Origin: a bacterium | GTDB taxonomy: Bacteria; Bdellovibrionota_C; UBA2361; SZUA-149; JAEUWB01 | Length of the DNA stretch: 46,573 bases | Direction of reading: 5' to 3' | NCBI GenBank assembly: GCA_016786595.1 | Contig: JAEUWB010000056.1 | Span: 1 to 46,573 of the forward strand | Shown: piece by piece, positions 1 to 46,573 of the stretch | Layout of the letters: each line of letters begins with the position of its first letter | How positions within the stretch are numbered: the first letter of the stretch is position 1 | The notes under the pieces: model-generated | Told to the model about the DNA's origin: nothing | Database searches by the model: none | What the model saw: only the letters and a program-made list of their open reading frames with translations | Program-made: the position numbers and the translations under genes

Positions 1-143
1 ACCATTGTATCAACGGTAATCAAAAGCGAGCTGCCATCGGGGTGCTCGATCACCGCACAATCATCTCCAATTCCGATCACCCCAGCAGGCATCACGCCAG
101 CGTAGCGTTTAATTGACTCGATTAACTCAAATTCAGATTGCAT
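1..143 (-). CDS. thiL: Thiamine-monophosphate kinase, N-terminal fragment
   Basis: Only the first 47 codons lie in the window; the rest runs off the left edge. ThiL phosphorylates thiamine monophosphate to the diphosphate cofactor in the cytoplasm. The peptide starts MQSEFELIESIKRYAG and carries the family's GIGDDCAVI motif near residues 24-32, the Mg-ATP binding loop, followed by a LLITVDTMV strand that matches the usual 'lvtTDmlvEGvHF' region. The ATG follows the alr stop codon by 5 bases, so it is probably the second gene of an alr-thiL unit. No separate promoter or clear Shine-Dalgarno is visible. Family assignment rests on this short N-terminus and is good but not certain. Confidence 0.8.
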   Translation of the reverse strand, partial: MQSEFELIESIKRYAGVMPAGVIGIGDDCAVIEHPDGSSLLITVDTM

Positions 144-148
144 CGTTT

Positions 149-1327
149 TTATTCAATAAATGTTTTGCCGTGATAGTGATAACGCCTAGGCACGCGCATG
201 TTTGTCGCGGTTAAGACTTCATGCATCCGGGCGTCGGCAGCTTGAGCAATATCGCTAATCGTGATTTGGCCTGTGCCGTATCGTCCAGACTGCTGCCCTA
301 ACAAAACTACCTCATCACCATTAAACGCTTCATCCTCCCCGCCAATGTTAACCATTAACTGGTCCATGCAGATTGCACCGACCACCGGATAACGCTTTCC
401 ATTAATCAAAACTTTTCCCTGATTAGAAAGCCTGCGCAAATACCCATCCCCATATCCGATTGGCACTGTTACAATCCGCGTGTCGTGTGCACTTGTCCAA
501 GTATGTCCGTAACTCACACCACAACCAGCACGTAGAACCTTAAAAAAGACAACTTTAGAGCGAATCGACATCACTGGCTTAAGTTCAAGGCCGGAAAAGC
601 TCGAGCAATTATTGGGCAAAACACCGTAAAGCATAATCCCCGGTCGGACATAGTCATAGTGCGCTTCGGGCACTCTTAGTATCGCTGCAGAATTTGCTAG
701 ATGTAATTTAGGAAGCGGTAGATTGGCCTGACGATAAAACTCAATCACGCTCTCGAAACGCTCAATTTGAGTATGTGTAAAGGCAAGATCTATTTGATCG
801 GCATTGGCAAAATGGGAATAAATGCCAACGACATCGGTATGCGTCACTTCCGTAGCGGCTTTAAGTAAATCTGTTGCTGAATGCCACTGCACGCCAATGC
901 GCCCTAAGCCAGTATCAATCTTCAAGTGCACTTGAGCGCGTTTACCGGTCTCTCTGGCTACCTCATCAATGTTTTTGAGCTTACCAACAGAAGATGCGGT
1001 AATTTGCAAATCGTAATCGATAAAATATTTAACTTGCGCTCCAGAAATTCCTCCAAAAACCAAAATTGGCGCCTTAATTCCAGCCTCGCGGAGTTCAATC
1101 CCTTCTTCCAACAAGGCCACACCAAAAAGCCTTGCTCCAGCGCGTTCTAAAACTCGTGTTGATTCGACAATACCGTGACCGTATGCATTCGCCTTAACTA
1201 CGGGCATAACTTCTGCAGGCGTTAGTCCTGAAATGGCTTTGAAATTATGCTCGAGCGCGTCGAGATCTACATCCATCACTGTTGGACGTAGTGCTAAGGG
1301 GTCGATTTTTGCAAGCTTAGTATTCAC
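149..1327 (-). CDS. alr: Alanine racemase
   Basis: PLP-dependent racemase making D-alanine for peptidoglycan. The protein has 392 residues, a normal length. The PLP lysine is K45 in VVKANAYGHG and the second catalytic base is Y273 in GCGVSYGHTW. The N-terminal TIM barrel is followed by a C-terminal beta domain with the conserved VPIGYGDGY and GAICMDQ segments. The open frame begins at a GTG (1327). An in-frame ATG 17 codons later (MDVDLDALEHNF) would also give a standard N-terminus, and neither has a clear Shine-Dalgarno, so the start is uncertain. It precedes thiL by 5 bases on the same strand. Confidence 0.95.
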   Translation of the reverse strand: MNTKLAKIDPLALRPTVMDVDLDALEHNFKAISGLTPAEVMPVVKANAYGHGIVESTRVLERAGARLFGVALLEEGIELREAGIKAPILVFGGISGAQVKYFIDYDLQITASSVGKLKNIDEVARETGKRAQVHLKIDTGLGRIGVQWHSATDLLKAATEVTHTDVVGIYSHFANADQIDLAFTHTQIERFESVIEFYRQANLPLPKLHLANSAAILRVPEAHYDYVRPGIMLYGVLPNNCSSFSGLELKPVMSIRSKVVFFKVLRAGCGVSYGHTWTSAHDTRIVTVPIGYGDGYLRRLSNQGKVLINGKRYPVVGAICMDQLMVNIGGEDEAFNGDEVVLLGQQSGRYGTGQITISDIAQAADARMHEVLTATNMRVPRRYHYHGKTFIE

Positions 1328-1411
1328 AGCGTAATAACTATATTAGTATTTTCGCTGAAGTGAAACCTGCGTTTTTCAGCTTTGACTCGAATTAATTCTT
1401 AGACTTAGCGC

Positions 1412-1828
1412 TTAAGACCGAGCGATTGCCTTTAATTCAATCGCAATTGGAAAGCGAAATTGACTCACTTCGACGACTGTTCGCGTGGGCTGAATACTGC
1501 CACAGATCTCAGTCCAGAGCATCTCAAAGGCTTTAGCATCGCGCTTGAAACTCTTTAAGTAAACTGTAACGTCTAAAAGCTTATCAAAGCTCGACCCGGC
1601 ATCTTCCAGAATAAACTTAAGATTTTGAAATGCAGCCTTGCACTGCAAAGCAAAATCATAGCTAAGCACATTGCCCTCGCCATCTTGAACCACCCCAGGG
1701 ATAACGGCGCTGCCCTTACGGCGTGGGTCGACCCCTGAGACAAAGACCAAGCCGCCACTAATCACAGCATGCGCGTAGGCTGCGCCAGGTTCAGGCGCTC
1801 GCGTACTCATGACTTTAATACTACTCAT
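1412..1828 (-). CDS. RidA/YjgF-family protein
   Basis: A 138-residue protein of the RidA (YjgF/YER057c/UK114) family, whose members hydrolyse reactive enamine/imine intermediates or act as deaminases. Seen: the N-terminal HAVISGGLVFVSG strand, the central LKFILEDAGSSFDKLLDVTVYL helix-strand, and the C-terminal PTRTVVEVSQFRFPIAIEL block, where the Arg of 'PTRT' corresponds to the conserved substrate-carboxylate binding Arg. Length is close to the usual 125-135. It lies 84 bases upstream of alr on the same strand and diverges from moxR across a 99-base gap that must hold promoters for both. The family is certain; the substrate is not. Confidence 0.88.
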   Translation of the reverse strand: MSSIKVMSTRAPEPGAAYAHAVISGGLVFVSGVDPRRKGSAVIPGVVQDGEGNVLSYDFALQCKAAFQNLKFILEDAGSSFDKLLDVTVYLKSFKRDAKAFEMLWTEICGSIQPTRTVVEVSQFRFPIAIELKAIARS

Positions 1829-1927
1829 TAAAAATACTCACTAAAAATCTTCGCTAATTAATTGAATATTTATCCCGGTAATTAACGTCAAACAGTTCCT
1901 CAGACGGCATCTCTCTGCTATTAGACT

Positions 1928-2917
1928 ATGATTATGTCAACACCTGAAGCTTTTTCATCGTCATTTTCAGATGCGCAAGCATTGATCAAGAAACTAATCG
2001 ATGCGCTTAATCTACGTGTCATCGGCCAAGCAGATTTAAAGCGCCGACTTGTGCTGGCGCTAATTACCCGTGAGCACTTATTACTTGAAGGTGTTCCCGG
2101 CTTAGCCAAGACGCGCTCAATTAAAGCACTGGCCGAAGCGCTCGAACTTGATTTCAAGCGTGTGCAGTTTACGCCAGATTTACTTCCTGCCGATCTTGTG
2201 GGCACAGAGGTCTATCGCCCAGAAAAGGGATCTTTCGAAGTCCGCAAAGGCCCTGTGTTCACTAACCTCTTACTTGCCGATGAAATCAATCGCGCACCAG
2301 CTAAAGTTCAATCAGCACTGCTGGAAACCATGCAAGAAAGACAAGTCACAATCGGCCATGAAACATTCAAGTTGAGTGAGCCCTTTCTTGTTTTGGCAAC
2401 ACAAAATCCGATTGAACAAGAAGGCACATACCCATTACCGGAAGCCCAGGTCGACCGCTTTTTGATGAAAGTCATTGTCCGCTACCCAGAAGCAAAAGAA
2501 GAAGAGCAAATGCTGAGCCTGCTGCAGCACAATGATGAGCAAGGCAAGCAGGCCGTAGCTCATGTGGCAGACCTAGATTTATTACACCAAACCTGGCGCA
2601 ATATTTATGTCGACGAAAAAATTAAAAGCTATATCGTCGATTTAGTTCGGGCAACACGCACGCCACAAGAATTTAACTTAAATTTTCAAAGCAAAATCGA
2701 AATCGGCGCATCCCCGCGAGCAAGCATTTCGTTGTTTCGCGCAGCAGCGGCAGACGCTTTACTGACGGGCAGCACTTATGTCACTCCGCAGCACGTAAAA
2801 AATGTTGCACCTGATGTGTTACGCCATCGCCTACTCTTAAGCTACGAAGCTGAAGCTGAAAATCTAACTGCAGATAAAATTATCGCTACAATTCTTGAAA
2901 CCGTAAAAGTCCCCTAA
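1928..2917 (+). CDS. MoxR-family AAA+ ATPase
   Basis: MoxR ATPases act as chaperones that mature or activate vWA-domain partner proteins; this one leads a vWA-rich operon. The 329-residue protein shows Walker A GVPGLAKT (55-62), Walker B LLLADEINR (114-122), sensor-1 Asn in LATQNP (N160) and the MoxR signature PLPEAQVDRF (169-178). The C-terminal lid is the usual AAA_lid helical bundle. The ATG at 1928 is used; another in-frame ATG lies at 1934, and no strong Shine-Dalgarno separates them. Its stop overlaps the next start in TAATG, so translation is coupled to the DUF58 gene. Confidence 0.95.
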   Translation: MIMSTPEAFSSSFSDAQALIKKLIDALNLRVIGQADLKRRLVLALITREHLLLEGVPGLAKTRSIKALAEALELDFKRVQFTPDLLPADLVGTEVYRPEKGSFEVRKGPVFTNLLLADEINRAPAKVQSALLETMQERQVTIGHETFKLSEPFLVLATQNPIEQEGTYPLPEAQVDRFLMKVIVRYPEAKEEEQMLSLLQHNDEQGKQAVAHVADLDLLHQTWRNIYVDEKIKSYIVDLVRATRTPQEFNLNFQSKIEIGASPRASISLFRAAAADALLTGSTYVTPQHVKNVAPDVLRHRLLLSYEAEAENLTADKIIATILETVKVP

Positions 2918-3807
2918 TGAATAATCAATCTCTTGTTCGTCGTTTACGCTTTACGACCCGCCGGACAATGCAAGAACTCAGTCTGGGGCAATATCGTAGC
3001 GCCTTTCGTGGGCGCGGGATGGAGTTTGAGGAGGTTCGGGAATATCTTCCGGGAGACGATGTGCGGGCAATCGATTGGAAGGTAACAGCGCGCACAGGCA
3101 AACCACAAATCAAAGTTTTCCGCGAAGAACGTGAACTCTCGGTATTACTCTTGGTTGACCAAAGCCCTTCAACGTTTAGTGGCACAAAAGATCATTTGCG
3201 CGCAGATTGCGTAGCCGAAATTGGTTCGATTTTGACCTTTGCTGCCTTACAAAGTAACGATCGTGTCGGCCTCTGTAGCTTTGGTGGAGAAAAACGTAGT
3301 TATCTCCCCCCCAAGAAAGCTCGCAATATTTCCTGGCAAATCATTAAGTCCCTGACTCAAGCAGTTCGCCCCAGGAAGGCCAATCCTGAAACTAGTTTTA
3401 GTCAGACTTGTGATTTTTTAAATCTAGTCTTAAAGCGCCGCTCTTTGATTTTTATTCTTTCAGATTTCCTGATCGACGATTTAGAGCGCGGTATCAGCAA
3501 ACTCACAAACAAGCATGAAATCATCGCCGTTCGTATTACCGACCCTTCCGAACTCGCTCTCCCTAATCTCGGGCTAATTGAAATCGAAGACCCGGAAACA
3601 GGTCTAAGGCAACTACTGGACACAAGTGATCGGGCGGTCTGCCAGCAGTTTTATGCTGAACAGCAAACGCTCACAGCGAAACTCTCAAAGATTTTCCTCA
3701 AATGCAAAACAGATACATTAACAATTAACAGTTCTCGACCTGTCGGGCCGGAACTAGTGAAATTCTTCAAACTCAGGTCACAGCACAAACATCATTATGC
3801 CGGATGA
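2917..3807 (+). CDS. DUF58 / vWA-like protein of the Bat operon
   Basis: DUF58 proteins accompany MoxR in nearly all Bat-type clusters and are thought to be its client or adaptor. The signature appears at residues 35-60: GMEFEEVREYLPGDDVR followed by AIDWKVTAR. A vWA-like fold follows, with a MIDAS-type strand VLLLVDQSPS (D81). There is no membrane segment, so it should be cytosolic. It starts on the last base of the moxR stop (TAATG) and its end overlaps the next gene by 11 bases. The family is clear; the biochemical role in this organism is inferred from the operon only. Confidence 0.92.
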   Translation: MNNQSLVRRLRFTTRRTMQELSLGQYRSAFRGRGMEFEEVREYLPGDDVRAIDWKVTARTGKPQIKVFREERELSVLLLVDQSPSTFSGTKDHLRADCVAEIGSILTFAALQSNDRVGLCSFGGEKRSYLPPKKARNISWQIIKSLTQAVRPRKANPETSFSQTCDFLNLVLKRRSLIFILSDFLIDDLERGISKLTNKHEIIAVRITDPSELALPNLGLIEIEDPETGLRQLLDTSDRAVCQQFYAEQQTLTAKLSKIFLKCKTDTLTINSSRPVGPELVKFFKLRSQHKHHYAG

Positions 3808-4381
3808 AGCGCTTACAAAACCAGGCACGTTGCATGATGCGCGTACGGGATTTAATGACTTGAAGCCTGCACCGCAGTTTACAGTCGAGTCAAATCTAGT
3901 TTACTGGCTCTTAGCCTTGTGCGTCCCTCTATTCTTGGCCTGGATTAAGCATGTTCGCGGTAAAACCCTAGCAAATCACAAACTAGCTTTAGCCACTCAA
4001 TCATTTGCCGATACTTTGCGAGAGTTGTTGCAGAACTTAAAAAGTAACAAGCTTGCAGCGACAGCTGCAAGTAGTCAACTCTCACTCGCACTGCGGAGCC
4101 TCTTTAGCGCAGCTGGGCTTGGAGTAGTTGAAGCGCTAACGACTGCTGAATTCAAAACAAGAATTCTTGAATCAAAGCAAATTTCAAGACTGAACAATGC
4201 AGAGCGCATTAGCACCGAGCTTAAAGCGCTACATCAAGAGCTTTGCAAGTTAGAACATTATAGCTTTTCCGGGGAAGTAATTTCTCCAAGCGTGGTTACA
4301 GACTCGATTCAAAACGCTCTTGACCGTGGAGAGCTACTGCGCCAGACCGCTTTAGACTTCAACCAGCGCGGAGGGAAATAA
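3797..4381 (+). CDS. One-TM protein of the Bat operon (DUF4381-like position)
   Basis: A 194-residue protein sitting between the DUF58 gene and batA, where many Bat operons carry a DUF4381 protein. Visible features are a short polar N-terminus, one membrane segment (about residues 34-51, YWLLALCVPLFLAWI) and a helical, charged cytosolic C-terminal domain. This plan resembles DUF4381, but the sequence has no motif I can assign firmly. It overlaps the previous gene by 11 bases and the next by 1 (TAATG), so it is almost certainly co-translated with both. Reality as a gene is strong from the packing; function is unknown. Confidence 0.8.
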   Translation: MPDEALTKPGTLHDARTGFNDLKPAPQFTVESNLVYWLLALCVPLFLAWIKHVRGKTLANHKLALATQSFADTLRELLQNLKSNKLAATAASSQLSLALRSLFSAAGLGVVEALTTAEFKTRILESKQISRLNNAERISTELKALHQELCKLEHYSFSGEVISPSVVTDSIQNALDRGELLRQTALDFNQRGGK

Positions 4382-5364
4382 TGGAGTTTCAATTCCCTGC
4401 CGCATTTCTCTTACTCATACTCGCGCCCTTACTTTGGGTGCATCCTAAATCTGGCGAGAGTCGTTTTAAATTTATTTTACCGGCAAAGTTACCGCTCTCG
4501 GCTCGCGCACGTTGGCGTGGACCAGTCTTGAATACTCTTAAACTATTAACCTTGCTCTGCTTAACCACCGCACTTGCCCGCCCGCAAAAGCAAGCTGGGT
4601 TCATCGAGAATGAATCAACTGGAAAAGATATCATTCTAACTCTAGATCTCTCTGGCAGCATGAAAGCATTAGATTTTTTTATCGGACAAGAGCGCGTACG
4701 GCGCGTCGATGCACTTAAAGTAAAATCAAAAGAGTTTGTTGATCATCGTCTGGGGGACCGCATTGGACTTGTGGTTTTCGCTGAGCGCGCATTACTACTT
4801 TGCCCACTGACCCTGGATGGCTCGACTGTGAAAAACTTTATTGAAACTCTCCACGTGGGAATTGCTGGACAAGGTACAGCGATTGGTGACGCCTTGGCTC
4901 GTAGTTTAAAACTAGCAAAAAACATCGACCAACCTAAGTCCACAGTGATTGTGCTCGTCACCGATGGAAAAAGCAACGCTGGCGCAGTTCTACCAAGCGA
5001 GGCATCAGACTTAGCTGCCAAACTCGGTATTAAAATTCACGTAGTTGGCATTGGAGGAGTTGAGCCTGCCCCGCTAGAAGTCGAAACTCCTTTTGGCAAG
5101 CGCGTAGTGCTTCAGGAAATGGAATACGACGAGAAAACTCTTCGAGAAATTGCCGAAAAAACTGGTGGACAATATTTTAATGCCAAAGACACAGACGCTT
5201 TATCGACAATTTACGAAGCAATCGACCGACTAGAGTCTCGACGCGACCAAGGCTTAGGCCTGGCAATTTACCAAGAGCTCTATCTCAGATTTGCCCTTGC
5301 CGCCTTGTGCACATTAACGCTCGAAGGCTTATTACTGAGCACAGTCTTTAGGAGGCTTCCATGA
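4381..5364 (+). CDS. batA: BatA-like vWA membrane protein
   Basis: Membrane-anchored von Willebrand factor A protein of the Bacteroides aerotolerance family. It has an N-terminal membrane pair (about 5-20 and 49-65), a vWA domain with an intact MIDAS (DLSGSM, D89/S91/S93; T167 in GQGTAIGD; D196 in LVTDGKS) and a C-terminal membrane segment (about 302-322). At 327 residues it has the standard BatA length. It starts on the last base of the preceding stop and overlaps batB by 4 bases (ATGA). The exact role of Bat proteins is still debated; periplasmic stress and envelope integrity are the usual proposals. Confidence 0.92.
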   Translation: MEFQFPAAFLLLILAPLLWVHPKSGESRFKFILPAKLPLSARARWRGPVLNTLKLLTLLCLTTALARPQKQAGFIENESTGKDIILTLDLSGSMKALDFFIGQERVRRVDALKVKSKEFVDHRLGDRIGLVVFAERALLLCPLTLDGSTVKNFIETLHVGIAGQGTAIGDALARSLKLAKNIDQPKSTVIVLVTDGKSNAGAVLPSEASDLAAKLGIKIHVVGIGGVEPAPLEVETPFGKRVVLQEMEYDEKTLREIAEKTGGQYFNAKDTDALSTIYEAIDRLESRRDQGLGLAIYQELYLRFALAALCTLTLEGLLLSTVFRRLP

Positions 5365-7310
5365 AAACTAGCCTCTTCAATGGTTTTAATTTAGATCAGC
5401 TCGAATATTGCTGGGTTGGGCTTGTACTATTGGTCTTAGTGTTTTGTTTTCGCCGCGCAGCAAGGATTAACCAAGCTAAACTCAGCACACTTGCCAGTCA
5501 GCATGTGCTACAAAAAACACTCTCCGGTAAGCCAAGAGGGTTTGAACTTGCACGTTTGTTCCTGACTGGACTTTTCTTATTTTTTGCAATTTTACGTCCT
5601 CAGTGGGGCTTTCGTTGGAACGAAGGTAGTGTAGAAAGAAAATCGATTGTCTTTGCCGTTGATATCTCCGATAGCATGCTTGCCAAAGATCTTCAGCCTA
5701 GTCGCCTGGCACTAGTGAAACGTTACCTACATGATATTGCTCCACGTTTACGTGGCAACAGGCTTGGGCTTGTTTCATTTGCAGGCGATGCCTTCGTAGA
5801 AGTGCCACTGACGATTGATGTGCCAACATTTATCGACTTTGCTGGGGAATTAGTGCCTGAACTTTCCCCACGTCAAGGTACAAACATTGAAGCTGCGCTA
5901 GAAACAGCCTTAAGGACTATCGCTGAAAACCCAGAAAAACGAAAAAATTCACTGATAGTTTTACTTTCCGATGGTGAAGTTTCGAGTGGAAATACTGAGC
6001 AAGCCTTGGCAAAAGCTCAATCTCAAGGAGTAAAAATTTTGAGCCTTGGCGTTGGCACTGAGCAGGGAGCAAGCATTATCACCCAGCAAGGAATCAAACG
6101 TGACGAAAAAGGCGAAGTCGTTTTATCAAAACTCAATGCGACTACACTGCAGTCGATTGCCAGCGCAACAAATGGAGCATACCTCAAACTCGACCCGACC
6201 TTGCAATTAGCTTTAAACCAGACGGTTGCAATCACAGAGACGCTCAGTGCGACTAAAGCAACCGAGCGTGGACAAATTTGGTTTGAATACTTTCAGCTGC
6301 CACTTGCCCTTGCGATACTCTGTTATTTATTAACTCCCAGCTACGCCCGATTTAGAAGTCCGCTACTAGCTGTACTGCTAGGTTTGCTGCTGCTACGACC
6401 GACACCTAGCCTAGCAGCCGATCAAGCTCGTGCGCTTGGGGCACAAGCTCAGCAGGCGCTTTCTGAATCACGTTTCAGCGAAGCTCAAGCTCTATTTGAA
6501 CAAGCTGCAAAAGCTGCGCCCAGTGACGCACGCATGCCACTTGGCAAAGGCTTGAGTTTATACCGACAGGGAAAGTTCGCAGAGGCTGCAACCGAGTTCG
6601 AGAAAAGCACCAAGCTTGCTCAATCGCCCGTTCAGAAATTGGATGGCCTCTACAATTTAGGCAACGCCTTAACTCAATTAGGGCAATATAAAGAAGCAAT
6701 TGCTGCATACGAAGAGGGATTAAAGACTGTTGCTGAAGATCGAGAAACAAAGGAAAACTTAGAATACGTAAAAAAGCTTCTCAAAGAAGAGCAAAAGAAA
6801 GATCGTTCAGAGGAGCAAAATCAGCAGCAGCAAAATCAGCAAGAGCAAAACAAAGACAAAGAGCAGCAAAACCTTGGCAAGAAAGAGCAAGAACAACAAG
6901 GTAAAAGTAAAGAAGAAGGTGAAGAGGAAAAAGGCGCCAAAGAAAAAGAGGCAGAAGAAAAAGGCCCCCAAAAAAAAGAGTCCGAGCAAAAAGAATCAGA
7001 GCAAAAAGCATCGGGGGAAAAAGCATCAGAGAGAAAAGATCCCGCAGATAAGGGCGACCAAGGAGAAAGCAAAACAGACTCTCAGCCGCAGCAGGAACAG
7101 CAGCAAGGCAAAGATCCCAATCAACAAGGTTCTCAAAGTAAGGAGTCCGTTCAGGGCAACCCCAAAGATCCCCAAGACGGGCAAGCTCAAGCACTCGATC
7201 AACTTGAATCAATCCTTGCAGCGCTCGATCAAGGTGGGGACAAGCAGGCTATGATTGATTATCGTAAGGGCTTAGTTCGCGGTGCGCCGCAGCCAAAAAT
7301 TGATTGGTAA
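5361..7310 (+). CDS. batB: BatB-BatC fusion: vWA membrane protein with TPRs and a charged low-complexity tail
   Basis: One 649-residue chain combines what are often two genes. The BatB part has membrane segments near 17-30 and 63-79, a vWA domain with MIDAS DISDSM (D101-S105), and a membrane pair near 310-347. A BatC-like part follows: TPR-type helices (about 355-475, for example YNLGNALTQLGQYKEAIAAY), then roughly 120 residues made almost only of Q, E, K, N and S (nt ~6780-7140), and a short C-terminal motif (LDQLESILAALDQGGDKQ). The repetitive tail produces long spurious antisense reading frames. Start is ATGA-coupled to batA. Confidence 0.9.
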   Translation: MKTSLFNGFNLDQLEYCWVGLVLLVLVFCFRRAARINQAKLSTLASQHVLQKTLSGKPRGFELARLFLTGLFLFFAILRPQWGFRWNEGSVERKSIVFAVDISDSMLAKDLQPSRLALVKRYLHDIAPRLRGNRLGLVSFAGDAFVEVPLTIDVPTFIDFAGELVPELSPRQGTNIEAALETALRTIAENPEKRKNSLIVLLSDGEVSSGNTEQALAKAQSQGVKILSLGVGTEQGASIITQQGIKRDEKGEVVLSKLNATTLQSIASATNGAYLKLDPTLQLALNQTVAITETLSATKATERGQIWFEYFQLPLALAILCYLLTPSYARFRSPLLAVLLGLLLLRPTPSLAADQARALGAQAQQALSESRFSEAQALFEQAAKAAPSDARMPLGKGLSLYRQGKFAEAATEFEKSTKLAQSPVQKLDGLYNLGNALTQLGQYKEAIAAYEEGLKTVAEDRETKENLEYVKKLLKEEQKKDRSEEQNQQQQNQQEQNKDKEQQNLGKKEQEQQGKSKEEGEEEKGAKEKEAEEKGPQKKESEQKESEQKASGEKASERKDPADKGDQGESKTDSQPQQEQQQGKDPNQQGSQSKESVQGNPKDPQDGQAQALDQLESILAALDQGGDKQAMIDYRKGLVRGAPQPKIDW

Positions 7311-7320
7311 TGAAAAGAGC

Positions 7321-9255
7321 ATGCAAGCATTAGTTTTAAACAAGAATTTGAATTTACAGCAGACAGTGCGCCGCAGCATGCTGATCATACTTTGCTACAC
7401 ATGCACTCTATACGCATTAACTCTATGCAGAGTGATTACACAAGCCACAGCCGCACCTACAGTTACTGTGGGTGTAAATCCCAAAGTCGGAACGGTTGAA
7501 GATCTATTTACCCTCACAGTCAAAACATCGGGGTCGAGTCAGCAAACGGGCAAGCCGCGCTTGAATCATTCAGATATTTTTAAAATCGTAGGCACAACCT
7601 CAAATTCGCAAATCTCAATTATTAATGGCGTAACCTCATCCAGTATGAGTTATAGTTTTCAACTTGCTCCCGATCTAGCGCTTGCCCCTGGCAAATACCA
7701 AACCCCTTCCGGTGTAATTGAAGTCGGCGGCGCAGAGGTTGAAATTCCGCGCAGTGAAATTACAATTAATCCCACTACAAATCCGGGAAGCAAGCAACAA
7801 AGTGGTGGCGCAAACCAACCGTCTGACCCCAAAGATAGTCCTGCGACAAACCAAGTAACTCCAGGCTCATCGCTACGTCAGGATGCCGACATTAAGCGGC
7901 CGTTTGTTGGACAGCAAATAATTGCCACGACAACCTTAAGCACGGCCGCCGCATTATCCAACATAGAAATCACCGATCCGAATTTCCCGGGATTCTGGCG
8001 CGAGGAATTGGGACAAGATGGTCAAGAGACAAATACTGATCACTTAACCGGAGTCACAGAAATTAAAGTGCATGATGCGCTCTTTCCACTCAAAGCCGGA
8101 GCACTAAGGATTTTATCACGCACAATTTCAGCACGTGAGCAGGTGCGCCGCAAAGCACGTTTGCCAAACCCGTGGAACTTCGATCCCTTTGCAGACGACC
8201 CTTTTGATTTATTTGCGACAACACAAATTGTTCCACGTAGGATTATTTCCAACCCAGTTGATTTAGAGGTGCGCCCCTTGCCGCCTGCCCCCAAGCAAAC
8301 GCCCTATGTCCCCGTAGGAATGTTGCGCTTAGCTTCGTCAATCACACGCAGTGATGCACAAGTCGGAGAAACAATCACTTATGTGCTTGAACTTTTCGGT
8401 GATGCAAATCTACGCCCACTTGAAATTAATTCTCTTCCAGTAAATGAAACCGAATTTTCAGTCTATGCAGAAAAACCACAAATTGAGCGTTTTTATGAAA
8501 ATGGTCGAGTCTTTTTCAAAAAGAAATTTACTTTTTCAATCGTTCCACTTCAGCCTGGACAATTAAAAATCAATCCGCTGGAGATTTTAATTTTCGACCC
8601 GTTCAAGGAGCGCTATGAAACGATCAAAACCCCTGAGCGCAGCATCAATGTGACTGGCAGTGCGATTGCAGCGCTAACTCCAGCACCAGGCAAAACTAAT
8701 CAAACAGAGGCCCCGGGTGATTCCGAACCGATGCAGACTCCACAGGACGAAATTAAAGTACCTCAAGCACCTACTATCGCTGCGCTTGAAGCTCCTCTCC
8801 TTCAAGCCCCCTGGTATGCGCGTGCTCCGCTGAGCAGTAACTTGGCACTGTTTTTTACGGTCTTACTACTAGCTAGCAGTTACGCGCTTTCGCGTTTCTA
8901 TGCGGCGCATGCCGCGCTTGAAGCTGACCCGCATTTAGGGCAGCGCTTACATGCCTTAGGAAATTTCAAGAAAGCTTTAGCAAGTATTAATCGAACTGAA
9001 GCGCTAAACGTGCGTGAGCTAATCGATCAGTTTAAGTTATTCTTGCAGCAACGTTTTGCTATTTCTGCCCAAAGCATGACGCCAAATGAAGTAGTAGCAC
9101 AACTTGAGGCCCTGAGCGTTAATTCAGATTTAACAAGTCGCACTAAGCAGTTTCTGCTTGAACTTGAAGCGTTACAATTCTCTAAGCTGCATGCTCCTGC
9201 AGTAAATATTCAACAAACCGCAGAAACCTTAGCTAGTGAATTAGATCGAGTATGA
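7321..9255 (+). CDS. batD: BatD-like secreted/membrane protein
   Basis: Large periplasmic 'oxygen tolerance' protein. From the ATG at 7321 it has about 644 residues: a long signal-like hydrophobic stretch (SMLIILCYTCTLYALTLC), Ig-like beta repeats opening with VTVGVNPKVGTVEDLFTLTV, a proline/glutamine-rich linker, a second beta module (about VGETITYVLELFGDANL), and a C-terminal membrane helix (LALFFTVLLLASSYAL) with a cytosolic helical tail. The open frame could begin at a GTG at 7282, which would overlap batB. I chose the ATG because GAAAAGAG lies just upstream. The end overlaps batE by 4 bases. Confidence 0.88.
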   Translation: MQALVLNKNLNLQQTVRRSMLIILCYTCTLYALTLCRVITQATAAPTVTVGVNPKVGTVEDLFTLTVKTSGSSQQTGKPRLNHSDIFKIVGTTSNSQISIINGVTSSSMSYSFQLAPDLALAPGKYQTPSGVIEVGGAEVEIPRSEITINPTTNPGSKQQSGGANQPSDPKDSPATNQVTPGSSLRQDADIKRPFVGQQIIATTTLSTAAALSNIEITDPNFPGFWREELGQDGQETNTDHLTGVTEIKVHDALFPLKAGALRILSRTISAREQVRRKARLPNPWNFDPFADDPFDLFATTQIVPRRIISNPVDLEVRPLPPAPKQTPYVPVGMLRLASSITRSDAQVGETITYVLELFGDANLRPLEINSLPVNETEFSVYAEKPQIERFYENGRVFFKKKFTFSIVPLQPGQLKINPLEILIFDPFKERYETIKTPERSINVTGSAIAALTPAPGKTNQTEAPGDSEPMQTPQDEIKVPQAPTIAALEAPLLQAPWYARAPLSSNLALFFTVLLLASSYALSRFYAAHAALEADPHLGQRLHALGNFKKALASINRTEALNVRELIDQFKLFLQQRFAISAQSMTPNEVVAQLEALSVNSDLTSRTKQFLLELEALQFSKLHAPAVNIQQTAETLASELDRV

Positions 9256-9983
9256 GTAAAAGAATCCTTATTTTGATATTCACACTATGCTCTGTTTCGC
9301 TGGCCAGTGCCGAAGATTCCGGTTTAGCTCTTTATCAGCAGCAAAAATATCTTCTCGCTAAGCAAGCTCTGAAGCGTGAGCTTGAAAGTCAGGGGCCGCA
9401 GGCGAATTTGCTGTTACTTTTAGCTTTAACTGAGTATCAACTGCACGAACGTGGTCAAGCCGTAAGAGATCTACGCCATACATTAAACATCAATCCAACT
9501 AACCAAACAGCATTACAAACACTGTCAACAATTCGCAAAGAAATTAAAACAAATTTAAGCAGACCGCAGCCACTGGTGCCTTTAGTAACAACACTCAATG
9601 ATTTTTCAATGGATCTCTTGGCGCTAATTTTTGCTGGGCTGACTTTAGTGACGCTCTATTTCACAAAAAGACGCGGTTTATTCAAGCGCCAGTTGCATCG
9701 TATCTTTGCGATTTTAACTTTATTAGTACTAACCGTGCGCTACACCTCACATCTTGGACCAGAGGGGCTGAGGATTTTTAGTCTGCAGCGACCTAATTAT
9801 GCTGTGGTGGTGCGTGACCAAACGCAAGTCTTCTCTGCTCCACAGACTCAAGCTCAAGTAATTGAGATCGCCAGCGCTGGCACAGAAGCAAGCATCATTG
9901 GAAGCGATAAAACTTTCTTAAATATCCTACTCCCGAGTGGCCGCACGGGCTGGGTTACTGCTGATGCAGTGAGTAGGATTTAG
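9252..9983 (+). CDS. batE: BatE-like TPR/SH3 membrane protein
   Basis: Last gene of the Bat operon, 243 residues. An N-terminal signal peptide (ILILIFTLCSVSLASA) is followed by TPR-like helices (about 24-95), one or two membrane helices (about 117-165) and a C-terminal SH3b-like domain (about 185-243, ending SGRTGWVTADAVSRI) that probably faces the periplasm. The order TPR-TM-SH3 is typical of BatE. It begins in an ATGA overlap with batD. Its stop overlaps the tail of the convergent DUF4143 gene by 4 bases, leaving no room for a conventional terminator. Confidence 0.85.
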   Translation: MSKRILILIFTLCSVSLASAEDSGLALYQQQKYLLAKQALKRELESQGPQANLLLLLALTEYQLHERGQAVRDLRHTLNINPTNQTALQTLSTIRKEIKTNLSRPQPLVPLVTTLNDFSMDLLALIFAGLTLVTLYFTKRRGLFKRQLHRIFAILTLLVLTVRYTSHLGPEGLRIFSLQRPNYAVVVRDQTQVFSAPQTQAQVIEIASAGTEASIIGSDKTFLNILLPSGRTGWVTADAVSRI

Positions 9984-11119
9984 GAAATAATTTCCCCGCT
10001 CCAGAGTTCATGTAAAAATTTTTCAACCGGAAATATTTCGATGTTTCCTTCTTTTCTATAGTTCTTCTCCAGACAGATCAGAATCAATCGTGCAAACTTT
10101 TGCTCTTCTGCAATTGACTTAAGTCCTTTTAGATCATTACGACCGATCCGTTCTTTTCCCTTCACCTCAAGTGCAATTGAATCACCGATCACAAAATCTA
10201 CTTCGATTTTCGATAGCGATCGCCAAAATGTCAGTGGCAAATTTTTTCTTTGATATGAAAGATATGCTTTTAATTCAATCAATATTAAATGCTCGATGGC
10301 ATCACCAAAACTTTTACTTCCATACGTAATGTCAGCAGTACCTTTCAATGCATTGGCGACTCCAACATCAAATAAATAAAACTTTGATGTGGCAACTGGT
10401 TTACGTTTTGAAGTGTGCTGAAAGGGCGGTAATTGATAACCTAAGAGAGTATCTTCTAGCATTTGATAATATTCCCTGACGGTTCTTGGGGGCACGGCTG
10501 AGTCATTACCAATATTAGTGTAATTAATGAGTTCTCCACTATGCAGTCCAGCTACTGTCAGAAAGCGGGAAAATGCCTCAATATTTCTAATCGAAGATTC
10601 AAATTTGATTTCTTCCTGCAGATACATGCCAATATAGTCCTTTAGATCAGCATGATAGTCGGCTGAGAGATAGATTGAAGGGAGCCCCCCCCTGTTGATG
10701 CGTTTTAAAAGATCATGTTCTGTGAATTCAGGATAGACAAGCGGGTAAAAACTAGCGCTGGCGGCTCTGCCAGCAAGTAGGTTTAGATTTTGTTTTTTTA
10801 ATTTCCTGGCGCTACTACCTGTTAGTATAAATCGAAGATCTTTATTAGCTTCGATCATCAGGTGAATTTCATCTAATAAACTTGGAAGTTTTTGAATTTC
10901 ATCGACAATGATTAATTGATCATTTTTAGTTAATTGCTTGCGTATATTTTCTGGACGTTGACTAAGATCTCTAAAAGTATCGGCCTCGAGTAGATTGTAG
11001 ATTTTAGCAGTTGGGAAATATGACTTGATGTAGGTAGTTTTTCCAGTTTGCCTAGGGCCAAGCAAAAATAGTGATTTTCGAGCTAAAATCATCGAAATGT
11101 CTAATATTCTACGAAACAT
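9980..11119 (-). CDS. AAA ATPase with C-terminal DUF4143 (first copy)
   Basis: P-loop ATPase of the widespread AAA_14/DUF4143 type, often found in accessory DNA; its biological role is unknown. From the ATG at 11119 it has 379 residues, with Walker A GPRQTGKT (21-28), Walker B LIIVDEIQK (69-77), sensor LTGSSARKLK, and a C-terminal DUF4143 domain with a PD-(D/E)xK-like core (VDFVIGDSIALEVKG). The open frame extends to a GTG at 11173. I prefer 11119 because a promoter-like pair (TTGCCA, 17 bases, CATATT) would begin transcription almost at this ATG. It is convergent with batE, 4-base overlap. A second, divergent paralogue lies at 44148-45299. Confidence 0.85.
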   Translation of the reverse strand: MFRRILDISMILARKSLFLLGPRQTGKTTYIKSYFPTAKIYNLLEADTFRDLSQRPENIRKQLTKNDQLIIVDEIQKLPSLLDEIHLMIEANKDLRFILTGSSARKLKKQNLNLLAGRAASASFYPLVYPEFTEHDLLKRINRGGLPSIYLSADYHADLKDYIGMYLQEEIKFESSIRNIEAFSRFLTVAGLHSGELINYTNIGNDSAVPPRTVREYYQMLEDTLLGYQLPPFQHTSKRKPVATSKFYLFDVGVANALKGTADITYGSKSFGDAIEHLILIELKAYLSYQRKNLPLTFWRSLSKIEVDFVIGDSIALEVKGKERIGRNDLKGLKSIAEEQKFARLILICLEKNYRKEGNIEIFPVEKFLHELWSGEIIS

Positions 11120-11130
11120 GGCATATAATA

Positions 11131-11154
11131 TGCCAAATTTCGCAAAATTTGGCA
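11131..11154 (-). promoter_or_regulatory. Perfect inverted repeat inside the putative promoter of the first DUF4143 gene
   Basis: Two perfect 10-base arms, TGCCAAATTT and AAATTTGGCA, are separated by CGCA. The repeat fills the spacer between a possible -35 (TTGCCA, 11155-11150, minus strand) and a possible -10 (CATATT, 11132-11127) 17 bases apart, and ends 11 bases before the ATG at 11119. This placement suggests an operator for a dimeric repressor, perhaps autoregulation. The transcript would be nearly leaderless. No run of T follows, so a terminator is unlikely. Confidence 0.5.
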
Positions 11155-11288
11155 ATATGAAGGTTGCGGCCACCTTACGGCCAAATCAAATTATTAACTA
11201 AATACGGCTAATTGTAGTGTATTTACTGAAATAAATTATAGATCAAAGTAACCCAGTGCTCACGGTCATTAAGGTAAGGGGGGGCACC

Positions 11289-11459
11289 GTCATCTCGACC
11301 GAAGCTCTGAGCCGTATATGTTTACGGCGAAGAGCGAAGCGGAGAGATCTCCAATTGCACTCCAATTGCGCTTGCTGGAGGATTTGGAGATCTCGTCGTG
11401 AGCGTAGAACTTCATTTCGTTGACTTTGTCCCGAGTGAGTTCGAAGGGCGCACGATGAC
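11289..11459. repeat. ~171-bp imperfect palindromic repeat element
   Basis: Most of the 414-base gap between the DUF4143 gene and the next gene is taken up by this element. The centre has perfect 11-base arms, GAGATCTCCAA (11344-11354) and TTGGAGATCTC (11384-11394). The outer ends are GTCATC (11289) and GATGAC (11454-11459), also inverted. The internal text (GAGCGAAGCGGAGAGATCTC) resembles the dispersed, GTCATC-ended intergenic repeats seen in many environmental genomes. It looks less AT-rich than its flanks and has no coding signal. Copy number elsewhere cannot be judged from this window. Confidence 0.55.
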
Positions 11460-11488
11460 GAGGACTGCTTTGCTTTCTTGATCTTATT

Positions 11489-11516
11489 GGCCGTGGGTAT
11501 CGAATTACTTTTCTGG
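11489..11516 (+). repeat. Left end only of the MITE-like repeat (copy D)
   Basis: The sequence GGCCGTGGGTATCGAATTAC and the following CTTTTC match the left ends of the full repeats at 43915 and 45367. No matching right end is visible downstream, so this is a solo end or decayed copy. It lies about 370 bases upstream of the first DUF4143 gene, in the same orientation relative to that gene as copy C is to the second DUF4143 gene. Confidence 0.5.
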
Positions 11517-11587
11517 ATAATCGATTAGAAATTCCTCTTTAACTAGAAATCAACTTCACAGCAACATTCTTGCGAATAATATTACGA

Positions 11588-11896
11588 TCAAACACTTTGC
11601 GTATTAAAAAAAGTTTGTAAGAGGCTTCGCACAAGATACATACCAATAGACAAAACTAGAAAAAATATTCCCAACAAAAATGGTTTTTTGGCTAAATGCC
11701 AATTTTTTAGTGTGTAAACAAGATCGACAAATGGAACCAAGAACACTGCAATTGCCCAAAACAGGCTAGCTCGATAGGAGAGCAGCACCAGCCATACCTT
11801 CAGGCAGTAAATCGCAGCAAATCCAAAAGTAATCATCAAAATTGCGCCGACCTGGCTACCAATTACATTAATCACAAAATTAAGAAGCGCTTCCAT
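11588..11896 (-). CDS. Small three-TM membrane protein
   Basis: A hypothetical protein of 102 residues from the ATG at 11896, which has a GGAG Shine-Dalgarno 6 bases upstream; the open frame also contains a TTG four codons earlier. Three hydrophobic helices are visible (about AILMITFGFAAIYCLKVWLVL, ASLFWAIAVFLVPFVDLVY and PFLLGIFFLVLSIGMYLV). The middle part, with an aromatic-rich loop and 'LVPFVDLVYTLKNW', resembles small inner-membrane proteins of unknown function. It follows the oxidoreductase gene on the same strand by 25 bases and may be co-transcribed with it. Confidence 0.7.
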   Translation of the reverse strand: MEALLNFVINVIGSQVGAILMITFGFAAIYCLKVWLVLLSYRASLFWAIAVFLVPFVDLVYTLKNWHLAKKPFLLGIFFLVLSIGMYLVRSLLQTFFNTQSV

Positions 11897-11921
11897 GACT
11901 AACTCCAATTCTTAAAAAATT

Positions 11922-12893
11922 TTATGCCGCTACACGTAGCAACAATTTCGCATTGGCTGCACCCTCAAAAACATCAACTTCTGGGCTATTGTCAGTTCTC
12001 ACGGCATCAACAAAATTATCAATTAAGCCAAGGAAAGGATTTGTAACGGGAAAGGATAAGCCGCCGCGATTGGTCCAAATTTTACCCTTTCCATCTCGAT
12101 GAAAAGTATCTTCGCACACGACCCACCCGCTAGAACCATATATTTCTAAACGACTTGGTGCATCAAATAGCACAGAGCTGCAAACTTCAGCTGTCGCCCC
12201 GCTTGCGAATTTAAAAGTGAGCAGTGCCGTTTCATCGTGCGGGCCTTGCCAAACTTGATTGGCAATCACGCTTTCTAAATTGGTAATTTCTCCATGCTCA
12301 GGCAATAGCATCCATCTAGCAAGATCGATTAAGTGTGTTCCCACAGCAGCAAGACTCCACCACTTCCCGACTTCGGTTGAAGCTCGCCAGTTTGTAGCAT
12401 CTGCTTGGCGCCAAGCCCAAAGCGAGCGGACATGGCGGATTTCACCAAAGTCTCCGCGTTGCACAGCTTCCTTCACCAAGCGATGTCCGGCATGCCAGCG
12501 TAGCCGATAACAAAGTCCGAGTTTTACTTTTGATTGAGCATAGCTTTCTAAAATCAGATCAACCCCTTCACGATCGGTAGCGAGAGGTTTTTCCAAGAGC
12601 ACATGTTTTCCTGCGCGCATTGCTGCAACTGCCGTCTCGGCATGGAGCTTGTCAGGAGTTGCGATAATCACGGCATCAAGGTCACGATCCGCTAACAATT
12701 CTACTAACGATGAATATGCCGGGGTAGCAGATTGGGCTTTAAATTTCCGAGCAAATTCTTGGGCACGCTCTTGATTTCTGCTCAAAACGCTCCATAACTG
12801 AGCTTTTTCTGTTTCGATTAGTGCCGGAGCATGTCCGTTAGAAGCAATACTACCTGTGCCAATGATCGCAAAATTTAATTTCTTCGCTTGCAT
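11922..12893 (-). CDS. Gfo/Idh/MocA-family oxidoreductase
   Basis: NAD(P)-dependent sugar or inositol dehydrogenase-type enzyme. From the ATG at 12893 it has about 323 residues: an N-terminal Rossmann fold with GTGSIASNGHAPAL, the family's catalytic-region signature LLEKPLATD, and the C-terminal alpha/beta domain with YRLRWHAGH and WWSLAAVGTHLIDLARWML, where the His/Asp are typical active-site positions. The open frame extends 24 codons upstream (to 12965), but that extension has no family similarity, and a TATAAT-like box sits just before the ATG. The substrate cannot be deduced. Confidence 0.88.
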   Translation of the reverse strand: MQAKKLNFAIIGTGSIASNGHAPALIETEKAQLWSVLSRNQERAQEFARKFKAQSATPAYSSLVELLADRDLDAVIIATPDKLHAETAVAAMRAGKHVLLEKPLATDREGVDLILESYAQSKVKLGLCYRLRWHAGHRLVKEAVQRGDFGEIRHVRSLWAWRQADATNWRASTEVGKWWSLAAVGTHLIDLARWMLLPEHGEITNLESVIANQVWQGPHDETALLTFKFASGATAEVCSSVLFDAPSRLEIYGSSGWVVCEDTFHRDGKGKIWTNRGGLSFPVTNPFLGLIDNFVDAVRTDNSPEVDVFEGAANAKLLLRVAA

Positions 12894-13090
12894 GCGATCA
12901 TTATATTTTACCTGCCGACTTAATGCTACATGGCAACGTTCGAGCCTGAGATCATTAATTATCAAGGAACACTAATTTTTGAGTGCCGACTTCATTTGAA
13001 ACAAACGAGGTAACAACAACCTCCCGTGACGACTTGCCCGCCGTAGTCGGCGGAAGCGGCATCGGTGGAAGAGATTGGCCAACCTGGCCA

Positions 13091-13468
13091 TTAGTTTATC
13101 GGTATCGGATTTCCTTGGGCATCAATCGCCACCATCACGACCTCGGCCTCGGTAACTTTAATCGTCTCTCGCTTACCGATACCGCGCTCGACTTCAACCA
13201 GAACTTTCACTGTAACCGACGTGCGGCCAAGCTTAAGAGTTTCTGTATAAAAGCTTACTGAGTCTCCAACGAAAACCGGCGCAATAAATTCAACATCCCT
13301 AACAAGCTTCGTGACATAACGATGTGGGGCAATACTACGCGCCTCTTCCCCGGCAGCCATATCAAGATAGCTTAAAATCACACCACCAAAGATTGACCCC
13401 AAGGCATTAGTATCTTTAGGAAGACAAACAATACGAATTTTCGGAATGCGAACAGCTTGGGTAGTCAT
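13091..13468 (-). CDS. YciA-type acyl-CoA thioesterase (hotdog fold)
   Basis: A 125-residue single-hotdog protein. The N-terminal 'NALGSIFGGVILSYLDMAAG' block is the YciA/acyl-CoA hydrolase signature, with the catalytic Asp in LDMAAG. The strand VEFIAPVFVGDSVSFYTETLKLGRTS follows the family pattern. Such enzymes cleave fatty acyl-CoA thioesters in the cytoplasm. Length is normal. It is separated from the oxidoreductase by 197 bases with no other gene seen, and from nrdA by a long regulatory gap. Family sure, chain-length specificity unknown. Confidence 0.88.
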   Translation of the reverse strand: MTTQAVRIPKIRIVCLPKDTNALGSIFGGVILSYLDMAAGEEARSIAPHRYVTKLVRDVEFIAPVFVGDSVSFYTETLKLGRTSVTVKVLVEVERGIGKRETIKVTEAEVVMVAIDAQGNPIPIN

Positions 13469-13836
13469 AGCGAGAGTAAATAGCCTGATGACCTATTCAA
13501 TGAAAGATATATAAGCAATCGTAGCTTGGTCAGTAGCTGATTTTATTGATCTTTTATTTTTTGTTCTGTTTTTGTTTGTAATGTTGACGCAGTTTAGATT
13601 TCTATATTCTTGTATACATACAAAGTTAGGCCATGATTTATATCTTAATTCTCAAATTGCATAAAAATTATCTAATAAATACAGATAATTAACATAAGCG
13701 TACGTACCTCCTAGATTTTTGTATTAGCCATTTCTACAGCTCAATTTAGGCTGAATTAAAGATTTTTAATAAATAAATTCAAGTACTTACTTACTATGTA
13801 AGCGCAGGTACATCATAGTCGACTAGAAGCAGACTT
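13469..13836. other. AT-rich intergenic stretch upstream of the nrd control region
   Basis: This part of the 579-base gap between the thioesterase gene and nrdA is strongly AT-rich, with T-runs around 13545-13580. It must contain the thioesterase promoter (minus strand). I see no open frame with a ribosome binding site, no tRNA-like arm and no strong hairpin here. Confidence 0.4.
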
Positions 13837-13852
13837 ACACAATATGTAGTAT
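13837..13852 (+). promoter_or_regulatory. NrdR box 1
   Basis: ACACAATATGTAGTAT matches the 16-base NrdR consensus (acaCwAtATaTwGtgt) at most positions. It lies 16 bases upstream of the stronger box 2, the textbook spacing for the cooperative NrdR repressor. NrdR senses ATP/dATP and represses ribonucleotide reductase genes. Confidence 0.85.
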
Positions 13853-13868
13853 GAGCCACTGAGAGCTA

Positions 13869-13884
13869 ACACAATATATTGTGT
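13869..13884 (+). promoter_or_regulatory. NrdR box 2 (perfect palindrome)
   Basis: ACACAATATATTGTGT is a perfect palindrome fitting the NrdR consensus exactly. Its start is 32 bases from that of box 1, about three helical turns. It overlaps the upstream edge of the -10 element, so NrdR binding here would block RNA polymerase. Confidence 0.92.
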
Positions 13885-13890
13885 TATAAT
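13882..13890 (+). promoter_or_regulatory. Extended -10 promoter of nrdAB
   Basis: TGTTATAAT is a perfect extended -10 (TGnTATAAT). No good -35 lies 17 bases upstream, which the extended -10 would compensate. Transcription would start near 13897, leaving about 150 bases of leader before nrdA. Overlap with NrdR box 2 links it to dNTP-responsive repression. Confidence 0.75.
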
Positions 13891-13941
13891 CGCTTTTGAA
13901 TTCAATAACTGGTGTTAGCTAGTTTAAGTTGAAAGGCGCAA

Positions 13942-14004
13942 ATGAGAAACGCTCAGACATGCACTCAGATAGTAGTGCAGCTGCTTGAAGTGATAATTTT
14001 TTAA
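13942..14004 (+). CDS. Possible 20-residue leader peptide upstream of nrdA
   Basis: A short frame, ATG to TAA, with GAAAGG about 6 bases before the ATG, encoding [20 protein letters not shown]. It lies in the nrdAB leader between the extended -10 promoter and nrdA. Nothing in the peptide is recognisable. It could be a regulatory upstream ORF or chance; the ribosome-site-like GAAAGG is the only positive sign. Confidence 0.25.
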
Positions 14005-14050
14005 CATTTCAACGCAGTCAAATGGAGTTCATTCAAAGGAGTTCGGTGTG

Positions 14051-17000
14051 ATGCAAGCAGATACTACAGCAACAAATACAAACGTAGCAGGAGCAGTCAA
14101 CGCAGCAGCAATTAAAAGCAGCACAGCTGGGAAGCTCCGAGAGGATTTTACAGTCGTAAAGCGTAACGGCACACTTGTTCCCTTCCGCAAAGACCGCGTA
14201 GCCACAGCAATTGAAGCTGCCTACCGTGCAACAAATCGCATCCCTGAAAGCGCACCACTTTCGCAAGCCGACTATACGATCGTTCAACTTGTAACAAACT
14301 CCGTTGTCGAAGAAGTACGCGCCAAAGCCGCCGAAGGGGCGTCGATTACCGTTGAAGGTATTCAAGACATTGTTGAAGTCAAATTAATGCAAGCTGAGCA
14401 ATTTGATGTAGCGCGTAACTACATTATCTATCGCGACGATCACAAAGCACTTCGCGACGATTCTCCAAGAAATCTCAAGGTTTTACGCCGCGATGGCACA
14501 ACCACTGTGCGCTTTAACCCAATGAAGATTGCTTCCGCCATTGAACGCGCCTTCCGTGCACATCAAAAAATCGAAGGTCAAACGCCAAGTGAAATTATTG
14601 AAGCAGTCAATTTACTGACTAACCGAGTTGTTGCGCGCTGCACAGAACTTTCCAAAGCTGGCACAATTCTTCACGTCGAATTTATTCAAGACGAAGTTGA
14701 GCGCACCATGATGCGCGAAGGCTTCTATGATGTTGCTAAGGATTTCATTCTCTATCGTGCCGCCCGGGCAGCGCTGCGCGAACAAACACCAGAAATTAGC
14801 ATTGATACTGTCATTCCAGAAAAAATTATCGAAGCTCCCGCAGTTAGCGCCCGTGAATTCCATGCCCGCCGCAGCGATGGCACTACCTTTGTTGTCACTG
14901 ATGGGGAAATCCGACGTCGTATTCAATATGCCTGCAAAGGCTTGGAGAATTTAGTTTCTTCGGAAAATATTCTGGAAGAATCAATCAAGAATTTTTACGA
15001 AGGAATTTTAAGCACGGAAATTGATTTGGCTAATATCCTGGCGGCCCGCTCGCAAATCGAAAAAGAACCAGCTTATTCCTATGTGGCCTCACGCTTATTA
15101 CTAGACGTTATCTATAGGGAAGCTTTCGGCGTTGAAGCTTCAAATCCTGAGCTTAAGAAACTACATGCTAATTACTTTAAATCTTATATCGCGAAAGCCG
15201 TAGAGCTGGAACGCTTAAATCCTGAACTTAAGAGTTTTGATTTAGATAAGTTGGCAGATGCGATGGATTTAACACGCGACTTAAAGTTTATGTATCTTGG
15301 ACTACAGACTCTTTATGACCGTTACTTAATTCACCAAGAAGATGTGCGTGTAGAAACTCCACAGATTTTCTGGATGCGCGTAGCAATGGGACTTGCCGTC
15401 AAGGAAGGTAAAGACAAAACAGAGCGCGCGATTGAGTTTTACAATGTGCTTTCTCAATTTCACTTCATGTCAAGCACGCCAACACTTTTCAACTCTGGCA
15501 CACTCCATTCGCAACTAAGCTCGTGCTACCTCTCCACGGTGATGGATGATTTAAAGCATATCTTTAAGTGCGTCTCTGATGATGCTCAACTTTCCAAATG
15601 GGCCGGCGGCTTAGGCAATGACTGGACGAATGTGCGTGCCACAGGTGCTCGTATTAAAGGCACCAATGGCCGTAGCCAAGGCGTTATTCCATTTCTCAAG
15701 GTCGCAAACGACACAGCTGTCGCTGTAAATCAGGGTGGCAAACGCAAAGGCGCAATGTGTGCTTATCTTGAGTCTTGGCACCTTGACATTGAAGACTTTT
15801 TAGAGCTTAGAAAAAATACTGGCGATGAACGTAGGCGTACACACGACATGAATACAGCCAACTGGATTCCAGACTTATTTATGAAGCGCGTCTCTCAAAA
15901 TGGCACTTGGACACTATTTAGTCCGAGCGATGTGCCTGACCTACATGATCTTTACGGTAAAGCTTTCGAAAAGCGCTACACCGAATATGAGCAAATGGTC
16001 GAGGCAGGAAAAATCAAACTTTACAAACGCGTTGAAGCAGTGATGCTTTGGAGAAAGATGCTTTCGATGTTGTTTGAAACAGGTCATCCTTGGATTACTT
16101 TCAAAGATCCTTCAAACATTCGCTCCCCGCAAGATCATATGGGAGTGGTGCACAGCTCCAACCTCTGCACAGAAATTCTGCTTAATACTTCAGCTGAAGA
16201 AACTGCTGTATGTAACTTAGGTTCAGTTAACCTAGTTGAGCATATTATCAACGGCAAGTTAGACCGCAGCCGTATTGCAAAAACAGTAAAAACTGCAATT
16301 CGCATGTTGGATAACGTGGTGGATATTAACTTCTATCCAACTGAGGAAGCCGAGCGCTCTAATAAACGCCACCGCCCCGTCGGGATGGGCATCATGGGTT
16401 TCCAGGATGCGCTTTATATGCTGGGCATTAGCTATGCCAGCCCCGAAGCTGTGCGCTTTGCCGATGAAAGCATGGAAGTTATTTCTTATAACGCCATCCT
16501 TGCCTCCAGTGAATTAGCTAAGGAACGCGGAGCTTATCCAAGCTACCAAGGCTCAAAATGGAGTAAGGGCATGCTGCCAATTGATACACTTAAACTCTTA
16601 GTTGAAGAGCGCGGTGCAGAGTTTACTGATGTTGATACTTCTGCAACGCTGGATTGGTCACCTGTTAGAGCTTCAATCAAAGAACACGGCATGAGAAACA
16701 GTAACACTATGGCAATTGCGCCAACTGCTACTATTTCTAATATCACCGGAGTGGCTGCTTCAATTGAGCCGGCTTATAAGCATCTGTACACCAAGTCTAA
16801 CCTCTCCGGAGAATTCATGGTGCACAATACTTACCTAGTCGAAGAGCTTAAAAAACTTAATCTCTGGGATGCGGATATGGTTGATGACCTTAAATATTTC
16901 GATGGCTCGATTATGGAAATCGAGCGCATTCCAGATGAGCTAAAGCGCGTCTATCTAACTGCTTTTGAAATTGAACCAGATTGGATTATTGAATGTGGCG

Positions 17001-17317
17001 CGCGTCGACAAAAATGGATCGACATGGGCCAAAGCTTAAATCTTTATAGCGCTGAAACAAGCGGTAAAAAGCTTCACGACATGTATATGTTAGCATGGCG
17101 CAAAGGCTGTAAAACCACTTATTACTTGCGCTCGATGGGAGCAACCCAAATCGAGAAGTCAACGACAGATATTAATCGTCGTGGGCTGCAGCCACGCTGG
17201 ATGAAGAATAAATCCGCTTCGAGCAATATTAAAATTGAGCGTGATAGCGAGGAGGCCAAGGCTCAAGGGCCAAAAGTGTGCTCCATCTTAGACCCGGATT
17301 GCGAGAGTTGCCAGTAA
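14051..17317 (+). CDS. nrdA: Class I ribonucleotide reductase, large subunit, with three ATP-cones
   Basis: Reduces ribonucleoside diphosphates with NrdB. The chain has about 1088 residues, longer than the ~760 of E. coli because the N-terminus carries three ATP-cone-like domains (about 33-128, 143-238 and 270-360; each opens with a variant of VKRNGT...F/..AI, and the third is degenerate). The catalytic core has SSCYLS, the thiyl-radical Cys in SNLCTEI (about C707, with N and E two residues either side) and [10 protein letters not shown]. The C-terminal redox tail ends [19 protein letters not shown] (14035-14041) is 9 bases before the ATG; a GTG at 14048 is an alternative start. Confidence 0.96.
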
Positions 17318-17368
17318 GGATGAGGATGGAAAAGAACTGAATTTTATTTGATTACAGGAGTAAAGATT

Positions 17369-18457
17369 ATGTTAACATTTGATGACGAAACACCAACCAA
17401 AACAACAACCGAAAGCACGCCAGAAGAAATCACAGGTGGTCGTAACAAGCGCGTTCAAGTTCAAGATAAGCGCTTGATCAATTGTAACGCCGTAGATGTA
17501 AACCAACTCATGCCACTTAAGTACAAGTGGGCTTGGGAACATTATCTAAATGGCTGTGCCAATAACTGGCTGCCTACCGAAGTTCCAATGGGCAAAGACA
17601 TTGAGCTATGGAAATCAAGCGGGCTTTCGGCTGATGAGAAAACCTTGGTGATGCGTAACTTGGGGTTTTTTAGCACTGCTGAAAGTTTAGTTGGAAATAA
17701 TATTATTCTGGCAATTTTTAAGCACGTCACTAATCCTGAATGCCGTCAATATTTATTACGCCAGGCTTTTGAAGAAGCAGTCCATACGCATACCTTTCAC
17801 TACATCGTTGAATCGCTGTCCTTAGATCAAGGTGAAGTATTTAATATGTATAACGAGGTCAATACGATTAATGCCAAAGACCAGTTCGAGATGAAGCTAA
17901 CTCAGGCTGTGCTTGACTCAAGCTTCTCCACCGAAAGTTTTGAAGGCGCACAAAAGTTTCTAGAAAACTTGATTGGCTATTACATCATTATGGAAGGAAT
18001 TTTCTTCTATAGTGGTTTTGTGATGATTCTTTCGTTACATCGCCAAAATAAAATGACTGGTATTGGAGAGCAATTCCAATATATTCTACGCGATGAGACG
18101 ATTCATCTAAATTTCGGCATTGATTTGATCAATGGCATTAAAGAAGAGAATCCAGAAATCTGGACACCAGCATTCCAAGGCCATATTCTCAACCTCATCA
18201 ACGAGGCAGTTGATCTTGAATATAAATATGCAGCAGATTGCTTGCCGCGAGGGATTCTCGGCCTAACAGCGCCAATGTTTAAAGACTATGTCGGCTATAT
18301 TGCAGACCGTCGCTTAGAGCGAATTGGTCTTAAAGCTCAGTATGGCTCTAAAAATCCATTCCCTTGGATGTCTGAAACAATTGACTTGCAAAAGGAAAAG
18401 AATTTCTTTGAAACGCGGGTCACTGAATACCAAGGGGCATCGTCCCTGCAGTGGTAG
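17369..18457 (+). CDS. nrdB: Class Ic ribonucleotide reductase small subunit (Phe at the radical site)
   Basis: The R2 subunit, 362 residues from the ATG at 17369, with AGGAG 8 bases upstream (a TTG at 17348 is less likely). Metal ligands are E105 (TAESLVG), E136 and H139 (EEAVHTHTF), E209 (MEGIFF), E243 and H246 (DETIHLNFG). The position of the radical tyrosine is F143. The spacings 31, 66 and 34 between these residues equal those I recall for Chlamydia trachomatis R2 (E89, E120, F127, E193, E227), the Mn/Fe class Ic prototype. An intact C-terminal tail (YQGASSLQW) should bind NrdA. It follows nrdA by 51 bases in the same operon. Confidence 0.96.
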
Positions 18458-18496
18458 AAGACGGGAGATTGTAAGAGTATTTCCTTTAAACTTAAG

Positions 18497-18534
18497 CTGG
18501 GGCGTTGTGAGCTTTTCAGCCGACCGCGCCCCAG
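18497..18534 (+). terminator. Hairpin after nrdB
   Basis: CTGGGGCG (18497-18504) and CGCCCCAG (18527-18534) can form an 8-base GC-rich stem about 40 bases after the nrdB stop. No T-run follows, so it is either a weak or Rho-assisted terminator, or a 3' stabilising structure. It also sits just past the end of the convergent small gene. Confidence 0.45.
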
Positions 18535-18544
18535 TAAGTTAGCC

Positions 18545-18715
18545 TCATTCTGACTTCATATCCTGATCGCCGCTTTGGCGATCAGCGGATCCAGCCTCAT
18601 AGTCGGAGCTATGAGTAACGTAGTATATGAAAAGCAAGAGCAAAGCTAAACCAGCTATGTACGGCAATAGCTCAAGCCAGTCAGAGGGGCTGCTAGATTG
18701 CGCGATCAAGCCCAT
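18545..18715 (-). CDS. Small one-TM protein, second of a coupled pair
   Basis: A 56-residue protein from the ATG at 18715, starting 1 base after the stop of the upstream 47-residue gene, so probably translated by coupling. One membrane helix (about residues 15-32, LPYIAGLALLLLFIYYV) is followed by a polar, acidic tail. The last codons contain a perfect 9-base stem (CTGATCGCC, 18563-18571, and GGCGATCAG, 18577-18585) that could help end the transcript. No family is recognised. The open frame can extend upstream to a TTG at 18757, but that would overlap the preceding gene. Confidence 0.55.
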   Translation of the reverse strand: MGLIAQSSSPSDWLELLPYIAGLALLLLFIYYVTHSSDYEAGSADRQSGDQDMKSE

Positions 18716-18716
18716 T

Positions 18717-18860
18717 CTAGCACCCGCAATCATGGGGGTCCGAAAAGATGTCGGCAAACATCTCGTCCATCCCCCTCGAGACTGCCACTAAGGCAGCAAT
18801 CCCGCATACGACAAGGAGGCCTCCAAGGCCCAAGAGGACTTTCTTCTTTTTCTTATCCAT
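18717..18860 (-). CDS. Small one-TM lysine-rich/cysteine-ended protein, first of a coupled pair
   Basis: A 47-residue protein with a strong GGAGG Shine-Dalgarno 9 bases before its ATG. It begins MDKKKKKVLLGLGGLLVVCG, a positive N-terminus leading into a membrane helix (about 8-27), and ends with the acidic, cysteine-bearing tail FADIFSDPHDCGC. The start of the 56-residue protein follows immediately. The pair reads away from the split Cas4-like genes, which begin 200 bases off on the other strand. No known family. The good ribosome site, coupling and clear TM design support a real gene. Confidence 0.6.
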   Translation of the reverse strand: MDKKKKKVLLGLGGLLVVCGIAALVAVSRGMDEMFADIFSDPHDCGC

Positions 18861-18877
18861 TTGATTTTTCCTCCCTC

Positions 18878-18925
18878 CAGAGGAATCCTAAAAGCTTAGT
18901 TTATAAGCGCCTTAAAATTCCTCTG
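18878..18925. repeat. Inverted repeat in the divergent control region
   Basis: CAGAGGAAT (18878-18886) and ATTCCTCTG (18917-18925) form perfect 9-base arms around a 30-base AT-rich loop. The repeat is next to the Shine-Dalgarno of the 47-residue gene (minus strand), so it may fold in the leader mRNA or act as an operator between the divergent small genes and the split nuclease genes. Confidence 0.35.
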
Positions 18926-19060
18926 CATAAAAACCTAAAACTCTTACAATCTCTTGATGTCACTTAAAGACAACAAAAGATTGCCGATTTCAAACTACCA
19001 AAAAGAAGATTTCAAAGAACAAAAATGAGGTTATAGTTCACAATATATTACTTTTTAACT

Positions 19061-19312
19061 ATGAAAAAGCAACCAGGCGAAAATAGTTTAGTTTCAGCCT
19101 CTGAGATTAGAAGCTTTCATTCTTGCCCAGAATTTTGGAGACTAAGCTCAGTATTAAAACTTAAACCAAGCAATGACAAAGCTTTAGAACGCGGCAAACG
19201 TCTACATCGCAACTGGACCAGAGCAGATTTTTATACTGCAGCGTTAATCAAACTAGCAGTCGCAAGCATTTTCATCGTTGCCATCCTTTATTACCTAGGC
19301 ATATTTCGATGA
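19061..19312 (+). CDS. Split Cas4-like nuclease, N-terminal half with C-terminal TM helix
   Basis: An 83-residue protein with the start of a Cas4/RecB-type fold: SASEIRSFHSCPEFWRL, where the lone Cys fits the first 4Fe-4S ligand of Cas4-like proteins, then ALERGKRLHRNW, the usual second helix. It then ends in a membrane helix (about 61-82, IKLAVASIFIVAILYYLGIF) instead of the catalytic core. Positive residues before the helix place the N-terminus in the cytoplasm. The stop overlaps the next start by ATGA, so both halves are coupled. I see no Shine-Dalgarno. Role as half a nuclease is inferred from motif order across both genes. Confidence 0.7.
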   Translation: MKKQPGENSLVSASEIRSFHSCPEFWRLSSVLKLKPSNDKALERGKRLHRNWTRADFYTAALIKLAVASIFIVAILYYLGIFR

Positions 19313-19797
19313 AACTCCCGCAAACTCTGGTCATAGTTTTATTAATCGTGATTGTCATCGCACTGATCCAGCGTCGCAAATCTGGCTTCGGTTTTGGCAA
19401 GACAATTAGTCACGATGATCTGACGCTTAAGTCTAAACACTATGGATTAATCGGCAAACCTGACAGAATTGTTGAATATCGTGGTAAATATATCCCTGAA
19501 GAGAAGAAAACGGCTTTCCGTTTTCAAGACTCCTTTCGCGCCCAGATGGGAGTTTATTTTATCCTAATCGAGGATCATTTCGGCATCAGACCACCTTACG
19601 GATACATTGTACTCGGCAATGGCAAGCGTGTCTGCGTTAAGAACACAGCAGAACTTAGAGAACTAGTCTTAGCAAGCGCTGAGCAAATCCGCGAACTAAG
19701 GCATCAGTCAAATTCTCCGCTTGAGCCTATTGGCGTGAATTCTAAGCAGTGCCTACGCTGCGGGCAGCGCGAGAATTGCACAGTGCGACTCGCTTAG
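19309..19797 (+). CDS. Split Cas4-like nuclease, C-terminal catalytic half with N-terminal TM helix
   Basis: A 162-residue protein opening with a membrane helix (TLVIVLLIVIVIALI, about 5-20) and a positive 'QRRK' inside edge. A PD-(D/E)xK core follows: GLIGKPDRIVEY (catalytic Asp), IPEEKKT (ExK), then FRAQMGVYFILIED, the family's Q/Y helix, and PPYGYIVLGNGK. The C-terminus carries three cysteines in CLRCGQRENC which, with the lone Cys of the upstream protein, make the four ligands of a Cas4-type 4Fe-4S cluster. Together the genes look like one Cas4-like fold interrupted by a membrane hairpin and broken between its helices. No CRISPR array is in the window. The nuclease call is strong; the target is unknown. 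Confidence 0.78.
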   Translation: MKLPQTLVIVLLIVIVIALIQRRKSGFGFGKTISHDDLTLKSKHYGLIGKPDRIVEYRGKYIPEEKKTAFRFQDSFRAQMGVYFILIEDHFGIRPPYGYIVLGNGKRVCVKNTAELRELVLASAEQIRELRHQSNSPLEPIGVNSKQCLRCGQRENCTVRLA

Positions 19798-19807
19798 AAA
19801 CGCCACT

Positions 19808-20086
19808 GTCATTAATGAAATGGACCTTTTCTTTTTCTTTACTTTACGCTCCAGTTGAAGATACTTTAATCCCAAATAATTATAGAAAAACAACTAGTTG
19901 GAATTAATGCCTTGGCTGGCTGAGGCCCTGGGTGGGGGAGAAGTTTGAAGAAAGTAAAGCACAGTCCGAAGCAATATGTTTTAAAATTACCCACTATTCG
20001 ATGCAGAGGACGAGCCATTTCTGAAAACGTCTCCCCACCCAGGGCGCTATAAGAATAGCGCTAAAAAGGTCCATTTCATTAATGAC
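19808..20086. mobile_element. 279-bp MITE-like element with perfect 23-bp terminal inverted repeats
   Basis: The ends are exact inverted copies over 23 bases: the left runs 19808-19830 (starting GTCATTAATGAAATGGACC) and the right 20064-20086. An inner pair of imperfect inverted repeats, around GCCCTGGGTGGGG (19924-19945) and CCCCACCCAGGGC (20024-20045), lets the whole element fold into a long hairpin. It has no open frame of note. It lies between the convergent ends of the nuclease half (19797) and lpxI (20092), where it could also act as a two-way terminator. No target duplication is obvious. Confidence 0.65.
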
Positions 20087-20091
20087 AAAAA

Positions 20092-20979
20092 TCAAATTCC
20101 AACGATTGCAATTTGATGCTGATTCGCTAAGGCCACCATCTGTTCGCGCTCCAGCACCAAACATTTTCCGGCTTCGACGGCAAGTCCGCGACATTTAGCT
20201 TGTATCATTGTTTCAATTGTACGTAGGCCAATTGTTGGGACATCAAAGCGCAAATCTTGAGTAGGTTTTGAAAATTTCACAACGATTGCACCTTCACCTG
20301 CTAGCTTCCCGCCACGTAAAATTGCCTGATCTGACCCTTCAACCGCTTCAACTGCCGTAATCACGCCGTCTTTCACTACTACAAGCTGTCCAATATCTTG
20401 CGCGCTCATTGCCGCCAAGGCAGCTTGTCCAATTTCAACATCCTCAAGTTCAAAACTTGCAAATTTACGCGCCGTCAGGGCCCCTCGCATCACCAGCGAA
20501 TCTTGCATGAAAACCATTGAAGGCACGACCTCAATTCCTTCACTTAAGAGTTCGTCGGCTAACCCGCGCATGACCCTGTCATCCTTAGTGCTTCGAATTT
20601 TCGCCATCAACAGTGCTCCGCGAGCATCTAAACGCACGCCTCCAAAAAGCTTTACACGGTTAATGCCCCCGACCATTGCCGCATGCTTCACGCCATGACG
20701 TTTGAAGGTATCAATCAGCGAACCAACCTGACCTAGCTTGATCCACGTATATGCGCTAAGCTCTTGCTCGAGGTTTTTTGAAGTTTCATCTTCGTGAAAT
20801 ACGCCGACGACATTAAATCCAGAGTGCTTAGCGGCCTTGATAAATTCAAAAGGGAAGAGCCCGCTCCCGGCGATTAGTCCAATTGTTGAACCCTGAGGAA
20901 TGGAGCAATTTTCTAGATCGAAACTAGCACCTTTTTGTTGTAGGCTAGCTTGTTTGGGAACTTTAGTGAATGGCCACAT
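20092..20979 (-). CDS. lpxI: UDP-2,3-diacylglucosamine pyrophosphatase LpxI
   Basis: Cleaves UDP-2,3-diacylglucosamine to lipid X in lipid A synthesis; LpxI replaces LpxH in many alpha- and delta-proteobacteria and other phyla. The 295-residue protein matches the DUF1009 plan: an N-terminal domain with GLIAGSGLFPFEFIKAAK, the linker VKHAAMVGGINRVKLFG, and the C-terminal domain with TAVEAVEGSD and the closing DLRFDVPTIGLRTIETM block. It follows lpxA by 14 bases on the same strand. lpxB, often the next gene, is not present here; the MITE-like element lies 5 bases past the stop. Confidence 0.92.
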   Translation of the reverse strand: MWPFTKVPKQASLQQKGASFDLENCSIPQGSTIGLIAGSGLFPFEFIKAAKHSGFNVVGVFHEDETSKNLEQELSAYTWIKLGQVGSLIDTFKRHGVKHAAMVGGINRVKLFGGVRLDARGALLMAKIRSTKDDRVMRGLADELLSEGIEVVPSMVFMQDSLVMRGALTARKFASFELEDVEIGQAALAAMSAQDIGQLVVVKDGVITAVEAVEGSDQAILRGGKLAGEGAIVVKFSKPTQDLRFDVPTIGLRTIETMIQAKCRGLAVEAGKCLVLEREQMVALANQHQIAIVGI

Positions 20980-20993
20980 CAGAAACGCCTTAG

Positions 20994-21797
20994 TTAGTCT
21001 GCGCTGTCGTCACTTAGTCCACCACGCGCAACTCCTCGAGTTGAAGTTTGATAAAATTCAATGAAATGCTTAACGATTGCATGCTCAGTATCAGCTTGCA
21101 GTACACTGGCAATGCGCTCTTTAATTGGTCCAGTACCGAGCACAATTGCATGATAAGCTCTGCGCATTGCTTTAATCGCATCGTCACTCTGCCCCGAGCG
21201 CCGTAAGCCAATTACATTGACCCCACGTAGCTTGGCGCGATCTCCTTGCGCGATACAATAGGGCGGAATGTCTTGCGCTGCCATCGCCCCACCACCGAGT
21301 AAAGCAAAATCTCCAATGCGGGCAAACTGATGAATCGCAACAAGTCCGCCGAGGATCACGCGATTGCCAATTGTAACATGCCCAGCCAGAGTTGCTTGGT
21401 TTGCAAAAACATTACCATTTCCCACGCGACAATCGTGAGCAACGTGAGCGCCAACCATAAAAAGATTATCGTCGCCGATAGTCGTAGTTGAGGTGCCGGT
21501 AACTGTCCCGGGATGCAGCACGACACTTTGACGGATACTATTTCGTGCACCAATCACAAGCGTTGTTGGTTCACCTTTATATTTTAGATCTTGTGGCTTT
21601 CCTCCCACAGACGCAAACGGGAAAATTTCATTCTCTGCGCCAAGCGTAACATGCCCGTCAATCACCACATGCGAGAGAACGTTAGTATTTTTCCCGATCT
21701 TTACATTTGGCCCGATGATCGAATAGGGGCCGACAACCACGCCAGAATCGAGCTCTGCATTTTTATCAACAATGGCTGTGGGGTGAATCGTGGTCAC
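20994..21797 (-). CDS. lpxA: UDP-N-acetylglucosamine acyltransferase LpxA
   Basis: First enzyme of lipid A synthesis; transfers a hydroxyacyl chain from ACP to UDP-GlcNAc. The 267-residue protein has an N-terminal left-handed beta helix of hexapeptide repeats (IHPTAIVDKNAELDSGVVVG and on), the catalytic His in GAHVAHDC (H121, equivalent to E. coli H125), and the C-terminal helical domain with GLRRSGQSDDAIKAMRRAYH. Length is normal. It lies 12 bases after fabZ and 14 before lpxI, all on the minus strand, forming a lipid A operon. Confidence 0.96.
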   Translation of the reverse strand: MTTIHPTAIVDKNAELDSGVVVGPYSIIGPNVKIGKNTNVLSHVVIDGHVTLGAENEIFPFASVGGKPQDLKYKGEPTTLVIGARNSIRQSVVLHPGTVTGTSTTTIGDDNLFMVGAHVAHDCRVGNGNVFANQATLAGHVTIGNRVILGGLVAIHQFARIGDFALLGGGAMAAQDIPPYCIAQGDRAKLRGVNVIGLRRSGQSDDAIKAMRRAYHAIVLGTGPIKERIASVLQADTEHAIVKHFIEFYQTSTRGVARGGLSDDSAD

Positions 21798-21809
21798 TAA
21801 AACTTCTCG

Positions 21810-22268
21810 TTAGGGCTTGATTTCCGTTGGCACTACTTCTGCAGCCATAATTGTTGCCTCAACAGCCACTTCGCCGTTAACTGTAGCTTTTGCTGTCATT
21901 TTCCAATGACCAAACTTGCGTCGACACTCACTCAAATCAAGTACAAGTTTATCACCTGGAAAAACTGGCTTCTTGAAGCGCACATTCTCACAGCCAGAAA
22001 AAACAATAATCTTTTCCGGTGGTAAAGAGTTCGCCGTTAACCGTGTATAAATTGCCCCTAACTGAGCTAAAGCTTCAAGTATTAAAACGCCAGGCATAAT
22101 TGGAAACCCGGGGAAATGCCCTTGAAAAAAAGCTTCGTTTGCGGAGCAATTTTTATAACCAATAATTCTTTCATTATCGACAAACTCAGTCACAGCATCG
22201 ACTAGCAAAAATGGGTAGCGATGCGGAACGAGCTTCTCAATATCGACCGTACGTAGTGGAAGTTTCAT
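21810..22268 (-). CDS. fabZ: 3-hydroxyacyl-ACP dehydratase FabZ
   Basis: Dehydrates hydroxyacyl-ACP in type II fatty acid synthesis; commonly paired with lpxA because both use hydroxyacyl-ACP. From the ATG at 22268 it has 152 residues, with LVPHRYPFLLVDAV near the start and the catalytic GHFPGFPIMPGVLILEALAQ (H51 and E65). A TTG three codons earlier also lies in frame; neither start has a clear Shine-Dalgarno. It sits between ompH and lpxA. lpxD, which usually separates ompH from fabZ, is absent. Confidence 0.95.
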   Translation of the reverse strand: MKLPLRTVDIEKLVPHRYPFLLVDAVTEFVDNERIIGYKNCSANEAFFQGHFPGFPIMPGVLILEALAQLGAIYTRLTANSLPPEKIIVFSGCENVRFKKPVFPGDKLVLDLSECRRKFGHWKMTAKATVNGEVAVEATIMAAEVVPTEIKP

Positions 22269-22295
22269 AACTAACAAAAAAATAATTGACTTGAG

Positions 22296-22808
22296 TTATT
22301 TACCTGAATCTAACACCTTGATCACATCATCAGTAATATCAAGCGTCGTGTCAGCGTAGATTAGCGACGAAGCGCTCTTTTCAAAAACCATTGTATAGCC
22401 TTTATCTTTTCCAACTTGCTCAACTATGACTTTGACTTTCTTGAGCATTTCACCAACAAGCTGAGAATTTTTTCGGCGCAACATGTCTTGAGAATCAGTA
22501 AAATCGCGCTTAATGTCTTTTTCTAAGGCAATCAGTTTATCTTGCTTTTCTGCACGTGCTTTATCACTTAAACTTGCGCGTTGCTTTTCAAGCTCAGACT
22601 GCATGGCTTCAAAGGATTGCTTCTTTGCATCAATTTTTGCCTGCTCACGCTTGACTTGCTCTTCATACTCTTTCTGAGCCTTTGTGCCTTGCGCTGAAGC
22701 GCTCATCGCACGTTGTAGGTCAACATATGCAAATTTAGTCTCAGCCAGTGCCTGACCAGCAAAAAGACAAGTAATAATAAATACGGTCAAAATCTTACGA
22801 GACTTCAT
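22296..22808 (-). CDS. OmpH/Skp-family periplasmic chaperone
   Basis: Skp-like chaperones hold unfolded outer-membrane proteins in the periplasm. The protein has a signal peptide (MKSRKILTVFIITCLFAGQALA), a short beta segment TKFAYVDLQRAM, a long coiled-coil arm rich in E, K, Q and R (about residues 30-125), and the closing beta strands GYTMVFEKSASSLIYAD and DITDDVIKVLD, as in OmpH. The ATG at 22808 is preceded by GAGGTGAG. It heads the minus-strand lipid A set. bamA, its common upstream partner, is not next to it. Confidence 0.9.
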   Translation of the reverse strand: MKSRKILTVFIITCLFAGQALAETKFAYVDLQRAMSASAQGTKAQKEYEEQVKREQAKIDAKKQSFEAMQSELEKQRASLSDKARAEKQDKLIALEKDIKRDFTDSQDMLRRKNSQLVGEMLKKVKVIVEQVGKDKGYTMVFEKSASSLIYADTTLDITDDVIKVLDSGK

Positions 22809-22932
22809 AAAAATACTCACCTCAATACTAAAAAATGATGCCGGAATTTACCTATTTATTAGTATAAGCGCAAACTTGTGCGTATTTAGTGCAATTCGCG
22901 ATTCTATCTAGCCGGCAAAAGGCGAAACGCTC

Positions 22933-23667
22933 TCACTCAGGAAAGGCTAAATATGTAACAAATTGGTAATTTTGCTGCACACGCTCAATTCGCGAAAAGC
23001 CAGCTGATTTAAGCAAGTCTTGATTAGCTTGTGCAGTCAGCGGACGGAGCACTCCTGCTAAGGCTTGTCGTTTACGGTCAATTTCCCCCTGCGTATAACC
23101 GTTTCGGAGCTTAAATCCATAGTACAAATCATCAAAAAATTCTTGTTGCTCTGGACTATCAAAGGCTTCTTTTTCTGAAAAAACAAAAATGCCTGATCTA
23201 GACAGGCTTGCTCTTAACTTTTTGAGAATGTCGAGCCGCAATGCCGGATCGACAAACTGGAGTGTATAATTCATCACGGCGACATCACAGGCTTGAAACG
23301 CAAATTCAGCCAAGTCACCTGCTGCTAAAACAATTTCAACATTTTTAGGAGTGGGGATTAAACTCAATTTCTGCTGAGCAACTTCAATCATCGGGCGGCT
23401 AGCGTCAAGACCGACAATTTGGAAGCATGCAGATGGATTTGCACCGTCAAGAATTCTTGCAATTGTAGTTCCCGTTGAGCAGCCTAAGTCATAGATGCGC
23501 CCGTTAGCTGGTACATGCTTGAGGGCCAGAGCTGCAGCGATATTCTCAGTTTCAAAGTAGCCTGGGATGGAGCGCGCTGCCATATCATCAAAAGCGCTAG
23601 CAACCTTAGCATCAAAAGAAAACTGGGCTGGAGAGTGCTGATCTTGAAAAATTGTATCTTTTTTCAT
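22933..23667 (-). CDS. cmoA: Carboxy-S-adenosyl-L-methionine synthase CmoA
   Basis: Makes carboxy-SAM from SAM and prephenate, the donor that CmoB uses to turn 5-hydroxyuridine-34 into cmo5U in tRNA. The 244-residue protein has the CmoA start (DTIFQ..., SFDAKVASAFDDM, SIPGY), SAM-binding YDLGCSTGTT (59-68), VMNYTLQFVDP and the FKLRNGYTQGEI motif. The start codon is 12 bases from that of the divergent trhO, which makes the hydroxyuridine precursor in the same pathway. CmoB is not in the window. No Shine-Dalgarno is visible. Confidence 0.93.
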   Translation of the reverse strand: MKKDTIFQDQHSPAQFSFDAKVASAFDDMAARSIPGYFETENIAAALALKHVPANGRIYDLGCSTGTTIARILDGANPSACFQIVGLDASRPMIEVAQQKLSLIPTPKNVEIVLAAGDLAEFAFQACDVAVMNYTLQFVDPALRLDILKKLRASLSRSGIFVFSEKEAFDSPEQQEFFDDLYYGFKLRNGYTQGEIDRKRQALAGVLRPLTAQANQDLLKSAGFSRIERVQQNYQFVTYLAFPE

Positions 23668-23679
23668 ATGTATTCATAC

Positions 23680-24567
23680 ATGCTAGAAGTCGTTAATTTT
23701 TACAAGTTTACACCCCTCTCAGAAGACAAATATAAAGCGCTTCATCGCTGGGCGTTTACACATGCCACTGATTTAGGACTACAAGGTAGCATTTTAATTG
23801 GATCTGAGGGTGTTAACGGCTCACTTTGCGGCGAAAGCGAAAAGCTCCGAAACTTTATTGAGGCTATCCGTCTCGAACTAAATGTCGACACAGTAGAGCC
23901 GAAGTTTGCTCCAACTGCAAAGCCAGCCTTCGTGCGGCTCCGTGTAAACTTTACCTCTGAGATTGTAACTGCGCGTCTGCCTTTTGAGTTCGAAAAACAA
24001 GATCAAAGCAAATATCTCTCCCCAAGTGAATGGCAAGAAGTTTTAGATCGAGAAAATCCCGTCGTGCTAGACACTCGCAATTGGTACGAAACTAAAATCG
24101 GTAAGTTTGCAACGGCAATTGATCCGGACATCACGATGTTTACTGAATTTGATAAGTATCTTGAGAAGTTTGAAGTTCCCAAAGATGAGAAGATTCTAAT
24201 TTACTGCACAGGCGGAATTCGCTGTGAAAAAGCCACACAAATTATGACCCGCCATGGATTCAATAATGTCTACCAACTCCACGGCGGAATTCTTTCCTAC
24301 TTGAAAGAGTTCCCTAACCGCTCCTTCGATGGCGAGTGTTTTGTCTTTGACCGTCGCATCGCAGTCGATCAAAATTTAAACCCTTCCGAACGCTACAAGC
24401 TTTGTGCCTGCTGCGGAGACCCCGCAGAAAGGCCTTATCCTTGTAGTGTCTGTGGCAAAACTACACACATCTGCGAACTATGTGACGGCAAAGATTGGTC
24501 TTTTTGCTCAAAAACATGTCGTGACCGTTCCCGGCATCTACATAAGAAACAAGCAGTAATCGCCTAG
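23680..24567 (+). CDS. trhO: tRNA U34 hydroxylase TrhO (rhodanese family)
   Basis: TrhO (YceA) hydroxylates U34 of tRNA, giving ho5U. The protein opens VVNFYKFTPLSEDKYKALH, has ILIGSEGVNGSL in the N-terminal domain, a rhodanese domain with active-site YCTGGIRCEKA (C176 from this start) and a cysteine-rich C-terminus (CACCGDPAERPYPCSVCG, then further Cys pairs) that probably binds metal. The open frame reaches far upstream over cmoA, but family similarity begins at this ATG; an ATG at 23668 is the only other sensible choice. No Shine-Dalgarno, and only 12 bases from the cmoA start. Confidence 0.9.
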   Translation: MLEVVNFYKFTPLSEDKYKALHRWAFTHATDLGLQGSILIGSEGVNGSLCGESEKLRNFIEAIRLELNVDTVEPKFAPTAKPAFVRLRVNFTSEIVTARLPFEFEKQDQSKYLSPSEWQEVLDRENPVVLDTRNWYETKIGKFATAIDPDITMFTEFDKYLEKFEVPKDEKILIYCTGGIRCEKATQIMTRHGFNNVYQLHGGILSYLKEFPNRSFDGECFVFDRRIAVDQNLNPSERYKLCACCGDPAERPYPCSVCGKTTHICELCDGKDWSFCSKTCRDRSRHLHKKQAVIA

Positions 24568-24647
24568 AGTTTCATTTTCTTTTCTGTTGGTTTCAAGCAA
24601 CAAACATACTAGATATTATCTGGCGTAAACGTTTAAGGAGATTAGCT

Positions 24648-25271
24648 ATGAATGAAGCTTTCAAGCCCGACACTGCTTATATTATTTCTCGTGCGCGTCA
24701 GGTCCTACTAAACCCTAAAGAATTTTGGACAACTGCTAGCTCCGAAACCGAAACTATCGATTCGGTCTATAAACGCTATATTATCTGGTTGGCAATTATC
24801 GGACCAGTTTGTTCGTTCCTGGGTATGACATTTGTTGGAATTACAATTCCTTTTATCGGCACGTGGAAAATGCCTTTTGTTTCAGGATTTGTTGGCGCAA
24901 TTATTCGTTATGCTGCCGCTTTGGTGATGCTCTTTGTGAGCGCATTAGTCTTAAGCAAACTAAGCCCAAAACATGGTGGAACAGAAAATATTCAAAATTC
25001 GTTTCGCCTTGTTGCCTATTCAGGAACAGCAGCGTTGCTTGGTGGCGCACTGGGTATTATCCCTTCACTGGGAGTACTTGCTCTACTCTTTGGACTTTAC
25101 TCGATTTACACTTTCTACCAAGGCATTACCCCAATGACAGGCGTGCCTGAACAAAATCGTATGACCTACGCAGCACTTGCAGTTGTCTGCATCGTGGTAA
25201 TTGCAATTATTTTCATGTATCTGTCGCATCTGTTTGTGCCGACACCTCCACTACCAACTTTTCGCGGATAA
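24648..25271 (+). CDS. Yip1-domain membrane protein
   Basis: A 207-residue inner-membrane protein of the bacterial Yip1 type (function unknown). The N-terminal amphipathic region (ISRARQVLLNPKEFWTTASSE) is typical: 'a..vl..P..fw'. It is followed by about five membrane helices, including IIWLAIIGPVCSFLGMTFV, AAALVMLFVSALVLSKL and AALAVVCIVVIAIIFMYL. AAGGAG stands 7 bases before the ATG. It precedes a coiled-coil periplasmic protein by 18 bases and is probably co-transcribed with it. Confidence 0.82.
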   Translation: MNEAFKPDTAYIISRARQVLLNPKEFWTTASSETETIDSVYKRYIIWLAIIGPVCSFLGMTFVGITIPFIGTWKMPFVSGFVGAIIRYAAALVMLFVSALVLSKLSPKHGGTENIQNSFRLVAYSGTAALLGGALGIIPSLGVLALLFGLYSIYTFYQGITPMTGVPEQNRMTYAALAVVCIVVIAIIFMYLSHLFVPTPPLPTFRG

Positions 25272-25289
25272 ATAACCAAGGGGCTAGCT

Positions 25290-25919
25290 ATGAACAGATA
25301 TCTTCTGCTTGCGATATGTTTAACACCAAATCTTGCTTTCGCTGATTTACATGAGTGTAATGGCATGTGGACCAACAAGCCCTGCGATGAAGGCGCAAAT
25401 ACTGCAGCCCCGAGCAAAACCCTTAAAGAGCAGCCCCTTGATCCACGCGCCGCTAATCCAGATTTTCGCAGGAAACAACAAGTTTTGCGAAAGCTTCGTG
25501 AGGATATCACTTACCTAAACGATGCAGGAGTTACGCATGTAAATACTTCGATCGTTGAAGATGTATGCGACCAGCCAAACTCATCTTACAGTGATTGCAA
25601 TGCTGCCTATGACCTTTTTAGAAAAAGCGAGGCTGAGTCATTTGAAAAAGCAAAGAAAGAGCTAGAGCACCGCGAGCTTGTAAATAAGGTAAAATCTGCA
25701 ACCGAAGCTGCGGAAAAAGCTAAATCTGCCGCTGATGATGCTACAAAATCTGCTGACGAAGCGACCAAAGCCGCAGAAGCTGCTGCGATTGAAGCAAACG
25801 CAGCACGACAAGAATCTGCGCTCTTACGTCACAGGCTAAGAAAAGCTCAGGATAAGTCTGTGCCGGTTGCCCAACCCGGAACACAAGTCGACACCACTAC
25901 GGTTGTAATCGGGAAGTAG
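25290..25919 (+). CDS. Periplasmic coiled-coil protein with DUF4124-like start
   Basis: A 209-residue exported protein of unknown function. A signal peptide (MNRYLLLAICLTPNLAFA) leads to a short cysteine segment, HECNGMWTNKPCDEG, that resembles the 'y.W.D..G.v...P' region of DUF4124-type proteins. A second Cys pair (VCDQPNSSYSDC) follows, then a long alanine/lysine/glutamate coiled coil (about 115-185). AAGGGG precedes the ATG. Its last 23 bases overlap the tail of the convergent TPR membrane gene. Confidence 0.75.
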   Translation: MNRYLLLAICLTPNLAFADLHECNGMWTNKPCDEGANTAAPSKTLKEQPLDPRAANPDFRRKQQVLRKLREDITYLNDAGVTHVNTSIVEDVCDQPNSSYSDCNAAYDLFRKSEAESFEKAKKELEHRELVNKVKSATEAAEKAKSAADDATKSADEATKAAEAAAIEANAARQESALLRHRLRKAQDKSVPVAQPGTQVDTTTVVIGK

Positions 25920-27651
25920 TCCTGAGCAAATCAAATTTTTTCTTAGCCTCGCGATAACGCAGGTCTAAACGTGCCGCTGCTGATAGTTTTTGTTCTTCGC
26001 TTTGAGCTCGACGGTAGTCTTTAGCCTCGACAGCGCTTGCAAACAATCCAATTTGCGAGGCGAGCATTTGCGGATCGAGTTGAAGAGCTTGGTGAAAAAA
26101 TACATCTGCTGCCTGATACTGTTTAAGCCCTAATTTTGCCCAGCCAAGGCCATCCACCGCAAGTGCAGAGTTGGGATTTTTGGCAGTAAGTCGTGCATAT
26201 ATATTTTGCGCATCGCCGTAACGCCCAGATAATTGATAACTGCGAGCAAGTAACAATACTACTTGAGCGTTGCCCGGATAAATCTCTAGAGCTTTTTCAA
26301 AGCGGATCACCGCACGTTCATACTGAGCTGCCTTAAAGTAGACACTCCCCAAATTGGCCTGCACTTTACTGCTCTCCGGCGTAAGTTCAAGCTGCCTTTC
26401 CCAGAAATGCTGATCACTGGTCCAGCTCGGCAAGGTTCGAGCAATCACAACAAAGTAAAGCATGCTAATCAGGCTTGTCAGTAGATGGATCGTTAACTTA
26501 CGAGGGAAATTGGTGATGATTATTCCTGCCAATCCCGCCAAACCAACACTCGGCAAATAGATCAGGCGCTCCGCATAAATTACCCCGATCGGAAAGAGCA
26601 GATTACAGGTTAAAATAAAACTAAGCAAAAACCATGCGGCAAAAAAACCATAACTACGCGCACGCAACATCCCAATCACAGCACTCAGAAAAATTACGAG
26701 AAATAATCCAGCGCAGATTAAAATTTCTGCAACGGGCATTTGCGTAAACGGCACTAATGCTGCAAACGAATAGTCGGCTCGCGGCGGAAAGGGGAAAAGA
26801 AATAACGCAAAATACTTGCCAAGTAGCAAGCAGGCATAGAGCACCCGCTCCAACCCAGCTGAAAACAATAGAAAGTTCTCAACATAACTAATTGTATGAT
26901 CAAGTTGAATCACTCCGGATAGCGTTTCGATACGCAGTGTCAGATAGAGGCCAAAGGGAATTAAAATCAAACACAACCAGAAAGCTGTAAGCTTGAGAAA
27001 ATGACTAGTTTTTTGATAGCGCCACCACAGACAGAGCGGCATTAATAAGAGCAACACACAGGCATTTTCTTTAGAAAAGAAGGCAAGGCTGGCTGAGAAA
27101 ATTGCTAATAGCGCCGAGCGCATAGTAGGCAGTTGAGTTTTCTGGGCACTCGGGCTTGTCACCGCAAGCGAAGCAGAAAGCGCAACTGTTAGTGTAGCTA
27201 GCACGCCTAGCGTAGCCAGTGATTCAGCACGAAATGCAACATTTGCAATCACCTCTAAATGCGCTGGATGCAAGGCAAACAAAACTGCCACAATCAATGC
27301 AGTCAAACGCTGTTGCAGTAGAGTCATCAGCTCATAGACAAGTAGGGATACAAACATATGCAGCAAAATATTAAGCAAGTGATATGTGCCGGGACTAAAG
27401 CCCGAAAGTAGATAATTCAGCTGAAATGAAAGTGTTAAGACTGGTCGATATAAATTTCCTGGCCAGGTTGGAGAGAGCAAGGTCGAGAGTAAATCAAAAT
27501 TCCTGCCGATTAACTGATTTTTAAGGATATGCTGGGCATCGTCATAAACATAGCCATAAAAAAGAGCAGGAAGAAAGGGCACTACGGCACAAAGAGCAAT
27601 AATTAACTGCTGGCACCAAACGTTTAAACTTTTCTCTGTTTCGTTTTGCAT
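25897..27651 (-). CDS. TMTC-like membrane glycosyltransferase-type protein with TPR repeats
   Basis: A 584-residue polytopic protein. About eleven membrane helices cover the first ~400 residues, with the acidic loop GYVYDDAQHILKNQLIG just after the first helix and the arrangement RPVLTLSFQLNYLLSG, as in GT-C/TMTC-type O-mannosyltransferase-like proteins. The last ~170 residues are TPR motifs (for example QVQANLGSVYFKAAQYERAV-like units). The family pattern suggests sugar transfer from a lipid donor in the periplasm, but no bacterial substrate is known. It overlaps the end of the coiled-coil gene by 23 bases, tail to tail. Confidence 0.8.
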   Translation of the reverse strand: MQNETEKSLNVWCQQLIIALCAVVPFLPALFYGYVYDDAQHILKNQLIGRNFDLLSTLLSPTWPGNLYRPVLTLSFQLNYLLSGFSPGTYHLLNILLHMFVSLLVYELMTLLQQRLTALIVAVLFALHPAHLEVIANVAFRAESLATLGVLATLTVALSASLAVTSPSAQKTQLPTMRSALLAIFSASLAFFSKENACVLLLLMPLCLWWRYQKTSHFLKLTAFWLCLILIPFGLYLTLRIETLSGVIQLDHTISYVENFLLFSAGLERVLYACLLLGKYFALFLFPFPPRADYSFAALVPFTQMPVAEILICAGLFLVIFLSAVIGMLRARSYGFFAAWFLLSFILTCNLLFPIGVIYAERLIYLPSVGLAGLAGIIITNFPRKLTIHLLTSLISMLYFVVIARTLPSWTSDQHFWERQLELTPESSKVQANLGSVYFKAAQYERAVIRFEKALEIYPGNAQVVLLLARSYQLSGRYGDAQNIYARLTAKNPNSALAVDGLGWAKLGLKQYQAADVFFHQALQLDPQMLASQIGLFASAVEAKDYRRAQSEEQKLSAAARLDLRYREAKKKFDLLRTTSRLQP

Positions 27652-27665
27652 GACCTATGTGCTTA

Positions 27666-28124
27666 TCAACCAGCAAGTTTACTAATGATTCCAGCCTGCT
27701 TAACTGTAACCGGTTGAACACTCAAACGACTCCCACGCTGGAGTAGGAGCATTTCTTTTAAGCCCGCTTGCTTACGCAACTCTGGAAGTCCAATAAAATT
27801 GGGAAATTTTGCCTGAAAAGAAAACTCTGGAGCAAACCAACGTGGATTTTCACGTGTTGCTTTAGCATCAAAATATTCTCCTTCCAGCTCAAACTGCGTG
27901 GGGTCAGGAATTGCTGACTTTGACACTCGAGCTAGTCCTGCAATGCCCGAAGGCTCTGCATTCGAATGGTAAATAAAAACCTGGTCACCGAGCTGCATTG
28001 CTTTGAGGTAATTGCGGGCTTGGTAGTTTCGAACGCAATCCCAAAGTGTTTTTTTCTTAGCTTGCAAATCATCAATCGAAAAAACAGCTGGCTCCGTCTT
28101 TGCCAACCAATATTGACCGGCCAT
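27666..28124 (-). CDS. EVE-domain protein
   Basis: A 152-residue single EVE (PUA-like) domain, a fold thought to read modified bases in nucleic acid. Seen: the start YWLAKTEPAVFSIDDL, the WDCVRNYQARNYLKAMQLGD block and FIYHSNAEPSGIAGLARV, all hallmarks of the Thy28/EVE family. Length is normal for a stand-alone domain. It follows the secreted peptidase-like gene by 12 bases and precedes the TPR membrane gene by 14 on the same strand, suggesting one transcript. Its ligand is unknown. Confidence 0.92.
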   Translation of the reverse strand: MAGQYWLAKTEPAVFSIDDLQAKKKTLWDCVRNYQARNYLKAMQLGDQVFIYHSNAEPSGIAGLARVSKSAIPDPTQFELEGEYFDAKATRENPRWFAPEFSFQAKFPNFIGLPELRKQAGLKEMLLLQRGSRLSVQPVTVKQAGIISKLAG

Positions 28125-28136
28125 TACTCCTCCACT

Positions 28137-29168
28137 CTACTTAACTAATTCTTTTGCTGCTAAATTCAATTGTGCGGGGTTCAAACTCCAACGCTTGTTT
28201 GCGCTGATGAAAACATCTCCGGCCTCAGTGCGCATCATTTTATAGAGGTCCATTAGACCGCCAACCCCGTAGCGTTTTTCAATGACTTTGAAGTACATGC
28301 TCGCCCGACCATAATCATAGGGGCTACCTGAAAAATTAAAATGGTCAGGGCTGGCTTTAAAAGATTCGGCCGCCATTTGCTTGTAGAACCCCTCTACTTC
28401 CCTACTACTCACTGCCGCTGACTCCCGGCTGGCATATTGCTCAAACCAGGAGGCAAAACCTTCGGCTTGTAGTGAATGCGGGCTCTGATGTCCGAGTAAT
28501 TGATATTCGAGAGCATGCCCAACTTCATGAATTAAAATTCGCTCCAGCAAAGCATCGCTTTCCTGCTCGCTCAAGCGCTTACTGGAGTTACTTTCATTGC
28601 CGCAACCTGCAGAGACGCGCTCAGCAACAACATACACTTTATTCGGCGGGACCATCCAACCGGGATGGCAATTTGTCACAAGTGAAATTGGAATTTGCTC
28701 CAGCGGAACTTTTTCCCCCATAAAGACGATATTCCATTCTTGCGAAAAGTTACGCAGCGAATCAGGAAAACCGGGAGTTTGTAAAGCTCGTGAGACCGAA
28801 CGCATTGCTGCGATCACAGCTCGGTTCGGTGTGCGCCCAAATGTTGCCTCACTATCACGTTGCCAGCGTAAATTTACTCTGCCCAGTGAAGTTGAAAAGC
28901 TTTCATTACGGACTGTTCCCGATAAATTAACTTGACTCGGGTCAACCAGCTCTTGGTTCCGAATCGCCTCTCCACAGCGGGCCTGTTTGCGATATTTCAC
29001 AGGAACTTGATTAATGCCTGGAGTCATAACAAGTTGCCCATCTTGCCCCTGATAAACACAGATCGCTTTATCTTTGGCATGGGCGTAATTAACACTCACA
29101 AGCACTGTGCAGATTAGTGCTTGTAGTTTGAGATTTAACCTTAAATTTATCTTTCTAAGCGCTGCCAT
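28137..29168 (-). CDS. Exported putative zinc metallopeptidase
   Basis: A 343-residue exported protein with a signal-like N-terminus (positive start, LQALICTVLVSVNYAHA). The catalytic motif HEVGH (H214, E215, H218, in ILIHEVGHALEY) and a downstream Glu in AEGFASWFEQY (E236) fit the gluzincin pattern HExxH...E. The N-terminal part contains a DUF4124-like segment (ICVYQGQDGQLVMTPGI) and two lone cysteines. No named peptidase family is recognised with confidence. It lies 50 bases from the divergent corA and 12 from the EVE gene. Confidence 0.75.
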   Translation of the reverse strand: MAALRKINLRLNLKLQALICTVLVSVNYAHAKDKAICVYQGQDGQLVMTPGINQVPVKYRKQARCGEAIRNQELVDPSQVNLSGTVRNESFSTSLGRVNLRWQRDSEATFGRTPNRAVIAAMRSVSRALQTPGFPDSLRNFSQEWNIVFMGEKVPLEQIPISLVTNCHPGWMVPPNKVYVVAERVSAGCGNESNSSKRLSEQESDALLERILIHEVGHALEYQLLGHQSPHSLQAEGFASWFEQYASRESAAVSSREVEGFYKQMAAESFKASPDHFNFSGSPYDYGRASMYFKVIEKRYGVGGLMDLYKMMRTEAGDVFISANKRWSLNPAQLNLAAKELVK

Positions 29169-29218
29169 TTATGTGCAATATATAAGCAAAAGTTATTAGT
29201 ACGCGAGTAAGATTCTCA

Positions 29219-30328
29219 ATGAGCGAACCTTTTTCTACAACGGCGACCCCTAAAAAGCGTAAACGTAAGAAGTTATTTAAGCAACCTGGAATTCCTGCAG
29301 GAACGCTGATCGCCAATCCCGAATCAATCTTCAGCTCAGTTAACTATCTAGTGGTAGAAAAATCTGGCACGATTAAAGAGTGTCGCGTGCGCGAACTATC
29401 TGAGATCCCTAAGATTCTTGCTGAGCATAGGTTTCTTTGGATTAATGTCGACGGCCTAGGCGACCCAGAGTTCGTGCGTAACTTAGGTCGTACGCTAAAT
29501 TTACACGATCTCGCCCTCGAAGATGTTTTACATACAAATCAGCGCGCAAAGGTTGATCATTTCCTTGATCACTTTTTTATTGTTTGTCATTGGCCAACTT
29601 ATAATGATCATTTCGAAACGGAGCAGCTAAGTATTTTTGTCGGGAAAAATTTTGTCGTTTCCTTTCAGGAACATGGTGGCGATGATTGTTTGAGGGGCAT
29701 TCGCTCTAGGCTGCAATTAGAGTCAGCGCTAACTATAGATCTAGGTGCCGATTATCTCTCCTACGTTATTCTCGATACTGTTATCGATCACTACTTTCCC
29801 GTTTTAGAGTCAATTGGGGAAACTTTAGATAACTACGAAGAGACGATCATTTCTGAAGCAAACCAGCGTGAGTCAATTGCCAAATTGCATGATATCAAGC
29901 GTGACCTACTAGCACTACGACGCATTGTCTGGCCACACCGCGAGGCGCTGAATACCTATATCCGTGACAGCGGAACATTCATGACAGAGAATGTGCGCTT
30001 GCACTTGCGCGACTGCTACGATCACATTGTCCGCATTATGGATCACGTGGAACTTTATCGGGAACTCTCAACCGATCTAATGAACTTGCATTTATCTTTT
30101 GCAAGTAAGCAAATGAACGAGGTGATGAAAGTCCTGACTGTGATTTCTGTCATTTTCATGCCGCTTACTTTTATCGCTGGAATCTATGGCATGAATTTCG
30201 ACCCCGAGGCCTCACCCTACAACATGCCAGAATTACGTTGGTATTACGGTTACTTTCTCGCCCTGTTCTTAATGATCGGGATCAGTGCGGCAATGCTTGT
30301 GTACTTCAAGAAGCGTCGTTGGATTTAA
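29219..30328 (+). CDS. corA: CorA-family Mg2+/Co2+ transporter
   Basis: Pentameric divalent-cation channel of the inner membrane. The 369-residue protein has a cytosolic N-terminal alpha/beta domain, a long stalk helix (about 195-300), and two C-terminal membrane helices with the gate motif YGMNF (G324-M325-N326) between them and a basic end (FKKRRWI). The loop after GMN is acidic, as in CorA. The N-terminal ~15 residues are unusually lysine-rich (KKRKRKKLFK). No clear Shine-Dalgarno. The closest alternative, ZntB, is less likely from the overall length and N-domain. Confidence 0.93.
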   Translation: MSEPFSTTATPKKRKRKKLFKQPGIPAGTLIANPESIFSSVNYLVVEKSGTIKECRVRELSEIPKILAEHRFLWINVDGLGDPEFVRNLGRTLNLHDLALEDVLHTNQRAKVDHFLDHFFIVCHWPTYNDHFETEQLSIFVGKNFVVSFQEHGGDDCLRGIRSRLQLESALTIDLGADYLSYVILDTVIDHYFPVLESIGETLDNYEETIISEANQRESIAKLHDIKRDLLALRRIVWPHREALNTYIRDSGTFMTENVRLHLRDCYDHIVRIMDHVELYRELSTDLMNLHLSFASKQMNEVMKVLTVISVIFMPLTFIAGIYGMNFDPEASPYNMPELRWYYGYFLALFLMIGISAAMLVYFKKRRWI

Positions 30329-30369
30329 AAATCTTTCGTTAAGCTTTAAAACTTATGAAAAGTGAGCTA

Positions 30370-30936
30370 CTAGGCTTTGCGAATTTCGTAGATGCGCATC
30401 GGCGGGATGTTACGAAATTCGTATTCCACATCAACCAATTGCAGATCTGGCTTGAGGCAAGCGCGTAGAAATTTATCTAAAGAAGCCGGCGGCGGGAAAA
30501 CTTGATACGTCAAGAATGTGCCTGTGGCCGTCAAGGTCTCAGCGGTGTTACGTAAAATTCGATCCTTTACTTCAGGCGGAAGCATCGAAAATGGGATTCC
30601 AGAAACAATATAATCTGCGTTGGCTTTGCCAATTACTTCGGAAATATCCTCCGCACTACGATTGTGGATCTCAAACCTTGAGTCTACTAAGGAACGTTTT
30701 AAAATCTCGCAAAAGTTCGGATTTGTTTCGAAAGCAATCAATTTAGAATCCGTGGACAATTGGGAAAGGATTTGCCGCGTGATTACTCCCGTACCTGGTC
30801 CGTACTCCGCAATTGTAAGCTTGCGAGTGAAATCAATTTTCTTAAGCACTCGCTCAACGGTGAACTTAGAACTAGGAGTGATCGAAGCAACGTGCTTGTC
30901 TTTCACTAAATTTTTGATATAAGTTAATGTCTTCAT
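30370..30936 (-). CDS. SAM-dependent methyltransferase (PmtA/KsgA-like)
   Basis: A 188-residue class I methyltransferase from the ATG at 30936. The start (YIKNLVKDKHVASITPSSKF) with 'PSSrf' and motif I IAEYGPGTGVITRQIL are characteristic of the phospholipid N-methyltransferase (PmtA)/rRNA adenine dimethylase-like group. The motif IV-like segment ADYIVSGIPFSMLPPEV (SGIPF rather than NLPY) favours PmtA over KsgA. The open frame extends 18 codons upstream, across the divergent neighbour. Only 3 bases separate this start from the neighbour's. Substrate is inferred as phosphatidylethanolamine, not shown. Confidence 0.8.
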   Translation of the reverse strand: MKTLTYIKNLVKDKHVASITPSSKFTVERVLKKIDFTRKLTIAEYGPGTGVITRQILSQLSTDSKLIAFETNPNFCEILKRSLVDSRFEIHNRSAEDISEVIGKANADYIVSGIPFSMLPPEVKDRILRNTAETLTATGTFLTYQVFPPPASLDKFLRACLKPDLQLVDVEYEFRNIPPMRIYEIRKA

Positions 30937-30939
30937 GCT

Positions 30940-31425
30940 ATGAGCACAGTTGTCTTCGGTGGAACTTTTGACCCTATTACACAAGGACATGTCCGTGCAA
31001 TACGGACATTAAGCGAGTCATTTACCACGGTTATTATTGCTCTGACTTCACAAAACCCTTGGAAAAGTAGGCCGGCGACGGGTTTTAGATTGCGCTTACA
31101 TATGATTAGAGAGACGCTCAATTACGAAAAAATTAAGCTTGGACAATCATATTCTGACCCCGGGATTTGTCTTTCTGACTATGGCTATGTGTATGCCAAA
31201 GACTTTGTTCTGCATTTACAAGCTAAATCAATTACCGAAGTTCATTGGGCAGTCGGATCGGACTGTGCAGCTGATGTTAAAAACTGGAAAGATTGGAGCG
31301 CGCTGAACATACCAATCTATGTGATTCAGCGCACTGAAGAATCTTCATCCAAAGTGCGCCAAGGTGCCGAAGCTCCGCACCCAGCAATTATTGCAACGAT
31401 CGCTCAACATAAACTTTACCGCTGA
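30940..31425 (+). CDS. NadD-like nucleotidylyltransferase
   Basis: A 161-residue adenylyltransferase-fold protein. The N-terminal nucleotide site FGGTFDPITQGH holds the T/HxGH motif (T14-Q-G-H17), as in CoaD. The C-terminal half (VHWAVGSDCAADVKNWKDW, then VIQRTEESSSKVRQG) matches the NadD pattern of 'GsD...W..w...R...SST.vR'. It may therefore make nicotinate adenine dinucleotide or a related product; it is somewhat short for NadD. The ATG is fixed by the motif and lies 3 bases from the divergent methyltransferase start. No Shine-Dalgarno is seen. Confidence 0.78.
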   Translation: MSTVVFGGTFDPITQGHVRAIRTLSESFTTVIIALTSQNPWKSRPATGFRLRLHMIRETLNYEKIKLGQSYSDPGICLSDYGYVYAKDFVLHLQAKSITEVHWAVGSDCAADVKNWKDWSALNIPIYVIQRTEESSSKVRQGAEAPHPAIIATIAQHKLYR

Positions 31426-31436
31426 CTGAATTCTAC

Positions 31437-31895
31437 TTATTTCGAATCAGCTGATGGTCCGTAAATTGCAGGAACTTTTTTCCCGGCGATGCGCAACAAC
31501 AAGGCAAGTTGCCCGCGATGATGGATTTCGTGCTTTAAAATAATAGTCAAAATTTCACTGCGCTTAACCTGCATCCCATAAAAGTTCACACTCTCGGTAA
31601 GCATTGCATCAGTCCAACTACTTTGAAGTTCTGCAAAAAAATTTTCAACAACTACTTGATAATTTTCCAGTAAGTCCGTGATTTGTTCGGCAGCAGGAAG
31701 TTTTTTAAGCGTAAAGTTAACTTGGCTCAGAATCGTAGGAAGCGCCATCACCAGATGATTCCCTAAGCCTCCCAATGTCCAGGAATTTTCAGTTGGCGAA
31801 AAGTTAAAACTATCTTTAATCTCTTGAAGAGTGGCAAGAGTTTTAGTGCTTTCCGATCTGTAATCAGTGATGAATTCCTTAATTGTTTGATACAT
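31437..31895 (-). CDS. DinB-family four-helix metalloprotein
   Basis: A 152-residue DinB-like protein. DinB proteins are four-helix bundles with three metal-binding histidines, many acting as thiol-dependent transferases; the role here is unknown. The helices are clear, with one His in LGGLGNHLVMAL and two in ILKHEIHHRGQLALLLR, the usual 'H.....H..H..Q' placing. An AGGGA box precedes the ATG. It converges on the nucleotidylyltransferase gene with an 11-base gap. Confidence 0.85.
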   Translation of the reverse strand: MYQTIKEFITDYRSESTKTLATLQEIKDSFNFSPTENSWTLGGLGNHLVMALPTILSQVNFTLKKLPAAEQITDLLENYQVVVENFFAELQSSWTDAMLTESVNFYGMQVKRSEILTIILKHEIHHRGQLALLLRIAGKKVPAIYGPSADSK

Positions 31896-31989
31896 AAATC
31901 ATTTCCCTTAAGTGTTAAAATTTACGCAGCTTTTGACATGGAGATAGACCTAATCTATATACTTCGCCGCTAGCTATAGAGGATCAATC

Positions 31990-32547
31990 ATGAAAGCAAA
32001 AGATATTCGCAAAGGCACAGTAATCATGTACAATAAGGCACCTCATCGTGTGCTCGATTTTCAACATCGTACTCCTGGAAATTTGCGTGCTTTCGTTCAG
32101 GCAACGCTGCGCAACGTACTTAGCGGCATTCAATGCGACACGCGCTTTAGCTCAACTGAAGATCTTGAGACGGCAGATGTTTTTAATTTAAAGGGTACAT
32201 ATCTTTATACTGATGACCTGGGCTCGCATTTCATGAACTCTGAGACTTACGAGCAAGTTACACTTTCTGCAGAATTAGTTGGCGAAGGCAGGTATTATCT
32301 TCAAGATGGCATGAGTGTCGATATTATGACTTTCGATGACCGTCCGATTGGAGTGAGTTTCCCTAAAACTGTGATCCTTACTGTAGTTGATACTCAACCA
32401 GAACTAAAAGGTGCTACAGCGAGCAATTCGCCAAAACCAGCAACTACAGACACTGGTTTGACCCTAAACGTGCCGGCTTTCGTTAAAATCGGTGAGAAAA
32501 TTATTGTAGATACGACAACTGGCGAATACTTGAGTCGCGCTGAATAG
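31990..32547 (+). CDS. efp: Translation elongation factor P, with Asn at the modified-residue position
   Basis: Relieves ribosome stalling at polyproline. The 185-residue protein has three beta domains with TYLYTDDLGSHFMNSETYEQ and the ending GEKIIVDTTTGEYLSR typical of EF-P. The loop reaching the peptidyl-transferase centre reads RTPGNLRAF; the residue equivalent to E. coli K34 (PGKGQAF) is N31, so neither lysylation nor the arginine rhamnosylation seen in other bacteria fits this position. GAGG lies 7 bases before the ATG. A strong intrinsic terminator overlaps its stop codon. Confidence 0.93.
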   Translation: MKAKDIRKGTVIMYNKAPHRVLDFQHRTPGNLRAFVQATLRNVLSGIQCDTRFSSTEDLETADVFNLKGTYLYTDDLGSHFMNSETYEQVTLSAELVGEGRYYLQDGMSVDIMTFDDRPIGVSFPKTVILTVVDTQPELKGATASNSPKPATTDTGLTLNVPAFVKIGEKIIVDTTTGEYLSRAE

Positions 32548-32567
32548 TCGCCAGCGCGATTTTTTTT
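32535..32567 (+). terminator. Intrinsic terminator of efp
   Basis: TCGCGCTG (32535-32542) and CAGCGCGA (32552-32559) form a perfect 8-base GC-rich stem with a 9-base loop, followed by eight T (32560-32567). The stem begins inside the last efp codons and the stop TAG lies in the loop. Confidence 0.9.
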
Positions 32568-32581
32568 AGCAAGAGTTTAAC

Positions 32582-34261
32582 TTACTTTACTGCATCAGAT
32601 AGATCAGTGATAATTCCAACAGTACTTTCTAGTTCCCCTTTAGAATTAAGCACCGGGGTACCTGTCACTAACACTTTTTTCTTGTCCCCATGCTGAGTTA
32701 GTAATTCAGCTTGATATGTTGAGGAGACGCCAAGTGGGCGTTTGAGAAATTCTTCGGCAAGTTTTTTGCGGCTTTCTGGACTAAAAAAGGAATGATAGGA
32801 TTTCCCACTTAACTCAGAACTCGAATTTAACCCGAGCAAAGCAATTAAGGCAGGATTAGCATAAAGGGTTTCACCATTTGGGGCGACATGCCAAACCCCT
32901 ACAGCCGTGTGGTCAATTAAACTACTTTTTAAATATTCGGCCTCGATCCTCATCGTCCGTTTACGAATTACTTCGGTCACATCAATCCCCACTACACACC
33001 AATTCCAAGCAGAAACGCCTAGTTGTCCTTCGATTTTTGACCACATCACATCCCGCTTTTCTCCGTTACGATTAGGTAGCGCCATGACGCGTCGCATTTC
33101 ACCAGACGAACTGACTAGACCTAAGTAATTATGACTTTCAGGATGGGCAATTATTTGCTCCTTGGTCACTCCAGTAAAGTCAGCTAAGCTTTTATTCCAC
33201 TCAACAATGCGATCTTGGGCATCAAATGCGCAAAAGAAAAATGGGAGTTCATTTAATAAATCACGGATATTTCTGATCTTCTTTGCATGTTCAGAATGTA
33301 ACTCCAAATGGTCAGCTTGCTCGACCAAACGTGCCCGTAACCCCAAGATTGCTGCCCGTTGCTTCTGTATTTTATTCAGTAGCATAGCAAGCATTGTCGA
33401 AACCAGTAGACCTAAGGAGAGCAGCACAAAAGGAAAAAAACTCTGCTTGGAATTACTGGTTTTTGAGGCAATCGTCCATGCTAGCGGAGGATGTGAAAAG
33501 TTAATTTCTACGGGGAGAGTCGTCCCTTGTCCTAGCCTGTCCTGATAACTACAGATCGGCCGAGCGGGAGAAAACTGGTCGCGGTCATACAACTCCCAAG
33601 TAATTGTGCCTGGACGCACGGGGTCGATTTGGTCGCAAAGTTTAGCAAGATTGATTGCGGCAACGATCATTCCCCGTAGCGAGTTTTCGCAGTTTTGCTC
33701 ACAAACGGGATAACTAAGCAGCAGTAAAATTTTTCCTTGCAGTTCAAGATAGGCACTTGCTGAGCTAAATTTCCTTGTCAAAGTCTGCTCAATTAATTTT
33801 ACGAGCACTCCTTGATCTTTGAGTGCCGTACCAGCGTGAAAGGTCTGGTCTTGATTAATGCTCAGCACATTGGCAATTTTAAAATCATCATAGCCACTTG
33901 ACCCAGTGGTATGCTCGATCCAGATTAGTTCTTCGAGCGAACTATCTAAATCTTTAGTTGCCTGTAGTTGAGTATTGTCGGTTAGACTTGCTTGCGAAAG
34001 ATTGCGAGCTAAACTATTAACTTTAGTATCAAGTTTGGAGAAGTAGTCGACTAACTTAAGAATATTCTGAGATTGCTCATTTTTTGTCTGCAGTATAAGA
34101 TGCAAATGATCGCTGTCACGTAACACAGAGTAAAGCAAATACGTAACAAGCACTCCGAGAATCAGCATGCCGAGCACGGTCGAGCCAATTTCTTGCTTTA
34201 AGGATGGATTCCTCAAAATCGAACGATGATGCTGATTATTGACACACACACTCATATTCAT
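32582..34261 (-). CDS. Membrane sensor with two PAS domains and no output domain
   Basis: A 559-residue protein. A membrane helix (about 27-47) is followed by a ~225-residue periplasmic sensor region, a second helix (about 273-294), a coiled coil and two PAS domains: about 333-440 (LLNELPFFFCAFDAQDRIVEWNKSL) and 445-555 (IDHTAVGVWHVAPNGETLYA). It ends right after the second PAS/PAC (GIITDLSDAVK), with no histidine kinase, GGDEF or HTH domain. The ATG at 34261 overlaps the divergent PHP gene by 36 bases; a later non-ATG start would remove the overlap. Its partner is unknown. Confidence 0.82.
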   Translation of the reverse strand: MNMSVCVNNQHHRSILRNPSLKQEIGSTVLGMLILGVLVTYLLYSVLRDSDHLHLILQTKNEQSQNILKLVDYFSKLDTKVNSLARNLSQASLTDNTQLQATKDLDSSLEELIWIEHTTGSSGYDDFKIANVLSINQDQTFHAGTALKDQGVLVKLIEQTLTRKFSSASAYLELQGKILLLLSYPVCEQNCENSLRGMIVAAINLAKLCDQIDPVRPGTITWELYDRDQFSPARPICSYQDRLGQGTTLPVEINFSHPPLAWTIASKTSNSKQSFFPFVLLSLGLLVSTMLAMLLNKIQKQRAAILGLRARLVEQADHLELHSEHAKKIRNIRDLLNELPFFFCAFDAQDRIVEWNKSLADFTGVTKEQIIAHPESHNYLGLVSSSGEMRRVMALPNRNGEKRDVMWSKIEGQLGVSAWNWCVVGIDVTEVIRKRTMRIEAEYLKSSLIDHTAVGVWHVAPNGETLYANPALIALLGLNSSSELSGKSYHSFFSPESRKKLAEEFLKRPLGVSSTYQAELLTQHGDKKKVLVTGTPVLNSKGELESTVGIITDLSDAVK

Positions 34262-34996
34262 CCCAGCTTTGACACGAAAGCAGCAATCGCGGCTGCACTA
34301 AAAAACATGCGCTTAGAGGCTGATTGCGTGCCGGTCTTGTGTCTTACTGAACGTTACGAAGAATGTCTATTTTCAACCCTATCTCAGACAAAAAACTCTC
34401 AGGCAAAAAACCCGGAGCAACTTACCTGCACTCCAACCAAGAGCCCGGAAGTATTAAAAGTTTCAGAACAAGCAGCTTCGATCTATCTCTTGGCTGGACA
34501 CCAACTCATCACCAGCGAGAAACTTGAAATTCTTGCGCTTGGAACAATTTCTCGACCGCAAGATGGCTTAAGCGCTCAAGCTACAATTCAGTCGATCTCT
34601 GCTGCCGGGGCATTAGCTGTCATTCCCTGGTCACCTGGGAAATGGTTAGGTCAACGAGGCCAAGTGGTTAAAGCACTCTTAGCCGGTCCACAACCAAAGG
34701 ATTTCTTAGTAGGAGATATTCCAATCCGACCGTGCGGCAATATTTTTTCCACCCCGCTGTTAAGTTATGCGCGTAAGTGTGGGTGTAAAATAGTTTATGG
34801 ATCAGATCCATTGCCATTTAAAAGTGAAGAAACTGCCCTAGGAACCTTAGCAACCGAGATTAGTAATGTCACAATCGATCCCGACAACCCCAAGGCTTCG
34901 ATTCTTGCTGCACTTACGAATTCGACTGGACGCCCACGGGGGAGATATAATAATCCAATCCGAGCATTGCTACGCCAAATTCGCACACTAATTTAA
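34226..34996 (+). CDS. PHP-type metal-dependent hydrolase-like protein
   Basis: A 256-residue protein opening with LIIDTHTHIHPSF, the HxH metal site of the PHP superfamily. Later segments fit the same fold: IYLLAGHQLITSEKLEILALG, GALAVIPWSPGKWLG and IVYGSDPLPF, where the Asp of GSD takes the place of the last metal ligand. It could be a phosphoesterase acting on a polysaccharide or nucleotide; nothing more can be said. It is followed after 50 bases by a polysaccharide-pyruvyltransferase family gene. The start is head-to-head with, and overlaps, the PAS gene. An in-frame ATG follows at 34229. Confidence 0.72.
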   Translation: MMLIIDTHTHIHPSFDTKAAIAAALKNMRLEADCVPVLCLTERYEECLFSTLSQTKNSQAKNPEQLTCTPTKSPEVLKVSEQAASIYLLAGHQLITSEKLEILALGTISRPQDGLSAQATIQSISAAGALAVIPWSPGKWLGQRGQVVKALLAGPQPKDFLVGDIPIRPCGNIFSTPLLSYARKCGCKIVYGSDPLPFKSEETALGTLATEISNVTIDPDNPKASILAALTNSTGRPRGRYNNPIRALLRQIRTLI

Positions 34997-35046
34997 TTCT
35001 GCTTGTAAAAATATCCTTGAGTCGGTAAAGCTGGGCCGTCAAAATT

Positions 35047-36219
35047 ATGAAAACTATTACCTTACTTGGATCTTCTTCGGGCCGAAATGCTGGCGATGCT
35101 GCGCTTGTCGCTGGGATCATGCAGTCAATCGATCACGCTCTTGGCGAAAAAGCTTTATATGAAATTCCAACCATTCGCCCGCGTTACATTCAAGAGGAAT
35201 ATCCTTTTCAAGTCCGACCAATCAGCATGCTCCCCTGGGCGCTTTCCATTAAAATGCTCGGACTACCCACATATCGCTCGATGCTGCGGGCGGATATGTC
35301 ACTAATTTTTGATGCAATTTTATTCGATCGTTCCCTCTATAATCCCCTTTTCAATCACATGTCTTCACTCTATTTAATGCTTCCACGTATTAAAAAGGCT
35401 GGACGAAAGCTCGGTTGCTTCAATGTCGGTTGTGGCCCAGTCACGACTAAGCACGGCCAGAAGATGCTTCGTGAAATTTCCGAATTGATGGATTTTATTA
35501 CTGTGCGCGACCAGCAATCTCTCGAATTATTACGCGGGATCGGAGTAAAGAATACAAATATTACAGTTACTGCCGATGCAGCGCTTGTAATGGATCCAGC
35601 TCCTGCAAACCGCGTTTCACAAATACTTGATCGCCTTGGGATCAAAAGTCAGACAGAAATCTTGGCAATCAATATCAATCAATATCTTGATACCTGGGCA
35701 GACAAGAAGCGTGGACCACTCGGTAAAGAAAATTTCTTGAATATTTATAGCGCCGCGCTGAATCGTTTAGGAGCTGAGTTATCTGTGCCATTTATGTTCG
35801 TCAGCACTCAGCATCACGACGTTCCCATCACTAAAGAACTAATGACGCGCGTTACCAAAGCAAAGCAAACTGTTCTTTTTTCCAACACAGAATATAATCA
35901 CTACGACATGAAAGGGGTGCTAGGTAAGGCAAGTCTACTCTATGGCATGCGCTTACATTCGATTATTCTCGCATCCTCAGCCCTCACCCCAGTAGTTGGA
36001 CTGCTCTATCAACCCAAGGTTGGCCATTATATCGAATCAATTCCACTACGAGATGCGACGATTAGTTTTGATGATCTTGATGCAGATACGCTTTATACGT
36101 TTTTAAAGCAAAGCTGGGAAAGACGCGCAGAGATCAAGCAAACGCTGGCCCAGCAAATCCCAGTCTTACAAGCACGGGCTAATCTGGCGGCAGCGCTGGT
36201 TGCCAAAGAACTTGCTTAG
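35047..36219 (+). CDS. Polysaccharide pyruvyltransferase-family protein
   Basis: A 390-residue member of the CsaB/WcaK-like family, whose characterised members add ketal pyruvate to surface polysaccharides. The N-terminus is typical (ITLLGSSSGRNAGDAALVAG, the glycine-rich 'G..N.GD.a' loop), the centre has GCFNVGCGPVTTKHG and MDFITVRDQQSLELL, and the C-terminal half has LLYGMRLHSIILASSA, the family's 'R.H.....' motif. Length is normal. With the PHP gene just upstream it may serve envelope polysaccharide modification, but no glycosyltransferase lies nearby. Confidence 0.85.
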   Translation: MKTITLLGSSSGRNAGDAALVAGIMQSIDHALGEKALYEIPTIRPRYIQEEYPFQVRPISMLPWALSIKMLGLPTYRSMLRADMSLIFDAILFDRSLYNPLFNHMSSLYLMLPRIKKAGRKLGCFNVGCGPVTTKHGQKMLREISELMDFITVRDQQSLELLRGIGVKNTNITVTADAALVMDPAPANRVSQILDRLGIKSQTEILAININQYLDTWADKKRGPLGKENFLNIYSAALNRLGAELSVPFMFVSTQHHDVPITKELMTRVTKAKQTVLFSNTEYNHYDMKGVLGKASLLYGMRLHSIILASSALTPVVGLLYQPKVGHYIESIPLRDATISFDDLDADTLYTFLKQSWERRAEIKQTLAQQIPVLQARANLAAALVAKELA

Positions 36220-36240
36220 CGGATTATGCTTCTTGCTGCC

Positions 36241-36747
36241 CTACTTTTCAAGTAAGGCCTTTGTCATTGCCAGTAAATACAAGGGTAAGGAGTAAATCAC
36301 ACTCGCACCAATCAGCCAGGTCAAATTCTCACCATAGATTAGCTGAGCAACGCTGAGCAGGATTGCAATCGTGTGCACAAAAACTGCGTGACTTAGAAAA
36401 AACCAATCAACAATCAAAACCACCATGCTCACGCTAAAGGCTAAAAATATATTTAACAGCGTGTGGCGACTGAGCATTGACCTTAGGTAGGCATGATCGA
36501 TAAACCATGGGCCAAAAAGAATAATCAGCATCAGCAGCGCTGCGGTTACCCGCAGCGGAATATTCAAAAACGAAAATATCAACAAACCTTCCCGCGGATT
36601 TGTCACCAGATCGTCGCGCACAATGCTACCAATGAACGAAGCAACCATTCCTGGATGTAATTCTTTAGCATAAAAAAAGAGAAACAGCGCGGGAAAGAGC
36701 ACTAAGACTAAATCTAAAATATGGCCAAACGCTCTGCGGTAAAACAT
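36241..36747 (-). CDS. Polytopic membrane protein, unknown function
   Basis: A 168-residue integral membrane protein with about five hydrophobic helices (ILDLVLVLFPALFLFFYAK, VTAALLMLIILFGPWFI, LNIFLAFSVSMVVLIVDWFF, HTIAILLSVAQLIYG and LIGASVIYSLPLYLLAM). A charged loop (GSIVRDDLVTNPREG) follows the first helix. It resembles RDD-like or small membrane proteins in outline but has no diagnostic motif. It is convergent with the pyruvyltransferase-family gene and lies 50 bases beyond the permease on the same strand. Confidence 0.65.
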   Translation of the reverse strand: MFYRRAFGHILDLVLVLFPALFLFFYAKELHPGMVASFIGSIVRDDLVTNPREGLLIFSFLNIPLRVTAALLMLIILFGPWFIDHAYLRSMLSRHTLLNIFLAFSVSMVVLIVDWFFLSHAVFVHTIAILLSVAQLIYGENLTWLIGASVIYSLPLYLLAMTKALLEK

Positions 36748-36797
36748 TATCCAGAATTGATCACGACGATTAATTTACAACGATTCATTCACAATGA

Positions 36798-38231
36798 TTA
36801 ATTTTGATACTTGCTATGTTTTTTGCCGTATCCAAAATAAATGGCAAAACCAATCGCCATCCAAATAATTAATCGAAGCCAGGTATCATGAGGTAGCGCC
36901 AACATCTGTGCGGCTGCAACAAGCACGCCAAGAATTGGTACTAGCGGCACTGCAGGACAACGAAAAGGACGGTGTGCTCCCGGATCAGTTTTTCTGAGAA
37001 TAATAATTCCCGCACAAACTAAAACAAAGGCCAAGAGTGTGCCGATTGATACAAGCTCGCCTAGAATGCCAATCGGGAAGAACCCAGCCACTACGGCAGC
37101 GAGCACTCCGGTCAAGGTTGTACCTACATAAGGAGTGCCAAACTTAGGATGAATCTTGCAGAATACTTGAGGCAATAGACCATCATTTGCCATCGAGTAA
37201 AAGATCCGCGGCTGTGCTAATAATAAGACCAATACAACCGAACTTAATCCAGCGATTGCTCCAATCTTGATGGGGAAACGTAGCCAATAAAGCCCGTCAC
37301 CGGCAGCGTTAATCGCTACGGCAATTGGAGCTGGATCATTTAATTTGGGATAGGCAACAATACCTGTCATCACAAACGCAACAAGCAAATAAATGATTGT
37401 ACAAATCACTAGCGATCCGATAATTCCGATCGGCATCGATTTCTGAGGATCTTTTGCTTCTTGAGCAAGTGTCGAAACAGAATCAAAGCCAATATAAGCA
37501 AAGAAAATCACCGCAGCGCCGCGAAAAATTCCACTCCAACCGTATTCACCGAATTTACCGGTATTCTCCGGAATGTATGGCGTAAGGTTATCCATGTTTA
37601 CATAGGAAAACCCAAAAATAATAAACGCCAAAATTACTGCTACCTTAATGAAAACAACAATATTATTGAAAGTTGCAGATTCTCTAATGCCGCGAATTAA
37701 TAGCCAAGTACAAGCAGCAACAATTAAAACTGCAGGCAGATTAATCAAGGATCCAGTTGAGCTCCAGCCTGTCTTGGGATCATAACTAAATGGAGATTTA
37801 GCTAAAGCCGCAGGAAAAGTAATGCCCAGATCGGCAAGGAAACTGACAACATAACCCGACCAACCAACAGCAACAGTTGCTCCGCCAAATAAGTATTCAA
37901 GGATCAAATCCCAGCCAATAATCCAGGCAATCAATTCACCAAGCGTTGCATAAGCATAGGTGTAAGCACTTCCTGCTACTGGAATCATTGCTGCAAACTC
38001 GGCATAGCAAAGTGCGGCAAATGCACAGCCCACGCCTGAAAGGATAAAAGATATTGCAATTGCCGGTCCCGCATATGAAGCTGCTGCCTGACCTGTTAAA
38101 ACGAAAATCCCAGCACCGATAATTCCGCCAATACCAAGTAGCACGATATTCAAGGTTGTGAGCGTACGTTTCAATCCCTTTTCGCCAGAATCTGCCTGTG
38201 CAAGAATTACTTCAATTGGCTTTTTTCTCAT
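36798..38231 (-). CDS. APC-family amino-acid permease
   Basis: A 477-residue transporter of the amino acid-polyamine-organocation superfamily, closest in look to the cationic amino-acid transporter branch (YfnA-type). It has about 12-14 membrane helices. The first carries the substrate-binding GIGGIIGAGIFVLTG; helix 3 has AGSAYTYAYATLGELIAWIIGWDLILEY; helix 6 reads FFAYIGFDSVSTLAQEAKDP. These are strong family marks. AAGGAG stands 5 bases before the ATG. It lies 16 bases beyond the dam-like gene, so the two may share a transcript. The transported amino acid is not predictable. Confidence 0.92.
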   Translation of the reverse strand: MRKKPIEVILAQADSGEKGLKRTLTTLNIVLLGIGGIIGAGIFVLTGQAAASYAGPAIAISFILSGVGCAFAALCYAEFAAMIPVAGSAYTYAYATLGELIAWIIGWDLILEYLFGGATVAVGWSGYVVSFLADLGITFPAALAKSPFSYDPKTGWSSTGSLINLPAVLIVAACTWLLIRGIRESATFNNIVVFIKVAVILAFIIFGFSYVNMDNLTPYIPENTGKFGEYGWSGIFRGAAVIFFAYIGFDSVSTLAQEAKDPQKSMPIGIIGSLVICTIIYLLVAFVMTGIVAYPKLNDPAPIAVAINAAGDGLYWLRFPIKIGAIAGLSSVVLVLLLAQPRIFYSMANDGLLPQVFCKIHPKFGTPYVGTTLTGVLAAVVAGFFPIGILGELVSIGTLLAFVLVCAGIIILRKTDPGAHRPFRCPAVPLVPILGVLVAAAQMLALPHDTWLRLIIWMAIGFAIYFGYGKKHSKYQN

Positions 38232-38247
38232 GCGGGCTCCTTATTTG

Positions 38248-39123
38248 TTAATAATTAGTAGCAATAACTTCAAACACTTTTGTACGACTTTGCCCCCGAG
38301 CGCTAATCATTCGCGGAGCTGAAATCTGCACAACATTTAACGACTGATAAAGCTCGCGTGTAAGCGGAGTATCAGCATTGGAAAGCATAATATAAGCGCC
38401 CTTACGGTCTACGGCTAAGGCAAAATCACGCAGTGCTGCTTGATCTTCTAAAGTGAAGCCGGTTTTCGCAAAGCTTGTAAAACTAGCTGTCTTCGAAATA
38501 GGCACGTAGGGTGGGTCTGCGTATATAAAATCACCAGGCTCGATCACTTCCAAGATCTTAGAGTATGGCCGAACAGCAAGATCCACTCCTTGGAGAGCTT
38601 GAGAACAAGCAGTTAAATTTTCGGCGTCTAGTATTTTGGGGTTTTGATAGGCGCCGAAGGGCACATTAAATTGGCCGCGCTGATTAACGCGGAACAGTCC
38701 ATTAAAACAGGTTTTGTTCAGATAAATTATTCTGGCAGCGCGTTCAGCGCTAGACCAAGTCCAGAACCCTGGGTCTCGGTCAAGATTACGTACACGGTAA
38801 TATTCGCGTTCAGAGTATTTAAATTTGGAAAGCTCTTGAATGAGTTGCGGTAGCTGATCGCGGATGACCTGATAGACATTAATCAACTCGGGGTTGATGT
38901 CAGACAAAGATGCCCCTCTAGGTTGCAGCGCGAAAAAGACTGCTCCGCCACCCAAGAACGGTTCGTAATAACTTTTAAAATTCTTAGGGATACGTGAAAG
39001 GATGTCTGGCAGAATTTGGCTCTTTCCCCCTGCCCATTTTAAAAATGGGCGTGCAAGCGAAGGCTGAGGTCTAGGAATAGCGCTTTGATGCTCGACTGTT
39101 TCTACTGCTGAGATATCTGACAT
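38248..39123 (-). CDS. dam: Dam-type DNA adenine N6-methyltransferase
   Basis: A 291-residue D12-class enzyme. FLKWAGGKSQILP (27-39) and YEPFLGGGAVFFAL (53-66) form the SAM site; DPPY (202-205) is the catalytic motif, followed by SFTSFAKTGFT. YLNKTCFNGLFRVNQRGQFN is the Dam/DpnIIA core. GATC is the expected target from this family, not shown. No restriction enzyme is nearby, so it is probably a solitary regulatory or repair-strand methylase. The first ~22 residues look like a poorly conserved extension; the family region begins at about residue 24. Confidence 0.9.
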   Translation of the reverse strand: MSDISAVETVEHQSAIPRPQPSLARPFLKWAGGKSQILPDILSRIPKNFKSYYEPFLGGGAVFFALQPRGASLSDINPELINVYQVIRDQLPQLIQELSKFKYSEREYYRVRNLDRDPGFWTWSSAERAARIIYLNKTCFNGLFRVNQRGQFNVPFGAYQNPKILDAENLTACSQALQGVDLAVRPYSKILEVIEPGDFIYADPPYVPISKTASFTSFAKTGFTLEDQAALRDFALAVDRKGAYIMLSNADTPLTRELYQSLNVVQISAPRMISARGQSRTKVFEVIATNY

Positions 39124-39264
39124 TGGGCCCCAGATTACCCATCATTTCTCCATAAATCAATGCGACCCTTAAATAGCTAACTAGCCCAAATAATTAGATA
39201 AAATAGATTTCCTGAATCAATTTATCAGTTATTCGGGATAAGTGTTTAGAAGGTTTTACTACAA

Positions 39265-39582
39265 ATGATTTTACAGGCCCTGATATCTATCGTTCTTATG
39301 ACACTCCCTGTCATGCAGAGTGATGCTGCGAAAGATATTCCAGTTTCAAAGTTATATGTTCGTTTGGTTAGCGTTGACCAAAGTGGAGTTGCCGTGATTG
39401 AAGATGGATTTACACGCAGTCAGGATGTTTTTGCCGTAGGCGACTGGGTTTGGAATCAGGCTCAACTTGTTAAAGTCAATGCTGATAACGTTTATCTTGC
39501 ATACAATGGCAAGATTGAAAAATTACCGATCAAAGGCAGTGGACGCATTTTTCGCCCAGGCGAAAGTATTCCTCCACTTTAA
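39265..39582 (+). CDS. Small exported protein, unknown function
   Basis: A 105-residue protein with a signal peptide (MILQALISIVLMTLPVMQSDA) and a short beta-rich mature part (KLYVRLVSVDQSGVAVIEDG, then NVYLAYNGKIEKLPI). The pattern of a repeated 'V...d...V.l..nGk...lpi' strand resembles the C-terminal region of type II secretion GspC-type proteins, but is too weak for a call. AGAAGG lies 11 bases before the ATG. It diverges from the dam gene across a 141-base gap and is followed by a strong terminator, so it is probably a single-gene transcript. Confidence 0.65.
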   Translation: MILQALISIVLMTLPVMQSDAAKDIPVSKLYVRLVSVDQSGVAVIEDGFTRSQDVFAVGDWVWNQAQLVKVNADNVYLAYNGKIEKLPIKGSGRIFRPGESIPPL

Positions 39583-39607
39583 TACAAATTTCTTTTCCCT
39601 GTTAGTT

Positions 39608-39651
39608 CCGCTATTTGCTTGGCCTAAAGCCAAGTGAGTAGCGGTTTTTTT
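39608..39651 (+). terminator. Intrinsic terminator before lysA
   Basis: CCGCTA, then CTTGGC and GCCAAG around a CTAAA loop, then TAGCGG, form a long near-perfect hairpin, followed by seven T (39645-39651). It ends the small exported-protein transcript and insulates lysA. Confidence 0.9.
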
Positions 39652-39706
39652 CTTGAATTTGAATTACAAAAATTGATATTTCCTAAAGGCAGTGTATATT
39701 GCAGGC

Positions 39707-40951
39707 ATGGCACTATCTAATACTCAAGTCCGCAAATTAGTAGATCAATTCCATACTCCACTTTACGTATTTGAAGAATCAATTATTCGCAGACAGTGCC
39801 AACGTATTAAGCAGGCGCTCACGTACCCAAACACCAAGGTGCGCTACGCTTGCAAAGCACTGACATTGGGAGCCGCACTAAAGATCATCCGCAGCGAAGG
39901 GCTCTTGATCGATGCAGTATCTTTAAATGAAGTCTACCGAGCGATTAATGCTGGCTACACCTCAAGCGAAATTCTCTACACTGGTGAGTCTGCCTCAGAA
40001 GTCGCTTATAATATACTGCTTGATAAACAGGTTTTAATTAATTGCAGCTCGCTTGATCAAATGCGATTGATCGGAAAAATCACTCCGGGCAGCCCTTGCT
40101 CAATCAGGCTCAATCCTGGAGAAGGGCATGGTAAGAACAATAAGGTTAATACAGGTGGGCCAGCAAGTAAGCACGGAATTTACATTGACCAAATCGAGGA
40201 AGTAAAAAAACTCGTAACGCAGTTTGATCTTAAGCTTGTAGGCCTACATTGCCATATTGGTTCAGAAACAGATCTCAATCACTGGCTGAGGATTAACGAT
40301 TTAACTTTAAGTGTGGCGCGACAATTCCCTAACCTCGAGTTTATCGACTTAGGTGGCGGGATTCCGGTTGTCTACAATCCAGACACTGACACACCGATGC
40401 CGCTTGAAGAATGGGGGCAAAAAATCTCTGAGCGTTTTGCCGCCTTTTGCCAAGAGTATGGCAAAAATGTCCAGCTACAAATTGAACCAGGTAGATTTAT
40501 TGTTGCAGAATGCGGCTCACTCCTTGCTGAAGTGCAAGTTGTAAAGTCAACGCCAGAATACAACTATGTAATCGTCAACACTGGATTAAACCATAATATC
40601 CGCCCAGCAATGTATGGGAGCTTTCATGCGATTCGCTTTGTAACTCACGATGAAAGAACTGCAGCGGAGCCAAAAAAGCCTTACGTTGTAGCAGGCTATC
40701 TTTGTGAATCGGGAGACGTTTTTACTGTGGCCCGTGACGGCACACTCTTGCCGCGGGAATTCCCAGAGCTGCAAGTCGGTGATCTCATGGTCATGGAAAA
40801 CGTCGGTGCTTACTGTCATTCAATGAAGAGTGAGTATAATTCGATGAATATGCCTGCGGCTGTGCTTGTGAACGTCGACGGATCTTTTAGAGTGGTTGAG
40901 CGTCGCGGTAACCTTGACGACATGATGCGACGGGAAATCGAAGCATTTTGA
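39707..40951 (+). CDS. lysA: Diaminopimelate decarboxylase
   Basis: PLP enzyme converting meso-diaminopimelate to lysine. From the ATG at 39707 the protein has 414 residues. The PLP lysine is K50 in VRYACKALTLG; the phosphate-binding and active-site parts include GLHCHIGSE, FIDLGGGIP, LQIEPGRFIVAECG and the cross-subunit Cys in GYLCESGDVF (C333). Length is typical. An in-frame GTG at 39692 gives five extra residues and sits nearer an AAAGG; the ATG is the conservative choice. Substrate could in principle be another diamine acid, but the motifs fit LysA. Confidence 0.93.
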   Translation: MALSNTQVRKLVDQFHTPLYVFEESIIRRQCQRIKQALTYPNTKVRYACKALTLGAALKIIRSEGLLIDAVSLNEVYRAINAGYTSSEILYTGESASEVAYNILLDKQVLINCSSLDQMRLIGKITPGSPCSIRLNPGEGHGKNNKVNTGGPASKHGIYIDQIEEVKKLVTQFDLKLVGLHCHIGSETDLNHWLRINDLTLSVARQFPNLEFIDLGGGIPVVYNPDTDTPMPLEEWGQKISERFAAFCQEYGKNVQLQIEPGRFIVAECGSLLAEVQVVKSTPEYNYVIVNTGLNHNIRPAMYGSFHAIRFVTHDERTAAEPKKPYVVAGYLCESGDVFTVARDGTLLPREFPELQVGDLMVMENVGAYCHSMKSEYNSMNMPAAVLVNVDGSFRVVERRGNLDDMMRREIEAF

Positions 40952-40996
40952 TCTTTGCCCATAATAGGTTATTTGTTTCAAGGTCTGGCCGTTGGA

Positions 40997-41109
40997 TTAG
41001 GCTTGAACTTGCCCTGTCCTGATGCTGTCATTGCGAGACTGCGTCAGCGGTCGTGGCAATCTCACGATTACGCGTGAAAAAGGCGTAAGGCAAAAAAGTT
41101 TAAGCCTAA
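40997..41109. repeat. 113-bp palindromic intergenic repeat
   Basis: The outer arms TTAGGCTTGAACTT (40997-41010) and AAGTTTAAGCCTAA (41096-41109) are inverted with one mismatch. Inside lies GTCATTGCGAG (41027-41037) opposite GCAATCTCACG (41056-41066), the wording of a very common dispersed intergenic repeat in bacterial genomes. No coding signal. It may end the lysA transcript. Confidence 0.5.
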
Positions 41110-41148
41110 GTTCAAGGATCAAGACGAACATCTAAGGAGTTTTTAAAA

Positions 41149-41514
41149 ATGATCAATTTAACACGCGCATACGGATATCTGCTGATTGTGCTTGCAGTTT
41201 TTGGCTATATTCTTTCGGGAATGGCAAGTTTTACTGCCTTAATTCCGGCAATCTTTGGAGGTCTTGCTTTATATTGTGCGCATCTTGCTGAAAACGAACA
41301 ATACCGCATGCATGCCATGCATGGCGCCTGTGGGGTAGGAATTCTTGGGCTGATTGGAAATTTTAAAGCGTTACTGCAAATCCCAACGCTAATTTCCAAC
41401 ATTGAAGATATTGCCCGTCCCTTGGCAACTGTATCCCGTGCAGCGATGGGATTGCTTTCACTGATTTTTGTCTGTGCCTGCGTGAAGTCATTTATTGATG
41501 CGCGAAGAAAATAG
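41149..41514 (+). CDS. Small four-TM membrane protein
   Basis: A 121-residue integral membrane protein with about four helices (YGYLLIVLAVFGYILSGMASF, LIPAIFGGLALYCAHLA, GACGVGILGLIGNF and MGLLSLIFVCACVKSFI). The glycine-rich first two helices and a NEQYRMHAMH loop recall small TMEM14-like or 'hypothetical membrane' families, but this is not firm. AAGGAG precedes the ATG by 10 bases. Its last 27 bases overlap the 3' end of the convergent hydroxylase gene. Confidence 0.7.
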   Translation: MINLTRAYGYLLIVLAVFGYILSGMASFTALIPAIFGGLALYCAHLAENEQYRMHAMHGACGVGILGLIGNFKALLQIPTLISNIEDIARPLATVSRAAMGLLSLIFVCACVKSFIDARRK

Positions 41515-42456
41515 GCGCTTAAAGCTTTTCACGAACGGCAATTCATAAAGTCGCCAGACGCTAGAATACTCTTTTTCCTCTCCACCAATTCCGAGTGGAA
41601 AGTTCTCTTTTGTCTGCGGGACATATAAAGTTCCGAAAAACCAGTCCCAGAGTGAAAAAATAAAACCGAAGTTTTTATCCCAGTGGCGCGAGAGCGAGCT
41701 ATGATGAATTTGATGTTGCGCAGGGCTAATCAGAACTCGACTCAAAATCGATCCATAGGACAGCCAAATATGAGAGTGCCGCAAATTATAGCCAAATACG
41801 TAATAAGCTACTAAAAACACATTTACTCCCGAAACCAGATAGAGCGACAAGGGCCCCACTCCAATCTGCTCGAGAAATCCAGCGGTCACTCCAACGCTGA
41901 GGGCGCTCAATGTCATATTCAAGATGTCATCTACAGGATGCATGCGAAATACAGTAATTGGCGTAAGCACTTCAGCTGAGTGATGAATCTTATGAAATTC
42001 CCAGAGCGTAGGAATTTTATGGCTAAGATAGTGTGCCAAGTATAAAGCGAGATCCATCGCCACAAGTAATGCCGCGCTGACAATCCAAGGTGAGATTTCT
42101 AACAGCCCTGCCGGAGCGCCTAAGCTCTCAAAGATTTCCTGACTGCGCTCTGCAACCCAATTGGTCGAGAGCATGAGTGGTCCGAGAAACAAAAAGAAAA
42201 TTACGCTGTTAATAATAAAGTAAAAATAATCAACGATAGCCGAGCGATGCAGTAGTATTTCTTTAGGAAAGAGATATTTTAAGACTGACGGCGCATTACG
42301 TTTTTTTTCTTGGACGATATAAACTGCAAGGGCAATAGTAAACGCTGTGAGCAGGTAGAACCAAAAAATTCGACTGGCTGGATTGAATAACCCGCTAAGC
42401 GGGCCAAGTTCATCGAATAAATCAACGCCAATATTAGTTTCGATTCCGAATTGCAT
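41488..42456 (-). CDS. Sterol desaturase / fatty-acid hydroxylase family membrane enzyme
   Basis: A 322-residue di-iron membrane oxygenase. The histidine clusters are plain: HYLSHK, FHKIHHS (with HP in FRMHPVDD nearby) and HQIHHSS, separated by membrane helices (about 29-48, 72-92, 126-146 and 190-235). Members hydroxylate or desaturate sterols, carotenoids or acyl chains in lipids; the substrate here is unknown. The 5' end overlaps the creatininase-family gene by 23 bases on the same strand; the 3' end overlaps the small membrane gene tail to tail by 27. Confidence 0.9.
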   Translation of the reverse strand: MQFGIETNIGVDLFDELGPLSGLFNPASRIFWFYLLTAFTIALAVYIVQEKKRNAPSVLKYLFPKEILLHRSAIVDYFYFIINSVIFFLFLGPLMLSTNWVAERSQEIFESLGAPAGLLEISPWIVSAALLVAMDLALYLAHYLSHKIPTLWEFHKIHHSAEVLTPITVFRMHPVDDILNMTLSALSVGVTAGFLEQIGVGPLSLYLVSGVNVFLVAYYVFGYNLRHSHIWLSYGSILSRVLISPAQHQIHHSSLSRHWDKNFGFIFSLWDWFFGTLYVPQTKENFPLGIGGEEKEYSSVWRLYELPFVKSFKRLFSSRINK

Positions 42457-43240
42457 TTACTGTTTCCTGAGCGCGAAAATCTATTATTTCTTGGCCCAGG
42501 GCAATAAATTTTTCAATGGGCAACAAATTCACCCCTTCGATTTGGAAATTATTTGCCTTGATGCGTTGTTCGCTGCGGACTGCGCTTGGCTCGATCACTA
42601 AGAGTTGCAAGCTAAAGGGCAAACTATCGTGAAAATTTTCCTTAACGCGTTTAATGCCTTTACGGTCTAAGAGGCCTTCGATTGCTTGGTAGTTATAGTA
42701 CTCGGGGATATAGATCACGCGCGACTGTTGTGGGTTTGCTGCTTGTTGCTTCCAAATTTTCTCAACTTCATTGAGTGGCTTTTGATTGTCGTAGCTATCG
42801 CCGATCAGTATGATTTTTTTAAATCCGTGTTGCGTTAAGCTGCGACAAATTTCTAGAATTGTTGCGGTAAAGATGCTGGGTTTAAGGCTAATTGTGCCAG
42901 CAAATTTCATATGACCTTGTGGCGGCGAGATTTCGCCTTCGGGAACATATTTTACGACAGGTGCGATTAAGGTCTGTGCTAGATTTTTGGCGATTAATTC
43001 TGAAAGGTGCGTGACGATCAGGTTATGTTTTCCTAGTTCCACGAATGGGCCATTTTGTTCGATTCCGCCTGTGGGAATAATAATTTGCGTGTAGCCGTTG
43101 TCGATTGCCGTTTGAACTTCGGGGCTTGTTAGTTTTTCAAGCCACAAACTTGAAGGTTGGGCTCTTGAAGGTTCTGCTGAGGAGTGAGTAACAAAATTCA
43201 ATGCGTAAACGAGTATAGAAATCAGTAAAAAGCGCTTCAT
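42434..43240 (-). CDS. Exported creatininase-family protein
   Basis: A 268-residue creatininase-fold protein with a signal peptide (MKRFLLISILVYALNFVTHSS), unusual because most members are cytosolic. The family's IPTGGIEQNGPFVELGKHN and QGHMKFAGTISLKP segments are clear, but the usual EQHG metal motif reads EQNG and the following 'TD' site reads KHN, so metal binding may differ. It may be a periplasmic amidohydrolase or have lost activity. The 3' end overlaps the fatty-acid hydroxylase gene, suggesting a two-gene unit. Confidence 0.82.
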   Translation of the reverse strand: MKRFLLISILVYALNFVTHSSAEPSRAQPSSLWLEKLTSPEVQTAIDNGYTQIIIPTGGIEQNGPFVELGKHNLIVTHLSELIAKNLAQTLIAPVVKYVPEGEISPPQGHMKFAGTISLKPSIFTATILEICRSLTQHGFKKIILIGDSYDNQKPLNEVEKIWKQQAANPQQSRVIYIPEYYNYQAIEGLLDRKGIKRVKENFHDSLPFSLQLLVIEPSAVRSEQRIKANNFQIEGVNLLPIEKFIALGQEIIDFRAQETVNAIRNRN

Positions 43241-43430
43241 TTACCCTATCTAAAGTAGATCTAAAGAAATAATCAAACTTATTTTAATCAGTTAGACTGA
43301 GTGCCAAAACAGTTGTTGCTTATGCTGTATTCTAGGCAGTAAATTTAACCGTCTAGTAAACTGATTTTACTGGACAAAATGCAGACCCGTTGAGGAAAGT
43401 TTTGTTCGCCGAAGGAACTTTTAGCAACTG

Positions 43431-43607
43431 GGGTTGGGGTTACGTTTAGGGTAGATCTTTTTCCTATCGGAATTAGCCATTATGAGCAAACAACTTTTAC
43501 AGGCTTTCCATCTTTAGGCACGTATTGCGTCTAGCTGAAAATATTTTAGTGCCACGCTTGTATTAATGGAATCTATCGATTCACTTGGGAAAGTAACCCA
43601 ATACCAG
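43431..43607 (+). repeat. MITE-like repeat, copy A
   Basis: One of three related ~170-180 base elements. The right half is close to copies B and C (GCTGAAAATATTTTAGTGCC, then GAATCTATCGATT...) and ends in GAAAGTAACCCAATACCAG. The left end (GGTTGGGGTTACGTTT, from 43434) only loosely matches the inverted right end, and the first half differs from B and C. The element occupies much of the 409-base gap between the creatininase-family gene and the next frame; in the rest of that gap (43241-43430) I see no gene. Confidence 0.6.
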
Positions 43608-43649
43608 GTTTAAAGCTGGAAGTATTCTTTCTTCATAATTCAATTTACT

Positions 43650-43976
43650 TTATGGATATAGTTTATGCTCTTTAACTATGCCGGCCTCATCTAGTTTGTC
43701 CATCAAGGAACCAGGGAACACTACCGGATCGATATATGGCACTCCAGGGATTCCGATTCCATTTATACATGATCTAATTGGTTCAGTGCTATTATTCGTA
43801 ATAGGGGTCCACTCGGGCTGGTAATTCTTCAAGCATCTAGTCAAGTCTTCTTCATATTTTTCTGGAATATTCAGTACGCTAGAAACACCTGGATTACGCA
43901 GAGAATCTTGAATTGGCCGTGGGTATCGGGTTACTTTTTTAACTTTTTTACTTATCCATTGCAGAGTAAAATACAC
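43650..43976 (-). CDS. Hypothetical 108-residue frame starting inside repeat copy B
   Basis: The frame opens with a GTG inside MITE-like copy B; its first ~22 residues are encoded by the repeat (the 'KKVTRYPRP' stretch is the terminal inverted repeat read through). The remaining part (YEEDLTRCLKNYQPEWTP, then NGIGIPGVPYIDPVVFPG) has ordinary protein character but no family I recognise. It may be the 3' remnant of a gene cut by the insertion, perhaps a displaced Rhs or toxin/immunity fragment, or an unrelated small gene. Confidence 0.35.
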   Translation of the reverse strand: MYFTLQWISKKVKKVTRYPRPIQDSLRNPGVSSVLNIPEKYEEDLTRCLKNYQPEWTPITNNSTEPIRSCINGIGIPGVPYIDPVVFPGSLMDKLDEAGIVKEHKLYP

Positions 43977-44095
43977 TTCAACTACATTATCGTCCAGATT
44001 TGGGTGTTTGTTGCGTGCAACTGAAAATATTTAAGTGCCAGGCTTGTTCTTGGGATCTATCGATTTACTGACTTGAGAAAGTAACCAGATACTAG
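43915..44095 (+). repeat. MITE-like repeat, copy B
   Basis: Left end GGCCGTGGGTATCGGGTTAC then CTTTTTT; right end GAAAGTAACCAGATACTAG. The ends are inverted over about 16 bases (GGTAT.GGGTTACTTT against AAAGTAACC..ATAC). The centre shares ATTATCGTCCAGATTTGGGT and GTGCAACTGAAAATATTT with copy C. It lies just downstream of the second DUF4143 gene and runs into the 108-residue frame. No target duplication is clear. Confidence 0.75.
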
Positions 44096-44147
44096 TAGCG
44101 AACTCGGCATCGGCATCGGGCCGGAGAAAAAAATACCAGGAATGAAT

Positions 44148-45299
44148 TCACAGTGCATACTGCTCGATAAATGCCTTTGGTGATGCTTCAAAATTCAGAT
44201 AGTTTTCAGGAGTAATGATTAGCCCTTTTGTATTCGGAAATTTCTTGCGAAATGCTTCAAGGCCTTTTGAATTCTTATAGCGACCACTCTTAACCTCAAT
44301 CGCATATAAATTCCTACCAATCTTTAAAACAAAGTCGACTTCCTTATCCTCTTCACGCCAGTAGTATAGCGCCTCATCAAGACGCACTAATTGCGTCCCG
44401 ACCATGAGCTCAAGAGCTCTTCCAGTTTCCTCAGTAGAATACTTGTCGAGAATAGACAGATACGGCAAACAAGGTGCCATTGGTAAAATCTTTGGCGATG
44501 ATGATTTTATCTTAAAAGATTTATTTGAGTACTTATCTAACGTTTTAATCAGGAATGCGCCCTCATACAGCGAAAGATAGTATTTGATTAATTCAACATT
44601 TCCTCGATCTTGAAGCTGCCCGAGGAGTTTCGTATATGAAATCTCCTGGGCTGGATATGAAATTAGTATTTCAAATGCCTGCCGAAAAAGCGCTGGATTC
44701 TTAACTGTATGATACTGAAGAATGTCTTTTTCGATCACCGTAGCGATAATCGAATTTCTCACATAACTAACCCAATCACTTGAATTAATAAACTGATACG
44801 ACCCCGGATAGCCACCAAATTTTAAATACTCTTCAAAAGTAAGCTTGTACCCTTCGTTCGATTCCTTGTAATTCCAATGATAAACATTCGTAAGCTGGAA
44901 ACGACCGGTCAAACTTTCACTAAGTCCTTTTTGAATTTGCAGCGAACTAGAGCCTAATAATACGCACTGAACTGGCTTCTTTGCTCGCTTTGAAGCGTCG
45001 TAGAGGGATTTAATTGTTTCAGACCAATTATAAGACTTTTGTATTTCATCAATAAAAAGAATCTTCCTCTCTTCTTGGGCTTTCTGCCAATTAAACTGCA
45101 ACCACTCCCGATCTGCATGAAATACCTGATCAGCGCTTACATACAGCGCCTGCTTCGGATAATAGTCTTCAATTAATTTAAGTATGGACGTTGTTTTCCC
45201 GACTTGCCTAGGCCCTAATAATACCTGAACCAGCCCCTTTCTCGAATCAATTCGAGCCTTTAAGGCACTAATACAATTGAGATAAATTAGCCGTTCCAT
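44148..45299 (-). CDS. AAA ATPase with C-terminal DUF4143 (second copy)
   Basis: A 383-residue AAA_14/DUF4143 protein. Walker A GPRQVGKT (29-36), Walker B ILFIDEIQK, sensor LLGSSSLQIQ, then the DUF4143 domain with a PD-(D/E)xK-like core (EVDFVLKIGRNLYAIEVKSG). Same plan as the 9980-11119 protein but clearly diverged, so it is a paralogue, not a duplicate. It is bracketed by repeat copies B and C in the same orientation, and a 48-base near-perfect palindrome lies 10 bases before its ATG. No Shine-Dalgarno is seen. Role unknown. Confidence 0.87.
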   Translation of the reverse strand: MERLIYLNCISALKARIDSRKGLVQVLLGPRQVGKTTSILKLIEDYYPKQALYVSADQVFHADREWLQFNWQKAQEERKILFIDEIQKSYNWSETIKSLYDASKRAKKPVQCVLLGSSSLQIQKGLSESLTGRFQLTNVYHWNYKESNEGYKLTFEEYLKFGGYPGSYQFINSSDWVSYVRNSIIATVIEKDILQYHTVKNPALFRQAFEILISYPAQEISYTKLLGQLQDRGNVELIKYYLSLYEGAFLIKTLDKYSNKSFKIKSSSPKILPMAPCLPYLSILDKYSTEETGRALELMVGTQLVRLDEALYYWREEDKEVDFVLKIGRNLYAIEVKSGRYKNSKGLEAFRKKFPNTKGLIITPENYLNFEASPKAFIEQYAL

Positions 45300-45309
45300 T
45301 TTTCATAGC

Positions 45310-45357
45310 TTAGCCTACCAAAAACAATAGGTCAACCTATTATTTTTGATAGGCTAA
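45310..45357 (-). promoter_or_regulatory. 48-bp near-perfect palindrome at the start of the second DUF4143 gene
   Basis: Two 23-base arms (45310-45332 and 45335-45357) are inverted with only two mismatches around a CA spacer; arm starts are TTAGCCTA and arm centres AATAGGT. The middle reads GGTTGACC on the minus strand, which contains a good -35 hexamer (TTGACC), so the palindrome is well placed for an operator. On the plus strand the right arm is followed by six T, so a terminator role is also possible. Confidence 0.55.
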
Positions 45358-45366
45358 TTTTTTAAT

Positions 45367-45536
45367 GGCCGTGGGTACGGGGTTACTTTTTCAGCTGAAC
45401 TCAACGACGCAACAATACACTTCCAGCTAAATTATCGTCCAGATTTAGGTGTTTGTTTCGTGCAACTGAAAATATTTTAATACCACGTTTATTAATGGAA
45501 TCTATCAATTTACTTGAGAAAATAACCCAATACCAG
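45367..45536 (+). repeat. MITE-like repeat, copy C
   Basis: Left end GGCCGTGGGTACGGGGTTAC then TTTTTC; right end GAGAAAATAACCCAATACCAG shortened here to its core AAATAACCCAATACC. The internal ATTATCGTCCAGATTTAGGT and GTGCAACTGAAAATATTTT are shared with copy B, and AATGGAATCTATC with copy A. It lies between the palindrome of the DUF4143 gene and the candidate immunity gene. The 277-base gap it sits in holds no other gene. Confidence 0.75.
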
Positions 45537-45576
45537 AATTAAACCTTGACGGCCTAGTAAATGATACAGTTTGTTG

Positions 45577-45966
45577 TTAGTCTTCTAGCCCAATCGACAG
45601 ATACGATGTGACAAATGTTATAGGTGGACAGTCATCCATTAAAATTAAGGTGAGAGTAATTAATTTTTGCTTTGCATCACACTCAAATGGAATCGGAATA
45701 ACATTGTCATATTTTACTTGTGGAGCTTGAACCCCACCATTCCAAATTCCACATGGTAATGCAGGTATATTATCCGGGATTTGGTCAGATTCAATAGTGA
45801 TCAATATTTGTCGTTCTTCAGATAAATCGTCTGTCTCTAGCGATTTAGGCAACGCAGAGCTGTTCGGGTAAACAACCGCTGGATTTAAATGAATACAAAC
45901 TTTATCGCCATCAATTTGTTCTAATTTAAGAATGACAGAGTCGTGCAATTCTAATATTTTAGTCAT
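45577..45966 (-). CDS. Candidate immunity protein downstream of the Rhs toxin
   Basis: A 129-residue cytosolic protein, acidic and without signal or membrane segment. It starts 26 bases after the stop of the Rhs reading frame on the same strand, the standard place for the gene that protects against the Rhs C-terminal toxin. The sequence (KILELHDSVILKLEQIDGDK, later PALPCGIWNGGVQAPQV) has no immunity family I can name. A weak AGGAAT lies before the ATG. The function rests on position and size alone. Confidence 0.5.
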   Translation of the reverse strand: MTKILELHDSVILKLEQIDGDKVCIHLNPAVVYPNSSALPKSLETDDLSEERQILITIESDQIPDNIPALPCGIWNGGVQAPQVKYDNVIPIPFECDAKQKLITLTLILMDDCPPITFVTSYLSIGLED

Positions 45967-45992
45967 ATCAATTAATTCCTATTACTATGCAA

Positions 45993-46573
45993 TTATGTCT
46001 CATTAGTTTTTTCATTTCGCGGAATAACAAAAAATGGCACAGGTGGAAGAAAGGTAGGTAAACGCATCCACCAAGGTAGTAAAATTTCGCCATTAGGTTT
46101 CGGGTTATGTGCACTAGGGGACCTGCCAGCTAGCGGAGCAGGATCAGGAACCTTGCAACCTGGCTCTAAATGCTTGCTGCCGAAATTATTTCTATCATGC
46201 CAATGATCTTTAGCTTTCCATCCCAGATCATTTGGTCTTCCTTGGTGAAAATCCAACGGACGGCCTGATGAGTCTACATACCTTTCCCCATAAGGATCCC
46301 GATGACTTAAATCTCTTTTCCACTCGGGACCTAGTCCAGATGGATTCTTTGGCAGCTTGAAATCCAACCCACTCGGGTCCACATACTTCACTGGGTTCCC
46401 GGCGACATAGGCAAACATATTATCCCCACCGGCATACTCAATCGGGTCGCGGCTCATCCAGCGGTATAAATCAGGCGCATACCACCGTGCCCCGGCTAAA
46501 TACATCCCATAGACTTGCTCATCGTAGTAGTAACCATACTTACCACTTTTCTTAATTTTAATAATTAATCGCT
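45993..46573 (-). CDS. Rhs-repeat protein, C-terminal end with toxin-like tail (partial)
   Basis: The frame stays open to the right edge, so only the end of a larger gene is here. The Rhs core ends with the standard YLAGARWYAPDLYRWMSRDP, then GGDNMFAYVAGNPVKYVDPSG, after which Rhs proteins switch to a variable toxin. The ~125-residue tail here is rich in His, Trp, Asp and Pro: FHQGRPNDLGWKAKDHWHD, then SKHLEPGCKVPDP. A cluster such as KDHWHD...KHLEPG resembles polymorphic-toxin nuclease tips, but the class is not certain. Such proteins act in contact- or secretion-dependent competition. Confidence 0.8.
   Translation of the reverse strand, partial: RLIIKIKKSGKYGYYYDEQVYGMYLAGARWYAPDLYRWMSRDPIEYAGGDNMFAYVAGNPVKYVDPSGLDFKLPKNPSGLGPEWKRDLSHRDPYGERYVDSSGRPLDFHQGRPNDLGWKAKDHWHDRNNFGSKHLEPGCKVPDPAPLAGRSPSAHNPKPNGEILLPWWMRLPTFLPPVPFFVIPRNEKTNET

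Follow-up and report, generated by a model that had tools for sequence, protein, structure and literature searches.

Analysis of the window (the whole stretch of 46,573 nucleotides that was examined) identified two overlapping genes, here designated A and B, that together belong to the Cas4 family on the grounds of sequence, motifs and fold, and whose products very probably form a two-chain nuclease held in the membrane. Such a two-chain membrane form of the Cas4 nuclease is apparently undescribed so far. The preliminary description had reported two overlapping open reading frames at positions 19061-19797, coupled through an ATGA overlap and carrying a set of Cas4-type motifs, and both frames were found exactly as placed (Table 1). 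Behind the hydrophobic helix of B, the motifs follow in the order QRRK, GKPDRI, IPEEKKT, the Q/Y helix and CLRCGQRENC (C-x2-C-x5-C). The four Cys and the D-ExK residues, which had been said to be kept, are indeed all present, with Cys22 carried by A and D52, E65, K67, C148, C151 and C157 by B. Junctions of the ATGA or GTGA type between A and B were also seen at seven homologous loci (L004, L007, L013, L017, L025, L026 and L092). The neighbours of the pair in the window are nrdAB, which precede it, plus an unrelated gene. An RNA family scan of positions 18400-20400 gave no match, and promoter and terminator scans returned nothing above chance level. Between nrdB and A lies a 70-aa open reading frame with one hydrophobic stretch (18545-18757, minus strand), which is at most a candidate gene.

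Table 1. Positions in the window of genes A and B, their motifs and their predicted elements
Feature	Position	Strand	Description
ORF A	19061..19312	+	83 aa; N-terminal piece of Cas4/RecB-type fold (Cys22, helices, ERGKRLH), C-terminal membrane helix
ORF B	19309..19797	+	162 aa; N-terminal membrane helix, catalytic core, three Cys of Cas4-type nuclease
ATGA overlap, A stop/B start	19309..19312	+	Translational coupling (predicted)
Cys22 of A (FHSCPEFW)	19124..19126	+	Presumed first 4Fe-4S ligand; Cys in 45/45 aligned members
Predicted membrane helix of A, N-in	19241..19297	+	Kyte-Doolittle 2.33; same position in homologues
Predicted membrane helix of B, N-out/C-in, then QRRK	19315..19371	+	Kyte-Doolittle 2.67
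GKPD...PEEKK: catalytic D52, E65, K67	19453..19509	+	Alignments with homologues, including the 45-row alignment
Q79 and Y83 of Q/Y helix	19543..19557	+	Alignments with homologues
C148, C151, C157 (Cys triad, presumed 4Fe-4S)	19750..19779	+	Cys in 45/45 aligned members

Family membership was assessed with profile searches of A, B and the two sequences joined. Against Pfam Cas_Cas4, B alone matched with an E-value of 1.2e-8 and 35.7 bits (cut-off 22.7), and the joined sequence with 1.8e-9 and 38.3 bits. The NCBIfam cas4 profile (TIGR00372) was matched by B at 2.7e-14 and 53 bits and by the joined sequence at 1.2e-16 and 61 bits; since both scores fall under the curated equivalog cut-off of 65 bits, we describe B as Cas4-like and do not call it a Cas4 equivalog. 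B matched the PADLOC Cas4 profile at 4.7e-15, and the best PADLOC match of the joined sequence reached 3.1e-17. On its own, A gave matches to Pfam PDDEXK_1 (6.5e-4), PADLOC Cas4 (1.5e-3) and a phage exonuclease profile, phrog_1218 (7e-8), all of them falling at the N-terminal end of these profiles, and it matched profile A2 at 9.6e-9. Because A matches the profile N-termini and B matches Cas4, one fold is divided over the two chains, as had been proposed, and the concatenated sequence outscored either half against the Cas4 profiles.

The fold was evaluated on an AlphaFold model of a homologue in which A and B are fused (mean pLDDT 87, pTM 0.82). This model shows a nuclease domain with two long inserted helices, spanning residues 42-86 and 105-132. 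Foldseek matched it to type I-C Cas4 (2.5e-7), Dna2 (2.5e-7), AdnA (7e-7) and ACE1 (2.7e-5), as well as to Cas4-Cas1, and indicated fold kinship to MGME1; the TM-scores lie near 0.5 with high rmsd because of the inserted helices. It is on this predicted structure of a fused homologue, rather than of the window pair, that the Cas4 fold is recognized.

Hydropathy, scored as the best 19-residue Kyte-Doolittle mean, and the model of the fused homologue both predict that A and B carry one membrane helix each. Both helices score at least 1.6 in 43 of the 45 aligned members, and the connecting loop has a mean length of 22 residues over the 45 members and is 6 residues long in the window pair when joined. 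Lys and Arg residues average 2.9 before the first helix, 4.4 after the second and 2.5 in the whole loop, a distribution that fits soluble parts in the cytosol and an external loop (positive-inside), although 11 of the 45 members fail a strict charge test. The charge pattern is thus consistent with the two-helix hairpin, flanked on its cytosolic side by positive residues, that had been suggested for the pair, as judged from hydropathy and sequence.

We searched 46 genomes of the class, which are at the same time the sample for the phylum. The nuclease core was found in 41 of these 46 genomes (in 19 of the 20 good ones), almost without exception in a single copy; the window's genome carries two. 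A separate A stands directly before B in at least 16 other class genomes (17 with the window), the spacing being typically -11 to +43 and the junction often ATGA or GTGA. In other class genomes the state is fused, with one chain of ~260-320 aa that carries the two helices after the Cys and ahead of the core, and one genus has this single chain in every genome. A search of 383 genomes returned few carriers outside the class, the nuclease being absent from most bacteria sampled; the split pair was found there in five (G104, G375, G355, G142 and G150), and it is also present in two further genomes outside the class (G531 and G562). In the phylum of G104, ~40 of 151 genomes gave a match that spans the helix, and 20 loci were examined, picked with a relaxed motif filter (a strict filter missed most). 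At 17 of these 20 loci A lies directly upstream of B, at one it lies ~0.6 kb away and at two it was not found, and none of the 20 carries a fused chain.

The existence of fused homologues, and the fact that a single indel could join the two frames, would suit a reading in which the two frames result from a frameshift in sequencing or assembly, or from decay of the gene. Against it, unrelated lineages share the split, and often the overlap as well, in many genomes that were sequenced independently, and all motifs are intact in the window pair; a frameshift was therefore rejected as the cause, and the reading as a whole is hardly credible. Close homologues were either split pairs or fused chains with both helices, not single frames lacking them, and the single-chain homologues for which a search had been suggested, with two helices placed behind the N-terminal Cys and ahead of the core, were found. 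The occurrence of the two-chain design in distant bacterial groups suggests that it is a genuine membrane form of an already known nuclease.

A tree calculated from 45 members, with the helix columns left out, needs six changes between the split and fused states, at least four of which are forced by well-supported branches. Every lineage outside the class is split and the fused chains are derived, which indicates that the two-gene form is ancestral and that fusion took place on more than one occasion; read in this way from the alignment and the tree, the chains were joined later, each time at the predicted external loop of the hairpin. The family would be an example of recurrent late fusion at one site. 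The window pair itself falls outside the other class sequences (support 97/87), its branch being long and joining others that are long as well, and neither a close relative nor a donor was found among the genomes searched; its acquisition by horizontal transfer is likely. A phage origin of the pair was considered and rejected, as one viral scan gave no relative.

Conservation of the catalytic residues differs between the window's order and the rest of the family. The four Cys and the aspartate of the PD motif are kept in 45 of 45 aligned members, and ExK-Q-Y is perfect in all 33 sequences outside the order clade, the window pair counted among them; judged from its motifs, the window pair appears catalytically intact. 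Within the order clade (12 sequences), Asp replaces Glu in nine, Lys is lost in five and Gln in ten, and all Cys stay. The second copy in the window's genome, a fused chain on another contig (C59), reads IPAIIRP at the ExK site and is for that reason probably inactive. The erosion of ExK-Q-Y with retention of the Cys suggests another use of the protein, at least in this order. Several of the eroded copies (L092-L103 and L060) lie between glycosyltransferase-like and flagellar-looking genes, as read by eye.

These observations bear on a reading in which the protein is an Fe-S membrane sensor, scaffold or regulator whose nuclease activity is secondary or lost, the window copy being active and acquired late, next to a native copy that is inactive. 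The four Cys and both helices do persist in the window's order while ExK-Q-Y erodes, the IPAIIRP copy included, and the order clade has a different gene neighbourhood, partly glycosyltransferase-like and flagellar-looking (by eye). However, the unbroken ExK-Q-Y of the sequences outside the clade speaks for catalysis, and we regard the sensor or scaffold reading as improbable.

Outside the window's order, the pair has a fixed arrangement at most loci of the class, c1<- ->c2->A->B. The two genes c1 and c2 form a divergent pair class-wide (8268-8861, minus strand, and 9118-9612, plus strand, in locus L059, plus 19 class loci); c1 has a Gly/Arg-rich N-terminus and c2 a conserved ARYAFWR..QAPE motif. 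Neither belongs to a Pfam or NCBIfam family, and a model of c2 (pLDDT 81) had no PDB match below 1e-3. In the window's genome, c1-c2 stand alone on contig C60, and A-B follow nrdAB in the window. As for loci outside the class, the phylum of G104 has rseP, PTPS, coaX-like, or NAD kinase- and RecN-like genes next to the pair (the last two by eye), and other neighbours include pyrH and frr (several neighbours were read by eye). A Cys-patterned protein of ~100 aa (CRYCGSREN...), which matches no Pfam family, is encoded downstream of A-B in this phylum (8359-8667 in L106, 8789-9112 in L107, and in L158 and L159).

The main rival to our interpretation, because of the near-universal single copy and the ordinary neighbours within the class, is that A-B are a housekeeping membrane nuclease for chromosome maintenance, which would process flaps, ends or stalled forks like Dna2, AddB or MGME1. 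The class-wide counts, the fixed c1-c2-A-B order, the neighbours pyrH, frr, rseP, PTPS, NAD kinase and RecN outside the class, the nrdAB genes before the window pair and the fold kinship to Dna2, AdnA and MGME1 are all in its favor, and a gene that is near-universal in the class, mostly single-copy, mainly vertical and fixed in its neighbourhood is unlike typical defence genes. No defence genes were found beside the pair in the window or at the class loci. On the other hand, three genomes of one family outside the class (G150, G286 and G562) have AIPR, RhuM, Abi_2, AbiEii, GmrSD, Vsr and cytosine methylase genes as neighbours, and in another genome (G355) the order is ComEC, an HHH protein, a metallo-beta-lactamase (lactamase_B), an HHH protein, A, B, a methyltransferase and UvrD, with a B that is 45% identical to that of the window over 89 residues. 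In addition, the nuclease is missing from most bacteria sampled, and a whole order tolerates catalytic loss while keeping the gene. Taken with these points, we consider the housekeeping role a serious contender that nevertheless falls short of being probable.

A role as CRISPR partner was rejected by co-occurrence. The preliminary description had stated that no CRISPR lies nearby, and this holds for the surroundings of the pair; the same genome, however, has a CRISPR locus on contig C21 (391-4201 in L061), where a 785-aa Cas12b-like effector stands beside Cas1 and Cas2, an unusual pairing, as these Cas1 and Cas2 match type II-like models. No Cas4 was seen on this contig, and Cas12b systems usually use Cas4, so that A-B might be the prespacer-trimming Cas4 of this locus. 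However, Cas1 is present in 9 of the 46 class genomes versus 41 for the nuclease, which argues that the nuclease is not part of CRISPR; Cas1 and Cas2 of the type II-like kind mostly work without Cas4; and such membrane helices are absent from the CRISPR-type Cas4 proteins (L110, L112-L116) that were recovered alongside the nuclease. The prespacer reading is accordingly very improbable. CRISPR Cas4 proteins (type I-C, 8d3l; Pcal_0546, 4r5q; SSO0001, 4ic1) share with A-B the fold match given above and the profile match, but are soluble, single-chain and encoded beside cas1/cas2.

Cas4 genes outside CRISPR loci have been surveyed as solo-Cas4 (COG1468/Pfam Cas_Cas4; Hudaiberdiev et al. 2017, PMC5704561), with solo-Cas4 noted in many Chloroflexi. 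A-B agree with solo-Cas4 in the Cas4 fold, the four Cys, D-ExK-Q-Y, the lack of cas neighbours and mainly vertical inheritance, and word searches of the survey gave no split Cas4, 'membrane' occurring once, as the name of a neighbouring gene (PMC5704561). Unlike solo-Cas4, A-B consist of two chains, each of which has one membrane helix, placed after the N-terminal Cys and ahead of the core. The same hairpin and split set them apart from two other stand-alone members of the Cas4 family, ACE1 (Argonaute-associated Cas4, 9iab/9iac) and a nuclease of Synechococcus elongatus; an Argonaute gene was not noticed next to A-B. Dna2, AdnA, AddB and MGME1 have the PD-(D/E)XK nuclease fold in common with A-B, and an Fe-S cluster is likewise present in Dna2 and AddB; A-B differ from these four in the membrane anchor and in having no fused helicase domain. 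Within the limited coverage of the open literature that we searched, nothing was found on a membrane-bound or split Cas4, an absence that is no proof.

The explanation that we favor, and hold to be somewhat more probable than not as a whole, is a two-subunit, membrane-anchored solo-Cas4 that acts on DNA at the membrane. A and B would be subunits of one PD-(D/E)XK, 4Fe-4S Cas4-type nuclease in the inner membrane, each chain crossing it with one helix, so that the C-terminus of A and the N-terminus of B would lie outside. The helices would pair as a hairpin, and this pairing would join the Cys and N-terminal helices of A with the core and Cys triad of B on the cytosolic face, while the ATGA coupling would yield equal amounts of both chains. 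DNA may then be trimmed or degraded where it meets the membrane, perhaps together with a UvrD-type helicase. An enzyme domain would in this case be divided within one fold, with the presumed cluster ligands on two chains that are maybe joined by membrane helices.

Action on DNA at the membrane is favored because of the anchoring, the ComEC/UvrD neighbour, the defence islands and the case of Synechococcus elongatus, in which transformation and the transfer or maintenance of plasmids are reduced by UvrD and by a Cas4-like nuclease that is soluble (PMC7125226, PMC10653904), and which is a precedent for a solo-Cas4 acting on incoming DNA. The defence-island and ComEC/UvrD neighbours, together with the lack of Cas1 co-occurrence, likewise help the earlier suggestion of a stand-alone DNA-processing or defence role. 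A role specifically against incoming DNA, whether transforming, conjugating or phage, is quite possible, though somewhat less likely than not. A broader proposal, which we put forward tentatively and think unlikely to hold in full, is a widespread and so far undescribed class of heterodimeric membrane nucleases whose Cas4 halves would assemble only through their membrane helices and would cut incoming DNA as it crosses the inner membrane (ComEC-adjacent in one lineage), with catalysis lost and the protein reused in one order. Solo-Cas4 has been known for years without an assigned job; the conserved hairpin and the conserved split indicate an obligate pair that would do its work at the membrane in one branch of the family, suggesting DNA entry or membrane-bound DNA ends.

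Several other features of the window were recorded. Two AAA/DUF4143-like ATPases, recognized by eye, are encoded at 9980-11173 and 44148-45299 (both minus strand), and an open reading frame at 45993-46505 (minus strand), adjoined by a small one, resembles the end of an RHS-repeat protein. Directly after B, at 19807-20087, lies an element of 281 bp that looks like a MITE: its ends are perfect inverted repeats of 24 bp, and it contains a further inverted repeat of 13 bp. Partial copies of this element, with 73-96% identity, occur on ~10 other contigs of the genome, and this sharing supports the assignment of the window contig to the genome.
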